NCBI RefSeq assembly: GCF_003674065.1
Contig: NZ_RDBE01000006.1
Location: 394,410-458,409 of the forward strand
Reading direction: 5' to 3'
DNA length: 64,000 nt
Source of the DNA: Nocardioides mangrovicus
GTDB lineage: Bacteria; Actinomycetota; Actinomycetes; Propionibacteriales; Nocardioidaceae
The notes beneath the pieces were generated by a model, which ran no database searches, had not been told where the DNA came from, and worked only from the letters and a program-made list of their open reading frames with translations. Within the stretch, counting starts at the first letter, position 1, and each line of letters begins with the position of its first letter. Both the position numbers and the translations under genes were made by a program. Below are positions 1-64,000 of the stretch, piece after piece.

Positions 1-15
1 TTCTGACTCGCGACA

Positions 16-714
16 CTAGGACCCGGCCCGCAGCCCGACGGTCGTACCGTCCGGGTCGGCGAGGTCGACGCGGTCGTCGAGCTCGCGCACCAGCGTCGCG
101 CCGAGGCCGAGCAGGCGTGCGGTCTCGGCGGCGAGGTCGTCGGCCACCGCGTCGAGCCGCTGCCGGGCGGGGCCGGCCTGCGGCGCCACCGGCGGGCCTC
201 CCCAGGACACCTTGGTGCCACCGAGCGGCGACTGCACCGCGGTCTCGCCGCCGTCGTCCCACACCAGCGACCAGCCCAGCGCGTCGCGCCAGAACACCCC
301 GACGTCACGGCTGCCCTCGCACGTGACCTCGCCCAGGAACCCGGTGCCGGCCAGGAAGCGGTTGCCCGGCTCGATGACGCACAGCTCGTTGTCGCCGGGG
401 TCGGCCAGGACGACGAAGGCGTCCGCCGGGGCCTGACCCACGTCGAGGTGACGCCCGCCCAGCTCGAGCACGCGGTCCACGGTGCCCTGCTGGTCCTCGA
501 GGCTGGTGCTGGTCAGGTGCAGGTGCAGGCGTCGCGGACCGACCTGCTCGCGCTCGGAGGCGACGAAACGCAGCCCGACCTGGGTGGCCGAGCCGGGCAG
601 GAGGGCGCCGCCCGCCTCCGCGACCACCGAGCGGTCGAGCAGCGCCGCCCAGAACCGGGCCGTCGCCTCGGCGTCGGCCACCTCGAACGTCGCCGCCTCG
701 AGTCGCACCGCCAT
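16..714 (-). CDS. VOC (glyoxalase/bleomycin-resistance) family protein
   Basis: This 232-residue soluble protein has two copies of the beta-alpha-beta-beta-beta glyoxalase fold: the first runs from about residue 5 to 115 and closes with a ...VLADPGDNELCVIE-type strand, the second from about 122 to 230 and closes with VDLADPDGTTVGL. Those closing segments are typical of the vicinal oxygen chelate superfamily. No substrate can be assigned, and members include dioxygenases, lyases and antibiotic-sequestering proteins. The start ATG at 714 is divergent from the MarR gene and shares its operator region; a TATAAA-like -10 can be read on the minus strand near 737-743. MarR control and linkage to an efflux pump suggest a detoxification role, which is inference. 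Confidence 0.8.
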   Translation of the reverse strand: MAVRLEAATFEVADAEATARFWAALLDRSVVAEAGGALLPGSATQVGLRFVASEREQVGPRRLHLHLTSTSLEDQQGTVDRVLELGGRHLDVGQAPADAFVVLADPGDNELCVIEPGNRFLAGTGFLGEVTCEGSRDVGVFWRDALGWSLVWDDGGETAVQSPLGGTKVSWGGPPVAPQAGPARQRLDAVADDLAAETARLLGLGATLVRELDDRVDLADPDGTTVGLRAGS

Positions 715-739
715 CGAAGCACCGTAGCCCGGGGTGATT

Positions 740-758
740 TATATAGGGAACCTATGTA
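740..758. promoter_or_regulatory. Probable MarR operator
   Basis: A perfect inverted repeat ATAGG-GAA-CCTAT lies at 743-755, extended by further complementary bases at 740-741 and 757-758. It sits between the divergent VOC gene and the marR-MFS pair and abuts a TATAGT -10 candidate at 757-762. ATAGG-N3-CCTAT is a common arrangement for MarR-family sites, so autoregulation together with control of both flanking genes is the simplest reading. Confidence 0.65.
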
Positions 759-769
759 TAGTGAGCGCT

Positions 770-1222
770 GTGGGACAGGACCGGCTGCGAGACCTCAGCA
801 GCGACCTGGTGATCCAGGTGGCGCGGCTGGTGCGCGACGTACGCCGCAACAGCTCGGACCTGCCGGCCAGCGCGACGCGGCTGATGAGCCTGATCGACGA
901 GCTCGGCCCCAGCACCGTCGGCGTGCTCGCCGAGCGCGACCGCTGCAGCCAGCCGACGATGACCGGGATGGTCAAGGGCCTGGTCGAGCGCGGCTGGGTC
1001 GACCGGACCCCGCACCCACACGACTCGCGCGCCCAGCTGGTCGACCTGACCGACCTCGGGCGCACGGTGCTGACCGACCTGCGCCGGCGCCACTCGGCGC
1101 TCATCGCCGAGCGCGTCCTGGCCACCGGACACACCGAGCAGGAGCTCGAGGCGGCCGTCCGGCTGCTCGCCGACCTGCTCCCACCCCACCCCGACGACAC
1201 CACCCAGGAAGGACCGGCGTGA
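770..1222 (+). CDS. MarR family transcriptional regulator
   Basis: This is a winged-helix repressor of about 150 residues. The recognition-helix region CSQPTMTGMVKGLVERGWV is followed by a basic wing (RTPHPHDSRAQLVDLT), the standard MarR arrangement, with amphipathic dimerisation helices at both ends. The frame is open from 734, and GTG codons at 761 and 770 are possible starts. I prefer 770 because a TATAGT -10 at 757-762 would place transcription start at the codon itself (leaderless), and 761 would lie inside that -10. The last codons overlap the transporter start by 4 bp (GTGA), so repressor and pump are translationally coupled. The ligand is unknown. Confidence 0.82.
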   Translation: MGQDRLRDLSSDLVIQVARLVRDVRRNSSDLPASATRLMSLIDELGPSTVGVLAERDRCSQPTMTGMVKGLVERGWVDRTPHPHDSRAQLVDLTDLGRTVLTDLRRRHSALIAERVLATGHTEQELEAAVRLLADLLPPHPDDTTQEGPA

Positions 1223-2487
1223 CCGCCACCCAGCACACACCCACCTCTCACCAGCAGGCCAAGGCCTCGATCCTGCGGCAGCCACGCGCGGTGTGGGCGG
1301 TCGCCTTCGCCTGCGTCATCGCGTTCATGGGCATCGGCCTGGTGGACCCGATCCTGAAGTCGATCGCGGCCCAGCTCGACGCGACCCCGAGCGACGTGTC
1401 GCTGATGTTCACCAGCTACATGGCGATCATGGGGATCGCGATGCTGGTCACCGGCGTCGTCTCCAGCCGCATCGGGCCCAAGCGGACCCTCATCGGCGGC
1501 CTGGTCCTCATCATCGTCTTCGCCGCACTGGCGGGCTCGTCGAACAGCGTCGGCGCCATCGTCGGCTTCCGCGCCGGCTGGGGGCTGGGCAACGCCCTGT
1601 TCGTGGCCACGGCCCTGGCCACGATCGTGATGTCGGCCTCCGGCTCCACCGCGCAGGCCATCATCCTCTTCGAGGCGGCCCTCGGCATCGGCATCGCCTC
1701 TGGCCCGCTGGTCGGCGGGGTGCTAGGCGAGCACTCCTGGCGCGCACCGTTCTTCGGCGTGTCCTGCCTGATGATCATCGCGCTGGTCGCCACCGCCTTC
1801 TTCTTGCCCACCACTCCCCCGAGCGGACGCAAGACGTCGCTGGCCGACCCGTTCCGCGCGCTCAAGCACAAGGCGCTGCTGCTCATCGCGCTGACCGCGA
1901 TCTTCTACAACATCGGCTTCTTCACCATCCTCGCCGCGGGCCCGTTCGCGCTCCCCGACGCCGGCATCATCCAGATCGGTTGGGTCTACTTCGGCTGGGG
2001 CCTGCTGGTCGCGTTCGTCTCGGTCGTCGTCGCGCCGATCGTGCAGCGTCTCGTCGGCACGGTGCCGGCCATCCTGGGCACGCTGGTGCTCTTCTGCGCC
2101 GACCTCGCCGTGATGGCGGTCTTCGCCGACCACCCGACCGTGGTCACGATCGGCATCGTCGTCTCCGGCGCGTTCATCGGCAGCAACAACACCCTCATCA
2201 CCGAGGCCGTGATGGGCGCGGCCCCGGTGGAGCGGCCGGTGGCCTCCGCGGCGTACTCGTTCGTGCGGTTCTGCGGCGGCGCGATCGGCCCCTACGTGGC
2301 GCTCAAGCTCTTCGAGCACGGCGGCCAGGTGCACGTGCACGCGCCGTTCTGGTTCGGCGCGGCGGCCGTGGGCCTGGGCATCCTCGTGCTGGCCGCCGGT
2401 GCGCGCACCGTCGCCGGCCGGACGGCGCACGACCCGGCCGGCTCGGAGCCCGAGACCGAGGCCGTGCTGGCCGGCGACGCCGCCTGA
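1219..2487 (+). CDS. MFS drug-efflux transporter, 12 TM
   Basis: This 422-residue major facilitator superfamily protein has about twelve hydrophobic segments and a cytoplasmic loop (SSRIGPKRTLIGG) after TM2 resembling motif A of proton-driven drug exporters. The start is the GTG at 1219, overlapping the marR stop by 4 bp and preceded by AAGGA at 1209. The same frame is open much further upstream, but that extension reads antisense to the VOC gene and is not real. Coupling to a MarR repressor implies inducible efflux of a small toxic compound; the substrate cannot be read from sequence. The gene ends 7 bp before a strong hairpin. Confidence 0.85.
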   Translation: MTATQHTPTSHQQAKASILRQPRAVWAVAFACVIAFMGIGLVDPILKSIAAQLDATPSDVSLMFTSYMAIMGIAMLVTGVVSSRIGPKRTLIGGLVLIIVFAALAGSSNSVGAIVGFRAGWGLGNALFVATALATIVMSASGSTAQAIILFEAALGIGIASGPLVGGVLGEHSWRAPFFGVSCLMIIALVATAFFLPTTPPSGRKTSLADPFRALKHKALLLIALTAIFYNIGFFTILAAGPFALPDAGIIQIGWVYFGWGLLVAFVSVVVAPIVQRLVGTVPAILGTLVLFCADLAVMAVFADHPTVVTIGIVVSGAFIGSNNTLITEAVMGAAPVERPVASAAYSFVRFCGGAIGPYVALKLFEHGGQVHVHAPFWFGAAAVGLGILVLAAGARTVAGRTAHDPAGSEPETEAVLAGDAA

Positions 2488-2494
2488 GTCCGGA

Positions 2495-2540
2495 GACGTC
2501 ATACGTTGTGGTCGCTCGCACGACCACGGCGTATGACGTC
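2495..2540. terminator. Hairpin between convergent genes, GACGTCATACG family
   Basis: The arms 2495-2514 and 2521-2540 pair over 20 bp (two G-U pairs) around a 6-nt loop. The outer arm is GACGTCATACG, complementary to CGTATGACGTC. It lies exactly between the stop of the plus-strand transporter and the stop of the minus-strand lipoprotein, whose stop codon overlaps the right arm, so it probably ends transcription from both sides. There is no T-tract. The same outer arm recurs at 19023-19066 and 23504-23551. Confidence 0.7.
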
Positions 2541-3423
2541 AGCCGCAGCTGTTCTTGGCCAGCTGCTGGTCGGTCATCTGCTTGCTCTTCGCCGGCGCCA
2601 CGACGGTGTCGCTCGAGGCCCCGGGCGTGACGGTGGCGAAGTAGCGGTCGTTCTGGATGGAGCTGAACTGGCTGGTGTCGACGCCCAGCGCGGCGGCGAG
2701 CTCCGGCACCAACCCGTAGCCCGGGACGGTGAAGGTGATCGTCTTGCCGTCGGCGACCAGGAAGGCCGGCGCGGTGCCCTTCGGGTTCGCCTGCTCGAGC
2801 TGCTCCTTGAGCGAGCCGCTGAGCAGCGGCAGCACCGAGGCGATCGGGATCGAGCCCTGGAAGGTCCCCGGGCCGCTGTTGCCGGTGACCTTGAACTCGT
2901 CGAGCAGGGCGACGGCGAGCGGCGTCGAGCCGCCGGAGGACACGTCGAGGGCGTAGGACGACGACAGGTCGCTGGCGGTGCTGGCCAGCCAGCACGAGCG
3001 CGAGGGCTGCTTCCACTGGTCGACCTGCAGGTAGGCCTTGCCGTCGACCAACCGCACCCGCGCGGTGGCGACCTTCTTCGTGGTCGTGTCCGGGATGGTG
3101 ACGGTGGCGGACACGGTCTCGTCCTTGAGCGAGTAGCTGCCCTGCGCCCTGGAGACCTGGGTGCCGTCGACCTTCTCGTCGGACTGGGTGAAGGTGCCGG
3201 TGCCCTGCTGCTGCACGCTCTGTCGGATGCTGGCGAGCTTCGGATCGGCCGAGGCCGAGCCGGACGGAGTCGACGAGGCGGAGGCGCTCGCCGAGGCCGA
3301 CGCAGACATGGAGGCAGAGGCCTTCTTGGGTGAGTCCGAGCCGCCGCAGCCGGCCAGGCCCACGGCCAGCACGGCGGCACAGCACAGCAGGCCCGACACA
3401 CGCCCGACGGAAGCAGCAGACAC
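2539..3423 (-). CDS. Secreted lipoprotein of unknown function
   Basis: This protein of about 294 residues begins with a type II signal peptide whose lipobox is LAGC (VGLAGCGGSDS). A low-complexity Ala/Ser linker (repeated AS) follows, then a globular domain of about 220 residues rich in beta strands. The overall plan (lipobox, linker, beta-rich domain with ...TGTFTQSDEK near its start) resembles the LppX/LprG-type lipoproteins of actinobacteria, but I do not recognise a diagnostic motif. The start is uncertain; I chose GTG at 3423, which gives a normal-length signal peptide. The gene lies 60 bp downstream of hppD on the same strand. Two cysteines (SRSCWLAS and the C-terminal NSCG) could form a disulfide. 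Confidence 0.65.
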   Translation of the reverse strand: MSAASVGRVSGLLCCAAVLAVGLAGCGGSDSPKKASASMSASASASASASSTPSGSASADPKLASIRQSVQQQGTGTFTQSDEKVDGTQVSRAQGSYSLKDETVSATVTIPDTTTKKVATARVRLVDGKAYLQVDQWKQPSRSCWLASTASDLSSSYALDVSSGGSTPLAVALLDEFKVTGNSGPGTFQGSIPIASVLPLLSGSLKEQLEQANPKGTAPAFLVADGKTITFTVPGYGLVPELAAALGVDTSQFSSIQNDRYFATVTPGASSDTVVAPAKSKQMTDQQLAKNSCG

Positions 3424-3485
3424 GGCAGCAGACGGTACCGCCTGGCCCTGAGCCCGGCCCGCCCGCGTCGCCGGGCGCAGGAAGG

Positions 3486-4751
<1,266 letters not shown>

Positions 4752-4794
4752 TTACTCGGTTTGCTGGACATGTTGCCCACCCTGGGAGCCGAGA

Positions 4795-5259
4795 GTGGAC
4801 GATCTGGATCGCACCTTGCTCAGCCTGTTCACCGACGAGCCGCGCATCGGCGTCCTGGAGGCCTCGCGTCGCCTCGGCGTCGCCCGTGGCACGGTGCAGG
4901 CCCGCCTGGACAAGCTGTCCGCCACCGGAGTCGTCACCGGCTGGGCGCCCGCCCTCGACCCGGCCGCGATGGGCCATCCCGTTACGGCGTTCCTCACCCT
5001 CGAGATCCACCAGCAGAGCCAGGACCACGACACCGTCGGCCGCGCCCTGGCCACGATCCCCGAGGTGCTCGAGGCCTGCACCATCACCGGCCCGGGCGAC
5101 CTGTGGTGCCGCGTGGTCGCCCGCTCCAACACCGACCTGCAGCGCGTCATCGACGCCGTGCTGTCGATCCCCGGCGTGCTGCGCTCCAGCACCGTCATCG
5201 CGCTGGCCAGCCAGGTGGCCTACCGGGTCAGCCCCGTCCTCGGCGCCGAGGACGGCTAG
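4795..5259 (+). CDS. Lrp/AsnC family transcriptional regulator
   Basis: This 154-residue protein has an N-terminal helix-turn-helix (EASRRLGVARGTVQARLDKL) followed by the ligand-binding RAM domain (HPVTAFLTLEI ... EVLEACTITGPGDLWCRVVA). GTG 4795 gives the usual family length; upstream in-frame codons fall in the shared promoter. The gene is divergent from hppD, so it very probably senses an aromatic amino acid or a derivative and controls hppD. The gap contains an inverted repeat GCAACA (4745-4750) / TGTTGC (4771-4776) that could be its binding site. The DUF4234 gene follows after 11 bp. Confidence 0.9.
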   Translation: MDDLDRTLLSLFTDEPRIGVLEASRRLGVARGTVQARLDKLSATGVVTGWAPALDPAAMGHPVTAFLTLEIHQQSQDHDTVGRALATIPEVLEACTITGPGDLWCRVVARSNTDLQRVIDAVLSIPGVLRSSTVIALASQVAYRVSPVLGAEDG

Positions 5260-5270
5260 CCTGTCGGCTC

Positions 5271-5693
5271 GTGACCCAGCCCCAACCGGTGCCCGATCCG
5301 CTGCCGCAGCCGCAGTACACCTACGACGGCCCCATCGGCCGCCCGCGCAGCACCGGGACCTGCATCCTGCTGACGGTCGTCACGCTCGGCTTCTACACCT
5401 GGTACTGGTTCTACGTCGTCCACGACGAGATGAAGCGCCACACCGGCAACGGCATCGGCGGCGGCCTCGGCCTGGTGCTGGGGATCCTGCTGGCGCCGGT
5501 GCTGTACTTCCTCACCCCCTACGAGGTCGAGGCGATGTACCAGCGCAAGGGCTGGCAGAGCCCGGTCAGCGCCCTGACCGGTCTTTGGGCGCTCCTGCTG
5601 GGCTGGGCCTGCTTCGCCGGCCTGATCGTGTGGTTCGTGCAGACCAACAACGCGGTCAACGCCTACTGGCGCAACCTGGGCGCCGAGGGCTGA
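5271..5693 (+). CDS. DUF4234 domain membrane protein
   Basis: This 140-residue protein has a Pro/Gln-rich N-terminal tail of about 22 residues, then the DUF4234 signature (RSTGTCILLTVVTLGFY followed by TWYWFYVVHDEM). There are three or four hydrophobic segments: about residues 30-50, 65-85 and 105-125. It ends with NNAVNAYWRNLG, also typical of the family. Function is unknown; members are small integral membrane proteins. The GTG start lies 11 bp after the AsnC stop, so the two may be co-transcribed. A stem-loop follows 18 bp after the stop. Confidence 0.85.
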   Translation: MTQPQPVPDPLPQPQYTYDGPIGRPRSTGTCILLTVVTLGFYTWYWFYVVHDEMKRHTGNGIGGGLGLVLGILLAPVLYFLTPYEVEAMYQRKGWQSPVSALTGLWALLLGWACFAGLIVWFVQTNNAVNAYWRNLGAEG

Positions 5694-5711
5694 ACACCCA
5701 CGCGAGGCGTC

Positions 5712-5741
5712 GCGTAGCCCGAGCCCCAGCGAGGGCTACGC
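5712..5741 (+). terminator. Stem-loop after the DUF4234 gene
   Basis: A 9-bp perfect stem GCGTAGCCC (5712-5720) / GGGCTACGC (5733-5741) encloses a 12-nt loop. It lies 18 bp downstream of the plus-strand stop codon and has no T-run, as is usual for actinobacterial intrinsic terminators. Confidence 0.5.
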
Positions 5742-5812
5742 AGGAGCCGAGACGTCTGCGCAGCTAGCGGCAGGAGCGGGTTGGTCTGAAGCCGGGGAGT
5801 GCGCTCGCCAGG

Positions 5813-5876
5813 ATGCGACGCCTCACCGTCCCAGACCGGCGGCAATGCGACGCCTCACCATTCAAGACCGGCAGCT
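5813..5876. repeat. Two tandem copies of a 32-bp unit
   Basis: Units 5813-5844 and 5845-5876 share the first 15 bases (ATGCGACGCCTCACC) and 27 of 32 positions by eye. They lie head to tail just beyond the helicase stop codon, which overlaps the last two bases of the second unit. They may be remnants of a larger intergenic repeat. No function is evident. Confidence 0.6.
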
Positions 5877-7674
5877 AAGCCCCCCTCGCCCAGTCCCGGA
5901 TCCGCTCGATCCGCTGCTCGAGCTGCACCTCGCTGGCGACGGCCGACGGCGGCCCGCCCAGCTCCTTGCGCAGCGTGTTGTGCGTGACGCCGTGGGGCTG
6001 GCCGGTGCGGTGGTGCCAGGCGGCGACCAGCGAGTTCAGCTCCCGACGCAGCACCGAGAGCCGCTCGTGGGTGGCCGGCTCGCGCACCGACGGCTCGGGG
6101 GCGCCGGTCTGCTCGTCGCGACGCTTGCGGGCCCGGTCGCTCTGGCGCTGCCGCAGCAGGTCGCGCACCTGGTCGGCCTCGAGGAGGCCGGGGATGCCGA
6201 GGAAGTCCATCTCCTCCTCCGAGCCGACGTGCACCTCGCCCTCGTGGCCGAACTGGGCGCCCTCGTAGAGCACGTGGTCGAAGGTGGCGTCGGAGCCGAG
6301 GGCCTCGAAGGGCAGCGACTCCTCAGGCTCGGTCTGCGTCTGCTCCGCCGCGGCCAGCAGGTCCTTCTCGGCGGCGAAGATGTCGTCCTCGTCGCGCACG
6401 GTGCGGCCCAGGACGTGGTCGCGCTCGAGCTCCATCTCCGAGGCGAACCCGAGCAGGCCGGGCACCGAGGGGACGAACACCGACGCCGTCTCGCCGCGCG
6501 CGCGGGCCCGCACGAACCGGCCCACGGCCTGGGCGAAGAACAGCGGCGTGGAGATGGTGGTGGCGTAGACGCCGACCGCCAGCCGCGGCACGTCGACGCC
6601 CTCGGAGACCATGCGCACCGCGACCATCCAGCGCTGGTCGCCGTCGGTGAACTCCGCGATCCGCTTGGAGGCGGTCTTCTCGTCCGAGAGCACCACCACC
6701 GGCTTCTCGCCGGCCACCTCCGCGAGCAGCTTGGCGTACGCCCGCGCGGAGTCCTGGTCGCCGGCGATCACCAGACCACCGGCGTCGGGCACGTGCCGCC
6801 GCACCTCCGAGAGCCGCCGGTCGGCGGCGGCCAGCACCGACGGCACCCACGAGCCGTGCGGGTCGAGCGCGGTGCGCAGCGCCTGGGCGGTCATGTCCTT
6901 GGTCAGCGGCTCCCCCAGCCGGGCGGCCACCTCGTCGCCGGCCCGCGTGCGCCAGCTCATGGTGCCGCTGTAGGCCAGGAACAGCACCGGCCGCACGACG
7001 TGGTCGGCCAGCGCGTGGCCGTAGCCGTAGGTGTAGTCCGCCGCACTGCGCGGGACGCCGTCGGCGCCCGGTTCGTAGCGCACGAACGGGATCGGGTTGA
7101 CGTCGGAGCGAAACGGCGTGCCGGTCAGGCACAGCCGGCGCCGCGCCGGCTCGAACGCCTCGCGTACGGCCTCGCCCCAGCTCAGCGCGTCGCCGGCGTG
7201 GTGCACCTCGTCGAGGATGACCAGCGTCTTGGAGCGCTCGGTGCGGATCCGCAGCGCCAGCGGGTTGGCCGCCACGCCGGCGTAGGTGACGGCGATGCCG
7301 ACGAAGTCCTTGCTGGTGCGACCGGCCCGGCCGGCGTACGCCGGGTCCAGCGGGATGCCGACGCGCTCGGCGGCCTGCGCCCACTGGGTCTTCAGGTGCT
7401 CGGTCGGGGCGACGACGGTGACCTTGTCGATCACCCGGCGGGCGAGCAGCTCGTTGGCCACGGTCAGCGCGAACGTGGTCTTCCCGGCCCCCGGCGTCGC
7501 CACGGCGAGGAAGTCGCGGTTCTCGCCGTCGAAGTACCGCGTGAGCGCCGCCGACTGCCAGGCCCGCAGGCTGCCGGCCGTCCCCCAGGCGGCACGCTCG
7601 GGCCACGCCGGGGAGAGGTCGACGGGAGCGGGTCCACCTGATGAGGCGTCGAGCGGCTGGTCCTCCCCCGTCAC
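5875..7674 (-). CDS. DEAD/DEAH-box helicase (superfamily 2)
   Basis: This ATP-dependent nucleic-acid helicase has 599 residues. Visible motifs are Q-like LRAWQSAAL, Walker A TPGAGKTT (about residue 45), motif II LDEVHHAG (about 140), motif III LTGTPFRSD (about 170) and motif VI QAVGRFVRARARG (about 375). An acidic linker and a charged C-terminal helical domain follow. The GTG at 7674 overlaps the stop of the upstream metalloprotease (GTGA), implying translational coupling. In many actinobacteria this helicase follows the DUF3039 gene directly (family knowledge from memory); here three secreted protease genes intervene. Role in DNA repair or RNA metabolism is unproven. Confidence 0.9.
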   Translation of the reverse strand: MTGEDQPLDASSGGPAPVDLSPAWPERAAWGTAGSLRAWQSAALTRYFDGENRDFLAVATPGAGKTTFALTVANELLARRVIDKVTVVAPTEHLKTQWAQAAERVGIPLDPAYAGRAGRTSKDFVGIAVTYAGVAANPLALRIRTERSKTLVILDEVHHAGDALSWGEAVREAFEPARRRLCLTGTPFRSDVNPIPFVRYEPGADGVPRSAADYTYGYGHALADHVVRPVLFLAYSGTMSWRTRAGDEVAARLGEPLTKDMTAQALRTALDPHGSWVPSVLAAADRRLSEVRRHVPDAGGLVIAGDQDSARAYAKLLAEVAGEKPVVVLSDEKTASKRIAEFTDGDQRWMVAVRMVSEGVDVPRLAVGVYATTISTPLFFAQAVGRFVRARARGETASVFVPSVPGLLGFASEMELERDHVLGRTVRDEDDIFAAEKDLLAAAEQTQTEPEESLPFEALGSDATFDHVLYEGAQFGHEGEVHVGSEEEMDFLGIPGLLEADQVRDLLRQRQSDRARKRRDEQTGAPEPSVREPATHERLSVLRRELNSLVAAWHHRTGQPHGVTHNTLRKELGGPPSAVASEVQLEQRIERIRDWARGA

Positions 7675-8699
7675 GACGCCCGGTGCGGGGCGCGGTAGTG
7701 CGCCCAGCTGAGGTCCATGTACGAGGACTGGTCCGGCGTGAACTGGTACATCGCCTCGTCCCAGCTGTAGTCCATGAAGTTGTGGATCGCGTCGTCGCCG
7801 ACCCACTGCGGGTGGTCCGCGTCCTGGACGCAGGTGTCCTTGCCGACCGGGTCGCCCGAGGTCGGGTAGGCCTGCACCGGGGTGTCGGCCAGTCCGTCGT
7901 TGTCGACGCAGTCGTCCACCGGGTCGGGTGCCTCGGTGCTGCCGACGGCCTGGTCGTTGAAGACGTGGCGCAGCCCGAGCCAGTGGCCGATCTCGTGCAC
8001 CGCGGTGTTGCCCAGGTTGAAGTGGGTCAGGTTCCCACCGGGCAGCGACTGGTCGTTGACGATCAGCCCGTCCAGACGCGGGTGCGCGGCGTACTGGTAG
8101 GGGAAGGTCGCGTACCCGAGCAGCCCGCTGCTGCGGCTGGGCTGCACGAAGTAGATGTTGAGCGTGTACGCGTGTCCCTGGTGCAGCGTCCGCTTCATGC
8201 GGTTCGCCGTCGCCCCGGGGGCGCTGACGTGGTACCAGGCCTCGTTGCGGGTCTTGGTCACCCCGCGCAGCGCGAACCGGAAGCTGGTGTCGGCCGTCGT
8301 GGTGCTGTTGACGTCCGGCGTCCGCCCGAGGGCCTCCTGGCCCGCGTAGGCCTGGTTAAGCACGGCGATCTGGCGGCGGACGCCCGCCAGGGTCGCGTGG
8401 CGCTCGCCGCGGTGGGTGCCCTCGATGATGTGGGCCCGCACCCCGATGACGATCGACCCCGGCGCGTACTGCGCCTGCCGCCGGGTGGCCTGCGAGCGCA
8501 CCGCGCGGTCGACGGCCCGCGCAGTGGCGGCCGACATCGTGCCGCCCGCCTCGGATCGCTCGACAACCTGCGTCGAGCGGTGGGACGAGACCGGCTCCTC
8601 CTCGGCCGAGGCCGAGGAGGACAGGCCCGCCCCACCGCATACGACGCCGACCAGCGCGCCGGCCGCGAAGACGCGGACCGGCACACGAGGTGACTTCAC
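7671..8699 (-). CDS. Secreted zinc metalloprotease, M43/pappalysin-like (copy 1)
   Basis: This exported metalloprotease of about 342 residues has a signal peptide (to about residue 33), a short pro-region and a catalytic domain with the extended zinc site HEIGHWLGLRH and the Met-turn segment HNFMDYSWD, as in metzincins of family M43. The pre-catalytic strand block (GVRAHIIEGTHRGERH) is shared with the two downstream paralogues. I chose GTG 8699 over a TTG 12 codons upstream because it puts a typical basic N-region (KSPRVPVR) directly before the hydrophobic core. Its stop overlaps the helicase start. The substrate is unknown; it probably acts outside the cell. Confidence 0.85.
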   Translation of the reverse strand: MKSPRVPVRVFAAGALVGVVCGGAGLSSSASAEEEPVSSHRSTQVVERSEAGGTMSAATARAVDRAVRSQATRRQAQYAPGSIVIGVRAHIIEGTHRGERHATLAGVRRQIAVLNQAYAGQEALGRTPDVNSTTTADTSFRFALRGVTKTRNEAWYHVSAPGATANRMKRTLHQGHAYTLNIYFVQPSRSSGLLGYATFPYQYAAHPRLDGLIVNDQSLPGGNLTHFNLGNTAVHEIGHWLGLRHVFNDQAVGSTEAPDPVDDCVDNDGLADTPVQAYPTSGDPVGKDTCVQDADHPQWVGDDAIHNFMDYSWDEAMYQFTPDQSSYMDLSWAHYRAPHRAS

Positions 8700-8744
8700 C
8701 GGTGGTGGGTTCCTCTCAGGAGGGGGACGAAGCAAGCGTGCAGG

Positions 8745-9719
8745 TCAGGAGGCGCGGTAGGCCGCCCGGGCCGCCGAGATGCGTGCGGCCTGACCCGCGG
8801 TGAACTGGTACATGAAGTAGTCCGGCGCGTAGTCCATGAAGTTGTGCACCGGGTCGGTACCGGCCGCCGGGCAGGTGTCGCGCTCGGCGGGCTGGTACTG
8901 CGGCTCGCCCTCGGCCGGGGTGTCGCCGACGTAGTCGTTGGGCTCGGCGCAGCCGGATCCGGCGTTGCCGTCGTAGCCCTGGAAGGTGTGGAGCAGACCC
9001 AGCCAGTGACCCACCTCGTGCACCACGGTGTCGCCCTCGTTGTACGGCGCCAGCTTGCCGCCGCGAATGCTGCTGTACTGGATGACCGACCCGTCGAGCA
9101 GCTTGCCCCGCTTGCCGCGGTTCTGCCACGGGAAGGTCGAGATGCCGAGCAGACCGCCGGGCAGGCCGGTGAAGTACAGGTTGAGCGTGTTGCGGCCGCC
9201 GCGGTGCAGCTTCTTCTTCATCGAGTTCAGCTGGCCGACGGTGCGCAGGTGGGCCCAGCGCTTGGACTTCGTGGTGCTGATCGAGCGCAGCCGGAACCGG
9301 ACGCCGGTGTCGACGCCGGGGCCCTCGCCGCCGGCGTAGGCCAGGTTGAGCCACTTGACCTGCTGGCGCACCTGCCGCTTGGTCGCGTGACGGTGACGGT
9401 CGCGCTTCTTGGTGCCCACGATGATGTGCGCCCGCACCTTGATGACCCCGCCGCCACGGTGGGCGGCCACCGCGCGCTGGGTCGCCTTCGACGTCAGCAC
9501 GCCCTGCACCTGCCGGGCGGTCGCGGCCGAGATCCGGCCCTCGTCGGCCGGCGTCAGCAGCCGGTCACCGGGCTTGGTGGCCTTGGCCGTGGCCTGCTGG
9601 TGGGCGCGCGCCGAGGCGGGCTGGGCGGCCTGGGCCGACGGCACGGACAGGCCGGCGAGCCCGCCGGCCCCGAGGAGCAGGGAGGCGAGCGCGACGGCGC
9701 GGGTGCGAGTGGTGGTCAT
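8745..9719 (-). CDS. Secreted zinc metalloprotease, M43/pappalysin-like (copy 2)
   Basis: The 324-residue paralogue has a clear signal peptide ending near SVPSAQA, a Lys/Gln-rich pro-segment, then the conserved block KVRAHIIVGTKKRDRH, the zinc site HEVGHWLGLLHTF and the Met-turn VHNFMDYAPD. Cysteines after the zinc site (GSGCAEPN, RDTCPAAG) correspond to those of copy 3 and may form a disulfide. ATG 9719 is preceded by GGGAGC on the minus strand, a plausible ribosome site. Gaps of 45 and 36 bp separate it from copies 1 and 3, consistent with one transcript. The mature part is unusually rich in Lys/Arg compared with its siblings. Confidence 0.86.
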   Translation of the reverse strand: MTTTRTRAVALASLLLGAGGLAGLSVPSAQAAQPASARAHQQATAKATKPGDRLLTPADEGRISAATARQVQGVLTSKATQRAVAAHRGGGVIKVRAHIIVGTKKRDRHRHATKRQVRQQVKWLNLAYAGGEGPGVDTGVRFRLRSISTTKSKRWAHLRTVGQLNSMKKKLHRGGRNTLNLYFTGLPGGLLGISTFPWQNRGKRGKLLDGSVIQYSSIRGGKLAPYNEGDTVVHEVGHWLGLLHTFQGYDGNAGSGCAEPNDYVGDTPAEGEPQYQPAERDTCPAAGTDPVHNFMDYAPDYFMYQFTAGQAARISAARAAYRAS

Positions 9720-9755
9720 GGTGGGAGCTCCCAAGATGTGGCGTGGTTGAAGGGG

Positions 9756-10688
9756 TCAGCGCCGCTGGCGGAACGTCGCCCAGGCGGAGAACATACGGGC
9801 AGCCTGCCCCGCGGTGAACTGGTCCATGCACGAGTCGAGGCTGTAGTCCATGAAGTTGTGCACCGGGTCGAGCCCCGGGCTCGGGCAGGTGTCGGCCGTA
9901 GTGTCGCAGCGATACTGCGGCGCGGCCTCCGCCGGGGTGTCGGCGACTCCGTCGCCGCTGCCCTCGCAGCCGCCCTGGAAGGTGTGCAGCAGCCCCAGCC
10001 AGTGACCGACCTCGTGGACCGCGGTGTCGCCCTCGTCGTAGGGCTTGAGCCGGCCGCCGGGCACCGTGTTGTAGGCGACGACGACGCCGTCGAGCCGCGG
10101 GTGCACGTGGTAGCGCCACGGGAACGTGGTGTAGCCGAGCAGCCCGTCGTGGGCGAGGTCGACGAAGTAGAGGTTGAGGGTGAAGCTCTTGCCCTGGTGC
10201 AGGCTGCGCTTCATCTGGTTCGCGACCCGGCCGGGCCCGCTGATGTGGAACCAGCGGTCGTTGACGGTGGCGGTGATCGAGCGCAGCCGGAAGCGGACGT
10301 GGGTGTCGGCGGCGACGCCCGGCGCCTCCTGCCCGGAGTAGGCCTTGTTGAGCTGCTTGACCTGCGCGATCACCTGCGCGCGCGTGGTGTGGCGGTCGTG
10401 ACGGTGGGTGCCCTTGATGACGTGGGCGCGGATCGGCACCACGATCGTCGAGGGCACCGAGCGCTCGCCCGAGGCCGCGAGGCGTCGGTTGACCTGCTCG
10501 GCGGCCGCTCGCGACAGGCTCGAGCCGACGTCGCGGCGATAGGTGGGCACCGACGTCGACCGAGCCGTGCCGCTCACGCAGGCCGTGCCGGCCGAGACCC
10601 CGGTCGACGCACCGTGCGCGGGCGCCGCGGCCAGCGCCGGGGCCAGCGAGAAGAGGAGCGCAGCAGCCAGGAGGAGGGCGCGCTTCAC
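9756..10688 (-). CDS. Secreted zinc metalloprotease, M43/pappalysin-like (copy 3)
   Basis: The 310-residue paralogue has a signal peptide (hydrophobic core LLLAAALLFSLAPAL), a pro-region, the block PIRAHVIKGTHRHDRH, the zinc site HEVGHWLGLLHTF and the Met-turn HNFMDYSLD. Paired cysteines flank the segment after the zinc site (GGCEGSG, YRCDTTADTCPS). The GTG start at 10688 overlaps the DUF3039 stop by 4 bp with GAGGA immediately upstream, so a secreted protease is translationally coupled to a cytoplasmic protein. It shares closer motifs with copy 2 (HEVGHWLGLLH) than with copy 1, suggesting stepwise tandem duplication. Confidence 0.86.
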   Translation of the reverse strand: MKRALLLAAALLFSLAPALAAAPAHGASTGVSAGTACVSGTARSTSVPTYRRDVGSSLSRAAAEQVNRRLAASGERSVPSTIVVPIRAHVIKGTHRHDRHTTRAQVIAQVKQLNKAYSGQEAPGVAADTHVRFRLRSITATVNDRWFHISGPGRVANQMKRSLHQGKSFTLNLYFVDLAHDGLLGYTTFPWRYHVHPRLDGVVVAYNTVPGGRLKPYDEGDTAVHEVGHWLGLLHTFQGGCEGSGDGVADTPAEAAPQYRCDTTADTCPSPGLDPVHNFMDYSLDSCMDQFTAGQAARMFSAWATFRQRR

Positions 10689-10939
10689 TCCTCGTCACCG
10701 TGCTTGAGGCTCTCCCAGATCTCCTGGCACTCGGGGCAGACCGGGAAGCGCTGCGGGTCGCGACTGGGCACCCACACCTTGCCGCACAGGGCGACGACCG
10801 GGGTGCCGTTGACCATGGCGTCCATCAGCCGGTCCTTGGGCACGAAGTGCGAGAACCGCTCGTGGTCGCCCTCGTCGGTGGGGACGGTGCGTCGGTCCTG
10901 CTCGACGTCGGTCAGGACCCCGGTCCCCTGTTCGCTCAC
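10685..10939 (-). CDS. DUF3039 family protein
   Basis: This 84-residue protein matches the actinobacterial DUF3039 family: HERFSHFVPKDRLMDAM, then GTPVVALCGKVWVPSRDP and FPVCPECQEIWE. The Cys pair in PVCPEC together with the Cys in ALCGK and the conserved His may bind zinc (inference). Function is unknown. In other actinobacteria the gene sits next to a DEAD/DEAH helicase and a YqgE gene; here YqgE is upstream in the same orientation but the helicase is displaced by three protease genes. Confidence 0.88.
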   Translation of the reverse strand: MSEQGTGVLTDVEQDRRTVPTDEGDHERFSHFVPKDRLMDAMVNGTPVVALCGKVWVPSRDPQRFPVCPECQEIWESLKHGDEE

Positions 10940-10997
10940 CGGCGCAGTTTAGGACGCCGCGCCGACGAGCGCGACGGGCGCCGATGTTCGGGCTCGA

Positions 10998-11639
10998 TCA
11001 GTTCTGGGTGGGGTCCGCCGGCCAGGTGGCCAGCCAGGCCAGGTCGCCCGGCTGGCGGCCCAGCACCTGGCGCCACAGCGCCGCGGGGTCCTCGACCAGC
11101 AGGTCCTCGGGGACGCTGGGCACGACGTACCAGGCGCCCTCGGCGATCTCGCCGAGCAGCTGCGACCAGGACCAGCCCGCGTAGCCGGCGTAGATGCGCA
11201 GGCCCGCCAGCGCCGGGCCGACCAGCTCGGTCGGGGTGTCGAGGTCGACCAGCCCGGTGGCCTCGTCCAGCGCGCGCCAACCGACCGGGTCCCCGGCCCG
11301 CGGATCGCTGAGCCGGCCGACGGCGACCGCGGACTCCGGGCTGACCGGGCCGCCCTCGAAGAGCACCGCCGGGGCCGAGACGGCCGGACCCCAGGCGGCG
11401 AGCACGTCGCCGACGGCGACGGTGCCGGGCCGGTTCAGGACGACCCCGAGCACGCTCCCCTCGCGATCGACGGCGTCCTCACCGCCACTGTCACCGTCAC
11501 CATCACGGTCGCCGGTCTCGACCTCGAGCAGCAGCACGATGGTGCGCACGAAGTGCGGGTCGCGCAGCATCGGCGCCGCGACGAGCAGGCACCCGGCGGC
11601 GGGCACGATGTTGGCTGCGCGCAGGTCCGCCGGCTCCAC
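10998..11639 (-). CDS. YqgE/AlgH family protein
   Basis: This 213-residue cytoplasmic protein has the YqgE fold signatures: GCLLVAAPMLRDPHFVRTIVLLLE at the N-terminus, VLGVVLNRP, LFEGGPVSPESA and IYAGYAGWSWSQLLGEIAEGAWYV. The family function is not settled. GTG 11639 gives a standard N-terminus. An acidic insertion of about 20 residues (ETGDRDGDGDSGGEDAVDRE, residues 41-60) separates the first two core strands where most homologues have a short D-rich loop; at DNA level it contains short caccgt/caccat repeats. The gene is 58 bp upstream of DUF3039 on the same strand. Confidence 0.9.
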   Translation of the reverse strand: MEPADLRAANIVPAAGCLLVAAPMLRDPHFVRTIVLLLEVETGDRDGDGDSGGEDAVDREGSVLGVVLNRPGTVAVGDVLAAWGPAVSAPAVLFEGGPVSPESAVAVGRLSDPRAGDPVGWRALDEATGLVDLDTPTELVGPALAGLRIYAGYAGWSWSQLLGEIAEGAWYVVPSVPEDLLVEDPAALWRQVLGRQPGDLAWLATWPADPTQN

Positions 11640-11658
11640 CCGCCCATCGTGGCACGGG

Positions 11659-12234
11659 TCAGGCGGCGAGGACCTCGCGCAGCCGGCGCACGAAGCGGGC
11701 CGAGCCGCGCGGCACGCGCTCGACCCGGCTCGGCGCCACGGAGGGCTCCGGGCGCTCGGCAAGCCTCGCCCGCGCCGCTTGTTCCAGCTCGCGCCCGGCG
11801 GAGACGGCGCGGGAGTCGGGGCGCACGTCCACGCGGCCGCCGATCCCGGCCATGGCCGCGAGCAGCTGGCGCTCCTTGGCGGTGGCCCGGCGCATGGCCT
11901 CGCCGACCTCGGGGTCCACCGGGTCAACGAGCTGGGCGTCGAGCAGCGCGCGCAGCCCGGGCAGCGAGCGGGCCGCCTCGGCCCAGGCCTCGCTGACGGC
12001 GCCCGCGCGGTCGGCCGAGGACTCGGGGTCGGCGTCGAGGCGCTGCTCGAGCAGGCCGACGAGGCGGTGGTGCCAGCGGAACTGCAGGGCGCCGACGAGG
12101 TCGCGGTGGTCGTGGAACGGGGCAGGCACGGTGGTGGGCAGAACGGGAGCCAGGGTGTGGTCCTCGCGCTGCTCGAGCCGCTCGGCGAGCTCGCGCAGGA
12201 CGTCCCCGCGGCGGTGCTGTGCGGTCCAACTCAT
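11659..12234 (-). CDS. Hypothetical helical protein under TetR-type control
   Basis: I do not recognise this 191-residue protein. It is soluble, mostly helical and rich in Ala, Arg, Glu and Leu, with no signal peptide, membrane segment or cysteine cluster. ATG 12234 is supported by AAGGAG 7 nt upstream on the minus strand. It begins 24 bp from a near-perfect TetR-type palindrome and is divergent from a TetR gene, so its expression is probably repressed by that regulator. YqgE follows 19 bp downstream and may be read through from the same promoter. Confidence 0.65.
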   Translation of the reverse strand: MSWTAQHRRGDVLRELAERLEQREDHTLAPVLPTTVPAPFHDHRDLVGALQFRWHHRLVGLLEQRLDADPESSADRAGAVSEAWAEAARSLPGLRALLDAQLVDPVDPEVGEAMRRATAKERQLLAAMAGIGGRVDVRPDSRAVSAGRELEQAARARLAERPEPSVAPSRVERVPRGSARFVRRLREVLAA

Positions 12235-12257
12235 GGTGTGCTCCTTGGGGTGGTGGG

Positions 12258-12280
12258 AGTACATACCGTTGGTACGTACT
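12258..12280. promoter_or_regulatory. Probable TetR operator
   Basis: This 23-bp palindrome has arms AGTACATACC (12258-12267) and GGTACGTACT (12271-12280) around GTT, with 9 of 10 pairs complementary. It lies directly upstream of the minus-strand gene starting at 12234 and 88 bp upstream of the divergent TetR gene. Confidence 0.65.
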
Positions 12281-12367
12281 CACAGTATGTCGGGCTCGCG
12301 GCGCCGCCTCCAACCCCGACACGGGTGACCTCGCCCACCCGGGTGACGCCGGTCATATGCTGGTCCG

Positions 12368-13057
12368 ATGCCCCGCGCGCCCCGACCCACCGAGAAGCTG
12401 CTGGAGGTGGCGCGCTCGGGCTCGAAGATGGGCCGGCGCCAGCAGTTCTCCACCGCCACCAAGCGGGCGTTGGTCGACGTCGCCGAGGAGCACTTCGCCG
12501 GCCAGGGGTACGCCGCCACCAGCCTGGACTCGATCGTGGCCGGCGCGCAGGTGACCAAGGGCGCGCTCTACCACCACTTCCACGGCAAGCAGGCGCTCTT
12601 CGAGGCCGTCTTCGAGCGGGTCGAGCAGGAGGCCTGCGGCCGCATCACCGAGGCGCTACGCACTCGCGAGGACCCCTGGGACGCCGCGATGGACGGGCTG
12701 CGCGCGTTCCTCACCGTCGTCCAGGACCCGACCTACCAGCGCGTGGTGATCCAGGACGGTCCCGCCGTACTGGGCTACGAGCGGTTCCGCGAGCAGGAGC
12801 GGCGCTCCACGTTCGCGCTCATGCAGGACATCGTCCGGGCCACCTTGGACTCCTCGACCTACGACCTCGACGGGGCCATGGTCGAGACCTTCAGCCGGAT
12901 CTTCTACGGCGCGCTCTCGGCCGCCGGCGAGAGCGTCACCAGCGCCGACGACCCGGTGCTGGCCGTGGCCCGCATCGAGGTGGCGGTGGGGCTGATCCTC
13001 GACGGACTGCGCGTGCTCTCCGACCAAGGCGTCACGCCGCGGGTGCCCTCCACCTGA
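12368..13057 (+). CDS. TetR family transcriptional regulator
   Basis: This 229-residue regulator has the TetR N-terminal DNA-binding domain at about residues 25-80 (FAGQGYAATSLDSIVAGAQ, then VTKGALYHHFHGKQALFEAVF) preceded by a 25-residue basic extension. The C-terminal ligand/dimer domain contains VVIQDGPAVLGYERFREQE, typical of TetR C-terminal subtypes in actinobacteria. The ligand is unknown. The palindrome at 12258-12280 in the divergent region is its likely site. ATG 12368 is the first good start. Confidence 0.87.
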   Translation: MPRAPRPTEKLLEVARSGSKMGRRQQFSTATKRALVDVAEEHFAGQGYAATSLDSIVAGAQVTKGALYHHFHGKQALFEAVFERVEQEACGRITEALRTREDPWDAAMDGLRAFLTVVQDPTYQRVVIQDGPAVLGYERFREQERRSTFALMQDIVRATLDSSTYDLDGAMVETFSRIFYGALSAAGESVTSADDPVLAVARIEVAVGLILDGLRVLSDQGVTPRVPST

Positions 13058-13079
13058 GAAGAGGGCCCCAGCGGCCGGC

Positions 13080-14126
13080 TCACTGGTAGCTGAGGTTGCC
13101 GCCCTTGTCGTCGGTGGGCATGACCTCGATCCAGGTGTGCCCGGCCGGGATGCGCACGGCCTTGCCCGAGGCGTCCTTGAAGCGCCAGATGGCGCTCGGG
13201 CCCACCTTGGACCAGGTGCCCTTGAGTGCCTTCCCGTCGTGGAAGATCCAGGCGTTGCCGCTGCCCGTGGTGATCGACTCCGGCACGAAGTTGCCGGCCG
13301 GGTCGAGGTAGCCGGCGCTCTTGATGCCCACGCGCACCGCGATGACGGTGTTCGGGCGGAACCGGCCCTTGGGGTCGGCGTTGGAGTTGGTGTTGACGTA
13401 CTTCCCGCCCTGGAAGGACCACTGGGTGGTGTGCCCGCCGCCGAACCGCGCGCTGATCGAGGTGGCGGGCTCGGTGCCGGCGAAGGCGCCGTCGGTGCTC
13501 CACTGCAGGTAGGGCTTGGTGGAGGAGGCCGGCTTGAGGGTCTTGACCAGGTCGCGCAGGTGCATCATCAGGTTGTACGGGGCGTGGCGCGAGGAGTCGC
13601 GGTAGAAGCCCGAGGCGCCGCCGTCGTTGGACTTGAAGTTGACGCCGGCGGCCTTGAGGCGCCCGATCGTCACGGCAGCGGCCCCGCTGGTGACCACGAC
13701 GCCGTGCACCGGCTTGACGATGCCGATGTCGGAGGCGCGCATCGAGCGCACCGGCCCGACCAGCTCGGGGATGCGGGTGTCGAAGAAGACGGCCAGCCGG
13801 GTCAGCCCGCCCTCGACCAGCTCCTCGGTGATGAGGTCGGCCTTGCCCAGCCCCTCCTGCGGCTCGGAGGCCACCGTGTTGTCGATCTTGACCACCACCG
13901 GCGGGTGCGTCGGCGCGCTGCCCTTGAGCGGCAGGCCCGTCAGCGGCCAGACGGCCGGCTCGGCCGTCGCGCTCGGGCTGCTGCTGGAGCCGCCGTCCTT
14001 CGTCGAGGAGCTCTGGGAGTCCGCGCCGTGACCGCAGCCGGCCAGGGTCAGCGACAGCGCGGCGATCGCGGCGAGCGAGGCGGTGCGGGCAGGACGAGAG
14101 GAGCGGCGAAGCATGGTGATCATCAT
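13080..14126 (-). CDS. DUF3048 family lipoprotein (YerB-like)
   Basis: This exported lipoprotein of about 348 residues has the lipobox LTLAGC and a Ser-rich linker. The DUF3048 signature follows: WPLTGLPLKG, VVVKIDNTVASEPQEGLGKAD, VEGGLTRLAVFFDT and GPVRSMRASDI. A C-terminal domain ends with GHTWIEVMPTD. Family members are predicted cell-envelope proteins of unknown activity. Adjacent ATG codons at 14126, 14123 and 14114 are all possible starts and no convincing ribosome site distinguishes them. The gene converges on the TetR gene with only 22 bp between stops. Confidence 0.87.
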   Translation of the reverse strand: MMITMLRRSSRPARTASLAAIAALSLTLAGCGHGADSQSSSTKDGGSSSSPSATAEPAVWPLTGLPLKGSAPTHPPVVVKIDNTVASEPQEGLGKADLITEELVEGGLTRLAVFFDTRIPELVGPVRSMRASDIGIVKPVHGVVVTSGAAAVTIGRLKAAGVNFKSNDGGASGFYRDSSRHAPYNLMMHLRDLVKTLKPASSTKPYLQWSTDGAFAGTEPATSISARFGGGHTTQWSFQGGKYVNTNSNADPKGRFRPNTVIAVRVGIKSAGYLDPAGNFVPESITTGSGNAWIFHDGKALKGTWSKVGPSAIWRFKDASGKAVRIPAGHTWIEVMPTDDKGGNLSYQ

Positions 14127-14191
14127 GGAGGGCCGGCCGTGGGCATCGTCCGACCGGGCGCGGCGAGTCGCCGCGCCCGATGTGATATCGA

Positions 14192-14956
14192 TCAGCCGCC
14201 CGCGAGCGTGGCGCCGCCGTCGACGTAGAGGATCTGACCGGTGATGTAGGAGGCCTCGTCGCTGCACAGGAACGCTGCGGTGGCGGCGATGTCGCCGGGC
14301 TCGCCGACGCGGCCGATCGGGTTGCGCTGGGCGGCGGCCTGGCGGAACTCCTCGACGTCCATGCCGACCCGGCGTGCGGTGTCGTCGGTCATGTCGGTGG
14401 CGATGAAGCCGGGGGCGATGGCGTTGACGTTGACGTTGTAGCGACCCAGCTCGATGGCCAGGGTGCGGGTGAAGCCCTGCACGCCGGCCTTGGCCGCGGA
14501 GTAGTTGGCCTGGCCGCGGTTGCCGCGGGCCGAGCTGCTGGAGAGGTTGAGGATCTTGCCGTACTTCTGCTCCACGAAGCTCTGCTGGGCCGCCTTGCTC
14601 ATCAAGAAGGCACCACGCAGGTGCACGCCGAGCACCGAGTCCCAGTCGGCCTCGCTCATCTTGAACAGCAGGTTGTCGCGAGTGATGCCGGCGTTGTTGA
14701 CCAGCACGTGCACGCCGCCGAGCTCGGCGACGACGCGACCCACGGCCGCCTCGACGCTCGCGGCGTCGGCGACGTCGCAGCCGACGCCGATCGCCTGAGC
14801 GGCGCCGAGCCCCTCTGCGGTCTGCGCGGCCTGCGTCTCGTCCAGGTCGAGCACAGCCACCGCCGCACCCTCCTCGGCGAAGCGCTGGGCGATGCCGGCA
14901 CCGATGCCGCGCGCGCCTCCTGTGACGATGGCCACACGTCCGTCGTAGCGTCCCAC
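14192..14956 (-). CDS. fabG: 3-oxoacyl-ACP reductase-like short-chain dehydrogenase
   Basis: This 254-residue classical SDR has the cofactor motif TGGARGIG (residues 12-19), NNAG (about 88), catalytic Ser in LSSSSARG (about 140), YSAAK (Tyr/Lys at about 152-156) and the PGFIATDMT loop. These match FabG, the NADPH-dependent reductase of fatty-acid elongation, though many actinobacterial paralogues act on other acyl thioesters. GTG 14956 has a strong GGAGAAAGG ribosome site. It is divergent from the PAP2 gene with 89 bp between starts. Because it stands alone rather than in a fatty-acid operon, the specific substrate is uncertain. Confidence 0.85.
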   Translation of the reverse strand: MGRYDGRVAIVTGGARGIGAGIAQRFAEEGAAVAVLDLDETQAAQTAEGLGAAQAIGVGCDVADAASVEAAVGRVVAELGGVHVLVNNAGITRDNLLFKMSEADWDSVLGVHLRGAFLMSKAAQQSFVEQKYGKILNLSSSSARGNRGQANYSAAKAGVQGFTRTLAIELGRYNVNVNAIAPGFIATDMTDDTARRVGMDVEEFRQAAAQRNPIGRVGEPGDIAATAAFLCSDEASYITGQILYVDGGATLAGG

Positions 14957-15045
14957 GTCCGACCTTTCTCCTCGACTGCGGTCGAGGTCACTGTAGGGTC
15001 ATGCGTTTTCTGTGAACGCCCCACCCTCGCGGTAGCGTCTCCGGC

Positions 15046-16116
15046 GTGGGTGCGCCGAGATTCCGATTCATGGTGGCGTTGGCCGCCGTGATGACCGTCG
15101 CGACGGTGCTGGTCTGCAGCCTGCAGGACCTGCCCATCACCGACCCCGACGACGACGTCGCCGGTGCCGCCTACATCCGCTTCCCGCTGTTCCTCCTCGC
15201 CGCCTTCGCCGTCGACGTCGTGCCGCGCGCCCTGTGGCGTGCCCGTCGTGAACAGGAGCGGTTCGCGGTGGCCTTCCGCGAGGTGCTGCGCCGGCGCTGG
15301 ACGCGCGAGCAGGTGCGGTTCACCCTGGTCGGGCTGGTCGGCTGGTACGTCTGCTACGCCACGTTCCGCAACCTCAAGAACGCCGTCCCGTTCGTCAACA
15401 GCAACCTGTGGGACAAGCCGTTCGAGCGCCTCGACCACCTGCTGTGGTTCGGCCACGACCCGGCGCAGGCGCTGCACTCGCTGTTCGGGCAGGGCTTCGC
15501 CGCGCAGGTGTTCTCCCTCATCTACGTCACCTGGATCGTGCTCATCCCGCTCGGGCTGACCTGGGCGCTGGTGTGGACCCGCAACCGGGCCATCGCCTCC
15601 TGGTTCGTCACCGCCATCGCGGTCGACTGGGCCATAGGCGCCTCCACCTACTTCCTGTTCCCGACGCTGGGTCCGATCTACTCCGACCCGAGGTCCTTCG
15701 CCGGCCTCGAGCACACGATGGTCAGCGGCCTGCAGAAGTCGATGTACGAGCAGCGCACCGTCGTGCTCAACAACCCCACCGGGCACCACACGCTGCAGTC
15801 GATCGCGGCCTTCGCCTCGCTGCACGTCGGCCTGATGGTGACGATGTGCCTGCTGCTGGAGCTGTGGGCGGTCAGGCGCTGGACGCGAATCCTGGCCTGG
15901 GTGTTCCTGGTCGCGACCTCACTGGCCACGATCTACCTGGGCTGGCACTTCTTCGTCGACACGCTGGGCGGCATCGTCGTGGGCGCCGCGGCGGTGTGGG
16001 TCTCCGCGCTCGGCACCGGCAACCACGACGGCTGGCGACCCAAGCTGGTGCCCGACCCCGAACCGGCCGCGCAGACCACCCTGGGTCACAGGACCGAGGC
16101 GAGCCGGCGCGCGTAG
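15046..16116 (+). CDS. PAP2 family membrane phosphatase/transferase
   Basis: This 356-residue integral membrane protein has about six transmembrane segments. The PAP2 catalytic parts are visible late in the protein: AAFASLHVGLMVTM (C2, conserved Ser-x-His) and YLGWHFFVDTLGGIVVG (C3, His and Asp). This arrangement fits the inositol-phosphorylceramide-synthase-like branch of the PAP2 superfamily, which moves or removes phospho-head groups of lipids at the membrane surface. The GTG start at 15046 has no strong ribosome site. Its 3' end overlaps the convergent HIT gene by 31 bp. The exact lipid substrate is not predictable. Confidence 0.82.
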   Translation: MGAPRFRFMVALAAVMTVATVLVCSLQDLPITDPDDDVAGAAYIRFPLFLLAAFAVDVVPRALWRARREQERFAVAFREVLRRRWTREQVRFTLVGLVGWYVCYATFRNLKNAVPFVNSNLWDKPFERLDHLLWFGHDPAQALHSLFGQGFAAQVFSLIYVTWIVLIPLGLTWALVWTRNRAIASWFVTAIAVDWAIGASTYFLFPTLGPIYSDPRSFAGLEHTMVSGLQKSMYEQRTVVLNNPTGHHTLQSIAAFASLHVGLMVTMCLLLELWAVRRWTRILAWVFLVATSLATIYLGWHFFVDTLGGIVVGAAAVWVSALGTGNHDGWRPKLVPDPEPAAQTTLGHRTEASRRA

Positions 16117-16496
16117 TCGTCGCGCTCGGCGACGTCGGCGTACGTGGTGCGCGGCCAGAAGAAGCCGCGCAGCCCGTCGCCCTTGGTGCGCGGCACCACG
16201 TGGCAGTGCAGGTGCGCCACCGACTGCGAGACCACGTTGTTCATCGCCACGAACGAGCCCTGGGCGTCCAGGGCCTGCGTCATCGCCGTGGTCAGCCGCT
16301 GCGCCACGGCCAGGAACGGGTCGCGCAACCGAGCGGGCAGCTCGGGCAGTGTCACGACGTGCTCTCGCGGCACGAGCAGCGTGTGTCCCTTGAACAGCGG
16401 CCGGACGTCGAGGAAAGCCACCACGTCCTCGTCGGCGTACACCACCGACGCCTCGGCCCGTTCGTCGGCGATCGCGCAGAACAAGCAGTCGGCCAC
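16086..16496 (-). CDS. HIT family nucleotide hydrolase/transferase
   Basis: This 136-residue histidine-triad protein starts with the family-typical ADCLFCAI, contains ...VYADEDVVAFLDVRPLFKGHTLLVPREHV and carries the catalytic triad HLHCHVVPR near residue 100. Members hydrolyse AMP-linked substrates. The GTG at 16496 has AGGAG directly adjacent, which is closer than ideal, but no better start lies between it and the upstream WYL gene stop at 16517. The short 20-bp gap suggests the two genes are transcribed together. The 3' end overlaps the PAP2 gene on the other strand. Confidence 0.88.
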   Translation of the reverse strand: MADCLFCAIADERAEASVVYADEDVVAFLDVRPLFKGHTLLVPREHVVTLPELPARLRDPFLAVAQRLTTAMTQALDAQGSFVAMNNVVSQSVAHLHCHVVPRTKGDGLRGFFWPRTTYADVAERDDYARRLASVL

Positions 16497-16516
16497 CTCC
16501 TGAGCGTAGGGGCCGC

Positions 16517-17497
16517 TCAGGACAGGTCCTCGGGGACCGCCCGGCCGTAGCGGTCGGCGACGGCTCGGACGGCCCGCGCCAGCTCGGGCGAGTCCTCCAC
16601 CTCGAAGTCGGCGTCGAGGACGCCCAGCCAGGACGCGACGTCGGCCGGGGTGCGACCGCCGATCGTGACCCGGCACCGGTCCTCGGCCAACGGCTCGACG
16701 GCGCCCTCGGCCCACCAGCCGAACCGCTGCTCGACGCGCTCGGCCGGCAGGTGCACCACCACGCGCCCGGTGACCTTCATCTGCACCTGGCGCGTCTTGC
16801 GGGCGACGTAGTCGGCGATGTCCTCGGCCGGCAGCTCGCGCAGCCGGAACCGGTGGCCCACCGAGCGGGCCTCGCTCATCCGGTCGACGCGGAACGTGCG
16901 CCAGTCGTCGCGCTCGACGTCGAACGCGACCAGGTACCAGCGCCGCCCCATGCTTACCAGCCGGTACGGCTCCACCCGGCGCTCGGTGCCGGCGCCCGCG
17001 TGGTCGGCGTACCCGAAGCGCAGCACCTCGCGGTCGCGGGCCGTGCCGGCCAGCAGCGCGAGCAGCTGGCCGTCGACGTCGGAGCCGCCCCGCTTCGGAC
17101 CGACCCGGACGGTGTGGGCGGCCAGGGCGTCGACGCGACCGGCCAGCCGCTTGGGCAGCACCTGCATCAGCTTGGTCAGCGCTCGCAGCGAGGTCTCCTG
17201 GATGCCGTCCATCCCGCTGCCGCTGGTCGTGGCCAGCGACACCGCGACGGCCACTGCCTCGTCGTCCTCGAGCAGCAGCGGCGGCATGGCGGCCCCGGCC
17301 GCCAACCGGTAGCCGCCCACCGACCCTCGCGAGGCGTGCACGGGGTAGCCCAGACCGCGCAGCCGCTCGACGTCGTTGCGGATGGTGCGCTGGGAGACCC
17401 CGAGCCGCTCGGCCAGCTCGGGGCCGGGCCACTCGCGCGGGGTCTGCAGCAGGGACAGCAGCGTGAGCAGCCGGCCCGACGTCGTGGTCTGGGACAT
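16517..17497 (-). CDS. HTH and WYL domain transcriptional regulator (YafY type)
   Basis: This 326-residue regulator has an N-terminal winged HTH (ELAERLGVSQRTIRNDVERLR, residues about 28-48; wing VGGYRLA) and a WYL domain (VEPYRLVSMGRRWYLVAFD, about 175-195), followed by a C-terminal WCX-like domain. WYL proteins sense small ligands or nucleic acids. The gene is divergent from a 14-TM efflux pump and a perfect palindrome sits between them, so it very probably represses or activates the pump. The ATG start at 17497 is 12 bp from that palindrome. Confidence 0.9.
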   Translation of the reverse strand: MSQTTTSGRLLTLLSLLQTPREWPGPELAERLGVSQRTIRNDVERLRGLGYPVHASRGSVGGYRLAAGAAMPPLLLEDDEAVAVAVSLATTSGSGMDGIQETSLRALTKLMQVLPKRLAGRVDALAAHTVRVGPKRGGSDVDGQLLALLAGTARDREVLRFGYADHAGAGTERRVEPYRLVSMGRRWYLVAFDVERDDWRTFRVDRMSEARSVGHRFRLRELPAEDIADYVARKTRQVQMKVTGRVVVHLPAERVEQRFGWWAEGAVEPLAEDRCRVTIGGRTPADVASWLGVLDADFEVEDSPELARAVRAVADRYGRAVPEDLS

Positions 17498-17508
17498 GTC
17501 GTGGAGAA

Positions 17509-17528
17509 TAGTTCCACATCAGGAACTA
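17509..17528. promoter_or_regulatory. Probable operator of the WYL regulator
   Basis: A perfect 7-bp inverted repeat TAGTTCC-ACATCA-GGAACTA lies in the 63-bp divergent promoter region between the WYL regulator and the MFS pump. Its position next to both start sites suits control of both genes. Confidence 0.65.
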
Positions 17529-17560
17529 AACATGCCTGATGCGCTCCTAGCGTCGGCCGC

Positions 17561-19021
17561 ATGACGACACTCACCGATGCGCCGGTCACCGGCGCAGCCG
17601 TCCCCGTGGCGGCCCCGCAGCAGGAGACGGCCTCGCGGCCCTGGCTGGCGTTCTCGGCGGTCATCGCCGCGATCGTCCTCAACGTCTTGGACTCCACGAT
17701 CGTCAACGTCGCCGCACCCTCGGTGCAGCGCGACCTGGGCATGTCCTCGGCCAGCCTGGAGTGGGTGGCCGCCGGTTACACCCTGGCCCTGGCCGTGGGG
17801 CTGATCGCCGCCGCACGGCTGGGCGACCGGGTCGGTCGTCGCCGGCTGTTCCTCCGCGGGCTCACCGGCTTCCTGGCCACCTCGGTGCTCTGCTCGGCGG
17901 CCTGGAGCGCCGAGGTGCTCGTCGGCGGCCGGGTGCTGCAGGGAGTCGCAGCCGCGCTCATGGTGCCGCAGTGCTTCGGGCTGATCCGCGACATCTTCGG
18001 TCCGGCGAGGATGGCCGCGCCGTTCGCCGCGCTGGGCCCCGTGATCGGGCTCTCGACGATCCTGGGCCCCGTGGCGGCCGGACTGCTGATGAAGGCCGAC
18101 CTGTTCGGATCGGACTGGCGGATGCTCTTCCTCATCAACCTGCCCATCGGGCTGTTCTCGCTCGTGGTCGGGCTGGGTACGCTGCCCGCGCCCGCGCCCT
18201 CGCATGCGGGCTCGCGACCCGACGTCGTCGGCACGCTGCTGGTCGCGATGATGAGCTTCCTGGTGGTCTTCCCCCTGGTCGACGGGCGGACGCTCGGCTG
18301 GCCGGCCTGGGTGTTCGGCGTGCTCGCCGCCGCGGTCCCCGTGGCCGGGCTGCTGGCCGCGCACCAGCGCCGGCGCATCCGGGCGGGGCGCAGCACGCTC
18401 ATCGAGACGTCGCTGCTGACCAAGCGCTCCTACGTCTCGGGCATCGTCTTCACGCTGTTCTTCTTCGGCAGCGTCATCGGGTTCTCGCTGGCCATCGGCC
18501 TGTTCCTGCAGGTCGGGCTGGGCTTCAGCGCGCTGAGGGCCAGCCTCTACCTGGCCGCGATGGCGGTCGGCGCGTTCCTCGGGGCGGGCGTCGGCGCCTG
18601 GGCGGCCACCGCGATCGGCCGGCCGATCCTGCACGTCGGACTGACGTTGATGGCGGCCGGGACGCTGGTGCTGTGGGTCGCCCTGGACCACGCGACCGGC
18701 GAGGTCGGCGTCGGGTCGCTCGCACCGGGTCTGGCCGTGTTCGGCCTGGGCATGGGCATGATCTTCGTGCCGCTGTTCTCGATCATCATCAGCGAGGTCG
18801 AGGACCACGAGGTCGGCTCGGCCAGCGGTCTGCTGGAGTCACTGCAGCAGCTCGGCGCCTCCCTGGGCGTCGCGGTGCTGGCCACCTTGTTCTTCGACCG
18901 GCTCGAGCTGGGTCGGCCGCTGGTCGCGGCACAGGACACCCTGCTGGCCGTCGTCGGCGCCATCGCCATCGCCTGGCTGCTCGGCTGGCTCCTCCCCCGC
19001 CGGGCCCGCGCCGAGGCGTGA
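17561..19021 (+). CDS. MFS efflux transporter, DHA2 family (14 TM)
   Basis: This 486-residue proton-driven drug exporter has the DHA2 hallmarks: NVLDSTIVNVAAPSVQRDLG after TM1, motif A-like RLGDRVGRRRLFL, and GRVLQGVAAALMVPQ. There are about fourteen hydrophobic segments. The gene is divergent from a WYL regulator and ends 2 bp before a perfect hairpin terminator. The ATG at 17561 is the only sensible start. The substrate is unknown. Sequence hallmarks are close to actinobacterial pumps for quinone-like or antiseptic compounds, but that is only a loose analogy. Confidence 0.9.
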   Translation: MTTLTDAPVTGAAVPVAAPQQETASRPWLAFSAVIAAIVLNVLDSTIVNVAAPSVQRDLGMSSASLEWVAAGYTLALAVGLIAAARLGDRVGRRRLFLRGLTGFLATSVLCSAAWSAEVLVGGRVLQGVAAALMVPQCFGLIRDIFGPARMAAPFAALGPVIGLSTILGPVAAGLLMKADLFGSDWRMLFLINLPIGLFSLVVGLGTLPAPAPSHAGSRPDVVGTLLVAMMSFLVVFPLVDGRTLGWPAWVFGVLAAAVPVAGLLAAHQRRRIRAGRSTLIETSLLTKRSYVSGIVFTLFFFGSVIGFSLAIGLFLQVGLGFSALRASLYLAAMAVGAFLGAGVGAWAATAIGRPILHVGLTLMAAGTLVLWVALDHATGEVGVGSLAPGLAVFGLGMGMIFVPLFSIIISEVEDHEVGSASGLLESLQQLGASLGVAVLATLFFDRLELGRPLVAAQDTLLAVVGAIAIAWLLGWLLPRRARAEA

Positions 19022-19022
19022 G

Positions 19023-19066
19023 ACGTCATACGTCCCGGTCGCCGCAGCGACCGGGACGTATGACGT
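19023..19066. terminator. Perfect hairpin between convergent genes, GACGTCATACG family
   Basis: Arms 19023-19041 and 19048-19066 form a perfect 19-bp stem with a 6-nt loop (CCGCAG). The outer part ACGTCATACG is shared with the hairpins at 2495-2540 and 23504-23551, while the inner stem (TCCCGGTCG) differs but still pairs. It separates the stops of the convergent MFS and phosphatase genes. Confidence 0.75.
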
Positions 19067-19074
19067 GGTGTCGC

Positions 19075-21066
19075 TCAGTGGTGCGGGTGACGGATCGAGC
19101 CGAACCCGGCCCGGCGCTTGAGCGTGATCCGGTCGATCTCGGTGTAGCGCTGGTTGCTGCCCGGCAGGGCGTCGGCCAGCGTCCGGATCCGGAATGTCGT
19201 GTGCTTGCCGTGCGGCGCCGGGTCGACGTCGATGGCGATGAAGGCGTAGTTGTCGTAGCGCACCTGCGACCAGTCGACGGTCTCGGGCACCTTCGTGCCG
19301 GCGGGGTAGCCGCTGGAGTTCACGGCCGTCCCCTCCTTGCTCCACACGTAGCTGTTGAGCACGTTCTCGGTGTTGTTCTCGGTCACGTTCGCACCCCCGG
19401 GCGGCTGGTAGCCGCGGTAGCGCTGACCCTCGGCGAGCGCCTGCGGCCCGCTGGGCACGACGCCGGGAGGCGCCGGGTTGGCGGCGCTGGGTGCCGGTCG
19501 GAACGGGTAGCGCGGCCGGCCGCCGGAGCCGACGCAGATGTAGGTGACGCCGTCGACCTTGGGGTGCACGGTCGAGTGGTCCGGCGCGGCCTTGGTCCGC
19601 TTGCCGTACTTGATCGGGTCGGTGCGCTCCATGAGGTGGTTGTGGCCCTGCACCACCAGGTCCACCTGATACTTGCTGAACAGCGGGTCCAGCACGTCGC
19701 GCACGCCGCCGTCGGAGGCGTGGTTGTTGGTCGTGGAGTACGCGCAGTGGTGGAAGAAGGCCACGACGAAGTCGATGCCGGGCGCGACGTCGGGGTCGGT
19801 CCGCCACTTCTTCAACGTCCGCTTCAGCCAGTGGAGCTGGGCGCCGTCGGAGTAGCCGGTATTGGTCTGGATCTCCGCCGAGAGGTCGTTGGCGTCGACC
19901 GAGATCACCGCGACGTTGCCGTAGACGAAGCTGTAGACCGACGGGCAGGTCTTCGGCCCGTTGTTGGGCAGGTCGAGCCGCTTCTCGTGGCTGGCGTACC
20001 CGTGCTTGGGGCTGTCGCCGAGGAACTTCGTGCCGCCGTAGAGCGGCTCCATGTCGTGGTTGCCAGTGGCGAACATCCACGGCGTGTACGCCGCCTGCGG
20101 CTCGATCTGGTTGAGGAAGACGTCCCAGACGTAGGGGTTGTAGGCGTTCTTGCCCACCGGCGTCGGCATCGTGTTGTCGGCCGGCAGCCCGGACCCGCCG
20201 GGGTCGGCGTAGCAGATGTCGCCGGCCAGCAGCGTGAACACCGGCCGCTGGGTCTTCATCAGGTTGGTCATGGTGACCGCCGGCGTCAGGTCGGTGCCGC
20301 CGGTGCCGGCGACCGGGTCGGTGGTGGAGTAGTAGTTGTCGTCGAAGACGCCGCGGGCCCAGACGCCGTTGTTGGCGGTGACGGTGGCCGGGTCGTTGCC
20401 CCAGGCGTACTGCGGGTCGGTCGGCGCGTTGTTGGTGCCGACGTCGGCGAACGCGGTGAAGGTGAAGGGCTTGGGCACGTCGTGGTGGTGCCGCTTGCCG
20501 ATCCGGTGCAGCGGGGCGGTGGCGAAGTGCGCGTCGCCGGTGCGCGTGCCGTCGGAGAGCCGGACGCGGTAGTGGTAGACCTCGTCCGGGCGCAGCCCGT
20601 GGATCTTGGCCTTGAGGTAGAACTGGCTGCCGACCGGCCCGTTGGGGATCGCGTACTGGCCGACCAGGTGCACGATGTCGGCCTCGACGCGTCGGCCGTA
20701 GTGACCGTGACGGTCGCCGACGTCGACGAAGGCGCGCAGCCTCTTGGGCAGCGAGCCCGTCTTGCTGACCAGCTGGGCGGTCAGCGCCATCCCGGACTCG
20801 CGCAGCCCGAACGACTCGGGGATGAACGAGAGATGGCGCCCGGACACGACGACGCCGGAGCGCCCCGCCACTCCCCCGCCGGCCGCGAACGCGGCGTTGG
20901 CCAGACCGAACTGGGCCGCGGTGAGCGCCCCCGCGCCCGCCGAGATGGTCTTCAGCGCGCTGCGGCGCGTGACGCTGTGGCGCGCCAGCTCGCGCGCGTT
21001 CCACTCCGTGAACTCGTCAACGGTGAGGGGCAGGTCCGGGTTGTACCGGATATTGGGATCAGGCAT
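19075..21066 (-). CDS. Purple-acid-phosphatase-like metallophosphoesterase, Tat-exported
   Basis: This 663-residue secreted phosphoesterase begins with a 33-residue cytoplasmic-type extension and then a twin-arginine signal (SVTRRSALKTISAG) with a hydrophobic stretch to about residue 62. An N-terminal fibronectin-like domain (about 70-190) precedes the catalytic domain. The metal-binding motifs of purple acid phosphatases are in order: FADVGT, GDICYADP, GNHDME, FFHHCAYS and GHNHLMERT. It should hydrolyse phosphate mono- or diesters outside the membrane with a dinuclear metal centre. ATG 21066 opens directly with the extension. The gene lies 101 bp downstream of the SNF2 helicase on the same strand. 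Confidence 0.88.
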   Translation of the reverse strand: MPDPNIRYNPDLPLTVDEFTEWNARELARHSVTRRSALKTISAGAGALTAAQFGLANAAFAAGGGVAGRSGVVVSGRHLSFIPESFGLRESGMALTAQLVSKTGSLPKRLRAFVDVGDRHGHYGRRVEADIVHLVGQYAIPNGPVGSQFYLKAKIHGLRPDEVYHYRVRLSDGTRTGDAHFATAPLHRIGKRHHHDVPKPFTFTAFADVGTNNAPTDPQYAWGNDPATVTANNGVWARGVFDDNYYSTTDPVAGTGGTDLTPAVTMTNLMKTQRPVFTLLAGDICYADPGGSGLPADNTMPTPVGKNAYNPYVWDVFLNQIEPQAAYTPWMFATGNHDMEPLYGGTKFLGDSPKHGYASHEKRLDLPNNGPKTCPSVYSFVYGNVAVISVDANDLSAEIQTNTGYSDGAQLHWLKRTLKKWRTDPDVAPGIDFVVAFFHHCAYSTTNNHASDGGVRDVLDPLFSKYQVDLVVQGHNHLMERTDPIKYGKRTKAAPDHSTVHPKVDGVTYICVGSGGRPRYPFRPAPSAANPAPPGVVPSGPQALAEGQRYRGYQPPGGANVTENNTENVLNSYVWSKEGTAVNSSGYPAGTKVPETVDWSQVRYDNYAFIAIDVDPAPHGKHTTFRIRTLADALPGSNQRYTEIDRITLKRRAGFGSIRHPHH

Positions 21067-21167
21067 GAGCCCATCTGACGCCCCTCAGCCTGTGTCGCGC
21101 CCGGACAGCGGCCGACACGGCGGCCAACAGCAGGTGAACACCGCGGTGGTCCAGCCCGGGGCGGACC

Positions 21168-23276
21168 TCAGCCGCGCGCCTCCAGCGCGTCGAGCAGCAG
21201 CGCCTCGAGCGCCGCCAGCTGCAGGTCGGTGCTGGAGCCGATCTCCGCGTCGGAACCGTCGAGCGCCCGCGCGGCGAGGCCCGCCTTGTCGTCGATCAGC
21301 TCGGCGATCTTGGTGTCCAGCGTCTGGGAGGCGATGACGCGCCAGGCGGTCACCGGTTCCTCCTGTCCGATGCGGTGGACGCGGTCGATGGCCTGGGTCT
21401 GCTCGGCGTCGGTCCACGACAGCTCGGCCAGCACGACGTTGGAGGAGACCTGCAGGTTGATGCCCACGCCGGCCGCCATCAGCGAGCAGACGATGATCGA
21501 GACGTCGGGATCGTTGGTGAAGGCGTCGATGTTCTCCTGACGCGCCTTCGCGGTCTGGTCGCCGCGGATGACCGAGTAGCCGATGCCGCGGTTGGCGAAG
21601 AGCTTCTCGGCCTCGTCCATCACATCGACGTGCTTGGCGAAGAACACGACCTTGCCGACGTTGCGCACCAGCTGGGCGGCGTAGTCGGCGGCGAGCCCGG
21701 CCTTGGCCTGGCCGATGCGCCGCATCATCGTGAAGACGTTCTCCTCCGAGGCCGTGTCGCTGTCCTCGCGCTCCCAGGTGGCGACGCGGTGGACCAGCTC
21801 GCGGTCGATGCCCTCGACGACCTTGCCGGAGATCCGGGTCTCCAGCGCCTTGTCGTAGCGGGCGACCATGCGGCGGGCCAGCTCGCGCTCGGCCTCCCGG
21901 ATGGAGCGGCCCAGCTCGCCGTCGAGCTCGACGGGCAGGTCGGCCACGCGACGGGCCGGGATGTCGGCGGCGACGTCGACCTTGCGGCGACGCACGATGC
22001 CCAGGTCGATGACCGCACGACGGGCGGAGGAGTAGAAGGAGGGCTCAGCGGGGGTCAGCCCGGTGTCCTCGAGGGCGTCCATCAGCGTGTGGGTCGGGCG
22101 CTTGTCGTCGATCCACCCCAGGAACTGCCAGATCGCCCGGAAGTCCTCGATGTCGTTGATCAGCGGCGTCCCGGTGAGCGCCATCATCAGCGGCTGGTGG
22201 GAGCGGGCGCGGATCCGGTCGGCGATCTGCAGCACGTGCTGCGAGCGCTGGGAGGACTTGTTCTTGATGAAGTGGGCCTCGTCGACGACCATGCCGCGGA
22301 AGCCGTGCACACCGAGCCAGCCGACGTGGCGGTCGAGGATGTCGTAGTTGACGATGACGACGTCGGCGAAGCCGTCGACGTCGGCGCCGTCGCCGTGGAT
22401 GACGGTGGAGCGGCGCGTGGGCAGCCACAGCTCGACCTCGCGCGCCCAGTTCGTCTTCACGACGTTGGGCACCACGACCAGCAGCGGGAACGCGTCGGCG
22501 GCCTGGGCGGCCAGCAGCGCCTGCGCGGTCTTGCCCAGGCCCGGCTCGTCGGCGAGCAGGAAGGTCCGATGCCCGGCCGCGGCCGACTCGACCAGCTGGG
22601 CCTGGTGGTTCATCAGCACCCGGCCGCCGGCCACCATCGACGTCGGCTCGGGCAGCGTCATGCAGGAGGCCTTGCCGTCGGTGGCCTTCTCGAAGGAGCG
22701 GAAGAGCGGCCCGAGCAGCTCCCAGGTGGCCAGCCGGTGCGGTCCCTCGCGACGCGGCACCACGTGGGAGAAGTCCGGGGCCAAGAACGGGTTGGCCAGC
22801 TGCCGCGAGATCACCGACTGCGGCACGACCTGCCGCTCGTGGTGGCCGTGGTCGTCGACGTCGTCCTCGACCTCGGGCTCCTCGGCGGCCTCCAGGCCGG
22901 CCTTGGCGACCATCTCGCGCTTGAGAGCGCGGGCGGCGTCGGACACCTCGGCGTCCTCGGCCAGCAGCATCAGCAGGCTGGTGTCGCGGGTGGCGGTCTT
23001 GGCCAGGATGGTGGCGACGCCGTCGAGCCGCTTGAGCTGCTCGGCGCGCTGCGCCTCGCTCAGGTCGGGGTCGACCTTCATCCGCGCGCGCTCCTCGCGG
23101 ACCAGGATCGCGATGACCTGGAACTGGGTGCGCACCCACGACTGGGCACGGCCGCCGCGCACGTTGTTCTCGACCTCGCGCACGGCGCGGGCGAGGACCG
23201 GCATGATCCCCTCGTTGTCGAGCGGACGCCGCCGGTTGCGGGTGGCGCCACCTCGACGTTGGTTGCCTCGAGCCAC
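21168..23276 (-). CDS. SNF2-family DEAD/DEAH helicase
   Basis: This is a 702-residue SNF2 ATPase. A basic N-terminus (RGNQRRGGATRNRRR) and a helical region with an acidic stretch (about residues 150-170) precede the motor. Motif I is ADEPGLGKT (about 255), motif II VVDEAHFIKNK (about 340), motif III ALTGTPLIND, and motif VI QTQAIDRVHRIGQ near 650. It is predicted to translocate on double-stranded DNA, perhaps in repair or chromosome remodelling. GTG 23276 has AGGAAGGAAACC directly upstream. Its apparent promoter lies about 190 bp upstream, leaving a long structured leader. Confidence 0.9.
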   Translation of the reverse strand: MARGNQRRGGATRNRRRPLDNEGIMPVLARAVREVENNVRGGRAQSWVRTQFQVIAILVREERARMKVDPDLSEAQRAEQLKRLDGVATILAKTATRDTSLLMLLAEDAEVSDAARALKREMVAKAGLEAAEEPEVEDDVDDHGHHERQVVPQSVISRQLANPFLAPDFSHVVPRREGPHRLATWELLGPLFRSFEKATDGKASCMTLPEPTSMVAGGRVLMNHQAQLVESAAAGHRTFLLADEPGLGKTAQALLAAQAADAFPLLVVVPNVVKTNWAREVELWLPTRRSTVIHGDGADVDGFADVVIVNYDILDRHVGWLGVHGFRGMVVDEAHFIKNKSSQRSQHVLQIADRIRARSHQPLMMALTGTPLINDIEDFRAIWQFLGWIDDKRPTHTLMDALEDTGLTPAEPSFYSSARRAVIDLGIVRRRKVDVAADIPARRVADLPVELDGELGRSIREAERELARRMVARYDKALETRISGKVVEGIDRELVHRVATWEREDSDTASEENVFTMMRRIGQAKAGLAADYAAQLVRNVGKVVFFAKHVDVMDEAEKLFANRGIGYSVIRGDQTAKARQENIDAFTNDPDVSIIVCSLMAAGVGINLQVSSNVVLAELSWTDAEQTQAIDRVHRIGQEEPVTAWRVIASQTLDTKIAELIDDKAGLAARALDGSDAEIGSSTDLQLAALEALLLDALEARG

Positions 23277-23322
23277 GGTTTCCTTCCTGGGCTCGCGCCC
23301 GGGCGGGTACCCGGCCGCTGCT

Positions 23323-23470
23323 GACGACGTCGAACACGTCGTCGGCTCCCTTGGTGCGAGGCGCCGGCGCGCCGAGAAGCACCAGGAGAGTCGGCCCGCC
23401 GCGGAGAGTTCCACCGCCGGGCCGCCGAGTCCCCAGGACCTCGTCGGTCCTACTCGGCGGGACCACTATA
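23323..23470 (-). promoter_or_regulatory. Candidate promoter and structured 5' leader of the SNF2 gene
   Basis: On the minus strand a TATAGT -10 candidate is at 23470-23465. Immediately downstream lies a long stem-loop: CCGCCGAGT (23422-23430) pairs with ACTCGGCGG (23452-23460), and AGGACC (23435-23440) with GGTCCT (23446-23451), separated by a 4-nt bulge and closed by a 5-nt loop. A second hairpin GACGACGT/ACGTCGTC occupies 23323-23343. The SNF2 ribosome site is about 45 nt further on. The rest of the 312-bp gap (23277-23588) holds only the terminator at 23504-23551. Confidence 0.45.
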
Positions 23471-23503
23471 GCCCGGTCGTGCCGCCGTGGTGGTGCAGTC
23501 CTC

Positions 23504-23551
23504 GGACGTCATACGAAGGGGTGCTTCCCGCGACCACCTCGTATGACGTCC
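23504..23551 (-). terminator. Hairpin after the aldo/keto reductase, GACGTCATACG family
   Basis: GGACGTCATACGA (23504-23516) pairs with TCGTATGACGTCC (23539-23551), giving 13 perfect outer pairs; the inner stem is imperfect (AAGGGGT against ACCACCT). It lies 38 bp after the minus-strand aldo/keto reductase stop and shares its arm with the hairpins at 2495 and 19023, although here the neighbouring genes are not convergent. Confidence 0.6.
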
Positions 23552-23588
23552 TGAGACGACGTCGTCCGATCGCCAGCGTGCCGGGCCG

Positions 23589-24608
23589 CTAGGCCGCTGA
23601 CCGCTGGGCCGAGGGCCGCCGGCGCAGCGTCGCCTCGAGGATCGGCGGGGTGTTGTACTCCTGGTCCATCCGGCCCACGCCGGTGCCGGGCGGAACGATC
23701 GCGTCGACCCGGTCGAGCACCTCGTCGTCGAGCGCGATCTCCGCGGCCGCCAGCAGGTCGTCGAGCTGCTCCATCGTGCGCGGGCCGATGAGCGCGGCGG
23801 TGACGCCGGGGTGGGCGATCACGAAGGCCAGCGCCAGATGGGTCAGCGGGATCTCGACCTCCTCGGCCAGAGCCACCAGCTCCTCGACGGCGTCGATGCG
23901 ACGCTCGTCGCGCAACGCCGCGAACATGGCGGTGCGGCGCAGGTCGGACTCCTGGCCGCGGCGCACGCGTCCGGTCAGCATGCCGCTGGCCAGCGGGCTC
24001 CAGATCACCGTGCCGAGGCCGTACCGCTGCGCGACGGGCAGGACCTCGCGCTCGATCGTGCGGTCCAGGATCGAGTAGTGCGGCTGCTCGACGCGGAACC
24101 GCTCCAGCCCGCGCCGCTCGGCCACCCACTGCGCCTCGACCATGTCCGAAGCCGGCATGTCGGAGGACCCGATCGCGCGGACCTTGCCGCTGCGCACCAG
24201 GTCGGTGAGGGCCGAGAGGGTCTCCTCGACGTCGGTCTCCGGATCGGGGCGGTGCATCTGGTAGAGGTCGAGGTGGTCGGTCTGCAGCCGGCGCAGCGTG
24301 TTCTCGACCGCCGTCATGATCCAGCGGCGCGACCCGCCGCGGTGGTTCACGTCCTCACCGATCGGGCGCGAGAACTTCGAGGCGAGGACGACCTCGTCGC
24401 GCCGCCCGCGCAGCGCCCGGCCGAGCATCTCCTCGGAGTCGCCGTAGGCGTCGGCGGTGTCGACGAGGTTGACGCCGGCGTCCAGCGCACGCGCCACCAT
24501 CTGGTCCACCTCGCCCTGGTCGCCGTTGCCGAACGAGCTGAACATCATCGCGCCGAGCGCGAACGGGGAGACGTGGATGCCGGTGCGGCCCAGCGGTCGG
24601 TACTTCAT
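23589..24608 (-). CDS. Aldo/keto reductase
   Basis: This is a 339-residue NADPH-dependent (beta/alpha)8 oxidoreductase. The catalytic tetrad is visible: Asp and Tyr in VDTADAYGDSE (about residues 46-51), Lys in VLASKFSRP (about 78) and His in YQMHRPDPETD (about 115). The C-terminal cofactor segment ALIGPRTMEQLDDLL is also standard. ATG 24608 has a strong GGAGGAGG site. It is divergent from a TetR gene and two operator copies sit in the gap, so it is likely induced when that repressor binds an aldehyde- or ketone-like ligand (inference). Confidence 0.9.
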   Translation of the reverse strand: MKYRPLGRTGIHVSPFALGAMMFSSFGNGDQGEVDQMVARALDAGVNLVDTADAYGDSEEMLGRALRGRRDEVVLASKFSRPIGEDVNHRGGSRRWIMTAVENTLRRLQTDHLDLYQMHRPDPETDVEETLSALTDLVRSGKVRAIGSSDMPASDMVEAQWVAERRGLERFRVEQPHYSILDRTIEREVLPVAQRYGLGTVIWSPLASGMLTGRVRRGQESDLRRTAMFAALRDERRIDAVEELVALAEEVEIPLTHLALAFVIAHPGVTAALIGPRTMEQLDDLLAAAEIALDDEVLDRVDAIVPPGTGVGRMDQEYNTPPILEATLRRRPSAQRSAA

Positions 24609-24653
24609 CGTTTCCTCCTCCATCAGCACCGCCGGGGGCGGTACAGTCATAAC

Positions 24654-24691
24654 CGGAACACTGCTCCGAAACTATACGGAACATTGTTCCG
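24654..24691. promoter_or_regulatory. Two tandem TetR-type operators
   Basis: A perfect 15-bp palindrome CGGAACA-T-TGTTCCG occupies 24677-24691. A second copy with one mismatch, CGGAACA-C-TGCTCCG, occupies 24654-24668. Their centres are 23 bp apart with a TATACG -10-like stretch between or overlapping, between the divergent aldo/keto reductase and TetR genes. Confidence 0.7.
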
Positions 24692-24712
24692 TTTGTCGAT
24701 GGGAGGACATGC

Positions 24713-25318
24713 GTGGACGTGGAAGCGCCGGTCAAGCGCAAGCGAGCCGACGCGGTACGCAACACCGCGGCCGTGCTCGAGGCGGCCAAGGCGGTGTTCG
24801 CCGAGTCGGGCGTCGACGCGCCCGTACGCGAGATCGCCGCCCGCGCCGAGGTGGGCGTCGGCACGATCTACCGGAACTACCCCCAGCGCTCGGACCTGAT
24901 CATCGCGGTCTTCCGGCACGAGCTCGACGCGACGGCCGACGCGGCCGAGCGGCTCGGCGCCGAGCGCCCGCCCGCCGAGGCGCTCCGGCTCTGGGCCGAG
25001 CGACTGCGGCGGTTCGTGGAGACCAAGCGCGGCTTCGCCGCCGCCCTGCACTCCGGCGACCCCGCCTACGCCCCGCTGCCCCGGCTGTTCCTCGGCGTGC
25101 TCGCATCGAAGGTGCAGGCCATCCTCGACGCCGGCGCCGCCGACGGCACCCTGCGCCCCGACGTCCGCGCCGAGGACCTCGTCGAGGCCCTGGCCCGCCT
25201 CATCAGCATCTCGGTCGACGGCGAGCCCGGCCGCTCGGACACGATGGTCTCGGTGCTGCTCGACGGGCTGGCAGGCCCACCAGCACCCACCGCTCAGCAA
25301 CAGCCCCGCACCGACTGA
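24713..25318 (+). CDS. TetR family transcriptional regulator
   Basis: This 201-residue regulator has a TetR DNA-binding domain at about residues 10-60 (VDAPVREIAARAEVGVGTIYRNYPQRSDLI) and a C-terminal ligand domain. The GTG at 24713 is preceded by GGGAGG. The gene is divergent from an aldo/keto reductase with two matching operators in the gap. Its 3' end overlaps the convergent cadI gene by 25 bp, so the two messages are complementary at their tails. The ligand is unknown. Confidence 0.88.
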   Translation: MDVEAPVKRKRADAVRNTAAVLEAAKAVFAESGVDAPVREIAARAEVGVGTIYRNYPQRSDLIIAVFRHELDATADAAERLGAERPPAEALRLWAERLRRFVETKRGFAAALHSGDPAYAPLPRLFLGVLASKVQAILDAGAADGTLRPDVRAEDLVEALARLISISVDGEPGRSDTMVSVLLDGLAGPPAPTAQQQPRTD

Positions 25319-25713
25319 CCCTCGCCCGCACCGTCACCGAAGTCGTCGGCGTCGGAAAGCACCGCGTAGATCTCCCAGCGCTCGGCGTCGGGGGCGTTCT
25401 CCACCCAGAACTTGTCCTGCCTGGCATAGCAGCAGATGGTGCCGCGCTCGTCGATCGAGGCGAGGCCGGCGCCGTGGAGCCGGGTCTGCTCGGCGTCGAC
25501 CTCGTCGGTGTCGCGCACCTCGACGCCGAGGTGGTTGACGGTGCCGCCGTGTCCGGAGTTCTCGATGAGCACGAGCTTGAGCGGCGGCTCGACGATGGCG
25601 AAATTGGCGTAGCCGGGCTTGGTCTTGGCCGGCATCGCGCCGAAGAGGGTCGAGTAGAACGCGACCGACTTCTCGAGATCGTCGACGTTGAGGGCGAGCT
25701 GCAGGCGGGACAT
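25294..25713 (-). CDS. cadI: ArsI/CadI family metalloenzyme
   Basis: This 139-residue VOC-fold protein closely follows the CadI/ArsI family: MSRLQLALNVDDLEKSVAFY, KPGYANFAIVEPPLKLVLIE, VNHLGVEV and the vicinal cysteines in GTICCYARQDKFWV. ArsI enzymes break the carbon-arsenic bond of trivalent methylarsenicals with Fe(II), using the Cys pair to hold arsenic; the mycobacterial homologue CadI is cadmium-induced. ATG 25713 has GGAGG upstream. It is divergent from arsR and two ArsR-type sites lie between them. Its tail overlaps the TetR gene. Confidence 0.9.
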   Translation of the reverse strand: MSRLQLALNVDDLEKSVAFYSTLFGAMPAKTKPGYANFAIVEPPLKLVLIENSGHGGTVNHLGVEVRDTDEVDAEQTRLHGAGLASIDERGTICCYARQDKFWVENAPDAERWEIYAVLSDADDFGDGAGEGQSVRGCC

Positions 25714-25727
25714 GGCGTCCTCCATAG

Positions 25728-25794
25728 ATAGACATCTGTCGATGTTCGACATTGTCAGAGACATCGACGTGCGTCAACATAGACAGGTGTCGAA
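25728..25794. promoter_or_regulatory. Two ArsR-type operators
   Basis: ATAGACA-TC-TGTCGAT (25728-25743) and ATAGACA-GG-TGTCGAA (25779-25794) are imperfect 7-2-7 palindromes of one consensus, 51 bp apart, in the cadI/arsR divergent region. The first lies 15 bp before the cadI start; the second overlaps the arsR GTG start codon. Confidence 0.65.
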
Positions 25795-26143
25795 GTCACT
25801 GCTCGCGCTCACACCCGTCGAGACCGTGGCGTGCTGCTCGCCGCTGACGTCTACGCCGCTGACGGCCGATCAGTCCGAGCGCATCGCCCCGCTGCTCAAG
25901 GCCCTGGCCGACCCGGTGCGACTGCGTCTTCTGTCGCTGGTGGCCTCCCACGCCGAGCGCGAGGCGTGCGTGTGCGATCTCAACGACGCCTTCGACCTGT
26001 CCCAGCCGACCATCAGCCACCACCTGAAGGTGCTGCACGAGGCCGGCCTGCTCGACCGCTCCAAGCGCGGCACCTGGGTCTACTACTCGGTGCGCACCGA
26101 AGCGCTGGCCGACCTGTCCGCCTTGATCGGTGGCGGCCTGTGA
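25787..26143 (+). CDS. arsR: ArsR family metalloregulator
   Basis: This 118-residue winged-helix repressor has an N-terminal Cys pair (VACCSPL), the core LLKALADPVRLRLLSLVAS, a second Cys pair in the DNA-facing helix region (EACVCDLNDAF) and the recognition helix LSQPTISHHLKVLHEAGL. The CVC motif is the classic As(III)/Sb(III) sensor site of ArsR; the extra N-terminal Cys pair could add a ligand. GTG 25787 gives the expected N-terminus and lies inside an operator copy. The stop overlaps the arsC start by 4 bp. Confidence 0.9.
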   Translation: MSKSLLALTPVETVACCSPLTSTPLTADQSERIAPLLKALADPVRLRLLSLVASHAEREACVCDLNDAFDLSQPTISHHLKVLHEAGLLDRSKRGTWVYYSVRTEALADLSALIGGGL

Positions 26144-26504
26144 CGACCCGCCCCACCGTCCTGTTCGTCTGCGTCCACAACGCCGGCCGCTCGCAGATGG
26201 CCGCTGGCTACCTGCAACATCTGGCGGGCGACCGGGTCGTGGTCCTCTCCGCCAGGTCGGCGCCGGGTCACGAGATCAACCCCGTGGCCGTCGCCGCCAT
26301 GGCCGAGGTCGGCGTCGACATCGCCGGTCCTCAGCCCCGCGTCCTGACGTCCAAGGCCGTGCAGGCGGCCGACGTCGTCGTCACCATGGGCTGCGGCGAC
26401 GAGTGCCCGTTCGTCCCCGGCAAGCGCTACGAGGACTGGGTCCTCGACGATCCGGCCGGCCTGGGCATCGAGTCCGTTCGCCCGATCCGCGACGAGATCC
26501 GACC
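26140..26504 (+). pseudogene. arsC: arsC, arsenate reductase with lost 3' end
   Basis: From GTG 26140 (GTGA overlap with arsR) the frame reads a low-molecular-weight-phosphatase-type arsenate reductase: P-loop FVCVHNAGRSQMAAGYL, Arg/Asp region and WVLDDPAGLGIESVRPIRDEI. After about 121 residues the family similarity stops; the C-terminal helix of roughly 12-17 residues is missing. The frame then runs on without stop to 27534 through unrelated, out-of-frame sequence. The next recognisable homology, in another frame, is the middle of an acetyltransferase. I read this as a deletion that removed the arsC tail and the start of its neighbour. Whether the shortened or extended enzyme works is unknown. 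Confidence 0.7.
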
Positions 26505-26506
26505 CC

Positions 26507-26878
26507 CATCAACGACTCGTCGCCCTCGACCACTCGCGCGGGGTGCTGGGCTGGGCGGCCGCGTCGGCCGTCTCCGACCGATGCGTCTACGCCGGCGTCG
26601 TCGAGTATTCGGTCTACGTCGACCCCGGCGCCCAGGGCCGCGGCGTCGGCCGGCTGCTCCTCGACGCGCTCATCACCTCCACCGAAACCGCCGGCATCTG
26701 GACCATCCAGTCCGGCATCTTTCCCGAGAACGCCGCGAGCCTCGCCCTTCACCGCGCCGCCGGGTTGCGCGACGTCGGCACCCGCCAGCGCGTCGGCCAC
26801 ATGACCCACGGACCGCTCGCCGGTACCTGGCGCGACGTGATCTCCATCGAGCGTCGCAGCGACACCGCGGGCCGCTGA
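26507..26878 (+). pseudogene. GNAT acetyltransferase remnant lacking its N-terminus
   Basis: In a frame different from arsC, the sequence from about 26507 reads HQRLVALDHSRGVLGWAA, then AGVVEYSVYVDPGAQGRGVG (acetyl-CoA loop) and the C-terminal half of a GNAT domain of the phosphinothricin-acetyltransferase/ArsN type. About 50 N-terminal residues expected for the family are absent and no ribosome site is present. An internal GTG at 26543 could start a 111-residue fragment, but strands 1-3 of the fold would be missing. It directly follows the truncated arsC, which supports one deletion joining the two genes. Confidence 0.7.
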
Positions 26879-26914
26879 CGCATCGGACACCCCTTGTAGC
26901 CATAGCGCGGCGCC

Positions 26915-27502
26915 ATGATGACGTCCGTGAACCAGATTCACCGGACGCCGATGCTCTCCCGACGACCTCTCCTGGTCCTGGCCTCCCTCGGCACGCTGGC
27001 CGGCTGCGGTGCCGCCGCCCATGCACGACCGGTGGCGCCCACCGCAGGAAAGCAGGAGCACGTGGACTCCAGACCCACGCGGTTCACCATCCGTCCCGAC
27101 GACTACCACGTCCCCTACGCCGGCACCGCCGCGGACGGGCGACGGTTCTTCCTCAGCGACGAGCTCTTCAGCGACGACCGGGGCTGGGTCGGCCTCTTCC
27201 TGTGGACGGCCGACGGGGTCTTCGACGAGGTCCGGGTCAGCGCCGTGGGCCGCGCCACCGGCGTTCCCCCGGGTCAGGCCGCGCCCGCCCCATCGGACCG
27301 CACGCTGCAGGACCGATTGCACGAGCTGGGGAAGTTCGTCCTCGAGCCGATCACGGTCGAACCGTTCACCCGGACCGTCGACGGCACGGAGTTCGGATGG
27401 GAGGTCGGCCGGTACGACGACGGCAGCTACTACATCAGCATCGAGCCCGGCGACTTCATCGCCTACTCCTCACCGTGGGACGGGTACGAGTACGACACGT
27501 GA
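26915..27502 (+). CDS. Putative lipoprotein, unknown function
   Basis: The 195-residue reading frame has a basic segment (SRRP), a hydrophobic run and a lipobox LAGC (about residues 28-31), so export and lipidation are likely. The mature part is acidic with many aromatic residues (DDYHVPYAG, RRFFLSDELFSDDRGW, YDDGSYYISIEPGDF). I recognise no family. The start is ambiguous: ATG 26915 and 26918 precede a long N-region, and ATG 26951 (MLSRRPLL) would give a more normal signal peptide. It lies downstream of the damaged ars genes and may be unrelated to them. Confidence 0.6.
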   Translation: MMTSVNQIHRTPMLSRRPLLVLASLGTLAGCGAAAHARPVAPTAGKQEHVDSRPTRFTIRPDDYHVPYAGTAADGRRFFLSDELFSDDRGWVGLFLWTADGVFDEVRVSAVGRATGVPPGQAAPAPSDRTLQDRLHELGKFVLEPITVEPFTRTVDGTEFGWEVGRYDDGSYYISIEPGDFIAYSSPWDGYEYDT

Positions 27503-27679
27503 CGCCAGCACCTGCATGCAGATCGACTGCATAGCAGGGATCTGTCGCCATGGCTGTCGCGATCACACCGTCCGCGACGTGCCGGACGGCGAGCACGACT
27601 CTCACGAAGCAACAGCCGGCGCAACCCCGGCCTGCGCCTAGGACGATCTACCGGACGCGGAGGAAGTCGGCCGGCCGAG

Positions 27680-28279
27680 TCAACCAGCGGCGCTCTGGAG
27701 CGAGTCGATCCATCGCCGCAACCGTTGGCTCTGGCGATGCAGGAGATCGGGGTCACGTAGCGAGTGGGTCAGGATCGTCGCGCCTTCGTAGGTGGCGATG
27801 AGGTTGACCGCAAGGTCGCGAGCGTCGCTTCGACCCATCTCGTTGAACTGTTCCTCGACCCAGTCGACCATGGAACCCAGCAGCTCTCGGCTGCCGAGAG
27901 CCTGGTGGGTGCCGCTGCGTTTGTTGAGCTCGGTGGACAACGTGCCGATGGGGCATCCGTAGTCGGTGATGAGGTCGCGGGTCGCGTCGAGTTCCTCGAT
28001 CAACGCCTTGAGCCGGGCGCGTGGGGTGCGTCGCCGGCCGAGACGGGCGAGCAGCTGCTCGCGGGCGTCGGCGTGAGTCTTGACGACAGCGTCGACGAAC
28101 TCGTCCTTGGTCTTGAAGTAGTAGTAGATGTTGCCGACCGGGATGCCGGTGTGCTCGGCGATGTCGGCGATGGTGGTGCGTTCGACGCCGCGTTCGTAGA
28201 AGACCTGCCGCGCGCCGTCGACGAGTCGATCACGCTTGTCGGCACCACGGGGCGTCGTCGGAGAGCTCGCTGCGGCCAT
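27680..28279 (-). CDS. TetR family transcriptional regulator
   Basis: The 199-residue regulator has the TetR HTH at about residues 20-65 (ERTTIADIAEHTGIPVGNIYYYFKTKDEFV) and a C-terminal domain with ITDYGCPIGTLSTEL, resembling the YxaF/LmrA-like branch. ATG 28279 is preceded by GAGG at a good distance; a GTG one codon earlier is also possible. It is divergent from an MFS pump and the same 14-bp operator occurs upstream of each gene, which argues for joint autorepression. Confidence 0.88.
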   Translation of the reverse strand: MAAASSPTTPRGADKRDRLVDGARQVFYERGVERTTIADIAEHTGIPVGNIYYYFKTKDEFVDAVVKTHADAREQLLARLGRRRTPRARLKALIEELDATRDLITDYGCPIGTLSTELNKRSGTHQALGSRELLGSMVDWVEEQFNEMGRSDARDLAVNLIATYEGATILTHSLRDPDLLHRQSQRLRRWIDSLQSAAG

Positions 28280-28296
28280 CACGTCACCTCGTATCG

Positions 28297-28414
28297 GTTG
28301 GTTACCCGACTCAGACTCTACGCGCTCTTCGCGACATCGCGAGGATCAGCCCAACGGCCAGCCGGACCCCACTTGCGGACACGGTGGTCGTTCGTGTTTA
28401 GTTGGTTACCCAAC
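28297..28414. promoter_or_regulatory. Paired TetR operators GTTGG-N4-CCAAC
   Basis: GTTGGTTACCCAAC (28401-28414) is a perfect 5-4-5 palindrome 20 bp before the MFS start. GTTGGTTACCCGAC (28297-28310), with one mismatch, lies 17 bp before the TetR start. The 86 bp between them hold no gene. Each site is placed to block its adjacent promoter. Confidence 0.65.
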
Positions 28415-28434
28415 CAAGTTTTGGAAGTGATCCC

Positions 28435-29976
28435 ATGTCAGTCACGACGCCTGAAGCGTCCTTCCTGTCCACACCACGGGGGCGGGTGACGCTGCTCTTC
28501 TTGTGCCTGGTCGGCTTCATCGACTTCGCCGACGGCTCGATCCTCAACGTCTCGCTGCCGGCGATCCAGCGCGACCTCGGCGTCAGCGTCCAGAACCTGC
28601 AGTGGGTGCTGTCGGGCTACGTCCTGACCTACGGGGGTTTCCTTCTGCTCGGAGGCCGGCTCTCCGACCTCCTTGGCCGGCGCCGCTTCCTCCTGGCGGG
28701 CACCACCGCGTTCGGCGTGGCGTCGCTGGTCTCCGGCTTCGCCCACCACGCGGGTGTGCTCGTGGCCGGTCGCCTGGTGCAGGGGCTGGCTGCGGCGCTG
28801 ATGACCCCGGCCGCGCTGTCGATCCTGACCACCACGTTCGACCAGGGCACCGATCGTCTCAAGGCTCTGGGGGCCTGGGGGGCGGTTGGCGGTCTTGCCT
28901 CTCTCCTGGGCGTGTTCTTGGGCGGTGTGCTCACCGGAGGCCCCGGGTGGCGCTGGGTGTTCTACGTCAACCCACCGGTGTGCGTGATCATCGTCGCCGC
29001 GACGTACTGGCTGGTCGAGGACGACCGACGACGAGCACGACTCTCCCAGTTCGACATCCCGGGCGCGCTGCTGATCACGTCCGCCATGCTGTCGTTGATC
29101 TACGGCCTGGTGCGGGCGCCCGTGATCGGGTGGAGCAGCCCAGGAGCCATCACCGCGCTCGCCGTGGCCGCCGTCCTGCTCGTCGGGTTCATCCTCAACG
29201 AACGACTGCAGGCCCACCCCCTGGTGCCGTTCTCGATCTTCAGGGTCAAGGGTCTCGCCGCCGCCGACGCCACGCAGGTCATCGCGTTCGCCGGGTTCGG
29301 TTCGATGTTCTTCTTCATCACCCTGTACATGCAGAACGTCCTCGGCTTCTCCGCCACGCAGGCCGGACTCGCCTACGTTCCTGCGGGACTCGCGGTCGTC
29401 CTCGGTGCAGGTCTGTCCTCCCAGCTCTTCGCCGCCGTCGGCACCCGGCCGCTCATTGTTGCCGGCGCCGTGTTGGCCGCGATCGGAGTGCTCTGGCTCT
29501 CGCGCGTGCCCGTCCGGGGGTCCTACCTCGCCGACCTTCTCGGGGGTCTCGTCATCATGGGCGTGGGGTTGGGAGCCGTCCTTGTCGGCGTCCAGACCGC
29601 CGGCAACGCCGCCGTCCTCCCCGAACAGGCCGGCCTCGCCGCCGCCCTCGTCAACGCCGCCTTCCAGCTCGGGGTGGCCCTCGGCCTCGCCGTCTTCTCC
29701 GCCATCGCGACCGCCCACACCACCGACCTGCTCGGCCGCGGCATCGCTCCCCCAGTCGCCCTGACCGGCGGCTTCCACCGAGCCCTGCTCGCTTCCGCCG
29801 TCTCCCTGATCGTGGCCGCGGCCATCGCCACCCGCGCCGCCAACACCAAGGGAGAGCCCATTGCCGACGACACCGCGACCAGCCTCGATGTCGACCCGAT
29901 CACGCTCGGCGCCGATGCGCAGGCATCGACCCCGACGACACCGACGACACCGACGACACCGACGACGCAGAGCTGA
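28435..29976 (+). CDS. MFS efflux transporter, DHA2 family
   Basis: This 513-residue, about 14-TM drug exporter has ADGSILNVSLPAIQRDLGVS after TM1, GRLSDLLGRRRFLLAG (motif A) and GRLVQGLAAALMTPAALS (motif C-like). The start ATG at 28435 has GGAAGTGA upstream. The cytoplasmic C-terminal tail ends in four Thr-Pro-Thr repeats encoded by a 9-bp tandem repeat (near 29931-29966), an unstable low-complexity feature. Regulated by the divergent TetR; a VOC gene follows after 72 bp and is probably co-transcribed. Confidence 0.9.
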   Translation: MSVTTPEASFLSTPRGRVTLLFLCLVGFIDFADGSILNVSLPAIQRDLGVSVQNLQWVLSGYVLTYGGFLLLGGRLSDLLGRRRFLLAGTTAFGVASLVSGFAHHAGVLVAGRLVQGLAAALMTPAALSILTTTFDQGTDRLKALGAWGAVGGLASLLGVFLGGVLTGGPGWRWVFYVNPPVCVIIVAATYWLVEDDRRRARLSQFDIPGALLITSAMLSLIYGLVRAPVIGWSSPGAITALAVAAVLLVGFILNERLQAHPLVPFSIFRVKGLAAADATQVIAFAGFGSMFFFITLYMQNVLGFSATQAGLAYVPAGLAVVLGAGLSSQLFAAVGTRPLIVAGAVLAAIGVLWLSRVPVRGSYLADLLGGLVIMGVGLGAVLVGVQTAGNAAVLPEQAGLAAALVNAAFQLGVALGLAVFSAIATAHTTDLLGRGIAPPVALTGGFHRALLASAVSLIVAAAIATRAANTKGEPIADDTATSLDVDPITLGADAQASTPTTPTTPTTPTTQS

Positions 29977-30048
29977 CGACGGCTCCGACGCCACCACCGC
30001 CCCGACCCGACCCGACCCGACCATCCTCCTCACCGGACAGGACCCACC

Positions 30049-30420
30049 ATGATCTTCGGCATCCGCATCATCACCGACGACATCGACCGCCTCGTCGAGT
30101 TCTACGAGCGCCTGACGGGCGTGCAAGCGAGCCGACCCACGCCCTTCTTCGCCGAGCTTCGGCTCGAGACGGGCCTGCTCGCCTTCGCAAGCCCCGCCAC
30201 GGTCGCCATGCTCGGCGAGCACGCTCCGCACCCCACCGACAACCGGAGCGTGCTGCTGGAGTTCCTCGTCGACGACGCCGACAACGCCTTCCAGGCGCTG
30301 CGCGAGCACCTCGCCGACATCGTCCAGGAACCCACGACCATGCCGTGGGGCAACCGCTCGGCGGTGTTCCTCGACCCGGACGGCAACACGGTCAACCTGT
30401 TCTCCAGGCCCAAGTCCTGA
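30049..30420 (+). CDS. VOC (glyoxalase) family protein
   Basis: This 123-residue single-domain VOC protein runs from GIRIITDDIDRLVEFYERLTG to the typical closing segment RSAVFLDPDGNTVNLF. Such small dimeric proteins include glyoxalases, bleomycin-binding proteins and dioxygenases; the substrate is not predictable. Start ATG 30049 has GGACAGGA upstream. It follows a TetR-controlled efflux pump, which mirrors the MarR/VOC/MFS set at the left edge of the window. Confidence 0.85.
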   Translation: MIFGIRIITDDIDRLVEFYERLTGVQASRPTPFFAELRLETGLLAFASPATVAMLGEHAPHPTDNRSVLLEFLVDDADNAFQALREHLADIVQEPTTMPWGNRSAVFLDPDGNTVNLFSRPKS

Positions 30421-30503
30421 GGTCCGACGACACGCCGAGAAGCCGATGGCGCCGGTAGTACCGACGTCGATAGCGATGCCCACGCATCCTCGACGACCTC
30501 GGA

Positions 30504-31908
<1,405 letters not shown>

Positions 31909-31912
<4 letters not shown>

Positions 31913-32955
31913 CCTTGCTCCTCGCTCACGCGGACCAGCGACTTGATCGCCCGCCGCTCGTCCATGGCTGCGTAGGCCTCGGCGATGTCGTCGAGGTCGG
32001 TGGTCAGGTCGAAGATCAGACCAGGGTTGATCTCGCCCGAGAGCACTCGCTCCAGCAACTCGGGGATGTACCGCCGAGCGGGCGCGACGCCGCCCTTGAT
32101 ACCGACGTTCTTCCAAAACAGCGTCTGATACTCGAAACCCTCGTACAGCGGCACACCGACGGCGCCGATCATGCCGCCGGCGCGCGTGATCTCGGCTGCG
32201 GTCCTGATGGACTCATCGGTGCCCACGCACTCCAGAGCGGCGTCGACACCGACGCCGTCAGTGAGCGCCATGACGGCTTGGAGAGCGTCGTCGCCGCGCT
32301 CCTCGAGAATGTCGGTCGCGCCGAACTCGATGGCGACCTTCTGTCGCTCAGCGTGACGGCTCAAAGCGATGATCCGGCTCGCGCCGAGCAGCTTGGCACC
32401 GAGCACGCCGCCAAGACCCACCGCCCCGTCACCGACCACTGCGACGACGTCGCCCTTCTCGACCCCGGCGCTGACCGCGGCGTGGTAACCGGTGCAGATG
32501 ACATCGGACAGAGCGGTGAACGAGGCCAGCTGCTCGTCGGTGAAGTCCGAGCCCGTCACCTTGACCAAGGTCTCGTCGGCATACGGGCTGCGGACGAACT
32601 CGCCCTGGCCGCCATCGGTCTCGCCATCGCCGAACGCGCCGCCGTGCTCGCAGTTCGACTGGAAGCCGTTGCGGCACGCCGAGCAGGTGCCATCGTTGTA
32701 GGTGAACGGTGCGATCACGAAGTCACCCACCGCGAGGTCCTTGACACCGACACCGACCTGGTCGACGACGCCGATGTATTCGTGGCCGATGCTGCCGACC
32801 TTGTGCTGGTTGATGCCCCGGTAGTACCAGAGGTCCGAGCCGCAGACGCAACCACGGATGACCCTGACCACGGCGTCGGTGTCGTTCTGGATCGTCGGAT
32901 CGGGTCGCTCGCCGATCTCGATCTGCTTCTCGCCCTTGAACAGTGCTGCCTTCAT
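31909..32955 (-). CDS. Zinc-dependent alcohol dehydrogenase family protein
   Basis: This 348-residue medium-chain dehydrogenase has the catalytic zinc ligands in RGCVCGSDLWYYRG (Cys) and IGHEYIGVV (His, Glu), a structural-zinc lobe with three of four cysteines (GTCSACRNGFQSNCEHG, the first position being Asp/Asn) and the nucleotide-binding VVGDGAVGLGGVLGAKLLGA. NAD(P)-dependent alcohol or aldehyde oxidation-reduction is expected. It overlaps the MFS stop and the cupin start by 4 bp each. ATG 32955 has GAGGAGA upstream. Confidence 0.92.
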
Positions 32956-34517
32956 GATGTGGTCTCCTCTGCTTGAACGATCTGGGTTGATGAGCTGGGG
33001 TCGGTGCGCTTGACGGGGTTCAGCGGCGCCGATTCGGCTGCGGAGCTGCGCCAGGTCGCGATCAGCGTCACCACCGCCCCGAGGGCGATCGACAGCAGGA
33101 CGCTGCCTCCGGTCAGGGCCGCGGTGACTCGCTGGACGACGGCCTGCGTGGGCGCGGCGGTGGCACTGGCGGCCGCGGCGCCGAGGGCGGCCAGGACGCT
33201 GAGGCCGACAGCACTTCCGAGCTGGTGGAACGTGTTGACGAGGCCCGACGACGCCCCGGCGTCCGGGCCGGCCACTTGGTGCAGGCCGGCCGATGTCATC
33301 GGCGCGAAGGCCAGGCCCTGACCGATACCGATGAGCACCATCGGCGGCGCGACCGCGCTCAGGTAGCCGCTGGTGAGCTCCACACGGCTGAGCCACACCA
33401 TCCCGGCCAACGTGACCGCCACGCCCACGATCAGGGTAGGCGTGGCGCCGATGCGGCCGATGATGCGCGTGACCAGTACCGCCACCGCGAAGTTCATCGC
33501 CGACATCGGCAGGAATGCGAAGCCAGCCTGCAGCGGTGAGAAGCCGAGCACGTCCTGCAGGTACTGGGTGGTGAAGAAGAAGAACCCGATCATGGCGCCC
33601 AGGAAAAGCAGACGCGTCAGGTAAGCCCCGACCCGCTGCCGGTCCGCGAACAGTCGCAGCGGCATGATCGGCTGCTCGGCTCGCGCCTCGTTGAGCACCA
33701 GCCCACTCAACAGCAGGGCGCCGACCAGCAACGAACCGATCGTGCTCAGCGCTCCCCAGCCGGACTCGGCGGCGTTGATGACCCCGAAGACGACGGCCGT
33801 CATCCCGAGCGTGGCGAACAGCGCACCGCGGACGTCGAACCTGCCGCGCTGCGTCGGCGGCTCGCGCTTCAGGATCCGAAGTGCGGCGAGCAGCATGGCC
33901 ATACCGATCGGCACGTTGAGGAAGAACCCCGCTCGCCATGAGATCCAGTCAGCGAGAACCCCACCGACGACCAAGCCGGCGCTCGCGCCGATGCCGGCCA
34001 CCGCGCTGTAAGCGGCGACCGCTCGGCCGCGCTCCCGCGACTCGGTGAAGGTCGCCGTCAGCAGCGCCAGCGCCGACGGCGCCAGGATCGCTGCCCCGAC
34101 GCCCTGGAACGCCCGGGCGGCGATCAACCACCACCTGAGGGGGGCGATGCCCACCAGGAACGATGCGCTGCCGAAGACCACCAGGCTCCACACGAACATC
34201 CGACGACGGCCGAGGATGTCGCCAGCCCGGGCGCCGAGCAGCAGCAGGCCGCCGAAGACCAGCGTGTAGGCGTTCTGCACCCAGGTCAGGCCGGTCGCGC
34301 CGAAGTGCATCGAGGCCTGGATGCTCGGCAGCCCGGTGAAGATGATCGAGTTGTCCAGGATCACCATGAAGTAGCTGATGCAGATGATCCCGAGGATGGC
34401 GGTCTTGCGAGTGCCGGTCCGCGACGGCCCCCGCTGGGCGACGTCGTGCGTCTGGTCGGCCAGCTGCTCGCTCTGCACGTCTGCGACGTCGCGAACAGCT
34501 CGCGACCGGTTGCTCAT
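32952..34517 (-). CDS. MFS efflux transporter, DHA2 family
   Basis: This 521-residue, 14-TM exporter has a 45-residue hydrophilic N-terminus, then MVILDNSIIFTGLPSIQASM, GARAGDILGRRRMFVWS and RAFQGVGAAILAPSALALL. The ATG at 34517 is preferred; a TTG four codons upstream is weaker. No ribosome site is obvious. It heads the operon with alcohol dehydrogenase, cupin and aldo/keto reductase, and is divergent from an XRE regulator with palindromes in the gap. Confidence 0.88.
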   Translation of the reverse strand: MSNRSRAVRDVADVQSEQLADQTHDVAQRGPSRTGTRKTAILGIICISYFMVILDNSIIFTGLPSIQASMHFGATGLTWVQNAYTLVFGGLLLLGARAGDILGRRRMFVWSLVVFGSASFLVGIAPLRWWLIAARAFQGVGAAILAPSALALLTATFTESRERGRAVAAYSAVAGIGASAGLVVGGVLADWISWRAGFFLNVPIGMAMLLAALRILKREPPTQRGRFDVRGALFATLGMTAVVFGVINAAESGWGALSTIGSLLVGALLLSGLVLNEARAEQPIMPLRLFADRQRVGAYLTRLLFLGAMIGFFFFTTQYLQDVLGFSPLQAGFAFLPMSAMNFAVAVLVTRIIGRIGATPTLIVGVAVTLAGMVWLSRVELTSGYLSAVAPPMVLIGIGQGLAFAPMTSAGLHQVAGPDAGASSGLVNTFHQLGSAVGLSVLAALGAAAASATAAPTQAVVQRVTAALTGGSVLLSIALGAVVTLIATWRSSAAESAPLNPVKRTDPSSSTQIVQAEETTS

Positions 34518-34548
34518 GCAGCTATGCAACGCAAGATCGCGAGGACCC

Positions 34549-34582
34549 GGCAGTGACTGCCTTGACCGGTACTGGCAGTACC
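34549..34582. promoter_or_regulatory. Two adjacent palindromes in the XRE/MFS promoter
   Basis: GGCAGT-G-ACTGCC (34549-34561) and GGTACTG-G-CAGTACC (34568-34582) are both perfect palindromes. They share the element (G)GCAGT/ACTGCC and have centres 20 bp apart. They occupy most of the 100-bp region between the divergent MFS and XRE genes and are likely regulator sites for both. Confidence 0.65.
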
Positions 34583-34617
34583 CCCATCCCCTCAGCGAGA
34601 GCCCTTACCGTCGAGGG

Positions 34618-35496
34618 GTGTACAACCGCAGCGAGGTGCGCGACTTCCTCACATCGCGCCGGGAACGACTGACGCCGGACGGGGCCGGCCTGACGTTCTA
34701 CGGTGGCAACCGCCGGGTCAAGGGCCTGCGCCGAGAAGAGGTCGCACTGCTGGCCGGGCTCAGCGTCGACTATTACGTCCGTCTGGAGCGGGGCAACCTG
34801 TCCGGCGCCTCCGACTCGGTGCTCGATGCGCTGGCACAGGCGCTGCAGCTCGACGACGCGGAGCGGGCGCATCTCTACGACTTGGCCCGAGCCGCGAGCT
34901 CCGCGGGTCGACGGGGATCGACGCCGCCGAGCCGGGTACGAGCCGCAACGCTGCGTGTCATCGACGCGATGGCGACGGTACCGGTCTACGTGCGCAACGG
35001 CCGCTTCGACATCTTGGCTGCCAACCAACTCGGAAGGGCCCTGTACGCCCCGGTGTTCGAGTCACCGCTGTTCGCCGAGCGCGGCCCGGTCAACTCGGCA
35101 CGGTTCTGCTTCCTCGACCCGGCTGCCGAGGACTTCTGGGTCGACTGGGACAAGGCGGCGGACGACTCGGTCGCCTTCATCCGATCCGAGGCGGGTCGGG
35201 CGCCGAACGACCGCGTGCTGACGCAGATGATCGGCGAGCTCAGCACCAGGAGCCAGGCCTTCGCCACCCGCTGGGCCCGGCACGACGTCAAGTTCCATCG
35301 CGCCGGCGTCAAACGGCTGCGACACCCGATCGTCGGCGAGCTGACCCTCCCGTACGAGGCGATGGACCTCAGCGCCGACACCGGTCTCAGACTGAACGTC
35401 TACACACCCGAGCCGGACTCGCCAGAGGCCGAAGCGCTTGCGCTGCTGGCGAGCTGGACGAGCTGGGAGCCCAGACTTAGGACGACTCGGGGCTGA
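34618..35496 (+). CDS. XRE family regulator with MmyB-like domain
   Basis: This 292-residue regulator has an N-terminal Cro/C1-type HTH (RREEVALLAGLSVDYYVRLERG, about residues 40-62). A C-terminal MmyB-like ligand domain follows (VYVRNGRFDILAANQLGRAL, then NSARFCFLDP and GELTLPYEAMDL). Such proteins are common local regulators of oxidoreductase genes in actinobacteria. GTG 34618 matches the usual N-terminus (xxNRSEVRDFLTSRRERL). There is little room for a leader, so a leaderless message is possible. It converges on ssrA with 52 bp between ends. Confidence 0.9.
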   Translation: MYNRSEVRDFLTSRRERLTPDGAGLTFYGGNRRVKGLRREEVALLAGLSVDYYVRLERGNLSGASDSVLDALAQALQLDDAERAHLYDLARAASSAGRRGSTPPSRVRAATLRVIDAMATVPVYVRNGRFDILAANQLGRALYAPVFESPLFAERGPVNSARFCFLDPAAEDFWVDWDKAADDSVAFIRSEAGRAPNDRVLTQMIGELSTRSQAFATRWARHDVKFHRAGVKRLRHPIVGELTLPYEAMDLSADTGLRLNVYTPEPDSPEAEALALLASWTSWEPRLRTTRG

Positions 35497-35548
35497 GCGG
35501 TGACGGTAGCCGCGGCGACACCCGGGGATGCCGCACGTGCGCGTTGCG

Positions 35549-35914
35549 TGGAGCTGGCGGGAATCGAACCCGCGTCCTCGAGCGCCGAACCAGGTCTTCT
35601 CCGGGTGCAGTTCGTGATGGCGGTTTCTCGGCTCCGGCACTCCCACGAACAGGTCGCCGACGAGCTCAGTCAGGAAAAAGTCCCGGTCACCCCTCCTGAC
35701 AGGGAGTGACCAGCAAGTCTCCTAAATGAGGCCAGGGTCCGGGACGGAGACGGATGCCCGGTCTGACCCTTCGATCACTGCTCAGGCAGCGAGAGCGAAG
35801 TCGTTGCGCTTAGAGTTGGCAACTGTGTGTTCCAGCGGTCGTTTACGAGATGACGCTGGCTCCTCGACCCGCTTCTCCTGGGACTAGCGTCCCCAGTCGA
35901 AACCAATCAGCCCC
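35549..35914 (-). ncRNA. ssrA: tmRNA (ssrA)
   Basis: This is the transfer-messenger RNA that rescues stalled ribosomes. On the minus strand the 5' end GGGGCTGATTGGTTTCGAC starts at 35914. The 3' end contains the T-arm GGTTCGATTCCCGCC and the acceptor strand CAGCTCC-A ending at 35549, which pairs with the 5' GGGGCTG. CCA is not encoded. The tag frame reads from the resume GCC at 35820 to TGA at 35784-35782 and encodes ANSKRNDFALAA, a normal actinobacterial degradation tag. Length is 366 nt, as expected. A TATGCT -10 candidate is at 35937-35932. smpB lies 8.3 kb away rather than next door. Confidence 0.95.
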
Positions 35915-35976
35915 TCTTGAGTTGTGCTGACAGCATAGCAATCGGTCGACGAGGTAGATGGGTGTCAACGGCCGAA

Positions 35977-35990
35977 GGTAGACTTCTACC
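35977..35990 (+). promoter_or_regulatory. Probable VapB operator over the vapBC promoter
   Basis: GGTAGA-CT-TCTACC is a perfect palindrome 1 bp before the vapB GTG. It overlaps a TAGACT -10 candidate (35979-35984) that would start transcription at the GTG itself. A further GGTAGA half-site lies at about 35953. The position suits autorepression by the VapBC complex. Confidence 0.6.
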
Positions 35991-35991
35991 C

Positions 35992-36261
35992 GTGGGACTG
36001 AACATCAAGTCCGAGCGGGTGCACCAGCTGGCGAAGGACGCCGCGGCGCGGACGGGCAAGACGCAGACCGGTGCGATCGAGGAGGCGTTGGAGATGCTGT
36101 TGCGCCGTCACGGCGCCGATCCGGAGCAGGTGGAGCTGGCGAGGCGTCGCGAGAGGATCGACGTGATCCTGGCGGAGATGCACGCCGAGGTCCCCGATCC
36201 GGACCGGGCGATCGAGACGACCGATGACCTCTACGACCCCGAGACCGGCCTGCCGGCGTGA
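35992..36261 (+). CDS. vapB: Type II antitoxin, VapB (PSK/Rv0623-like)
   Basis: The 89-residue antitoxin begins GLNIKSERVHQLAKDAAARTGKTQTGAIEEALEMLL, the ribbon-helix-helix-type DNA-binding region of the PSK transcription-factor/VapB family, followed by an acidic C-terminal tail (RAIETTDDLYDPETGLPA) that would occupy the toxin active site. GTG 35992 fits the family N-terminus and lies directly after the operator. The message may be leaderless. The stop overlaps vapC by 4 bp. It is divergent from ssrA, with only 77 bp between the two 5' ends. Confidence 0.9.
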   Translation: MGLNIKSERVHQLAKDAAARTGKTQTGAIEEALEMLLRRHGADPEQVELARRRERIDVILAEMHAEVPDPDRAIETTDDLYDPETGLPA

Positions 36262-36644
36262 TCGTCGACTCCTCGGCCATCGTGGCGATGGCGCGGGACG
36301 AACCCGAGTGCGATGTCTTCGCCGCAGCTCTGCTCGGCAGCCGCGCGCGCATGTCGGCGGCGTCTTTGGCGGAGTGCGGCATCGTGCTCGACGCTCAGGG
36401 ACCGGCCACCCGCCAGCGTCTCGACGAGCTCCTCGACGAGCTGCAGATCGACGTCGCACCGTTCACCGCCGAGCAGGCGCGGATCGCGCGCTTCGCCTAC
36501 CGGCGCTACGGCAAGGGCTCGGGGTCACCGGCTCGACTGAACCTCGGCGACTGCTTCTCCTACGCCCTCGCCTCGGTGGCCGGAGAACCCCTGCTGTTCA
36601 AGGGCGAGAACTTCACCCACACCGACGTCCTGCCGGCGCTATAG
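36258..36644 (+). CDS. vapC: VapC PIN-domain ribonuclease toxin
   Basis: This 128-residue PIN-domain toxin is predicted to cleave RNA (often tRNA) when free of VapB. The acidic active-site residues are visible: Asp in IVDSSAIVAM (residue 4), Glu in SAASLAECGIV (about 38), Asp in LNLGDCFSYALA (about 97) and the distal GENFTHTDV. It overlaps vapB by 4 bp (GTGA) and its 3' end overlaps ugd on the other strand by 6 bp. All catalytic positions are intact, so the module looks functional. Confidence 0.93.
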   Translation: MIVDSSAIVAMARDEPECDVFAAALLGSRARMSAASLAECGIVLDAQGPATRQRLDELLDELQIDVAPFTAEQARIARFAYRRYGKGSGSPARLNLGDCFSYALASVAGEPLLFKGENFTHTDVLPAL

Positions 36645-37943
36645 CGAGCGGCGACCCAGCGCCCGGTGGGTCCAGCCCTCGCGGGTCCACAGCTCGCGGT
36701 CGAGCTTGTTGCGCCCGTCGACGATGTGACGCTGCCGGACGACGGCCGAGAGCGTCGAGGGGTGCATCGTGACGAACTCCTCCCACTCGGTCAGGTGCAG
36801 CACGACGTCGGCATCGGTGGCCGCCTCCACGGCACTGGCGGCGTAGGCCAGCGTCGCGTAGTCGCGGCGGGCGTTGTCCATCGCATGGGGGTCGTAGACG
36901 CGCACGGCGGCGCCGGCGCGCTGGCAGGCCAGGGCGACGTCGAGGGCCGGGGAGTCGCGGATGTCGTCGGAGTCCGGCTTGAAGGCCGCACCGAGGACGG
37001 CCACGCGCTGGCCGGCCAGCGACCCGCCGCACATCTCGCGGGCCAGGTCGACGGTGCGGGCTCGGCGGCGCACGTTGATGTCGTCGATGGACTTCAAGAA
37101 GGTCAGCGCCTGATCGATGCCGAGCTCGCCGGCGCGGGCCATGAAGGCGCGGATGTCCTTGGGCAGACAACCGCCGCCGAAGCCCAGCCCGGCGGAGAGG
37201 AAGCGGCGGCCGATCCGCTCATCGTGGCCGATGGCGTCGGCGAGCAGGGTGACGTCGGCGTCGACGGCCTCGCAGACCTCGGCCATCGCGTTGATGAAGG
37301 AGATCTTGGTGGCCAAGAAGGCGTTGGCGGCGACCTTGACCAGCTCGGCGGTGGCGTAGTCCATGCTCACCACCGGGGTGCCGGCCTCGACCAGCGAGGC
37401 GTACACCTCCAACAGCGTCTTCTCCGCGCGCTCGGAGGTGGCCCCGACGACGATGCGGTCGGGGCGCAGCGTGTCGTCCACGGCGAACCCCTCGCGCAGG
37501 AACTCGGGGTTCCAGACCAGGTCGGCGTCGACGGCCTCCACCCGCTCGGCCAGACCCGCCGCCGTACCGACCGGCACCGTGGACTTGCCCACCACTAGGG
37601 CCCCGGCCCGCAGCTCGGGCAACAGGGCGGCGATGGCGGCCTCGACGTAGGTGAGATCGGCGGCCTTCTCCCCCGGCTTCTGCGGGGTGCCGACGCACAG
37701 GAAGTGCACGTCGGCGCTCGCGCCCACGTCGGTGACGTCGGTGGTGAACCGAAGCCGCCCGGAGGCCAGGCCCTCGCGCAGCAGCTCGGGCAGGCCGGGC
37801 TCGTGGAAGGGGACCTCGCCCCTGGACAGGCTGGCGACCTTGTCGGCGTCGACGTCGAGGCCGACCACGTCGTGGCCGAGGGCGACCATCGCGGCCGCGT
37901 GGGTGGCACCGAGGTAGCCGGTGCCGATGACGGAGAGCTTCAT
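36639..37943 (-). CDS. ugd: UDP-glucose 6-dehydrogenase
   Basis: This NAD-dependent enzyme oxidises UDP-glucose to UDP-glucuronate. The 434-residue protein has the Rossmann start MKLSVIGTGYLGATHAAAMV, the UDP-sugar region VWNPEFLREGFAVDD and the catalytic Cys in GFGGGCLPKDIRAF (about residue 262). The C-terminal domain contains VLGAAFKPDSDDIRDSPALD. ATG 37943 has AAGGAG 8 nt upstream. It is the last of a minus-strand run with GH26-like, GT2 and acyltransferase genes, so its product probably feeds the adjacent polysaccharide synthase. Confidence 0.95.
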   Translation of the reverse strand: MKLSVIGTGYLGATHAAAMVALGHDVVGLDVDADKVASLSRGEVPFHEPGLPELLREGLASGRLRFTTDVTDVGASADVHFLCVGTPQKPGEKAADLTYVEAAIAALLPELRAGALVVGKSTVPVGTAAGLAERVEAVDADLVWNPEFLREGFAVDDTLRPDRIVVGATSERAEKTLLEVYASLVEAGTPVVSMDYATAELVKVAANAFLATKISFINAMAEVCEAVDADVTLLADAIGHDERIGRRFLSAGLGFGGGCLPKDIRAFMARAGELGIDQALTFLKSIDDINVRRRARTVDLAREMCGGSLAGQRVAVLGAAFKPDSDDIRDSPALDVALACQRAGAAVRVYDPHAMDNARRDYATLAYAASAVEAATDADVVLHLTEWEEFVTMHPSTLSAVVRQRHIVDGRNKLDRELWTREGWTHRALGRRSL

Positions 37944-37993
37944 GGGGGTACTCCTTCGGTTCGGGTGAGTGCGGGAGGTGGTGCGAGGCAGGG

Positions 37994-39535
37994 TCAGGAG
38001 TCGGGGTCGACGCCGGCGGCGAACGCCTCAGCGGCGACGCCGGCGGAGAAGGCGGCGAGCGCGTCGGCGGACGAGCTGACCCGCCAGTCGTTGGTCACCC
38101 CCTCGGCGGTGGCGACGTTGTTGAACCACAAGAAGCCGACGATGCGGCTGTCGGCGGCGAACGTGCTGAGCACGTTGGCGGTCCAGGCGGCCTTCAGGGC
38201 GGTCTGGTCGGCGCCGTTGTCGGTCTGGATGGCGGCGGTCTCAGCGAAGAAGATCGGCTTGTCGGTCAGCGCCTCGAGCTGGTTGACGGTCTGGCCGAAC
38301 GAGGCCGCGTAGCTCGCGCCGACGCTGGCGCGACGCAGGTAGACGGAGGCGCCCACCCAGTCCACGTAGGCGTCGCCGGGGTAGTCGTCGGCGATGGAGC
38401 TGATGCCGTTGGTGCTGCTCGGCACGAGATTGTCGACCCGCGAGGGCGACCACAACCAGATGACGTCGTCGTTGGCGCCGACGCTCTGGAAGATCGACCA
38501 CACGTGGCGCCAGGCGGCGACGTACTTGGCCGGGGTGTTGTTGTACGACGTCATGCCCGCGGCCCACGGGTAGGAGGTGCTGTTCATCTCGTGGGCGAAC
38601 CGGATGGTCACCGGGAGGTTGGTACGGACGACGTCGCCGGCGTAGCGGGTCAGGTAGCTGTCCCAGCTGCCGTTGAGGATCGAGGTCAGGCTGTAGCTCT
38701 TGGTGGAGTCCGCGCCGGTCGGCATCAGCGTGATGACCGGCAGGGCGCCGGCTTTCCAGGCCTTCGTCACCAGGTCGCCGCGGTAGGCGGTGTCGAAGTT
38801 CTGGAACCAGCCGACCGAGCTGGGCGCCTTCCCGGCCTGCTTGGCCAACGAGGTGAACATGGCGCTGTCGCCGGGCAACCCGTTCTGGGAGTAGCCGAAG
38901 TAGTCCTGGCTCGGGTTGACCAGTGCCGCCTTCGCGGCGGCGCTCGGGGTGGGCGGCACGTACGCCCCCACGGGCGTGGAGGCCGCCCGGCTGGGGTCGT
39001 CGGGCAGGGCCGAGCAGGCCAGTCCGTCGCCGTCGTAGGGGCCGACCTTGCCGTCGAGGCCGTAGGGGTCGGACAGGTTCTGCACGTACACGGCCTGCGC
39101 GTCCTGCTGGTAGGTGAAGGAGGAGCAGGAGATCTTCTTGGCCGTGTTGCTCTTCACGATCGAGGCGTGCGCCGCGGTGTGGGTCGGCGTCGCCGAGGCG
39201 GTGGCCGACGTCGAGGCCGAGGACGTCGGCGAGGCGCTCACCGTGGCAGCTCGGGCGGCGACGGCAGCCTTGGTGGTCGGCTTCGCGCTCGGTGTCGCCG
39301 ACGGGCTGGCCGCGCCGGCACCGAGGTCGGCCACACCGGCCTTGTCGAGGGCCGCCGACACCCCCGAGGTGACCTGCTTGCGGGTTCCGGCGGCGATCGG
39401 CGACATGTAGAGCGCGGCGCACATCGAGACGATCGAGAGGCAGATGAGGGTCAGGTTGAGGCGCGAGAGCCGCGGCATGCCGTCGGAGACCTCGGCCTCG
39501 GCGGCGTCGGCCTTCTGGTCAGAAGAGCTGAGCAT
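37994..39535 (-). CDS. Membrane-anchored GH26-like glycoside hydrolase with Excalibur-like motif
   Basis: This 513-residue protein has a short cytoplasmic tail, a signal anchor at about residues 26-50, then a Ser/Thr/Ala-rich spacer (about 70-125). A segment like the Excalibur calcium-binding motif follows: SCSSFTYQQDAQAVYV with DPYGLDG and YDGDGLACSALP (about 135-180). The C-terminal 300 residues look like a family 26 glycanase: TIRFAHEMNSTSYPW (acid/base Glu), VIWLWSPSR, YPGDAYVDWVGASVY and KPIFFAETAA (nucleophile Glu). It would act outside the membrane on a glycan. ATG 39535 overlaps the GT2 gene by 17 bp and has GGAG, so hydrolase and synthase are coupled. Confidence 0.82.
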   Translation of the reverse strand: MLSSSDQKADAAEAEVSDGMPRLSRLNLTLICLSIVSMCAALYMSPIAAGTRKQVTSGVSAALDKAGVADLGAGAASPSATPSAKPTTKAAVAARAATVSASPTSSASTSATASATPTHTAAHASIVKSNTAKKISCSSFTYQQDAQAVYVQNLSDPYGLDGKVGPYDGDGLACSALPDDPSRAASTPVGAYVPPTPSAAAKAALVNPSQDYFGYSQNGLPGDSAMFTSLAKQAGKAPSSVGWFQNFDTAYRGDLVTKAWKAGALPVITLMPTGADSTKSYSLTSILNGSWDSYLTRYAGDVVRTNLPVTIRFAHEMNSTSYPWAAGMTSYNNTPAKYVAAWRHVWSIFQSVGANDDVIWLWSPSRVDNLVPSSTNGISSIADDYPGDAYVDWVGASVYLRRASVGASYAASFGQTVNQLEALTDKPIFFAETAAIQTDNGADQTALKAAWTANVLSTFAADSRIVGFLWFNNVATAEGVTNDWRVSSSADALAAFSAGVAAEAFAAGVDPDS

Positions 39536-40913
39536 CGAACATCACTCCCAAGGTCACGAGCGCGGTGGCGATCAGGTACGGGACGAGCGCGCGGGGGTCG
39601 CCGGTCCGGGGTGCCCCGCCGGCCACCACGGCCGAGCCGTCGGCGCCGGTCGAGCGGTCGTCGGTGTCGACGGAGTACGCGGCGGTGCGGGTGCCCCAGC
39701 CGCCGACGTGGCCGAGCCGGAGGAACCCGTAGGCCCGCAACGGCATCAAGAACAACGTGCTGAAGACGATGTAGAGCGGCATCCACAGCAGGTCGCTGGG
39801 TTTGTCCTCGATATGGCGCAGCTGGCGCAGCGTCATCGACAGCGTGGAGAGCAGCACCGTGAACGCGATGATCGCGGGCAGCATCCACGAGCGCGAGGGC
39901 ATGTGCAGCAGCCCGGCGTAGAGGTTCTCCCCCGTGCCCAGTCCGAGCCGGATGGCCCAGGCCGTGATGACCGTGATGAGCAGGAAGGGCATCACGATGT
40001 CGCAGACGAAGAAGAACGCGAGCACCCGGGCCCGACGGCTCATCCAGGGCAGCATCCGCAGCGTGTTGTACTGGCTGCCGCGGGCCCACCGCAGCTGCTG
40101 CTTCATCATCTTCCACACCCGGGTGGGCGCGTCGGTGTAGACGAGGCTGGTGGCCTGGTAGACGGTGCGGAAGCCGCGCTTGAGGGCGAGGTTGGTCAGC
40201 GTCCGGTCGTCGGAGACCTCGAGGAAGATGCCGAGGAACCGCGCGGTCATGAACTCCTCCATGGAGTCCTCGAGCACGTCGCGCCGGAAGGCGATGGTGC
40301 GCCCGGGCAGGCAGCCGACGGTGCCGAGCACGCTCTGGGCCGGCATCGAGTACAGCGCCCGGGTGTTCTCCAGCCAGTCGGCCCAGCGGGTGAGGAAGCA
40401 GCGCTCGGGCTCGAGGATCCGCTGCCGGGTGGTGACGCCGCCGACGTCGGGCTCGGCGAACGGCTTGACCAGCTCGCGCAGCGTGTGCGGTGTCCACACG
40501 GTGTCGGAGTCGACCAGCACCACGACATCGCCCCGGGTAGCCTCGACGCCCACCCGCACGGCGTTGCGCTTGCCGGCCACCGGCGTCCACGTCCACCGCA
40601 CGGCGGGCGCGAACTCCTCGCACACCTCCTGCAGCGCGACGTTGACGGGGCCGTTGATCACGACGACCGTCTCGTCGGGCCGCTGCTCGGTGATCCGGCG
40701 CAGCACGTCGCGGAACAGCTCCAGCGGCTCGTCGACGACGGGGATCACGACGCTGGTGGACACCGTGTACGCCCGGCGCCAGGGCCGGTAGCGCCGCGAG
40801 AGCATCACCTTGACCCACCAGACCAGCCAGGTGAGGACCACGAAGATCGAGAACAGGTAGAGGTGCGCGTGCTGGGTGATGGTGTGCCGTAGCTCGAGGA
40901 TGGCGATGAACAT
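39519..40913 (-). CDS. Hyaluronan-synthase/NodC-like family 2 glycosyltransferase
   Basis: This 464-residue processive membrane glycosyltransferase has an N-terminal TM (about 18-38) and the GT2 catalytic core: TSVVIPVVDEP, VVVLVDSDTVWTP (DxD-type), GRTIAFRRDVLED, VSDDRTLTNLALKRG (like the GDDRHLTN segment of hyaluronan synthases) and QQLRWARGSQ (QxxRW). Four to five C-terminal TM segments probably form the export channel. With ugd downstream, UDP-glucuronate is a likely substrate. ATG 40913 overlaps the acyltransferase stop by one base (TGATG). Confidence 0.88.
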   Translation of the reverse strand: MFIAILELRHTITQHAHLYLFSIFVVLTWLVWWVKVMLSRRYRPWRRAYTVSTSVVIPVVDEPLELFRDVLRRITEQRPDETVVVINGPVNVALQEVCEEFAPAVRWTWTPVAGKRNAVRVGVEATRGDVVVLVDSDTVWTPHTLRELVKPFAEPDVGGVTTRQRILEPERCFLTRWADWLENTRALYSMPAQSVLGTVGCLPGRTIAFRRDVLEDSMEEFMTARFLGIFLEVSDDRTLTNLALKRGFRTVYQATSLVYTDAPTRVWKMMKQQLRWARGSQYNTLRMLPWMSRRARVLAFFFVCDIVMPFLLITVITAWAIRLGLGTGENLYAGLLHMPSRSWMLPAIIAFTVLLSTLSMTLRQLRHIEDKPSDLLWMPLYIVFSTLFLMPLRAYGFLRLGHVGGWGTRTAAYSVDTDDRSTGADGSAVVAGGAPRTGDPRALVPYLIATALVTLGVMFDAQLF

Positions 40914-43066
40914 CAGCGGCTCTCCTTCGCGGCCCGCAGGACCGGTCGCAGCGCCGGTGCGAGCCAGCGGCTGTAGGGGACAGTCATGTGCGAGTCGTTG
41001 CGGTAGACCAGGACGTTGCCGACGACGGCCGGGCACTCGGTGCTCGTGCAGAACCAGTCGGCCGGATCCGTCTGGGCCACCCCGGCCTTGCGCAGCGCCG
41101 GCGCCAGGGCCGCGTGCCGGGCGGGGTAGGTGTAGGCCTTCGAGCGCTCGAAGTCGCAGTGGCCGACGTCGTCGAGGTGGCTCGCGACGCAGGTCGGCAG
41201 GTCGGTGCCCGGGATCGGGATGTCTTGCAGATAGTGGACCTTCACCACACCGCCGGCCTGCAGCGCGTCGATCGTGCGCAGCGTCGCGTCGGCGAACGCG
41301 GAGGGGCTCACCGAGGACGAGGCGACGTTCTCCGACTGGCTCATCAGCACCAGCGCCGGTTGCAGCGCGCGGATCCGAGAGATGGTCTGGGCCCGCCAGG
41401 TGTCGCACTCGGTGTACGTGCGGTTCAACGACGGGTTCTGCACGGTCAGCGCCGCGGCGGGACAGGCGGCCTTGGTCCAGCTGACCACCCGCCAGTGCAT
41501 CCGCCGGCCGAGCTGGTCCAGCGCCGGCTGCCACTGCTCCATGTGGGAGTCGCCGAAGAGCACGACGGTGCGGTGCGCGGTGGTGTCGCCGTAGACGCAC
41601 GAGCCCTGCTGCACCTGGGTGAAGCCGGCGTGGCAGCCGTCGTGCGAGGTCGGCGGCAGGCTGGCCGAGGCGTCGGCCGGCTTCGGCGTGAGGTTGGCCG
41701 GGGCGGCCTCGATGCGTAGGCCCGCCTTCAGCTGCCGCTCGATCACGGCGTCGATGCCGTGGGCGCTGCTGCTCGTCGTGCCCAGCACCGTGAGGTTCTG
41801 GTCGGCACCGGTGCCCACCAGCCGCGGACCCCACAGCACCGCCGCGCCGCAGGCCGCCACCACGGTGCCGCTCAGCGCGAACGCGGTGGCGAACCAGCGC
41901 CAGTCGGGCATGCGCAGGTTGCGGGCCGGCTCCTCGACGGCGAAGAAGCTGACCAGCGCGGCCACCAGCGAGAGCCACACGACGGCGCCGCGCTCGACGG
42001 CGTCGAGCCGGTGGCCCAGAACGTCGGGGGCCAGTACCAGCATCGGCCAGTGCCACAGGTACCAGGCGTAGGAGATCCGGCCGAGGCACTGCATGAGCGG
42101 CTCGCCGAGCACCCGCTCGGCCGAGGTGCGCTCACCGCACCCGGCGGCCACGACCAGCGCGGCGCCGCCCACCGGCAGCCACGCCGCGTAGCCGGGGAAC
42201 GCGGTGGCGTCGGTGTAGCGCACCGCGCTCAGCACGATCATCGCGATCCCGCCCCAGGCACCGATCGCCGCCAGCCGGCGCGGCAGCCGCGCCAGGGCGG
42301 GTGCGGCCAACGCGACGAGGGCGCCGAGCGCGAGCTCCCAGGCGCGGGTGTGCAGCGAGAAGTACGCCCAGGGCGCCGAGGCGCGCGTGACCACCACGGC
42401 GTACGCCGAGGACACCGCGACGACCGCGACCACGAGCACGATCAGCGCCGCCCGGCCACGGCGCGAGCCCAGCACGAGCGCCAGGGCCACGACGATCGGC
42501 CACACCACGTAGAACTGCTCCTCCACCGCCAGCGACCAGAAGTGCTGCAGCGGAGAGGCGGCGGTGCCCACGTGCTGGTAGTCGGTGCCCAGCGCGGCCA
42601 GCCGGTAGTTGAGCCCGTAGAACGTGGTGAACGCGGCGTCGGTGACGATCGAGCGCAGCTGCAGGGCCGGCGCCCAGATCCGGGCCGCGAGCACGGTGGC
42701 CAGCACGACGACCACTGCGGCCGGCAGCAGCCGCCGGATGCGGTGGGAGTAGAACACCGGCAGCGCGCGGATGCCCTGCTGGGCGACGGCGGCCACCAGC
42801 TGCCGGGTGATGAGGAAGCCTGAGATGACGAAGAAGACGTCGACGCCCACGTAGCCGCCGGGCAGCCCGAGGCCGGCGTGGTAGACCACGACGCTGACGA
42901 CGGCGATCGCCCGCAGGCCCTCGATGTCGGGTCGGAACCGGCGCGGCACCGGGCGCGGTGCGCGCCGTGAGCGCGACGGCTCGTGGGCGGGCGGTGCCGG
43001 TGGGTCGGTGGCGGGCCGCGCCGGTGGGGCTGTGCGGACAGGCGGGGACGGCGGAGCGATCGTCAA
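40913..43066 (-). CDS. OafA/YrhL-type acyltransferase with SGNH domain
   Basis: The 717-residue protein has a Pro/Arg-rich cytoplasmic start of about 40 residues. The membrane acyltransferase-3 domain follows (FRPDIEGLRAIAVVSVVVYHAG, VGVDVFFVISGFLI; about ten TM to residue 400) and then an extracytoplasmic SGNH domain with block I LFGDSHMEQWQP and the final NDSHMTVPYSRWL (His). It should transfer an acyl group, usually acetyl, across the membrane to a surface glycan. The TTG start at 43066 has GGGAG 6 nt upstream. It heads the polysaccharide run acyltransferase - GT2 - GH26 - ugd. The 201 bp upstream (43067-43267) hold no gene I can see. Confidence 0.9.
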   Translation of the reverse strand: MTIAPPSPPVRTAPPARPATDPPAPPAHEPSRSRRAPRPVPRRFRPDIEGLRAIAVVSVVVYHAGLGLPGGYVGVDVFFVISGFLITRQLVAAVAQQGIRALPVFYSHRIRRLLPAAVVVVLATVLAARIWAPALQLRSIVTDAAFTTFYGLNYRLAALGTDYQHVGTAASPLQHFWSLAVEEQFYVVWPIVVALALVLGSRRGRAALIVLVVAVVAVSSAYAVVVTRASAPWAYFSLHTRAWELALGALVALAAPALARLPRRLAAIGAWGGIAMIVLSAVRYTDATAFPGYAAWLPVGGAALVVAAGCGERTSAERVLGEPLMQCLGRISYAWYLWHWPMLVLAPDVLGHRLDAVERGAVVWLSLVAALVSFFAVEEPARNLRMPDWRWFATAFALSGTVVAACGAAVLWGPRLVGTGADQNLTVLGTTSSSAHGIDAVIERQLKAGLRIEAAPANLTPKPADASASLPPTSHDGCHAGFTQVQQGSCVYGDTTAHRTVVLFGDSHMEQWQPALDQLGRRMHWRVVSWTKAACPAAALTVQNPSLNRTYTECDTWRAQTISRIRALQPALVLMSQSENVASSSVSPSAFADATLRTIDALQAGGVVKVHYLQDIPIPGTDLPTCVASHLDDVGHCDFERSKAYTYPARHAALAPALRKAGVAQTDPADWFCTSTECPAVVGNVLVYRNDSHMTVPYSRWLAPALRPVLRAAKESR

Positions 43067-43267
43067 CGTGACTCCCGTCGGGGGCAGGAGGAGCGCGAGG
43101 CGGGCGGTGAGCTGTGCGGCTTCGACGTCGACGTCGGCGGCCGGTTGGAACGCTCAAAACGTACGAATCATCTGATACCCCTACATCACGGACAGATGAG
43201 GGGCTTGTGTCGTACCGACCCGTAGGACAGGTGTACGTGACGGGCCGATGTCGGCTCGTCCCACCGG

Positions 43268-44182
43268 TCACTCCAGCGGATCACCCAGCAGCCGGACCGG
43301 GGTGTGCCAGCAGACCTCGCGCAGCCAGTCGTCGTCCAGGCGCGGCTCGAGGTCGCGCAACCGGGTGAGCGCCTCGAGCTGGTGGGCGTAGGGGTACGGG
43401 ATGGTCGGGAAGTCGCTGCCGAGCAGCACCTTCGGCCCCAGGTCGACCACGCGCGGCAGCAGGTCGGCCGGGAAGCCGCCGTGGCCGTGGTCGAGCGCCT
43501 CGAAGAAGTCGGTCCACACCATCGTGGTGTCCAGGTGCGTGCGCTCATAGCGTTCGGCCAGCGCCAGGAAGTCGGCGTACTCGGGCGCGCCCATGTGGGC
43601 CACGACCGCCGTGAGCCGCGGGTGCTGCTGGAGCACCCGGGCCAGCGACCCGGGCCCGGTGAAGGCGTTGCCGACCGGACCGGAGCCGGCGTGGATCACC
43701 ACCGGGGTGCCGGCGTCGGCCAGCGTGCCCCAGGCCTCGTCGATCAGGGGGTCGTCGAGGGCGAACTCCCCCACCTGCACGTGGACCTTGAACACCTCGG
43801 CCCCCGCGGCGACCAGATCGGTCACATAGGTGGCCGCCTCGGGTTCGGGGTAGAGGGTGGCGGACCAGAACGCGTCGGGGGTGCGGGCAGCGAAGTCGCG
43901 GGCCCAGTCGTTCAGGTAGGTCGCCACCCCGGGCTTGTGGGCGTACGGCAGGGCCCCGAAGCGGCGGACGCCGAGCGCGCGCAGCTGGTCGACGCGCTCC
44001 TCGTGGGTGCCGCGGTAGGTGATCGGCCACGGCTGGCCGATCTTGGGACCGGCGGCGTCGAACACCTCGTACACCGCGCGCTGGATGCCGGGCGGCAGGA
44101 AGTGGACGTGGACGTCGACCAGCCCCGGGAGCCCGAGCGAGCTCCACCAGGCGGGGACGTCGGCGTCGGACTCCGGGATCAC
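43268..44182 (-). CDS. Amidohydrolase family 2 protein
   Basis: The 304-residue TIM-barrel metal hydrolase has N-terminal VDVHVHFLPP (HxH), the mid-barrel His of VVIHAGSGPVG and VVAHMGAPEYADF, and Asp in VLLGSDFPTIPYPY. These are the metal-ligand positions of the amidohydrolase-2 (decarboxylase-like) group. The substrate is unknown. GTG 44182 lies 8 bp after the smpB stop, so it is probably transcribed with smpB. Confidence 0.88.
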   Translation of the reverse strand: MIPESDADVPAWWSSLGLPGLVDVHVHFLPPGIQRAVYEVFDAAGPKIGQPWPITYRGTHEERVDQLRALGVRRFGALPYAHKPGVATYLNDWARDFAARTPDAFWSATLYPEPEAATYVTDLVAAGAEVFKVHVQVGEFALDDPLIDEAWGTLADAGTPVVIHAGSGPVGNAFTGPGSLARVLQQHPRLTAVVAHMGAPEYADFLALAERYERTHLDTTMVWTDFFEALDHGHGGFPADLLPRVVDLGPKVLLGSDFPTIPYPYAHQLEALTRLRDLEPRLDDDWLREVCWHTPVRLLGDPLE

Positions 44183-44190
44183 GCGGCCGC

Positions 44191-44667
44191 CTACTCCATG
44201 CCCTTCAGACGGCGACCCAGCGCCTCCTGCTTCTCCCGGTCGGCCTGACGCTCGGCCAGCGCGTGGCGCTTGTCGTAGCTCTTCTTGCCCTTGGCCAACC
44301 CGAGCTCGACCTTGGCGCGGCCGTCCTTGAAGTAGAGCGAGAGCGGGATGAGGGTGAAGCCGCGCTCGTTGACCCGCGACTCGATCTTCTCGATCTCGGC
44401 GTGGTGCAGCAGCAGCTTGCGGACGCGGCGCGGCTGGTGGTTGGTCCAGGTGCCCTGGGTGTACTCGGGGATGTGGACGCCGTGCAGGAACGCCTCACCG
44501 CGGTGGATCTCGCCGAACCCGTCGGTCAGCGTCGCGCGGCCGGCGCGCAGCGACTTCACCTCGGTGCCCTGCAGCACCAGCCCGGCCTCGAAGGTGTCCT
44601 CGATGTGGTAGTCGTGCCGGGCCTTGCGGTTGGACGCGATCAGCTTCGTCCCCGTCTCCTTGGCCAT
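44191..44667 (-). CDS. smpB: SsrA-binding protein SmpB
   Basis: This 158-residue partner of tmRNA has [37 protein letters not shown], the conserved [10 protein letters not shown], and the basic C-terminal tail [20 protein letters not shown] that reads the empty mRNA channel. It is essential for trans-translation together with ssrA at 35549-35914, which is on the same strand but 8.3 kb downstream. The usual actinobacterial order ftsE-ftsX-(peptidase)-smpB is kept. Confidence 0.97.
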
Positions 44668-44702
44668 CGGACCATTCTCGCAGTCCGGTCCAGGCGATAA
44701 GC

Positions 44703-44891
44703 CGCTGGTGGAGCAGGTTGCGCGGCAATCGTTTCGACACCAAGGCCAGAACCAGGCTCACCGGGCTCGGTTTCGAGACGGGCGCGGGGCGCCCTCCTCA
44801 ACCAGCGCCCCCACGTGAGCACCGTCCTCAACCAGCGCCCGGGGCGCAGTCCTCGACCAGCGTCCCCATCGGACGCCCTGCTCGACCAGCG
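44703..44891. repeat. 39-nt inverted repeat pair plus partial copies
   Basis: In the 237-bp gap between smpB and the M23 gene, 44703-44741 (begins CGCTGGTGGAGCAGG, ends TTTCGACACC) and 44769-44807 (begins GGTTTCGAGACG, ends CTCAACCAGCG) are diverged copies of one 39-nt element in opposite orientation. The CTC(A/G)ACCAGCG end recurs at 44826-44837, 44851-44862 and 44879-44891, about 25-30 bp apart. Similar intergenic elements with CTCGACCAGCG ends are familiar from Nocardioides-type genomes (memory, not checked). Confidence 0.65.
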
Positions 44892-44904
44892 TCGGCGCAG
44901 CTCC

Positions 44905-46146
44905 TCAGAACCACTTCATGGGGTCCTGGGGCTGGCCGTCGACCATCACCGTGAAGTGCAGGTGGCAGCCGGTCGACCAGCCGGTGGTGCCGGAGAGCGC
45001 GACGGTCTGGCCGCGCGTCACCGACTCCCCGACGGAGGTCTTGTAGGAGGTGAGGTGGTTGTAGATGACGGTGATGGCGTGGCCGTTGACCTTGCCGAGG
45101 TCGAGGAAGAGGCGGTTGCCCCACACCGAGCTGTAGTACTCCTGGGTCACCTTGCCGTTGCCCGACGCCTTGAGCGGGGTGTCGCAGCCGACGCCGAGGT
45201 CGACGCCGTCGTGCAGCCCCCAGTAGTGGTAGATCGGGTGCTCACGCCAGCCGAACGGCGAGGTGACCGCCGCCTGGGCCGGCATCAGCAGCGGTCCGGA
45301 GTTGCTGTAGCTCTGCGCGTGCGCGGCCTGGGCCTTGAGCTGCTTCTCGATCTTGGCGTCCTCGGCCTGCAGCTGCTTGAGCTTCTGCCGGTCGGTCTTC
45401 TCTACGACCTTGGCCTGCCGTGCGGCGGAGCGGCGCTGGCCGATGAGGGCGACGACCGACTGCTCGTCGGCGGCGGCCTGGTTGGTCAGCCGCTGCTGCT
45501 CGGCGACGTTGGCCTCGGCGGCCGCCTGCTGCTTCGCGACGTCGTCCTTGGCCTGCTTGACCTGCTTGCGGGTCGCGCGCAGCTGCTCCTCGGCGGTGCG
45601 CAGCCCGGCGAGCACCGCGCTCTGGTGGTCGATCGCGTTGCCGACCCCCTGCATCTGGTCGCTGAGGTTGGCCGGGTCGTCGTCGCTGACCAGCGCGACC
45701 AGCCCGACCACGCGCGGGTCGATGCCCTGCACGCTCTGGGCGGCCATCCGGGCCACCTGCGAGCGCTGGTCGACCACCCGTTGCTCGCCGGCCCGCAGCT
45801 TCGCGGTCGCCGTCACCAGCTGGGCCTGCGCGGCGGCCAGCTGTTGGCCGACCTGCGCGGCGACGGCTTGGGCCTGCACCAGCTGCGACTGCGTCGTGGC
45901 CAGCTTCTGCTGGGCCCCGCCGAGCTGGGTCTTCGCCGACTGCAGCTTGGTGTAGGCGGCCACCGCGGCGTGCGAGGACTCGTCCAGGTCGGCCTGGGCC
46001 GAGCTGATGTGGGCCTCGACCTGCTTCTTCTTGTGCTTGAGGTGGTCGTCGGCGTTGGCCGAGGGGGCCAGGGTGCCGGCGGTGACCAGGGCGACCAGCG
46101 AGGCCGTCACGAGGGCGCGCTTGACCAGGGGGTGCGGCTTCTCCAC
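44905..46146 (-). CDS. M23 family cell-wall hydrolase with coiled coil (EnvC-like)
   Basis: This 413-residue secreted protein has a signal peptide to about residue 32, a long Ala/Gln-rich coiled coil (about 35-270) and a C-terminal LytM/M23 peptidase domain. The zinc residues are in GLHDGVDLGVGCDTPL (HxxxD) and GCHLHFTVMVDG (HxH). It should cut peptidoglycan cross-bridges. Its place directly after ftsX and the coiled coil fit an EnvC-type partner activated by FtsEX in the septum (established for homologues). GTG 46146 starts a normal signal sequence. Confidence 0.92.
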   Translation of the reverse strand: MEKPHPLVKRALVTASLVALVTAGTLAPSANADDHLKHKKKQVEAHISSAQADLDESSHAAVAAYTKLQSAKTQLGGAQQKLATTQSQLVQAQAVAAQVGQQLAAAQAQLVTATAKLRAGEQRVVDQRSQVARMAAQSVQGIDPRVVGLVALVSDDDPANLSDQMQGVGNAIDHQSAVLAGLRTAEEQLRATRKQVKQAKDDVAKQQAAAEANVAEQQRLTNQAAADEQSVVALIGQRRSAARQAKVVEKTDRQKLKQLQAEDAKIEKQLKAQAAHAQSYSNSGPLLMPAQAAVTSPFGWREHPIYHYWGLHDGVDLGVGCDTPLKASGNGKVTQEYYSSVWGNRLFLDLGKVNGHAITVIYNHLTSYKTSVGESVTRGQTVALSGTTGWSTGCHLHFTVMVDGQPQDPMKWF

Positions 46147-46204
46147 AGGGATCTGCCTTCGTTCAGTGGGGGAAGATGAACGAGGAGAACGTATGCCCGC
46201 AGCG

Positions 46205-47122
46205 TCAGACTTTGAGGTATTTGCGGGTCATCAGGAGTGTCGGGATCACCGTCATGACGATGCCGAGCACGGCGATGGCCGCGATCGCGCGCAACAGGTC
46301 CCAGTAGTCGATCCAGTACACGATGTTCGACGTGCGCAGCTTGCCGTAGACGACGTACCAGACGAAGAAGGCCAAGGCGCCGGCCGAGAGCACGATGCCG
46401 ATCATCGCGGCCACCAGCGTCTCCATCAGGAACGGCAGCTGGATGGAGAGACTGCCCGCCCCGACCAGCCGCATGATGCCGATCTCGCGACGTCGGGCGT
46501 GCGCGGTGAGCCGGATGGTGTTGCCCACCTCCAAGACGGCGGCCACCAGCAGCACGCCGGCGAAGACGAGCGCCCCGACCAGCATCGCGGAGAGGAACTT
46601 GTAGATCGGCGAGAGCAGGTTGTGCAGGTCCTGGACGTTCTCGACCCCGTCGAGGCCCGCGATCGCCTGCTCGACCCCCTGGTACTTGCGGGGGTCCTTC
46701 AGCGTCACGGTGTACGACTGGTTCATGTCGTTGACGGTGACCGTGGAGTAGAGGTCGTTGCTCGAGGTGTCCTGCTGCTTGGCCAGCTTCTGCAGCGCGT
46801 CGTAGGCCTGCTGCTTGCTGCGGTAGGAGAAGTTCTTGACCTCGGGGTGGGTCTTGAGCACCTGCACCACCGCCGACTTCTGCGGGTCGGTGACCTCGCC
46901 GCCCGCGCAGGTGGCGGCGCGAGCGTTGGCGTTGCACAGGTAGACGGTGATCTGCAGCTGGGAGCCCCAGCGCTGCTCGGCCTTGTCGGCCTGGGCGTGC
47001 AGGAGCAGCCCCATGCCCACCAGCGTGAGCGAGACGAACATCGTCACCACGAGCGCGATGGTCATCGTCAGGTTGCGCCGCAACCCGATGGCGGCCTCGG
47101 AGAAGACGTACCTCAGCTGCAT
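46205..47122 (-). CDS. ftsX: Cell division protein FtsX
   Basis: This 305-residue permease-like subunit of FtsEX begins MQLRYVFSEAAIGLRRNLTMT, has TM1 (about 22-42), a large extracytoplasmic domain of about 130 residues and three C-terminal TM segments with the cytoplasmic RRREIGIMRLVGAG loop that contacts FtsE. It passes the ATPase signal to a cell-wall hydrolase rather than transporting. The extracytoplasmic loop contains two Cys (YLCNANARAATCAGG) that may pair. It follows ftsE by 3 bp. Confidence 0.96.
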   Translation of the reverse strand: MQLRYVFSEAAIGLRRNLTMTIALVVTMFVSLTLVGMGLLLHAQADKAEQRWGSQLQITVYLCNANARAATCAGGEVTDPQKSAVVQVLKTHPEVKNFSYRSKQQAYDALQKLAKQQDTSSNDLYSTVTVNDMNQSYTVTLKDPRKYQGVEQAIAGLDGVENVQDLHNLLSPIYKFLSAMLVGALVFAGVLLVAAVLEVGNTIRLTAHARRREIGIMRLVGAGSLSIQLPFLMETLVAAMIGIVLSAGALAFFVWYVVYGKLRTSNIVYWIDYWDLLRAIAAIAVLGIVMTVIPTLLMTRKYLKV

Positions 47123-47125
47123 CGA

Positions 47126-47812
<687 letters not shown>

Positions 47813-47949
47813 ATCGTCGGTGGCCGGAGGTGGACATCACCGCCCCGGGCCGCCTCGGGACCGGGCGCGGGCGTGCAGGGCTGCACGTCCGACCGCTCGC
47901 CACTGTAGGGCGGCGCCCAAGGCGGGCGGCGCAGGCTCGCCCGTAGGGT

Positions 47950-48579
47950 GTGGCGGTGCGCGGATGGGTGCTGGGGCTGGCGGTGGCGTCGTTGGCGCTG
48001 GGCGCGGGCTGCAGCTCCGCGCCGAAGCAGTCGCACACGGCCGTCACGGCCTCGCCGACGCCGATCGAGCGGCTCAACACCGGCTCGATGCGGCTGGCCC
48101 AGACGCCGTTCTGCTCCCGGCTCTCCGACGCGGCCCTGCGCGATGCGCTGGCCAGCAAGAAGCTCAGCGGGGTCAAGGCCACGCGGTGGGGCAACGGCGA
48201 CAAGGCCGACGTGGAGACCGGTCTCGACGACGTCGTGCACGAGATCGGCTGCCGCTGGTCGCACGACCAGAGCTCGGCCAGCGCCTGGGTCTTCGCCCGC
48301 TCCACCACCGCGCAGCAGGCACAGGCCGTGGTCGCCGACAGCGGGCGTCACCGCGGCTGCCGGGCCGCCACCACCGGTGTGAGCTTCGGCTCACCCAGCG
48401 TGCGTCAGGCCTGCCGGCTCTCCGACGGCACCCGCCGCGTCCGCGTCGCGGGGCTCTTCGGCGCCACCTGGCTCTCCTGCGAGGTCGCCGCGCCCGGCGC
48501 GACGCCGGCCCGCGACGTGCGCGAGCGCGCCGACGCGTGGTGCGTCCAGGTGGCGAACGCCCTCAACACGACGCGGTAG
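47950..48579 (+). CDS. Putative lipoprotein (DUF3558-like)
   Basis: This protein of about 209 residues has a short signal peptide and lipobox LGAGCSSAP, then a Ser/Thr-rich linker and a compact domain with several cysteines (TPFCSRLSD, EIGCRWSHD, RGCRAATT, QACRLSD, LSCEV, WCVQV). The pattern resembles the DUF3558 lipoproteins common in actinobacteria, but the similarity is loose. GTG 47950 or GTG 47956 may be the start. Its stop is only 3 bp from the stop of the convergent prfB gene, leaving no room for a terminator. Confidence 0.65.
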   Translation: MAVRGWVLGLAVASLALGAGCSSAPKQSHTAVTASPTPIERLNTGSMRLAQTPFCSRLSDAALRDALASKKLSGVKATRWGNGDKADVETGLDDVVHEIGCRWSHDQSSASAWVFARSTTAQQAQAVVADSGRHRGCRAATTGVSFGSPSVRQACRLSDGTRRVRVAGLFGATWLSCEVAAPGATPARDVRERADAWCVQVANALNTTR

Positions 48580-48582
48580 CGC

Positions 48583-49701
48583 TCAGGCCGTGGCGGTGGC
48601 CTCGGCGCCGCGGCGCCAGCGGATGCCGGCTTCGAGGAAGCCGTCGATCTCGCCGTCGAGCACCGACTGCGGGTTGCCGGACTCGAACTCGGTGCGCAGG
48701 TCCTTGACCATCTGGTACGGGTTCAGCACGTAGTTGCGCATCTGGTCGCCCCAGCTGGCCGCGACGTCGCCGCGCAGCTCGTCGAGGTGGGCCTTCTCCT
48801 CGGCCTTCTTCAAGGCCAGCAGCTTGGCCTTGAGAATCACCATGGCCGAGGCCTTGTTCTGCAGCTGGGACTTCTCGTTCTGGCAGGACACGACCGTGCC
48901 GGTCGGCAGGTGGGTCAGCCGGACCGCGGAGTCGGTGGTGTTGACCGACTGGCCGCCCGGTCCGCTGGAGCGGTAGACGTCGACGCGGATCTCCTCCTCG
49001 GGGATGTCGATCTCGTCGGTCTGCTCGAGCACCGGCACCACCTCCACGGCGGCGAAGGAGGTCTGCCGGCGGCCCTGGTTGTCGAAGGGGCTGATGCGCA
49101 CCAGCCGGTGGGTGCCGGCCTCGACGCTGAGCGTGCCGTAGGCGTACGGGGCGTGGACGGCGAAGGTGGCCGACTTCAGGCCCGCCTCCTCGGCGTAGGA
49201 GGTGTCGAAGACCTCGACGCCGTACTTGTTGCGCTCGGCCCAGCGCGTGTACATCCGCATCAGCATCTCGGCGAAGTCGGCGGCGTCGACACCACCGGCG
49301 CCCGAGCGGATCGTCACCAGCGCCTCGCGGGCGTCGTACTCGCCGGAGAGCAGCGTGCGGACCTCCAGCGACTCGATCGACTTGTGCAGCCGGCCCAGCT
49401 CCGCCTCGGCGTCGGCCAGCGACTCGGCGTCGCCCTCCTCGCGGGCGAGCTCGACGAGCACCTCGAGGTCCTCCACGCGGTTCTGCAGCGAGGTGAACCG
49501 GTCGAGCTGGCCCTGCAGGTCCGAGAGCCGGCCGGTGACGCGCTGGGCGTTGGCCTGGTCGTCCCACAGATCGGGTGCGGCCACCTGGTCGCCGAGGTCG
49601 GCGATCTCGGCGCGCATCGCGTCCAGGCCGAGCACCTTGCCGATGGTGCCCATCGTCGCCTGGAGCTGCTTGATCTCGGTGTCGAAGTCGGGTCCTGCCA
49701 C
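48583..49701 (-). CDS. prfB: Peptide chain release factor 2
   Basis: The 372-residue RF2 recognises UGA and UAA stop codons. The SPF anticodon tripeptide is in [12 protein letters not shown] (about residue 207) and the catalytic GGQ in [16 protein letters not shown] (about 250). The reading frame is continuous from GTG 49701, so there is no programmed +1 frameshift of the E. coli type. The N-terminal coiled-coil domain (residues 1-110) is normal. Confidence 0.97.
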
Positions 49702-49716
49702 GACCGGACAGCCTAC

Positions 49717-50529
49717 CTACGACTCGGTTGCCCAGGTGCCGGGCGCGAGCTCGCCGACCAGCCCGACGAGGTCGGCGATCGAGTCGACGACGTGCGTGGG
49801 CAGGTAGGGCCAGTCGCCCACCTGGTCGGGGCGGGTGGAGCCGGTCTTCACCAGCACCGTGCGCATCCCGGCCTCCAGGCCGCTCTTGATGTCGGTGTCC
49901 ATCCGGTCGCCGATCATCACCGTCGACTCCGAGTGCGCCTCGAGCCGGTTGAGCGCGCTGCGCATCATCAGCGGGTTGGGCTTGCCGATGAAGTAGGGCT
50001 GCTTGCCGGTGGCCGCGCTGATGAGCGCCGCCACCGAGCCGGTGGCCGGCAGCGAGCCGTCGGGGCTGGGCCCGGAGACGTCGGGGTTGGTGGCGATGAA
50101 CCGGGCCCCGGCCTCGATCAGCCGGATCGCCCGGGTGATGGCCTCGAAGGAGTAGGTGCGGGTCTCGCCGAGCACGACGTAGTCGGGGTCGCGCTCGGTC
50201 ATCACGTAGCCGACGTCGTGCAGCGCCGTGGTGATGCCGGCCTCGCCGATGACGTACGCCGAGCCGCCGGGTCGCTGCTCGAGCAGGAACTGGGCGGTGG
50301 CCAGCGCCGAGGTCCAGATCCGCTCCTCGGGGACGTCGATGCCGCTGCGCAGCAGCCGCGCGCGCAGGTCGCGCGGGGTGTAGATGGAGTTGTTGGTCAG
50401 CAGCAGGAACTCACGCCCGGAGCTCTGCAGCGCCTCGACGAACTCCTGGGCCCCCGCGATGGGCGTCTCCTCGTGCACCAGCACGCCGTCCATGTCGGTC
50501 AGCCAGGTCTCGATCGGCCGGTCGTTCAT
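49717..50529 (-). CDS. HAD-IIA family phosphatase (NagD-like)
   Basis: The 270-residue HAD hydrolase has motif [12 protein letters not shown] (nucleophile Asp 11 and Asp 13), motif [16 protein letters not shown], the IIA cap domain, motif [15 protein letters not shown] (Lys) and motif [15 protein letters not shown]. It should dephosphorylate a small metabolite such as a sugar phosphate or nucleotide. ATG 50529 is only 18 bp from the divergent start at 50548, so the promoters overlap. It is 15 bp upstream of prfB on the same strand. Confidence 0.93.
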
Positions 50530-50547
50530 GTCACTAGTCTGAGGCAG

Positions 50548-51102
50548 GTGCTGACCGACGTCGTGCGACCCACCGCGGACGAGGTGGCCGCCCGGCTGCC
50601 GGGCGACGACCTGGTGGCCGCCGACGTCGCGATGGACCGGGCGTTCACGCTCGCCGCTCCGCCCGAGGACGTCTGGCCGTGGCTGGTGCAGCTGGGCAAG
50701 CAGCGCGGCGGCTGGTACCTGCCCCGCAGCGTCGAGCGGTTCGTGCCCGCCGGTCGTCGTGCGACCCGCGAGGTGGTGGCGTCGCTGCAGCACCTCGAGG
50801 TCGGCGACACCATCCCCGACTGGGGCGGTCGTGAGGCCACTCTGACCCTGGTGGAGGCGGTCGAGCCCGTGGTGCTGGTGCACCGCTCGCAGCGCGGCCG
50901 CACGGCGTTCTCGTGGGCGCTGTTCTGTGCCCCCACCCCCGACGGTGGCACCCGCGTGCACTCCCGCGTGCGGCTCGGACCGGTCCGGCGCCGGTGGCTG
51001 GCCGAGCGCGTCGGCGGCGCCTTCGACGAGGCGACGCTGCTCGGGCTGGCCCTGGGGCTACGGGAACGACTGGGCGAACCTATCCGTTCTGTCACGAAAT
51101 AG
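50548..51102 (+). CDS. SRPBCC-like protein
   Basis: This protein of about 184 residues has the helix-grip pattern of polyketide-cyclase/START-like proteins: [29 protein letters not shown], then beta strands ending [13 protein letters not shown] and a C-terminal helix. Such proteins bind small hydrophobic ligands; the ligand here is unknown. The GTG at 50548 has GAGGCAG close upstream. The gap to the divergent HAD gene is only 18 bp, so the true start may be downstream, e.g. GTG 50563. Confidence 0.65.
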
Positions 51103-51126
51103 ACGGATTCTTTCTACGCTGGCGCG

Positions 51127-52164
51127 GTGACCCGTCTGCTCCGCGCCGTCCTCGCGACGCTGCTCGTCGCCGCACTCACGTGCGGCGGCACGTCGGTGGC
51201 CCAGGCCCGTCCGGCGGCCGCACCGGCCGAGGCCACCACGCCCCACCTGGCCCAGCCGTGGGGCGTGTACACCTCCAAGTACGACGAGGCCTACGGCGCC
51301 TACCTGCGGGCCAGCGGCACCGACAAGACGCTGCTGGCCAAGATCGCGCTGACGCCGCGGGCGCGCTGGTTCGGCGGCTGGGTGGGCACCAGGGCGATCA
51401 CCGCCAAGGTGCGCAGCTACGTCGCCAACAGCCAGAACGGCAACCCCGACGACCTGGTGCAGCTGGCCGTCTTCCGCGAGTGGGGCAGGTTCGGCGAGAA
51501 GGGCAAGGGCCACAGCTTCGGCCCGGCCCAGCAGCGCGCCTACCGCGCCTGGATCGACGCACTGGCCGCCGGCATCGGCAACGCCCGTACCGCGATCGTC
51601 CTCGAGCCGGACCTGCCGCTGGCCCTCAAGGGCTGGAGCCCCAGCGTCCGCCTCGGCCTGGTGGCCTACGCCGCGCAGACGCTGTCGGCACTGCCCCGCA
51701 CCTCGGTGTACCTCGACGCCGGCGACGCCGACTGGCTCACCGCCTCCCAGGCCGCCTCGCTGCTGCAGCGCGCCGGCGTGCAGTACGCCCGCGGCTTCGC
51801 GCTCGGCGCCACCCACTACTCCCCCGCCGCCGACGACGTCGCGCACGCCCACGACGTCGTCGCCGCCCTGACTCGGCTGGGCCTGCCCGGCAAGAAGGCG
51901 GTCATCGACACCGCCGACAACGGCCAGGGCTTCACCTGGTCGCAGTACTGGACGATGCACCCGCACGGCGACTTCGACAACGCCGACGTCTGCCGCTCGC
52001 TCACCCAGACCCGCTGCGACACCCTCGGCATCCGCCCGACCCCGAACACCGGCGACGCCGACGTCGACGGCTACCTCTGGTTCGGGCGTCCCTGGCTCTA
52101 CCGTCAGGCCAGCCCGTTCAAGATGGGCCGCGCCCTGGCCGTCGCGGCGACGACTCCCTACTGA
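51127..52164 (+). CDS. Secreted GH6-like glycoside hydrolase (divergent)
   Basis: This 345-residue exported protein has a signal peptide (to about residue 27) and a family-6-cellulase-like barrel: GGWVGTRAITAKVRSYV, YRAWIDALAAGIGNARTAIVLEPDL (catalytic Asp of the LEPD motif), SVYLDAGDADWL, KKAVIDTADNGQGF and VDGYLWFGRPW. The loop that in cellulases reads like YxxPxRDC is replaced by LAVFREWGRFGEKG, so one of the usual acidic active-site residues and its Cys are missing. It may therefore have altered or no hydrolytic activity. No carbohydrate-binding module is present. Confidence 0.78.
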   Translation: MTRLLRAVLATLLVAALTCGGTSVAQARPAAAPAEATTPHLAQPWGVYTSKYDEAYGAYLRASGTDKTLLAKIALTPRARWFGGWVGTRAITAKVRSYVANSQNGNPDDLVQLAVFREWGRFGEKGKGHSFGPAQQRAYRAWIDALAAGIGNARTAIVLEPDLPLALKGWSPSVRLGLVAYAAQTLSALPRTSVYLDAGDADWLTASQAASLLQRAGVQYARGFALGATHYSPAADDVAHAHDVVAALTRLGLPGKKAVIDTADNGQGFTWSQYWTMHPHGDFDNADVCRSLTQTRCDTLGIRPTPNTGDADVDGYLWFGRPWLYRQASPFKMGRALAVAATTPY

Positions 52165-52205
52165 ACCAAGCGCGTCCGGGCGCCGGGACGAGGTGGTGGG
52201 ACCCG

Positions 52206-53282
52206 TCAGCGCGGCACGTGGACGCGTCTGACCGCGTACCACGTGTTGCCGCTGGCGTCGGCGAGGTTGACCAGCACCTTGGCGTCGCCGTGGGCGACCT
52301 TGCGAGGCACCTTGACCCGCAACGTGTGCGCTCCCTGGGCGAGCCACCCCCAGCGACGGTGGGCGAGCACGGTGTCGTGACGGACCAGCCGGACCCTGCC
52401 GGTGACCCGCTCACCGGCGTTCAGGCGCACCACGACCAGGCGGCGCCGTGATCGACGCTTCGCGACCGCGGAGACGAGCGTCGCCGAGACCGTCTGGTCG
52501 GTGCTCGAGCTGCTGGTGCTGGTGCTGCTGTCGTCGCCGAAGTCGAGGTTGGCGGTGAACGAGCCCGCGTAGCCGCTGGTGGTGTCGCCGGTGAGAGGCA
52601 CCTGGAGCGTGGCGTCGTAGAGCTGGTCGCCGGAGTTGTAGGTGTCGCGGTTGGCCTCGGACTTGTAGCCGCTGGTGGCGAGGACCGCGCTGTTGATCGT
52701 GTCGTCGAAGTAGAGCTGCGAGGTGAAGTTGACCGTCGAGCTGTCACTGAGGGTGAGTCGCACCCGGAAGTGGATGTGGATGGTGCGGCTGGTGTACCAG
52801 CCCGGCATGACGGTGGTGAAGGTGACCGAGCCGTTGGCGTCGCTGACCTGGTAGCCGCGAAGCCAGTTCTGCCCGACGTTGTCGGGGTTGCCGCTGCCGG
52901 AGACGTCGGAGTAGGCGCCCTGGTTGTTCGCGTGCCAGATGTCCACGTACGCACCGGCCTGGGGTGCGCAGCTCGCACCGGCGTCCTGCAGGTTGATGGT
53001 CAGCGTCAGGGGCACACCGGCCTGGGTCCCGGTCGTGCCCTCGGTGTCGGTGCGGATGTCGGAGCGCTCGAGCTTCTCATCGACCCAGAACGGGCCTTGC
53101 GTCTCCTCCTTGGTCAACGTGGTGCAGGCGGTGGAGGTGGCGAGGGCGGCCCTCGACGAGGCGGTGGGCACCGCGAACGCGGTGTCACGGACGGCGCCGA
53201 GGATCTCGGTGGCCAAGACAGCGCCGATGCCGCTGGCGGCACCGGCACGCAGCACGGTGCGACGGGAGTGAGGAGGAGTCAT
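52206..53282 (-). CDS. Tat-exported intradiol ring-cleavage dioxygenase with C-terminal extension
   Basis: The 358-residue protein has a twin-arginine signal (HSRRTVLRAGAASG), a processed N-region, then an intradiol dioxygenase domain (about residues 50-245). The Fe(III) ligands fit the family: Tyr in IWHANNQGAYSDVSG, Tyr in MPGWYTSRTIHIHFRV and the two His of HIH. Such enzymes open catechol rings. After a Ser/Thr linker (about 250-262) comes a basic beta-rich domain of about 95 residues (KRRSRRRLVVVRL ... VRRVHVPR) that I do not recognise; it may bind a polymer or the wall. It converges on the GH6-like gene with a 41-bp gap. Confidence 0.87.
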   Translation of the reverse strand: MTPPHSRRTVLRAGAASGIGAVLATEILGAVRDTAFAVPTASSRAALATSTACTTLTKEETQGPFWVDEKLERSDIRTDTEGTTGTQAGVPLTLTINLQDAGASCAPQAGAYVDIWHANNQGAYSDVSGSGNPDNVGQNWLRGYQVSDANGSVTFTTVMPGWYTSRTIHIHFRVRLTLSDSSTVNFTSQLYFDDTINSAVLATSGYKSEANRDTYNSGDQLYDATLQVPLTGDTTSGYAGSFTANLDFGDDSSTSTSSSSTDQTVSATLVSAVAKRRSRRRLVVVRLNAGERVTGRVRLVRHDTVLAHRRWGWLAQGAHTLRVKVPRKVAHGDAKVLVNLADASGNTWYAVRRVHVPR

Positions 53283-53416
53283 GACGCGAGAGCCTCGCGG
53301 CGGGTCCTGTGCCGTTCCTGTGGCCTTTCTGGGGGGTCGCTTCGCACCGGTGAGGATCCGGACGGCCGGCACGCAGTCCACACCGATTCAGCGCGTCGCC
53401 CACGCGATCGCTCTCC

Positions 53417-53848
53417 TCATCGGCCGATGAGTACCTCGGAGGCCGCATCGCCGGTGACGGTCGTGCTCGGTCCGGCGTGGGGTACGTGGAAGGGCAGCAC
53501 GAGCGGGGCGCTGAGGCGGACGCGGACCACGTTGGTGTCGGTGACCACCCGGACGTCGAGGCCCGGGTAGGCCGATCTCGCCCCCGAGCGGGCGAGGTAG
53601 TCCTGCACGTAGCGCTGCGCGGCCACGGGGTCGATCTCGGCCTGCTCGTGGTCGAGGCCGCGCGTGTAGACCTGGTCGCCCTGGAGGCCGTCGGTGGCGG
53701 CGAGCGCGGAGGCGTCGGCGAGGGAGTCCATCTCCTGGCGGCGCAGGAACGCGGCACTGGCGTCGGTGACGACGGCGACGAGCACCAGCAGGATCAGCGT
53801 GAAGCCGATGATCAGCGGGGTGACGCTGCCCCGCTCGTCCCGGCTCAC
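53417..53848 (-). CDS. TadG-like pilus assembly protein
   Basis: This 143-residue protein begins with a short basic segment and RGSVTPLIIGFTLILLVLVAVVTDAS, the hydrophobic leader of Flp/Tad minor pseudopilins, then QEMDSLADASALAATDGL, typical of TadG N-terminal regions, and an extracytoplasmic domain. It lacks the large von Willebrand domain of full TadG. GTG 53848 overlaps the upstream TadE-like stop by 4 bp. It is the last gene of the Tad run. Confidence 0.82.
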   Translation of the reverse strand: MSRDERGSVTPLIIGFTLILLVLVAVVTDASAAFLRRQEMDSLADASALAATDGLQGDQVYTRGLDHEQAEIDPVAAQRYVQDYLARSGARSAYPGLDVRVVTDTNVVRVRLSAPLVLPFHVPHAGPSTTVTGDAASEVLIGR

Positions 53849-54285
53849 GGGCGGTCCTCGCGGAAGGTGCCGTACGGCGACTGGTGCGAGGCGTCGACGG
53901 CGACGGCCGGCGCCTGATGGCCGAGCGCCGCCGGGAAGAGCGGCAGCCGCACGCTGGAGCGCACCTCGGCGAAGACGACCGATCCCGGCGAGAGGCAGTT
54001 CGAGGGCTGCGGGGTGCAGTGCAGTCGGAGGTCGAGCGGCGCCTGGTCCAGGCCCTGGTCGGCGAAGGCGAGCCGGGCGGCGGCGCGGGCGCGGGCCGGC
54101 GCCGAGGCCTCGTCGGGCGAGGTGACGAAAGCACGGGTGGCCGAACGTGCAGCCGTGGTGGCGGCGAAGGCCGTGCGCTGGGTGTCGAGCACGCCGAGCA
54201 CGATGTAGACCAACGGCACCAGCAGCAGGATCGCCAACCAGCTGAACTCCACGATCGCCGTCCCCTGCTCGGTCCGGCGTCTCAC
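53845..54285 (-). CDS. TadE-like pseudopilin
   Basis: The 146-residue protein has a short N-terminal tail (RRRTEQGTAIVEF) with the invariant Glu of the TadE/prepilin segment, a hydrophobic helix (SWLAILLLVPLVYIVLGVLD) and an extracytoplasmic domain with two Cys (LHCTPQPSNCLSP). TadE-type proteins are minor pilins processed by a prepilin peptidase. GTG 54285 has AGGAG at a good distance and overlaps the upstream stop (GTGA). Confidence 0.85.
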   Translation of the reverse strand: MRRRTEQGTAIVEFSWLAILLLVPLVYIVLGVLDTQRTAFAATTAARSATRAFVTSPDEASAPARARAAARLAFADQGLDQAPLDLRLHCTPQPSNCLSPGSVVFAEVRSSVRLPLFPAALGHQAPAVAVDASHQSPYGTFREDRP

Positions 54286-54665
54286 GGTGCCTGCTCCTTC
54301 ACGGCGTGGCCGCTGACGTCGAGCGCGACGCCCGGCCCCCACAGCCCCAGCGGCGGCACCACCGCGCGCACGTGCACGACGACGCCGGCCACGCCGTCGA
54401 CGGTGGCCGGCTCGGCGGTCACGTCGCGGGCGAAGTGGCCGGCGATCGCCCGCGAGACCTGCTGTCGCGTGCGGGCGACGCCGTCGGCCGGGCCCCGGTC
54501 GATGGTGGCGGCATAGCGAGCGCCCTCGGAGGCGGCGGAGGTGAGCGTCGTACGGACGAAGGTCACCAGCGCCACCTGCATGATGCCGAGGAACAACGGC
54601 ACCAGCACCAGGCTGACCAGCACGAAGTCGACGACCGCGGCCCCGCGGTCGTCCCTCCGACACAC
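54282..54665 (-). CDS. TadE family pseudopilin
   Basis: The 127-residue protein starts with CRRDDRGAAVVDFVLVSLVLVPLFLG, again the Tad pseudopilin leader, though the usual Glu before the helix is Asp here (VVDF). The following domain contains RTTLTSAASEGARYAA, the conserved TadE segment. GTG 54665 lies 2 bp after the upstream stop. The frame is open further upstream, but that part reads across the small pilin-like gene and is not used. Confidence 0.85.
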   Translation of the reverse strand: MCRRDDRGAAVVDFVLVSLVLVPLFLGIMQVALVTFVRTTLTSAASEGARYAATIDRGPADGVARTRQQVSRAIAGHFARDVTAEPATVDGVAGVVVHVRAVVPPLGLWGPGVALDVSGHAVKEQAP

Positions 54666-54667
54666 GG

Positions 54668-54844
54668 CTACCCCGAGACGGAGGAGAGCGCCGACCGCAG
54701 CATGGCGCCCAGCTGGTTGCCGGCGATGGCCCATAGAGCAGCGACCAGGCCGGCCGTCATCACCGTGATCAAGACCCACCCGGGCACGTCGCCGCGCTCG
54801 TCGTCCTGGCGGGCATGCAGCCAGCGATCGATCAGTCGTGTCAT
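54668..54844 (-). CDS. Small pilin-like membrane peptide of the Tad locus
   Basis: This 58-residue peptide has a charged N-terminus (RWLHARQDDERGDVPG), one TM helix (WVLITVMTAGLVAALWAIAG) and a short C-terminal amphipathic tail (LGAMLRSALSSVSG). By size and position (after tadC, before the TadE genes) it corresponds to the Flp major pilin or to the small Tad-associated peptides of actinobacteria. Gly-Asp before the helix could be a cleavage point, but the canonical Flp motif with a Glu-Tyr pair is not visible. ATG 54844 has GGAGAAAGAG. Confidence 0.72.
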   Translation of the reverse strand: MTRLIDRWLHARQDDERGDVPGWVLITVMTAGLVAALWAIAGNQLGAMLRSALSSVSG

Positions 54845-54861
54845 CTCTTTCTCCAACCTCG

Positions 54862-55791
54862 TTAGGTGGTGACCAGGTGCAGCCCGACCAGGCCGGGCCA
54901 GAAGGCGAACAGGATGGTGATGGGCAGGACGAGGAACACGACGGGCACCATCATCGCGATCTCGCGCCGGCCGCCGGACTCGATGAGGGCGCGGCGCCCG
55001 GCCTCGCGGACGTCGGCGGCCTGGGCGTGCAGGACGTCGGAGAGCGGGGTGCCGCGCTCGACCGCGATGGCCAGACCCTCGGCGAAGCGGGCGACCACGG
55101 GGAGTCCGGTGCGACTGGCCAACGCGTCGAAGGCGTGGGTGACCGGGGTGCCGGTGCGGACGTCGGCCAGCACGCGGCGCAGGTCGGCCGCGAGCTCGCC
55201 GTGGGAGCGGCGGCAGACCCGGTCCAGCGCCGCCACCGGGCTCTCACCGGCGGCCACCGAGAGCGCGAGCAGCTCGGCGACGGTGGGGAACTCCTCCATC
55301 ACCAGCCGCTCGCGGGTGGTCACCTGGGCAGTAAGACGGTTCTCGCGCAGCAGCACGCCCAGCGCGAACGCGACGAGGCACACCGCCAACAACGGCACGG
55401 CCCGCTGCGGCGAGGCCAGGGAGACGAGCACCGCCGGCACGGCCACCACGGCGAACCCGACCAGCCCCCACAGCACCTGCTGCACCCGGAAGTCGCGCAC
55501 CGTGAGGTCGAGGTCCGCCCGCTCGAGCCGGCGCCGGATGGACGCCGAACCGCCCAGCAAGCGCTCGACGACGTCGGCGGCCTGCTGCAGCAGCGGCCCG
55601 AACACCCCTTGCAGGGCGGAGGTGGGCGCGAGCGTCGGCCGTGCTGCGCTCTGCTGCGGCAGGTCGCGCAGGTAGGGCAGCACGCGGACCTCGAACGGTG
55701 TCCGTCGCGCGGCGAGCACGCGGTCGACCACCAGCAGCAGTCCGACGCCGACGCCGGTGCCGACCACCGCTCCCCACAGGGTCGGCGTCAT
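54862..55791 (-). CDS. tadC: Type II/IV secretion inner-membrane protein TadC
   Basis: The 309-residue platform protein has an N-terminal TM, a paired TM near residues 110-150 and a T2SF domain with EEFPTVAELLALSVAAGESPVAAL and GTPLSDVLHAQAADVREAGRRALIESGGR. It ends with TM VVFLVLPITILFAFWPG. It should form the inner-membrane base of the pilus together with TadB. It is separated from tadB by 64 bp and from the pilin-like gene by 17 bp. Confidence 0.9.
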   Translation of the reverse strand: MTPTLWGAVVGTGVGVGLLLVVDRVLAARRTPFEVRVLPYLRDLPQQSAARPTLAPTSALQGVFGPLLQQAADVVERLLGGSASIRRRLERADLDLTVRDFRVQQVLWGLVGFAVVAVPAVLVSLASPQRAVPLLAVCLVAFALGVLLRENRLTAQVTTRERLVMEEFPTVAELLALSVAAGESPVAALDRVCRRSHGELAADLRRVLADVRTGTPVTHAFDALASRTGLPVVARFAEGLAIAVERGTPLSDVLHAQAADVREAGRRALIESGGRREIAMMVPVVFLVLPITILFAFWPGLVGLHLVTT

Positions 55792-55855
55792 GTCGGGGTC
55801 CCCGCGGCGTTGTTCGGAGGAGCGAAGCGGAGGAGAAGAACGTCGTGGGGTGAGC

Positions 55856-56704
55856 TCATGACAGGATCCGTCGTTCGGCGGGAAGCCGCCCGATGCGCAG
55901 CATCACCCGGTAGGCGACCACGCAGGCGACGGCGCCGACGACCAGCACCACGACGCCCGCGGTGGAGGAGTAGCGACCGATCACCTCGGGCTGGAAGCAC
56001 AGCAGCAGAAGAACCAGCCAGGGAGCCGCGACCGCGAGCCGGGCGCCGTTGACGGTCCAGGACTGGCGCGCCTCGATCTCCGAGCGCGTGCGGGCGTCGT
56101 CGCGCAGGAAGCCCGACAGGCTCCGCAGGAGCCGGCCCAGGTCACCGCCGCCGACCTCGCGAGCGACGCGCAGGCCCTCGACCACACGGTCGCCGACGGG
56201 GTCGGCCAGACGTTCCTTGAGCCGGTCGAGGCTCTCCTCGAAGCGGCCGGTCACCTGGTAGTCCAGGGCGAACCCGGCGAACGCCGGCCGCAGCGGCTCG
56301 GGGCCGCGAATCGCCAACGCAGCAACGGCTTCGGCCAACGACAGGCCGGCACGAACAGCGCTGGCGAGGTTGTCGACCGCTTCGGGCCAGACCTCGGCGA
56401 GCTCGCGCTGCCGGCGTCGCGCCCGGCCGCGGGTGATGGCCACCGGCAGGTAGCCACCCATCAGCGCGAACGCCGCTGCCACGCTGGCCGTGCGCGAGAC
56501 GACCAGCACCGCCAGCCCCGCCACCGTCGCGCAGCCGAGGCACAGCGCGACGAAGCCGGCCACGCTGACTCCGCCCATCCCGGCCGCGGCCAGCATCGGT
56601 CCGATGCGTCCGGGCCCCTTGCGACGCGGTGCACGAGGAACGAGGAACGCCGACCACACCAGCAGCAGGCCGATGCCGATCCCGAGTCCGACGACGACGC
56701 CCAT
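55856..56704 (-). CDS. tadB: Type II/IV secretion inner-membrane protein TadB
   Basis: The 282-residue platform protein has TM segments near residues 2-20, 45-85, 215-235 and 240-262 and a cytoplasmic T2SF domain: EVWPEAVDNLASAVRAGLSLAEAV ... REVGGGDLGRLLRSLSGFLRDDARTRSEIEARQSWT. ATG 56704 overlaps the cpaF stop by one base (TGATG), so platform and motor are co-translated. Confidence 0.9.
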   Translation of the reverse strand: MGVVVGLGIGIGLLLVWSAFLVPRAPRRKGPGRIGPMLAAAGMGGVSVAGFVALCLGCATVAGLAVLVVSRTASVAAAFALMGGYLPVAITRGRARRRQRELAEVWPEAVDNLASAVRAGLSLAEAVAALAIRGPEPLRPAFAGFALDYQVTGRFEESLDRLKERLADPVGDRVVEGLRVAREVGGGDLGRLLRSLSGFLRDDARTRSEIEARQSWTVNGARLAVAAPWLVLLLLCFQPEVIGRYSSTAGVVVLVVGAVACVVAYRVMLRIGRLPAERRILS

Positions 56705-57957
56705 CAGTCGGTCCTCAGCAGCGCGTGGACGTCGATCCCGGCCCGCTCGAAGGCCTCCAGCCGTGCCGGCATGCCCGGCGAGCGGACCAGCTGGTCGCCC
56801 TCGCGGTGGAAGAGCGGCTCGGTCTCGATGATGTCGTTCTCCACGCGGCCGGGCACCGCCACGATCTCGTTCACCCGGCGTACGCCGTGGCGGTCCAGCC
56901 CCAGGTGCACCACGAGGTCGGTGGACGCCGCGACGGTGGGCACCACGAACCGCGAGGAGATGTTCTCCCCGGCCAGCAGCGGTAGTGTGCACAGCTTCAC
57001 CAGCGCCTCGCGGGCGCTGTTGGCGTGGATCGTGGCCATACCCGGCAGGCCGCTGTTGAGCGCGAGCAGCAGGTCGAGCGCCTCTGCGCTGCGGACCTCG
57101 CCGACCACCACCCGGGTGGGCCGCATCCGCAGCGCCTCCTTGACCAGGTCGCGCAGCGTGACCTCGCCCGTGCCCTCGAGACCCTGCTGCCGGGTCTGCA
57201 GTGCCACCCAGTCGGTGGCCGGGAACCGGAGCTCCCACACCTCCTCCACACTGACGATCCGGTCGCTGCCCGGGATCGCGGCGCACAGGCAGTTGAGCAT
57301 GGTGGTCTTGCCCGCCTGCGTACCGCCGGCGACGACGATGTTGAGCCCGGCCAGCACCGCGGCCTCGAGGAACCTCGCCGCCTGCGAGGTCAGGCTGCCC
57401 AGCTCGACCAGGTCGCCCAGCTGCGCGGCCCGCAGCACGAACTTGCGGATGTTGACCGCCGAGAAACCCCGCGAGATGCCCTCGAGCACCACATGCAGCC
57501 GATGCCCGGCCGGCAGCATCGCATCGACGAACGGCTGGCTCAGATCGATCCGCCGACCACTGGTCTTGAGCATCCGCTCCACCAGCTCCTCGACCTGTGC
57601 CTGGCTCAAGATCAACGACGTCAGCTCGTGACGACCGCGCCGCGCGATGAACACCCGGCTCGGGTCGTTGACCCAGATCTCCTCGACCTCCGGGTCGTCG
57701 AGGAAACGCTGCAACGGCCCGAACCCCGCCACCCGCGCCACCAGCTCGCCGACCACCTGCGCGACGTCGGCCACCGGTGCCACGACCCCGGTCAGGCTCC
57801 GATCGTCGTGCGCACGCACCACCTGCTCAGCGATCCGCCGCACCCGCGGCACCTCACGCTGCGGGTCGACCCCGTCACGACGCACCACCTCGCGCACCCG
57901 CGCGTCCAAGTCGTCGAGCAGGGTCTCGGGCACGATCGGCACGACGGTCTGACTCAC
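56704..57957 (-). CDS. cpaF: Pilus assembly ATPase CpaF/TadA
   Basis: The 417-residue secretion ATPase powers Tad pilus assembly. Walker A is GGTQAGKTTMLN (about residue 205), the Asp box VSVEEVWELRF follows, and Walker B/His box are in RMRPTRVVVGEVRSAEALDLLLALNSGLPGMATIHANS. The N-terminal domain contains FLDDPEVEEIWVNDPSRVFI, typical of CpaF. GTG 57957 has an AGGAGG 11 nt upstream; the open frame beyond it runs into non-coding sequence. It leads the operon cpaF-tadB-tadC-pilin-TadE-TadE-TadG-like. Confidence 0.95.
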   Translation of the reverse strand: MSQTVVPIVPETLLDDLDARVREVVRRDGVDPQREVPRVRRIAEQVVRAHDDRSLTGVVAPVADVAQVVGELVARVAGFGPLQRFLDDPEVEEIWVNDPSRVFIARRGRHELTSLILSQAQVEELVERMLKTSGRRIDLSQPFVDAMLPAGHRLHVVLEGISRGFSAVNIRKFVLRAAQLGDLVELGSLTSQAARFLEAAVLAGLNIVVAGGTQAGKTTMLNCLCAAIPGSDRIVSVEEVWELRFPATDWVALQTRQQGLEGTGEVTLRDLVKEALRMRPTRVVVGEVRSAEALDLLLALNSGLPGMATIHANSAREALVKLCTLPLLAGENISSRFVVPTVAASTDLVVHLGLDRHGVRRVNEIVAVPGRVENDIIETEPLFHREGDQLVRSPGMPARLEAFERAGIDVHALLRTD

Positions 57958-58027
57958 GCCCCCGCACCTCCTCGAGCGACCTGTGGGTTGCCGAACCATC
58001 TCCCCAGCCCGACCGCAGGTCAAACAG

Positions 58028-58056
58028 GTCCCACTGCAATCTGTGGACAGTGGGAC
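58028..58056. promoter_or_regulatory. Inverted repeat upstream of cpaF
   Basis: GTCCCACTG (58028-58036) and CAGTGGGAC (58048-58056) are perfect 9-bp arms with an 11-nt spacer, 71 bp upstream of the cpaF start. Placement suits an operator or a leader hairpin of the Tad operon; no regulator gene is adjacent. Confidence 0.45.
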
Positions 58057-58142
58057 GAATGGTTCGGCCGGGGCGTGGCAGGCGCGGAACGATCCCGCAG
58101 GCGCGAACCGGACCGGTCGGAGATACCGGACACGTGAGTGAC

Positions 58143-58216
58143 GGAAACCGCCCTTCGGTGACCTGCTTTCACCCAATTCGCAGGGCGGTTTCCCCGCCTA
58201 GGCGGGGAAACCGCCC
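58143..58216 (-). terminator. Strong terminator with a third, competing arm
   Basis: Arms 58183-58198 and 58201-58216 form a perfect 16-bp stem (GGGCGGTTTCCCCGCC) 11 bp after the gntP stop. GGAAACCGCCC, the arm sequence, occurs again at 58143-58153, so the middle segment 58183-58193 could pair with either side. The main hairpin is a convincing intrinsic terminator for the minus-strand operon. The extra copy is unexplained. Confidence 0.7.
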
Positions 58217-58226
58217 AACCGCGAGG

Positions 58227-59657
58227 TCACAGCAGCAGCCACAGCACCTGGGTCAGCACCAGCCCGACGACGGCGATGATCGTCTCCATCACCGTCCACG
58301 TCTTCAGGGTCTGGCCCACGCTCATGCCGAAGTACTCCTTCACCAGCCAGAAGCCCGCGTCGTTGACGTGGGAGAGCGCCAGGGAGCCGGCACCGATGGC
58401 CAGCACCACCAGGGCGAGGTGGGTGGCGGAGAGGTCGGAGGCGAGCGGCGCGACGATGCCCGAGGCCGTGACGATGGCGACCGTCGCCGAGCCGGTGGCC
58501 ACGCGCACCAGGACGGCGATGATCCAGCCCAGCACCAGGGCCGAGAGACTCGCGGCCACGGCGACCTTGCCGATGGCGACGCCGGTGCCGCCGTCGACGA
58601 GCACCTGCTTGAAGCCGCCGCCGGCGCCGACGATCATCGTGGCGCTGACGATGGGCTTGAGGCTGTCGGCGAACTTGGTGGTCACCTGGTCCAGCGACAT
58701 GCCGACGCCGGTGCCGAAGGTGACCGTGGCCAGCAGCACCGCGATCAGCAGCGCCACGATCGGCTCGCCCAGGAACTGCAGCAGCGGGTAGATCCAGGCC
58801 TTCTCGCTCATCCAGATCTCGGCCGCGGCGCGGATGAGCATCAGCACCACCGGCGCGAGGATGGTGGCGATCGTGAGGCCGAAGGTCGGCCGCCGGGTCG
58901 AGCGCTCGTCAGCCCCGTCGGCGTCGCGGTCGTCGGCGGCGAGCAGGCCACCTCCGGCACCCTCGGCCCCGATCGGCACCAGGCGCGCGGCGAAGCGGCC
59001 CCACACGGGACCGGCCAGGATCACCGTCGGCACCGCGCAGACCAGGCCGAGGGCGAGGGTGATGCCGACGTCGGCGTGCAGGTTGCCGATGGCCGCGAGC
59101 GGGCCGGGGTGCGGCGGGATGAAGCCGTGGAGCACCGAGAGTCCAGCCAGGGCAGGGATCCCGAGCAGCATCGCGGGCGCCTTCGAACGACGGACGGCGA
59201 GCATGATGACCGGGATCAGCAGCACCAGGCCGATCTCGAAGAACATCGGGATGCCGATGATGAACGCCACCGCGGCCATCCGCCACGGCAGCCCGCCGCG
59301 GCCGCCGGAGAGGATCTTGTCGACGATCTCGTCGGCGCCGCCGGAGTCGGCCAGCAGCTTGCCGAGCATCGCGCCGAGCACGATGAGGACGCCGACGTTG
59401 CCGAGCACCGCGCCGACCCCGGTCTCGAAGGACAGCGCGAGGTCGGTCAGCTTGATGCCCGAGCCGATACCGACGAACAGCGAGCCGATCGTGAGCGCGA
59501 GGAAGCCGTGCATCTTCAGCGCCACGATGAGCGCGACGATCAGCGCGATGCCGAGCACGGTGACGACGACGACCTGGGTGTCGTGCCCGCTCCACGGTTC
59601 GTGGATGAGCTTGAGCGTGTCGTCGTCGGACGCCAGCGGGGCGAGCAGCGGGTTCAT
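58227..59657 (-). CDS. GntP family gluconate/organic-acid permease
   Basis: The 476-residue, 12-14 TM transporter has the GntP family patterns GHDTQVVVVTVLGIALIVALI, VLIVLGAMLGKLLADSGGADEI and HGFIPPHPGPLAAIGNLHADVG near the middle; it ends with SHVNDAGFWLVKEYFGMSV. Family members import gluconate, D-serine or related acids. ATG 59657 overlaps the aldolase stop by 4 bp. Coupling to an aldolase, a D-aminoacylase and a D-serine-dehydratase-like enzyme suggests import of a D-amino or sugar acid. Confidence 0.92.
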   Translation of the reverse strand: MNPLLAPLASDDDTLKLIHEPWSGHDTQVVVVTVLGIALIVALIVALKMHGFLALTIGSLFVGIGSGIKLTDLALSFETGVGAVLGNVGVLIVLGAMLGKLLADSGGADEIVDKILSGGRGGLPWRMAAVAFIIGIPMFFEIGLVLLIPVIMLAVRRSKAPAMLLGIPALAGLSVLHGFIPPHPGPLAAIGNLHADVGITLALGLVCAVPTVILAGPVWGRFAARLVPIGAEGAGGGLLAADDRDADGADERSTRRPTFGLTIATILAPVVLMLIRAAAEIWMSEKAWIYPLLQFLGEPIVALLIAVLLATVTFGTGVGMSLDQVTTKFADSLKPIVSATMIVGAGGGFKQVLVDGGTGVAIGKVAVAASLSALVLGWIIAVLVRVATGSATVAIVTASGIVAPLASDLSATHLALVVLAIGAGSLALSHVNDAGFWLVKEYFGMSVGQTLKTWTVMETIIAVVGLVLTQVLWLLL

Positions 59658-60283
59658 GCGGTGACCTTTCCGAGAGCGGCGACGAAGTCCGTCGCCTTGC
59701 TGGTGATCGCGGACCAGCGGCCGTGGACGACGTCGTCGCCGCTGACGACGGAGGTGCCGGCCGTGACGGCCAGCGCGCCCGCGGCCAGGTAGTCGGCGGC
59801 GTTGGAGGCGTCGACCCCGCCCGAAGGCACCAGGGCGACGTCGGGCAACGGACCGTGGAGGTCGGCCAGGTGGCGCGGGCCCACGGTGCGCGCGGGGAAG
59901 ATCTTGACGACGTCGGCCCCGAGCGCGACCGCGGTCATGACCTCCGAGGGCGTGAGCGCCCCGAGCATCACCGGCACGCCCGCGGCGTGGGCGGTCGCGA
60001 CGATGGCGGCGGCGTCCGGGCCGAGACCCGGGGTGACCAGGAACCGGGCACCGGCCAGCACGGCCTGCTCCGCCTGCTCGGTGCTGAGCACGGTGCCGCA
60101 GCCGACGAACGCACCGGCGTCGACCGCGGCGCGCAGCAGGTCGGTGACCCCCGGCGTGGTGAAGGTCAGCTCGACCACGCGGATGCCGCCGACGGCCAGG
60201 GCGTCGGCGAGCGCCACCGGGTCGTCGATGCGCGGGGCCCGCACGACAGCGAGGCAGCGGTCCTGGGTCAGGAGGTCGATCAT
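59654..60283 (-). CDS. eda: KDPG/KHG-type aldolase
   Basis: This 209-residue class I aldolase has the catalytic Glu in VVELTFTTPG (about residue 38), GCGTVLSTEQAEQA, and the Schiff-base Lys in GADVVKIFPA (about 127), followed by ALVPSGGVDASNAADYLAAGA. It cleaves 2-keto-3-deoxy-6-phosphogluconate or 4-hydroxy-2-oxoglutarate to pyruvate and an aldehyde. With the divergent KDG-kinase-like PfkB gene it could form a short 2-keto-3-deoxy-acid route. ATG 60283 overlaps the upstream stop by 4 bp. Confidence 0.92.
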   Translation of the reverse strand: MIDLLTQDRCLAVVRAPRIDDPVALADALAVGGIRVVELTFTTPGVTDLLRAAVDAGAFVGCGTVLSTEQAEQAVLAGARFLVTPGLGPDAAAIVATAHAAGVPVMLGALTPSEVMTAVALGADVVKIFPARTVGPRHLADLHGPLPDVALVPSGGVDASNAADYLAAGALAVTAGTSVVSGDDVVHGRWSAITSKATDFVAALGKVTA

Positions 60284-61833
60284 CGGCTCGAACCTCGGCG
60301 ACCCGATCCCCTGCGACGCAGCGCCCTCCCCGGCATCGCGGCGGTGCGGCGACCGTCGGACACCACGCTCTCGCCAGCCACCCAGACCTCGTCGATGCCC
60401 TCGCACTGGCGGCGCGGGTCGGCATAGGTGGCCGTGTCTCGCACGCGGTCGGGGTCGAGCAGCACCAGGTCGGCGGCATGGCCCTCGCGGACCAGGCCGC
60501 GGTCGGTCAGCCCGAGCCGGGAGGCGGGACGGCCCGTGAGGTGATGGACGGCCTCGACCAGGTCGAGCACGCCCTGCGCCACGTAGTGCCCGAGGTAGCG
60601 CGGGAAGGTGCCCCAGGCGCGCGGGTGCGGCCGCTCGCCGACGAGGATCGCGTCGGAGCCACCGCAGTGTGTGCGGTGCCGCATGATCGTGCGCACGTTG
60701 TCCTCGTGACCGACGTGCTGGAGCACGGAGGTGGCGAGCCGGTCGGCCTGCAGCAGCCCGACGGCGTCCTCGAAGTCGCGCACGTAGGTGCCGGCGCGCT
60801 CGGGCACCGAGGTGCCGCTGACCTGCACGGTGCTCCAGTCGACGACGCAGCCGTGGCAGCCGTCGCTGCCGCTGACCTCGACGTCGTGGCGTATCCGCTG
60901 TGCCTGCTCAGGATCGGCTAACCGCTCGAGCACCGCCGTCGGCCCGCCGGAGGAGGCCCAGCCCGGCAGCAGCGCGGCCAGCGTGGTGGCGCCGGCGAGA
61001 TACGGGTAGCTGTCCAGGGTCAGGTCGAGGCCGCGCTCGAGCGCCGCGTCGAGCATCGCGACCAGCTCGGGGGCGCGGCCGCGGTTGGGCTCGAAGTTGA
61101 GGGTGGCGTGGGTGAGGTGGAGCGGGCAGCCGGTGCGCTCGCACAGCTCGATCATCTCGGCGTACGCCTCGAGCGCGCCGGCGCCGTAGGAGCGGTGGTG
61201 CGGGCTGTAGTAGCCGCCGTGCTCGGCGACGACGCGCAGCAGCGCGGCCAGCTCGGCATCGTCGGCGTACATGCCGGGCGCGTAGGTCAGCCCGCTGCTC
61301 ATGCCGAAGGCGCCCTCGCTGAGACCCTGGGCGAGCAGGTCGCACATCGCGTCGATCTCCGCGGATGTGGCCGGCCGGTCGTCGGCGCCCACCACCATCA
61401 GCCGCAGCGTGCCCTGCGGCACCAGGTACGCCGCGTGGCAGGCGATGCCCTCGTCGAGCCGGGCGAGGTAGTCCGCCACGGTGTCCCAGCCGGCCTCGGC
61501 GCAGTCGCCGTTCCAGCCGGCGATCTGCTGGCGCAGCACCACGCGGGTGGGCTCGTCAGTGGGCGCGAAGGAGAGTCCGTCCTGGCCGAGCACCTCGAGC
61601 GTGACGCCCTGGCTGACCTTGGCGGTGTGCTCGGGCTCGGTGAGCAGCACGACGTCGGAGTGGGCGTGCATGTCGATGAACCCCGGGCACAGCACGCGAC
61701 CGCGCGACTCGACCACGTGGGCATCGCGGACCGGCTCGAAGGTGATGCGGCCCTCGACGATCCCGACGTCGGCGGTGTAGCCCGGCTCCCCAGAGCCGTC
61801 CACCACCAGTGCGTCGCGGACGAGCGTGCGCAT
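60280..61833 (-). CDS. N-acyl-D-amino-acid deacylase (D-aminoacylase)
   Basis: This 517-residue amidohydrolase-superfamily enzyme has RVLCPGFIDMHAHSD (HxH metal site), GLTYAPGMYADDAEL, LHLTHATLNFEP, THCGGSDAILVG and RGLVREGHAADLVLLDPDRVRD. These match D-aminoacylases, which remove acyl groups from N-acyl-D-amino acids with zinc. ATG 61833 shares one base with the upstream stop (TGATG). An Arg-rich C-terminal tail of about 15 residues is unusual. The product would be substrate for the next enzyme upstream in the operon. Confidence 0.88.
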   Translation of the reverse strand: MRTLVRDALVVDGSGEPGYTADVGIVEGRITFEPVRDAHVVESRGRVLCPGFIDMHAHSDVVLLTEPEHTAKVSQGVTLEVLGQDGLSFAPTDEPTRVVLRQQIAGWNGDCAEAGWDTVADYLARLDEGIACHAAYLVPQGTLRLMVVGADDRPATSAEIDAMCDLLAQGLSEGAFGMSSGLTYAPGMYADDAELAALLRVVAEHGGYYSPHHRSYGAGALEAYAEMIELCERTGCPLHLTHATLNFEPNRGRAPELVAMLDAALERGLDLTLDSYPYLAGATTLAALLPGWASSGGPTAVLERLADPEQAQRIRHDVEVSGSDGCHGCVVDWSTVQVSGTSVPERAGTYVRDFEDAVGLLQADRLATSVLQHVGHEDNVRTIMRHRTHCGGSDAILVGERPHPRAWGTFPRYLGHYVAQGVLDLVEAVHHLTGRPASRLGLTDRGLVREGHAADLVLLDPDRVRDTATYADPRRQCEGIDEVWVAGESVVSDGRRTAAMPGRALRRRGSGRRGSSR

Positions 61834-63029
61834 CAGAAGTACGTCCGTACGACGTCGACGACCACCGGGTCCTCGGCGTCGACGTCGTCGAGCACCGGGA
61901 TGTAGGCCCACTTGTCGAAGGCGGTGCAGGGGTGGGAGAGCCCGAGCCGCACCACGTAGCCGATGCCGATCGGTGCCCGGTCGGCATCGAAGCGCGCGAA
62001 GGCGTGCTGGTCGTTGAGGGCGATGATGCGGACGCCCTCGGCGTTCTGCACCTCGGGCAGGCCCTCGTCGTAGGGCAGGTCGCGCTTGCCGGCGTCGAGG
62101 ATCGCCAGTCCTGGCTCAGGTTGCGAGCTGACCCGGCCCCAGCCGTGGATGGCGGGTCGCAGCGCCGGACCGGACGTGCGCGGCTGCTCGCCGAGCGGCG
62201 AGACGTGCCGGTAGAAGCCGTCGTCGTGGGCCACGTAGGCGCCGCTGCGGAGCACGAGGCGAGCGTCCTCCACCTCGCCGAACACCTCGTCGACGACGTC
62301 GAAGTAGGCACTGCCGCCGGCCGTGAGCACGGGCTCGGTCTCGTAGCGGCCGACCAGCGAGCGATGCACCTCGACCAACGAGCGCAGGTATGCACGCACG
62401 GTCTCGCGGCTGGCCTCGTCACGGTCGTGGGCCAGGGCGCCCTCGTAGCCGGCGACGCCGGCCAGTCGCAGGTTGGGAGCCGCGAGCACTGCTCTCGCGA
62501 CCTCTGCGGCCGTCTGCGCCGACCGCGCTCCCGTCCGTCCGCCGGCGCCGCCGACCTCGACCAGCACCGCGAGGGCGGCGGCGTCGGGCAGTCCGCGCGC
62601 CATCCGCTCGACCGTCTCCACCGCGTCGGCCCACACCAGCACCTCCTGCTCGGGATGCGCGGCGATCTCCTGCAGGGCGGGGACGTGGAGGATCGGGTTG
62701 GCCACCAGCACACGCGGGATCTCGAAGGCCCGGGCCACCCACAGCTGCGCGGCGTTGGCCACGGTGATCGCCCACGCACCTGCGTCGAGCTGCTCGCGCC
62801 ACAGCTGCGGGGCCATGGTGGTCTTGCCGTGCGGGGCGAGCTCGTAACCACGCTCGCGACACCACGCCGCCAGCACGTCGCGGTTGTGGTCGAGGGCCAC
62901 TCGGGAGAGCGTGAGGAGCGGCGTCGGCATCTCGCGCAGCAGCGTGCCGCGGACCTCCGCGAGGGTGCGGCCCCACCACGCCGGTGGGGCGCACTTGACC
63001 CACGGATCGATGCGGTCGGACGGTTCCAC
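61833..63029 (-). CDS. D-serine dehydratase-like PLP enzyme (amino-acid deaminase)
   Basis: The protein of about 398 residues has an alanine-racemase-type barrel with the PLP Lys in LAPHGKTTMAPQLW and PTPLLTLSRVALDHNRDVL before it. A C-terminal D-serine-dehydratase-like domain ends with VVRLGLSHPCTAFDKW, containing the His-x-Cys zinc residues. It should deaminate or cleave a D-amino acid such as D-serine or D-threonine. GTG 63029 with GGGAG is preferred: an upstream ATG at 63068 would place the operator inside the coding region. Confidence 0.88.
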   Translation of the reverse strand: MEPSDRIDPWVKCAPPAWWGRTLAEVRGTLLREMPTPLLTLSRVALDHNRDVLAAWCRERGYELAPHGKTTMAPQLWREQLDAGAWAITVANAAQLWVARAFEIPRVLVANPILHVPALQEIAAHPEQEVLVWADAVETVERMARGLPDAAALAVLVEVGGAGGRTGARSAQTAAEVARAVLAAPNLRLAGVAGYEGALAHDRDEASRETVRAYLRSLVEVHRSLVGRYETEPVLTAGGSAYFDVVDEVFGEVEDARLVLRSGAYVAHDDGFYRHVSPLGEQPRTSGPALRPAIHGWGRVSSQPEPGLAILDAGKRDLPYDEGLPEVQNAEGVRIIALNDQHAFARFDADRAPIGIGYVVRLGLSHPCTAFDKWAYIPVLDDVDAEDPVVVDVVRTYF

Positions 63030-63047
63030 GAGACTCCCAACCCAGCG

Positions 63048-63064
63048 ATTGCACAATGTGCAAT
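63048..63064. promoter_or_regulatory. Perfect 17-bp operator between catabolic operons
   Basis: ATTGCACA-A-TGTGCAAT is a perfect 8-1-8 palindrome between the divergent D-serine-dehydratase-like and kinase genes. It probably controls both. The regulator is not in the window; it may be the gene starting at 63983 or lie beyond. Confidence 0.7.
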
Positions 63065-63107
63065 GCATGTTGCGCGATGCGAAGGCACATGCCTAGCATC
63101 GCCATCG

Positions 63108-63986
63108 ATGAGCGGTCAAGGAGTCGTGTGCCTGGGTGAGGCCCTGGCCGTGCTGGACGCCGTCGGCGATCGCACCTGGCGCGCCGGCGTCGGCGGCGCG
63201 GAGGCCAACGTGGCCTGGGGTCTGGCCGTCCTCGGCGTGCCCGCGACCTTCGTGACAAGGCTGGGCGCTGATCCCTTCGGCGACCTGGTGCAGGCCGACC
63301 TCACCGCAGCCGGCGTGCGCGTGCTGGGCGCGCGCGACGAGGTCCGACCGACCGGCGCCTACGTGAAGACCGCCGCGAGCCGCATGCACTACTACCGCTC
63401 CGGCTCGGCCGCCTCGGCGATGTGCGCCGACCTGCTGGACCGGCCCGACGTCGCCGAAGCGCTGGCGCAGTGCGCCGTCGTGCACACCTCGGGCATCACG
63501 GCCGGCGTGCTCGCCGACGACACCCTGCTGCACCGGCTCGTCGGCGAGCGTGACCGTCTCGGCTTCACGCTCTGCGTGGACCTCAACTGGCGCCCCGCCC
63601 TGTGGCACGGCCGCGACCACGACGCGTTGGTCGACCTGCTCTCGCTGGCCGACGTCGTGCTCCTGGGCGCCGACGAGGCGCTCGCCGCTCTCGGCACCGC
63701 CGACGTGGCGGGCCTGCGCTCACGACTTGGGCCACGGCCCCGGCTGGTGCTGAAGTCCGACGCCCACGAGGCCACGGAGGTCGAGCCGTCCGGGGCGAGC
63801 ACCACCGTGCCCGCGTTGAGCGTCGACGTCGTCGAGCCGATCGGGGCCGGCGACGGCTTCGCGGCGGGCTACCTCACCGGGCTGGTCGAGGGCCTCGACC
63901 CCGCCGAGCGGCTCGGCCTGGGCCACCGGGTGGCGGCGTCGGTGCTGACCCACCGCGGCGACCACCTGCTCGAGGATCCACGATGA
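63108..63986 (+). CDS. PfkB family sugar kinase (KDG-kinase-like)
   Basis: This 292-residue ribokinase-superfamily kinase begins VVCLGEALAVLDAVGDRTW with GGAEANVAWGLAVLGVPATFVTRLGADPFG (signature 1). It carries VDLNWRPALW and the catalytic VEPIGAGDGFAAGYLTGL (GAGD motif, base Asp). Family relatives phosphorylate 2-keto-3-deoxygluconate or similar acids, which would suit the divergent KDPG-type aldolase. ATG 63108 has no ribosome site; a TAGCAT -10 candidate at 63093-63098 suggests a leaderless message. The stop overlaps the next start (ATGA). Confidence 0.9.
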   Translation: MSGQGVVCLGEALAVLDAVGDRTWRAGVGGAEANVAWGLAVLGVPATFVTRLGADPFGDLVQADLTAAGVRVLGARDEVRPTGAYVKTAASRMHYYRSGSAASAMCADLLDRPDVAEALAQCAVVHTSGITAGVLADDTLLHRLVGERDRLGFTLCVDLNWRPALWHGRDHDALVDLLSLADVVLLGADEALAALGTADVAGLRSRLGPRPRLVLKSDAHEATEVEPSGASTTVPALSVDVVEPIGAGDGFAAGYLTGLVEGLDPAERLGLGHRVAASVLTHRGDHLLEDPR

Positions 63987-64000
63987 GCCAATCGGTGGCA
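63983..64000 (+). CDS. Start of a downstream gene, cut by the window edge
   Basis: ATG 63983 overlaps the kinase stop by 4 bp and reads Met-Ser-Gln-Ser-Val-Ala before the sequence ends. The overlap indicates co-translation with the kinase. Nothing can be said about the product. Confidence 0.45.

Follow-up and report, generated by a model that had tools for sequence, protein, structure and literature searches.

The window, a 64,000 nt stretch of Nocardioides mangrovicus contig NZ_RDBE01000006.1 in whose positions all coordinates are given here, contains five genes arranged head to tail on the minus strand: DUF3039, three intact M43 (pappalysin-type) protease genes, and a DEAD/DEAH helicase. 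The first encodes a small (84 aa) DUF3039 protein with a CxxC motif (10685..10939, GTG start; PF11238, 103.6 bits); it is followed by M43 copy a (9756..10688, 310 aa, GTG; PF05572, 59.6 bits), copy b (8745..9719, 324 aa from the ATG at 9719; 41.8 bits) and copy c (7671..8699, 342 aa from the GTG at 8699; 32.2 bits), all above the Pfam M43 cut-off of 23 bits, and then by a 599 residue ResIII-type helicase (5875..7674, GTG; PF04851, 54.4 bits; PF00270, 40.1 bits). The upstream neighbor, also on the minus strand, is a yqgE/algH-like gene (DUF179, 10998..11567; PF02622, 79.3 bits) whose NF001270 match (E 6.7e-59, 198.6 bits) falls below the cut-off of 225. The first-pass annotation had described three tandem M43 paralogs between DUF3039 and a helicase, and profile scores, motifs and strand all agree with it. 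A search of the whole genome (4.1 Mb, 23 contigs) returned these three copies as its sole M43 matches.

Start codons affect how the junctions are read. That of DUF3039 was picked by its -10-like box, described below; for M43b and M43c the mechanical ORF-list starts are TTG 9734 and TTG 8735, in place of which we chose the later starts; and for the helicase the mechanical start is 7806, while the start that overlaps M43c is GTG 7674. Third-codon-position G+C is 0.94-0.97 in DUF3039, M43a, M43b and the helicase, and the high position of M43c reaches 0.96. The GTGA overlaps noted earlier at both outer junctions are legible in the sequence, 4 nt each: DUF3039 ends GAGGAGTGA where M43a begins GTGAAG, and M43c ends TCGTGA where the helicase begins GTGACG. 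The two inner junctions, a-b and b-c, do not overlap: counted from the chosen starts, 36 and 45 nt separate the genes, and Shine-Dalgarno-like GGGAG and GAGAGGA lie in these spacers before M43b and M43c.

A promoter -10-like box of the leaderless type, TAAACT (10946..10951, minus strand), stands 6 nt before the DUF3039 GTG. A TANNNT hexamer occurs 6-8 nt before the DUF3039 start in 55/60 Nocardioidaceae genes and 82/92 overall (17 loci that were duplicates or not needed were set aside, as were genes with no candidate start), as against 0/41 of the M43 genes in the slot behind DUF3039 and 1/55 helicase genes in the same family. This comparison was used because the sigma-70 consensus, which suits the host genome poorly, yielded zero promoters in a scan of 5700-11700; neither that scan nor leaderless -10 boxes at gene starts revealed internal promoters. 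Since the box precedes DUF3039 alone, the five genes are likely to share one mRNA. Terminator-like sites number 3 observed against 0.7 expected, one of them on the coding strand, a hairpin at 9809-9797, some 40 nt short of where M43a ends; it is probably a chance occurrence, and could weaken expression past copy a. The co-transcription reading draws as well on gene spacing, on the overlaps and on the later genes having no -10-like boxes.

Each protease copy carries an HExxHxxGxxH zinc site (HEVGHWLGLLH in two, HEIGHWLGLRH in the third) and an NFMDY Met-turn, and their mutual identity is 42-48%. A structural model of copy a, the only copy modeled (pLDDT 69), adopts the metzincin/pappalysin fold and matches promirolysin with Z 20.3 (rmsd 3.7 A, 221 residues) and ulilysin with Z 17.8-18.1. 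The fold (in copy a), zinc site, Met-turn and pocket aspartate are thus shared with ulilysin and with mirolysin of Tannerella forsythia, for which disulfides 243-271 and 262-291, a Cys23 switch and a pocket aspartate are described (PMC6949598). That aspartate is retained in a, b and c, two residues ahead of the last conserved cysteine. The S-loops of b and c are longer than mirolysin's, the insert being longest in c. N-terminal hydropathy peaks of 2.1-2.7 in the three copies, versus 0.3 in DUF3039 and the helicase, together with a signal-like N-terminus in copy a, suggest that the M43 copies are probably secreted. A motif-search hint that some unlinked M43s are non-catalytic was dropped: four sequences from that set read HEVGHWLMLEH, in which HExxH is intact though the Gly is missing.

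The copies differ in their cysteines. In an alignment of 43 slot-family proteins, copy a has all five conserved cysteines, four of them equivalent to the mirolysin pairs 243-271 and 262-291. Four cysteines follow HExxH in 41/43 of these proteins and only two in b and c, which, judged by aligned cysteines, keep the first disulfide pair and have no second, unlike mirolysin and ulilysin and unlike the single-copy Nocardioidaceae slot proteases, which have all four in 40/40 cases (counting one upstream copy, from genome G116). A fifth, N-terminal column holds a cysteine in 39/43 and none in b, c and two further proteins; copy b has no cysteine at all before its zinc site, and copy c a single one, inside the signal-like stretch. 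The switch in the mirolysin pro-segment is a Cys-Gly motif, according to the same paper (PMC6949598); it is absent from a, b and c, the copy a cysteine being conserved without the Gly. We regard this N-terminal cysteine as a candidate zymogen switch, a role read from its position because the Cys-Gly motif is absent, two further proteins have no such cysteine, and the local model has pLDDT <50.

The first-pass annotation had taken the presence of proteases within a DUF3039-helicase pair as the oddity of the locus. This is not supported: an M43 gene lies behind DUF3039 in 20/24 genomes of the genus (all candidates scored), so that a single protease in the slot is the usual state and triplication the sole peculiarity of the window, seen in this genome only among those surveyed. 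Across the family the slot is occupied in 40/149 sampled genomes and 11/26 genera, with the helicase next in 35/40; six other family genomes have M43 genes unlinked to DUF3039, the nearest about 13 kb off. The remaining 109/149 have no M43 behind DUF3039, and most of them keep the pair intact, although the number of M43 absences beyond the genus may be too high, since the family, order and class searches scored, in most genomes, no more than the top 11-14 first-look candidates (8 in the helicase search). A further search carried forward the 80 top-scoring of at least 513 relatives. A helicase match was found in 130/149 family genomes, that of G002 being weak and partial. The claimed adjacency of DUF3039 and helicase was borne out in Nocardioidaceae, where the two lie within 150 nt in 73/74 genomes with both genes whose loci were not fetched (the exception, G010, at 3.8 kb); in other families further genes often stand between them. 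The helicase is present in 55 of the 60 fetched loci; a single M43 separates it from DUF3039 in 34 of these and no M43 does in the other 21, direct gaps reaching at most 293 nt (L120; 59 nt in L066). Start-stop overlap of DUF3039 with M43 occurs at 20/20 genus and 27/40 family loci, and of M43 with helicase at 15/20 and 20/35 (raw counts including the window; 11 of the latter 20 need a TTG start).

Single-copy DUF3039-linked M43 genes of Nocardioidaceae (Marmoricola-like, Mumia and others) resemble those of the window in slot and strand, in overlaps that are often identical, in having for the most part the same -10-like box, and in placement on the same branch of the larger tree discussed below, and differ in being one where the window has three. 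Recent precise insertion of three genes was rejected because the slot holds a single M43 in genomes across the genus and in a portion of the family. Of the earlier alternative, 'precise insertion or old co-evolution', the second half fits better than recent insertion. We consider it quite probable that the locus is an actinobacterial operon of the form promoter, DUF3039, M43, helicase, in which the lineage's single protease gene was triplicated in tandem, in place.

The DUF3039-M43 linkage extends to at least five actinobacterial families besides Nocardioidaceae, and could instead reflect a functional module, in which DUF3039, protease and helicase serve one process (for instance, a response that meets envelope stress outside the cell and repairs nucleic acids within it) and linkage itself is selected. 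DUF3039 is present in 192/197 class-sample genomes, and among the 31 outside the family with an M43 match the protease is the next recognized same-strand gene behind DUF3039 in 16, and another 4 have it immediately after the helicase. Gene order varies (DUF3039-M43-helicase, DUF3039-M43-others-helicase, DUF3039-others-helicase-M43) while linkage persists. In twelve named loci of Nonomuraea, Actinomadura, Sinosporangium and relatives, M43 follows DUF3039 on the same strand and the helicase lies downstream of both; these loci differ from the window in having no 4-nt overlaps, in M43-helicase distances (up to 4 kb in 9/12), and in a separate branch of the M43 tree. In three other families of the order, no listed M43 lies near DUF3039 in 21/22 genomes examined, drawn from 45 with an M43 match (in one, G274, the M43 position is not listed). 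Against a module stand the 109 family genomes with an empty slot, the 11 changes of M43 presence or absence that 56 selected loci require on the helicase tree (well-supported branches force 7 of them), and the pace of protease evolution, far faster than that of its neighbors: median between-genome identity is 44% for M43 versus 77% for the helicase. The slot protease evolves faster than the genes around it, and comes and goes. G028, the genome closest to this one on the helicase tree, has no protease. To our knowledge no pathway is common to the three proteins, and we judge a module unlikely. M43 and helicase identities rise together (r 0.86, 171 pairs from 19 genus loci), which fits vertical descent.

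The spot behind DUF3039 might alternatively be a permissive site into which M43s of different branches were inserted independently in different families. Slot M43s of different families are indeed scattered among unlinked ones in the M43 tree, where the linked or unlinked state needs 6 changes (quick tree, three upstream copies counted as linked). In the 136-row quick tree, an unrooted tree that kept 23/69 unlinked actinobacterial rows and left out rows <220 aa and eight genome-repeating loci, 39 Nocardioidaceae slot M43s, the window three and the G116 upstream copy fall on one side of a branch (SH-aLRT 95), so one origin in the family suffices there. The more careful 70-row tree does not unite them: slot versus elsewhere needs 4 changes, six slot rows group with unlinked ones at weak support (64/64), five unlinked or upstream rows sit among slot rows, and deep branches are weak. 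The unlinked copies could themselves descend from linked ones, the larger tree being unrooted and of the quick kind, and an order shared by one f20 locus and one f28 locus (DUF3039-M43-MFS-...-helicase) hints at one ancestral block. Recurrent capture appears improbable to us.

Within the window, a, b and c form one clade (100/99 in the 70-row tree, 98 in the 136-row tree), from which it follows that the copies arose in place, as the tree check proposed with the first-pass annotation was meant to decide. That the copies arrived one by one, through horizontal transfer or out of an unlinked M43 family, is very improbable: their modest mutual identity would permit it, but they form that one clade, the unlinked M43s of the genus make a clade of their own (99/99, 70-row tree), and the genome holds no fourth M43 that our search could find. 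Copies a and b group at 95/72 in the 70-row tree, while trees constrained to b+c or a+c are unrejected (p-AU 0.53 and 0.56), so the cysteine losses shared by b and c may be one event or two.

Under in-place triplication within a conserved operon, some features are read directly from sequence: the gene order, the overlaps, a box that precedes only DUF3039, the common origin of the three copies and the absence of cysteines from b and c. The following course would connect them. The five genes would be transcribed as one leaderless mRNA; translation would pass through stop-start overlap at the two outer junctions (DUF3039 into protease a, protease c into the helicase), with b and c translated from their own ribosome sites. 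All three proteases would be exported by the Sec route and, since mirolysin's pocket aspartate is retained in each, may cleave before Lys or Arg. Copy a would be a zymogen kept inactive by its N-terminal cysteine; b and c, having neither that cysteine nor one of the disulfides, would become active in another way, and their substrates may differ. The window proteases differ from mirolysin and ulilysin in having no Cys-Gly motif and in sitting inside a conserved actinobacterial gene pair. On this reading the protease is a cassette accessory to a conserved operon: it evolves fast and some genomes do without it, whereas its neighbors are retained. As to why it sits there, our likeliest guess is that the position gives it steady expression alongside conserved genes; a shared pathway is the less likely reason. 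Linkage across families would equally fit a functional tie. A bolder version, which we hold to be quite doubtful, makes DUF3039, secreted pappalysin and helicase an old actinobacterial module tying extracellular proteolysis to an intracellular nucleic-acid process, expanded here to a three-member set in which two enzymes have no cysteine latch, so that a single mRNA would supply one latent and two constitutively active enzymes.

We know of no function for DUF3039 beyond possible metal binding; Rv2708c may be the tuberculosis DUF3039 gene. A link between DUF3039 and a probably secreted protease was not found in the open-access literature covered by our search, and one report calls the domain 'possibly metal-binding' (PMC9425974). 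The recurrent link to a probably secreted protease offers a handle on the near-universal DUF3039 and on the helicase, and the triplication is a natural experiment in which enzymes of one origin can be compared, the candidate zymogen cysteine being kept in one and missing from two.

Between 5.87 and 10.95 kb of the window, all on the minus strand, a DUF3039 gene (PF11238; 10939-10685) with yqgE upstream of it is followed by three tandem genes for M43 proteases (PF05572, pappalysin-type), here called a (10688-9756), b (9719-8745) and c (8699-7671), and then by a DEAD/DEAH helicase gene (7674-5875). The outer junctions, DUF3039/a and c/helicase, are each a GTGA overlap, and the inner spacers measure 36 nt (a-b) and 45 nt (b-c). 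These are the only M43 matches in this genome; a zinc site and Met-turn are found in all three, and their N-termini are basic and then hydrophobic, resembling Sec signals, with hydropathy peaks of 2.1-2.7 versus 0.3 in DUF3039 and the helicase. Elsewhere in the window, a two-glyoxalase-domain dioxygenase-like gene (3486-4751, minus strand) is divergent from an AsnC-type regulator (4699-5259, plus strand), their starts overlapping in the ORF list.

In the window's genus, one M43 protease is the normal content of the slot between DUF3039 and the helicase; triplication is unusual. Among 149 Nocardioidaceae genomes searched, DUF3039 is present in 145, slot-type M43 in 83 and the helicase in 130 (one of the 130 by a weak partial match). 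We fetched 60 loci around DUF3039 from 59 of these genomes. Of the 149, 40 (the window's counted), representing 11 of 26 genera, have an M43 gene immediately after DUF3039; the helicase comes next in 35 and was not found in the stretch in 5. All 24 genomes searched of the window's genus divide into 20 with the slot protease and 4 (G028, G043, G075, G098) from which it is absent. No other slot locus examined holds more than one protease in the slot. One draft genome (G095) contains two DUF3039-helicase loci, one with a protease and one without (L078, L079), and is possibly a mixed assembly.

Counting any ATG, GTG or TTG start that overlaps the preceding stop by 4 nt, the raw totals are 20/20 genus and 27/40 family loci for DUF3039 to M43, and 15/20 genus and 20/35 family loci for M43 to helicase, where 11 of the family's 20 would need TTG. 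Where M43 is absent, some loci have a direct DUF3039-helicase GTGA overlap (e.g. L109, L110, L114, L115). In high-GC actinobacteria, TANNNT shortly before a start codon is described as characteristic of leaderless genes (PMC3160421). Of 60 Nocardioidaceae DUF3039 genes, 55 have it 6-8 nt ahead of a start codon (82/92 overall); in the window it takes the form of a -10-like box, TAAACT (10951-10946, minus strand). At candidate starts it was found for 0/41 Nocardioidaceae slot M43s (3/70 over all loci) and 1/55 helicases (11/86 over all loci, so that some helicases outside the family may own a promoter). From its presence at DUF3039 and not at the later genes in Nocardioidaceae we infer co-transcription, and the window genes are likely expressed as one unit; a terminator-like hairpin lies near the end of a (9809-9797).

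In a careful 70-row tree a, b and c form one clade (100/99), and M43s of the genus encoded away from DUF3039 ('unlinked') form a clade apart from them (99/99). Identity among a, b and c is 42-48%, with medians of 35-41% to other slot M43s of the genus. Judged from sequence, the slot protease has been triplicated in place. A second, independent slot-protease duplication occurs in G116 (L086, 865-3187; order M43 - DUF3039 - M43 - helicase), where the extra copy, just upstream of DUF3039, pairs with that genome's slot copy (99/90, same tree). A quick 136-row tree places 39 Nocardioidaceae slot M43s, a, b, c and the G116 upstream copy on one side of a branch (95); the 70-row tree, because its deep branches are weak, lacks this grouping, and a few unlinked rows fall among the slot rows. 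Local M43 duplication is not rare, since unlinked tandem pairs occur in other Nocardioidaceae genomes (L132, L137, L139, L140, L141, L142, L143). In two genomes without a slot M43 (G138, G111; L133, L134), an other-branch M43 with the motif HEVGHWLMLEH lies some 5 kb upstream of DUF3039 in the same orientation.

In sequence, M43 diverges faster than the genes flanking it: across 171 pairs drawn from 19 genus loci with a slot protease, its median identity is 44%, against 77% for the helicase and 74% for DUF3039. Protease presence changes 11 times on a 56-locus helicase tree (7 forced by well-supported branches) and the gene therefore comes and goes, loss being the more likely pattern; the window's sister on this tree, G028, has no protease. 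This turnover leaves the surrounding DUF3039-helicase pair unbroken.

In mirolysin, a unicellular pappalysin of Tannerella forsythia, Cys23 of the pro-segment blocks the zinc, and two disulfides link residues 243-271 and 262-291 (PMC6949598). We compared 43 slot-family proteins (39 slot, the G116 upstream copy and the window's three). Four cysteines follow HExxH in 41 of them and two in b and c only, which, compared with mirolysin, lack those matching 262 and 291; cysteine loss in these two of the three copies is unusual. An N-terminal cysteine occupies one aligned column in 39 of the 43, missing from b, c and two others, and at least one cysteine precedes the zinc site in all except b, that of c sitting in the signal-like stretch. 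In a the N-terminal cysteine precedes residues 52-77, which align with promirolysin (the pro-form) from residue 33 onward; this is about the place expected from the mirolysin switch, but no Gly follows and the model is poor there. S-loops are longer in b and c. We hypothesise that a is latent, and b and c unlatched.

DUF3039 adjoins 16 of the best 80 of 513 relatives (named, from genome contigs), 4 from Nocardioidaceae and 12 from Nonomuraea, Actinomadura, Sinosporangium, Planotetraspora, Sphaerisporangium and Spongiactinospora. Among 197 genomes sampled across the class, 31 outside Nocardioidaceae have an M43 match. In 16 of the 31 (families coded f12, f20, f28, f36, f43) the first recognised gene after DUF3039 is M43, in the same orientation and with 56-293 nt between DUF3039 and the matched part; in 4 more (f20) M43 immediately follows the helicase within that neighbourhood. 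The other 11 comprise 6 whose DUF3039 and M43 are distant from each other or on separate contigs, 4 whose DUF3039 place is not listed and 1 without a DUF3039 match. In four f20 loci (L266, L267, L268, L269) M43 comes after the helicase, with one or more other genes between DUF3039 and the helicase, a sortase gene among them in L268; an MFS transporter separates M43 from the helicase in tested f20 and f28 loci (L264, L250). Of 22 genomes checked from the order's other three families, the 21 that could be judged all have unlinked M43s. Linked M43s from different families are not one clade in the quick tree, so the linkage may be ancestral and often lost, or M43 may have been captured behind DUF3039 more than once. 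The slot is a real, recurrent operon position for a probably secreted pappalysin, predicted to act as a protease.
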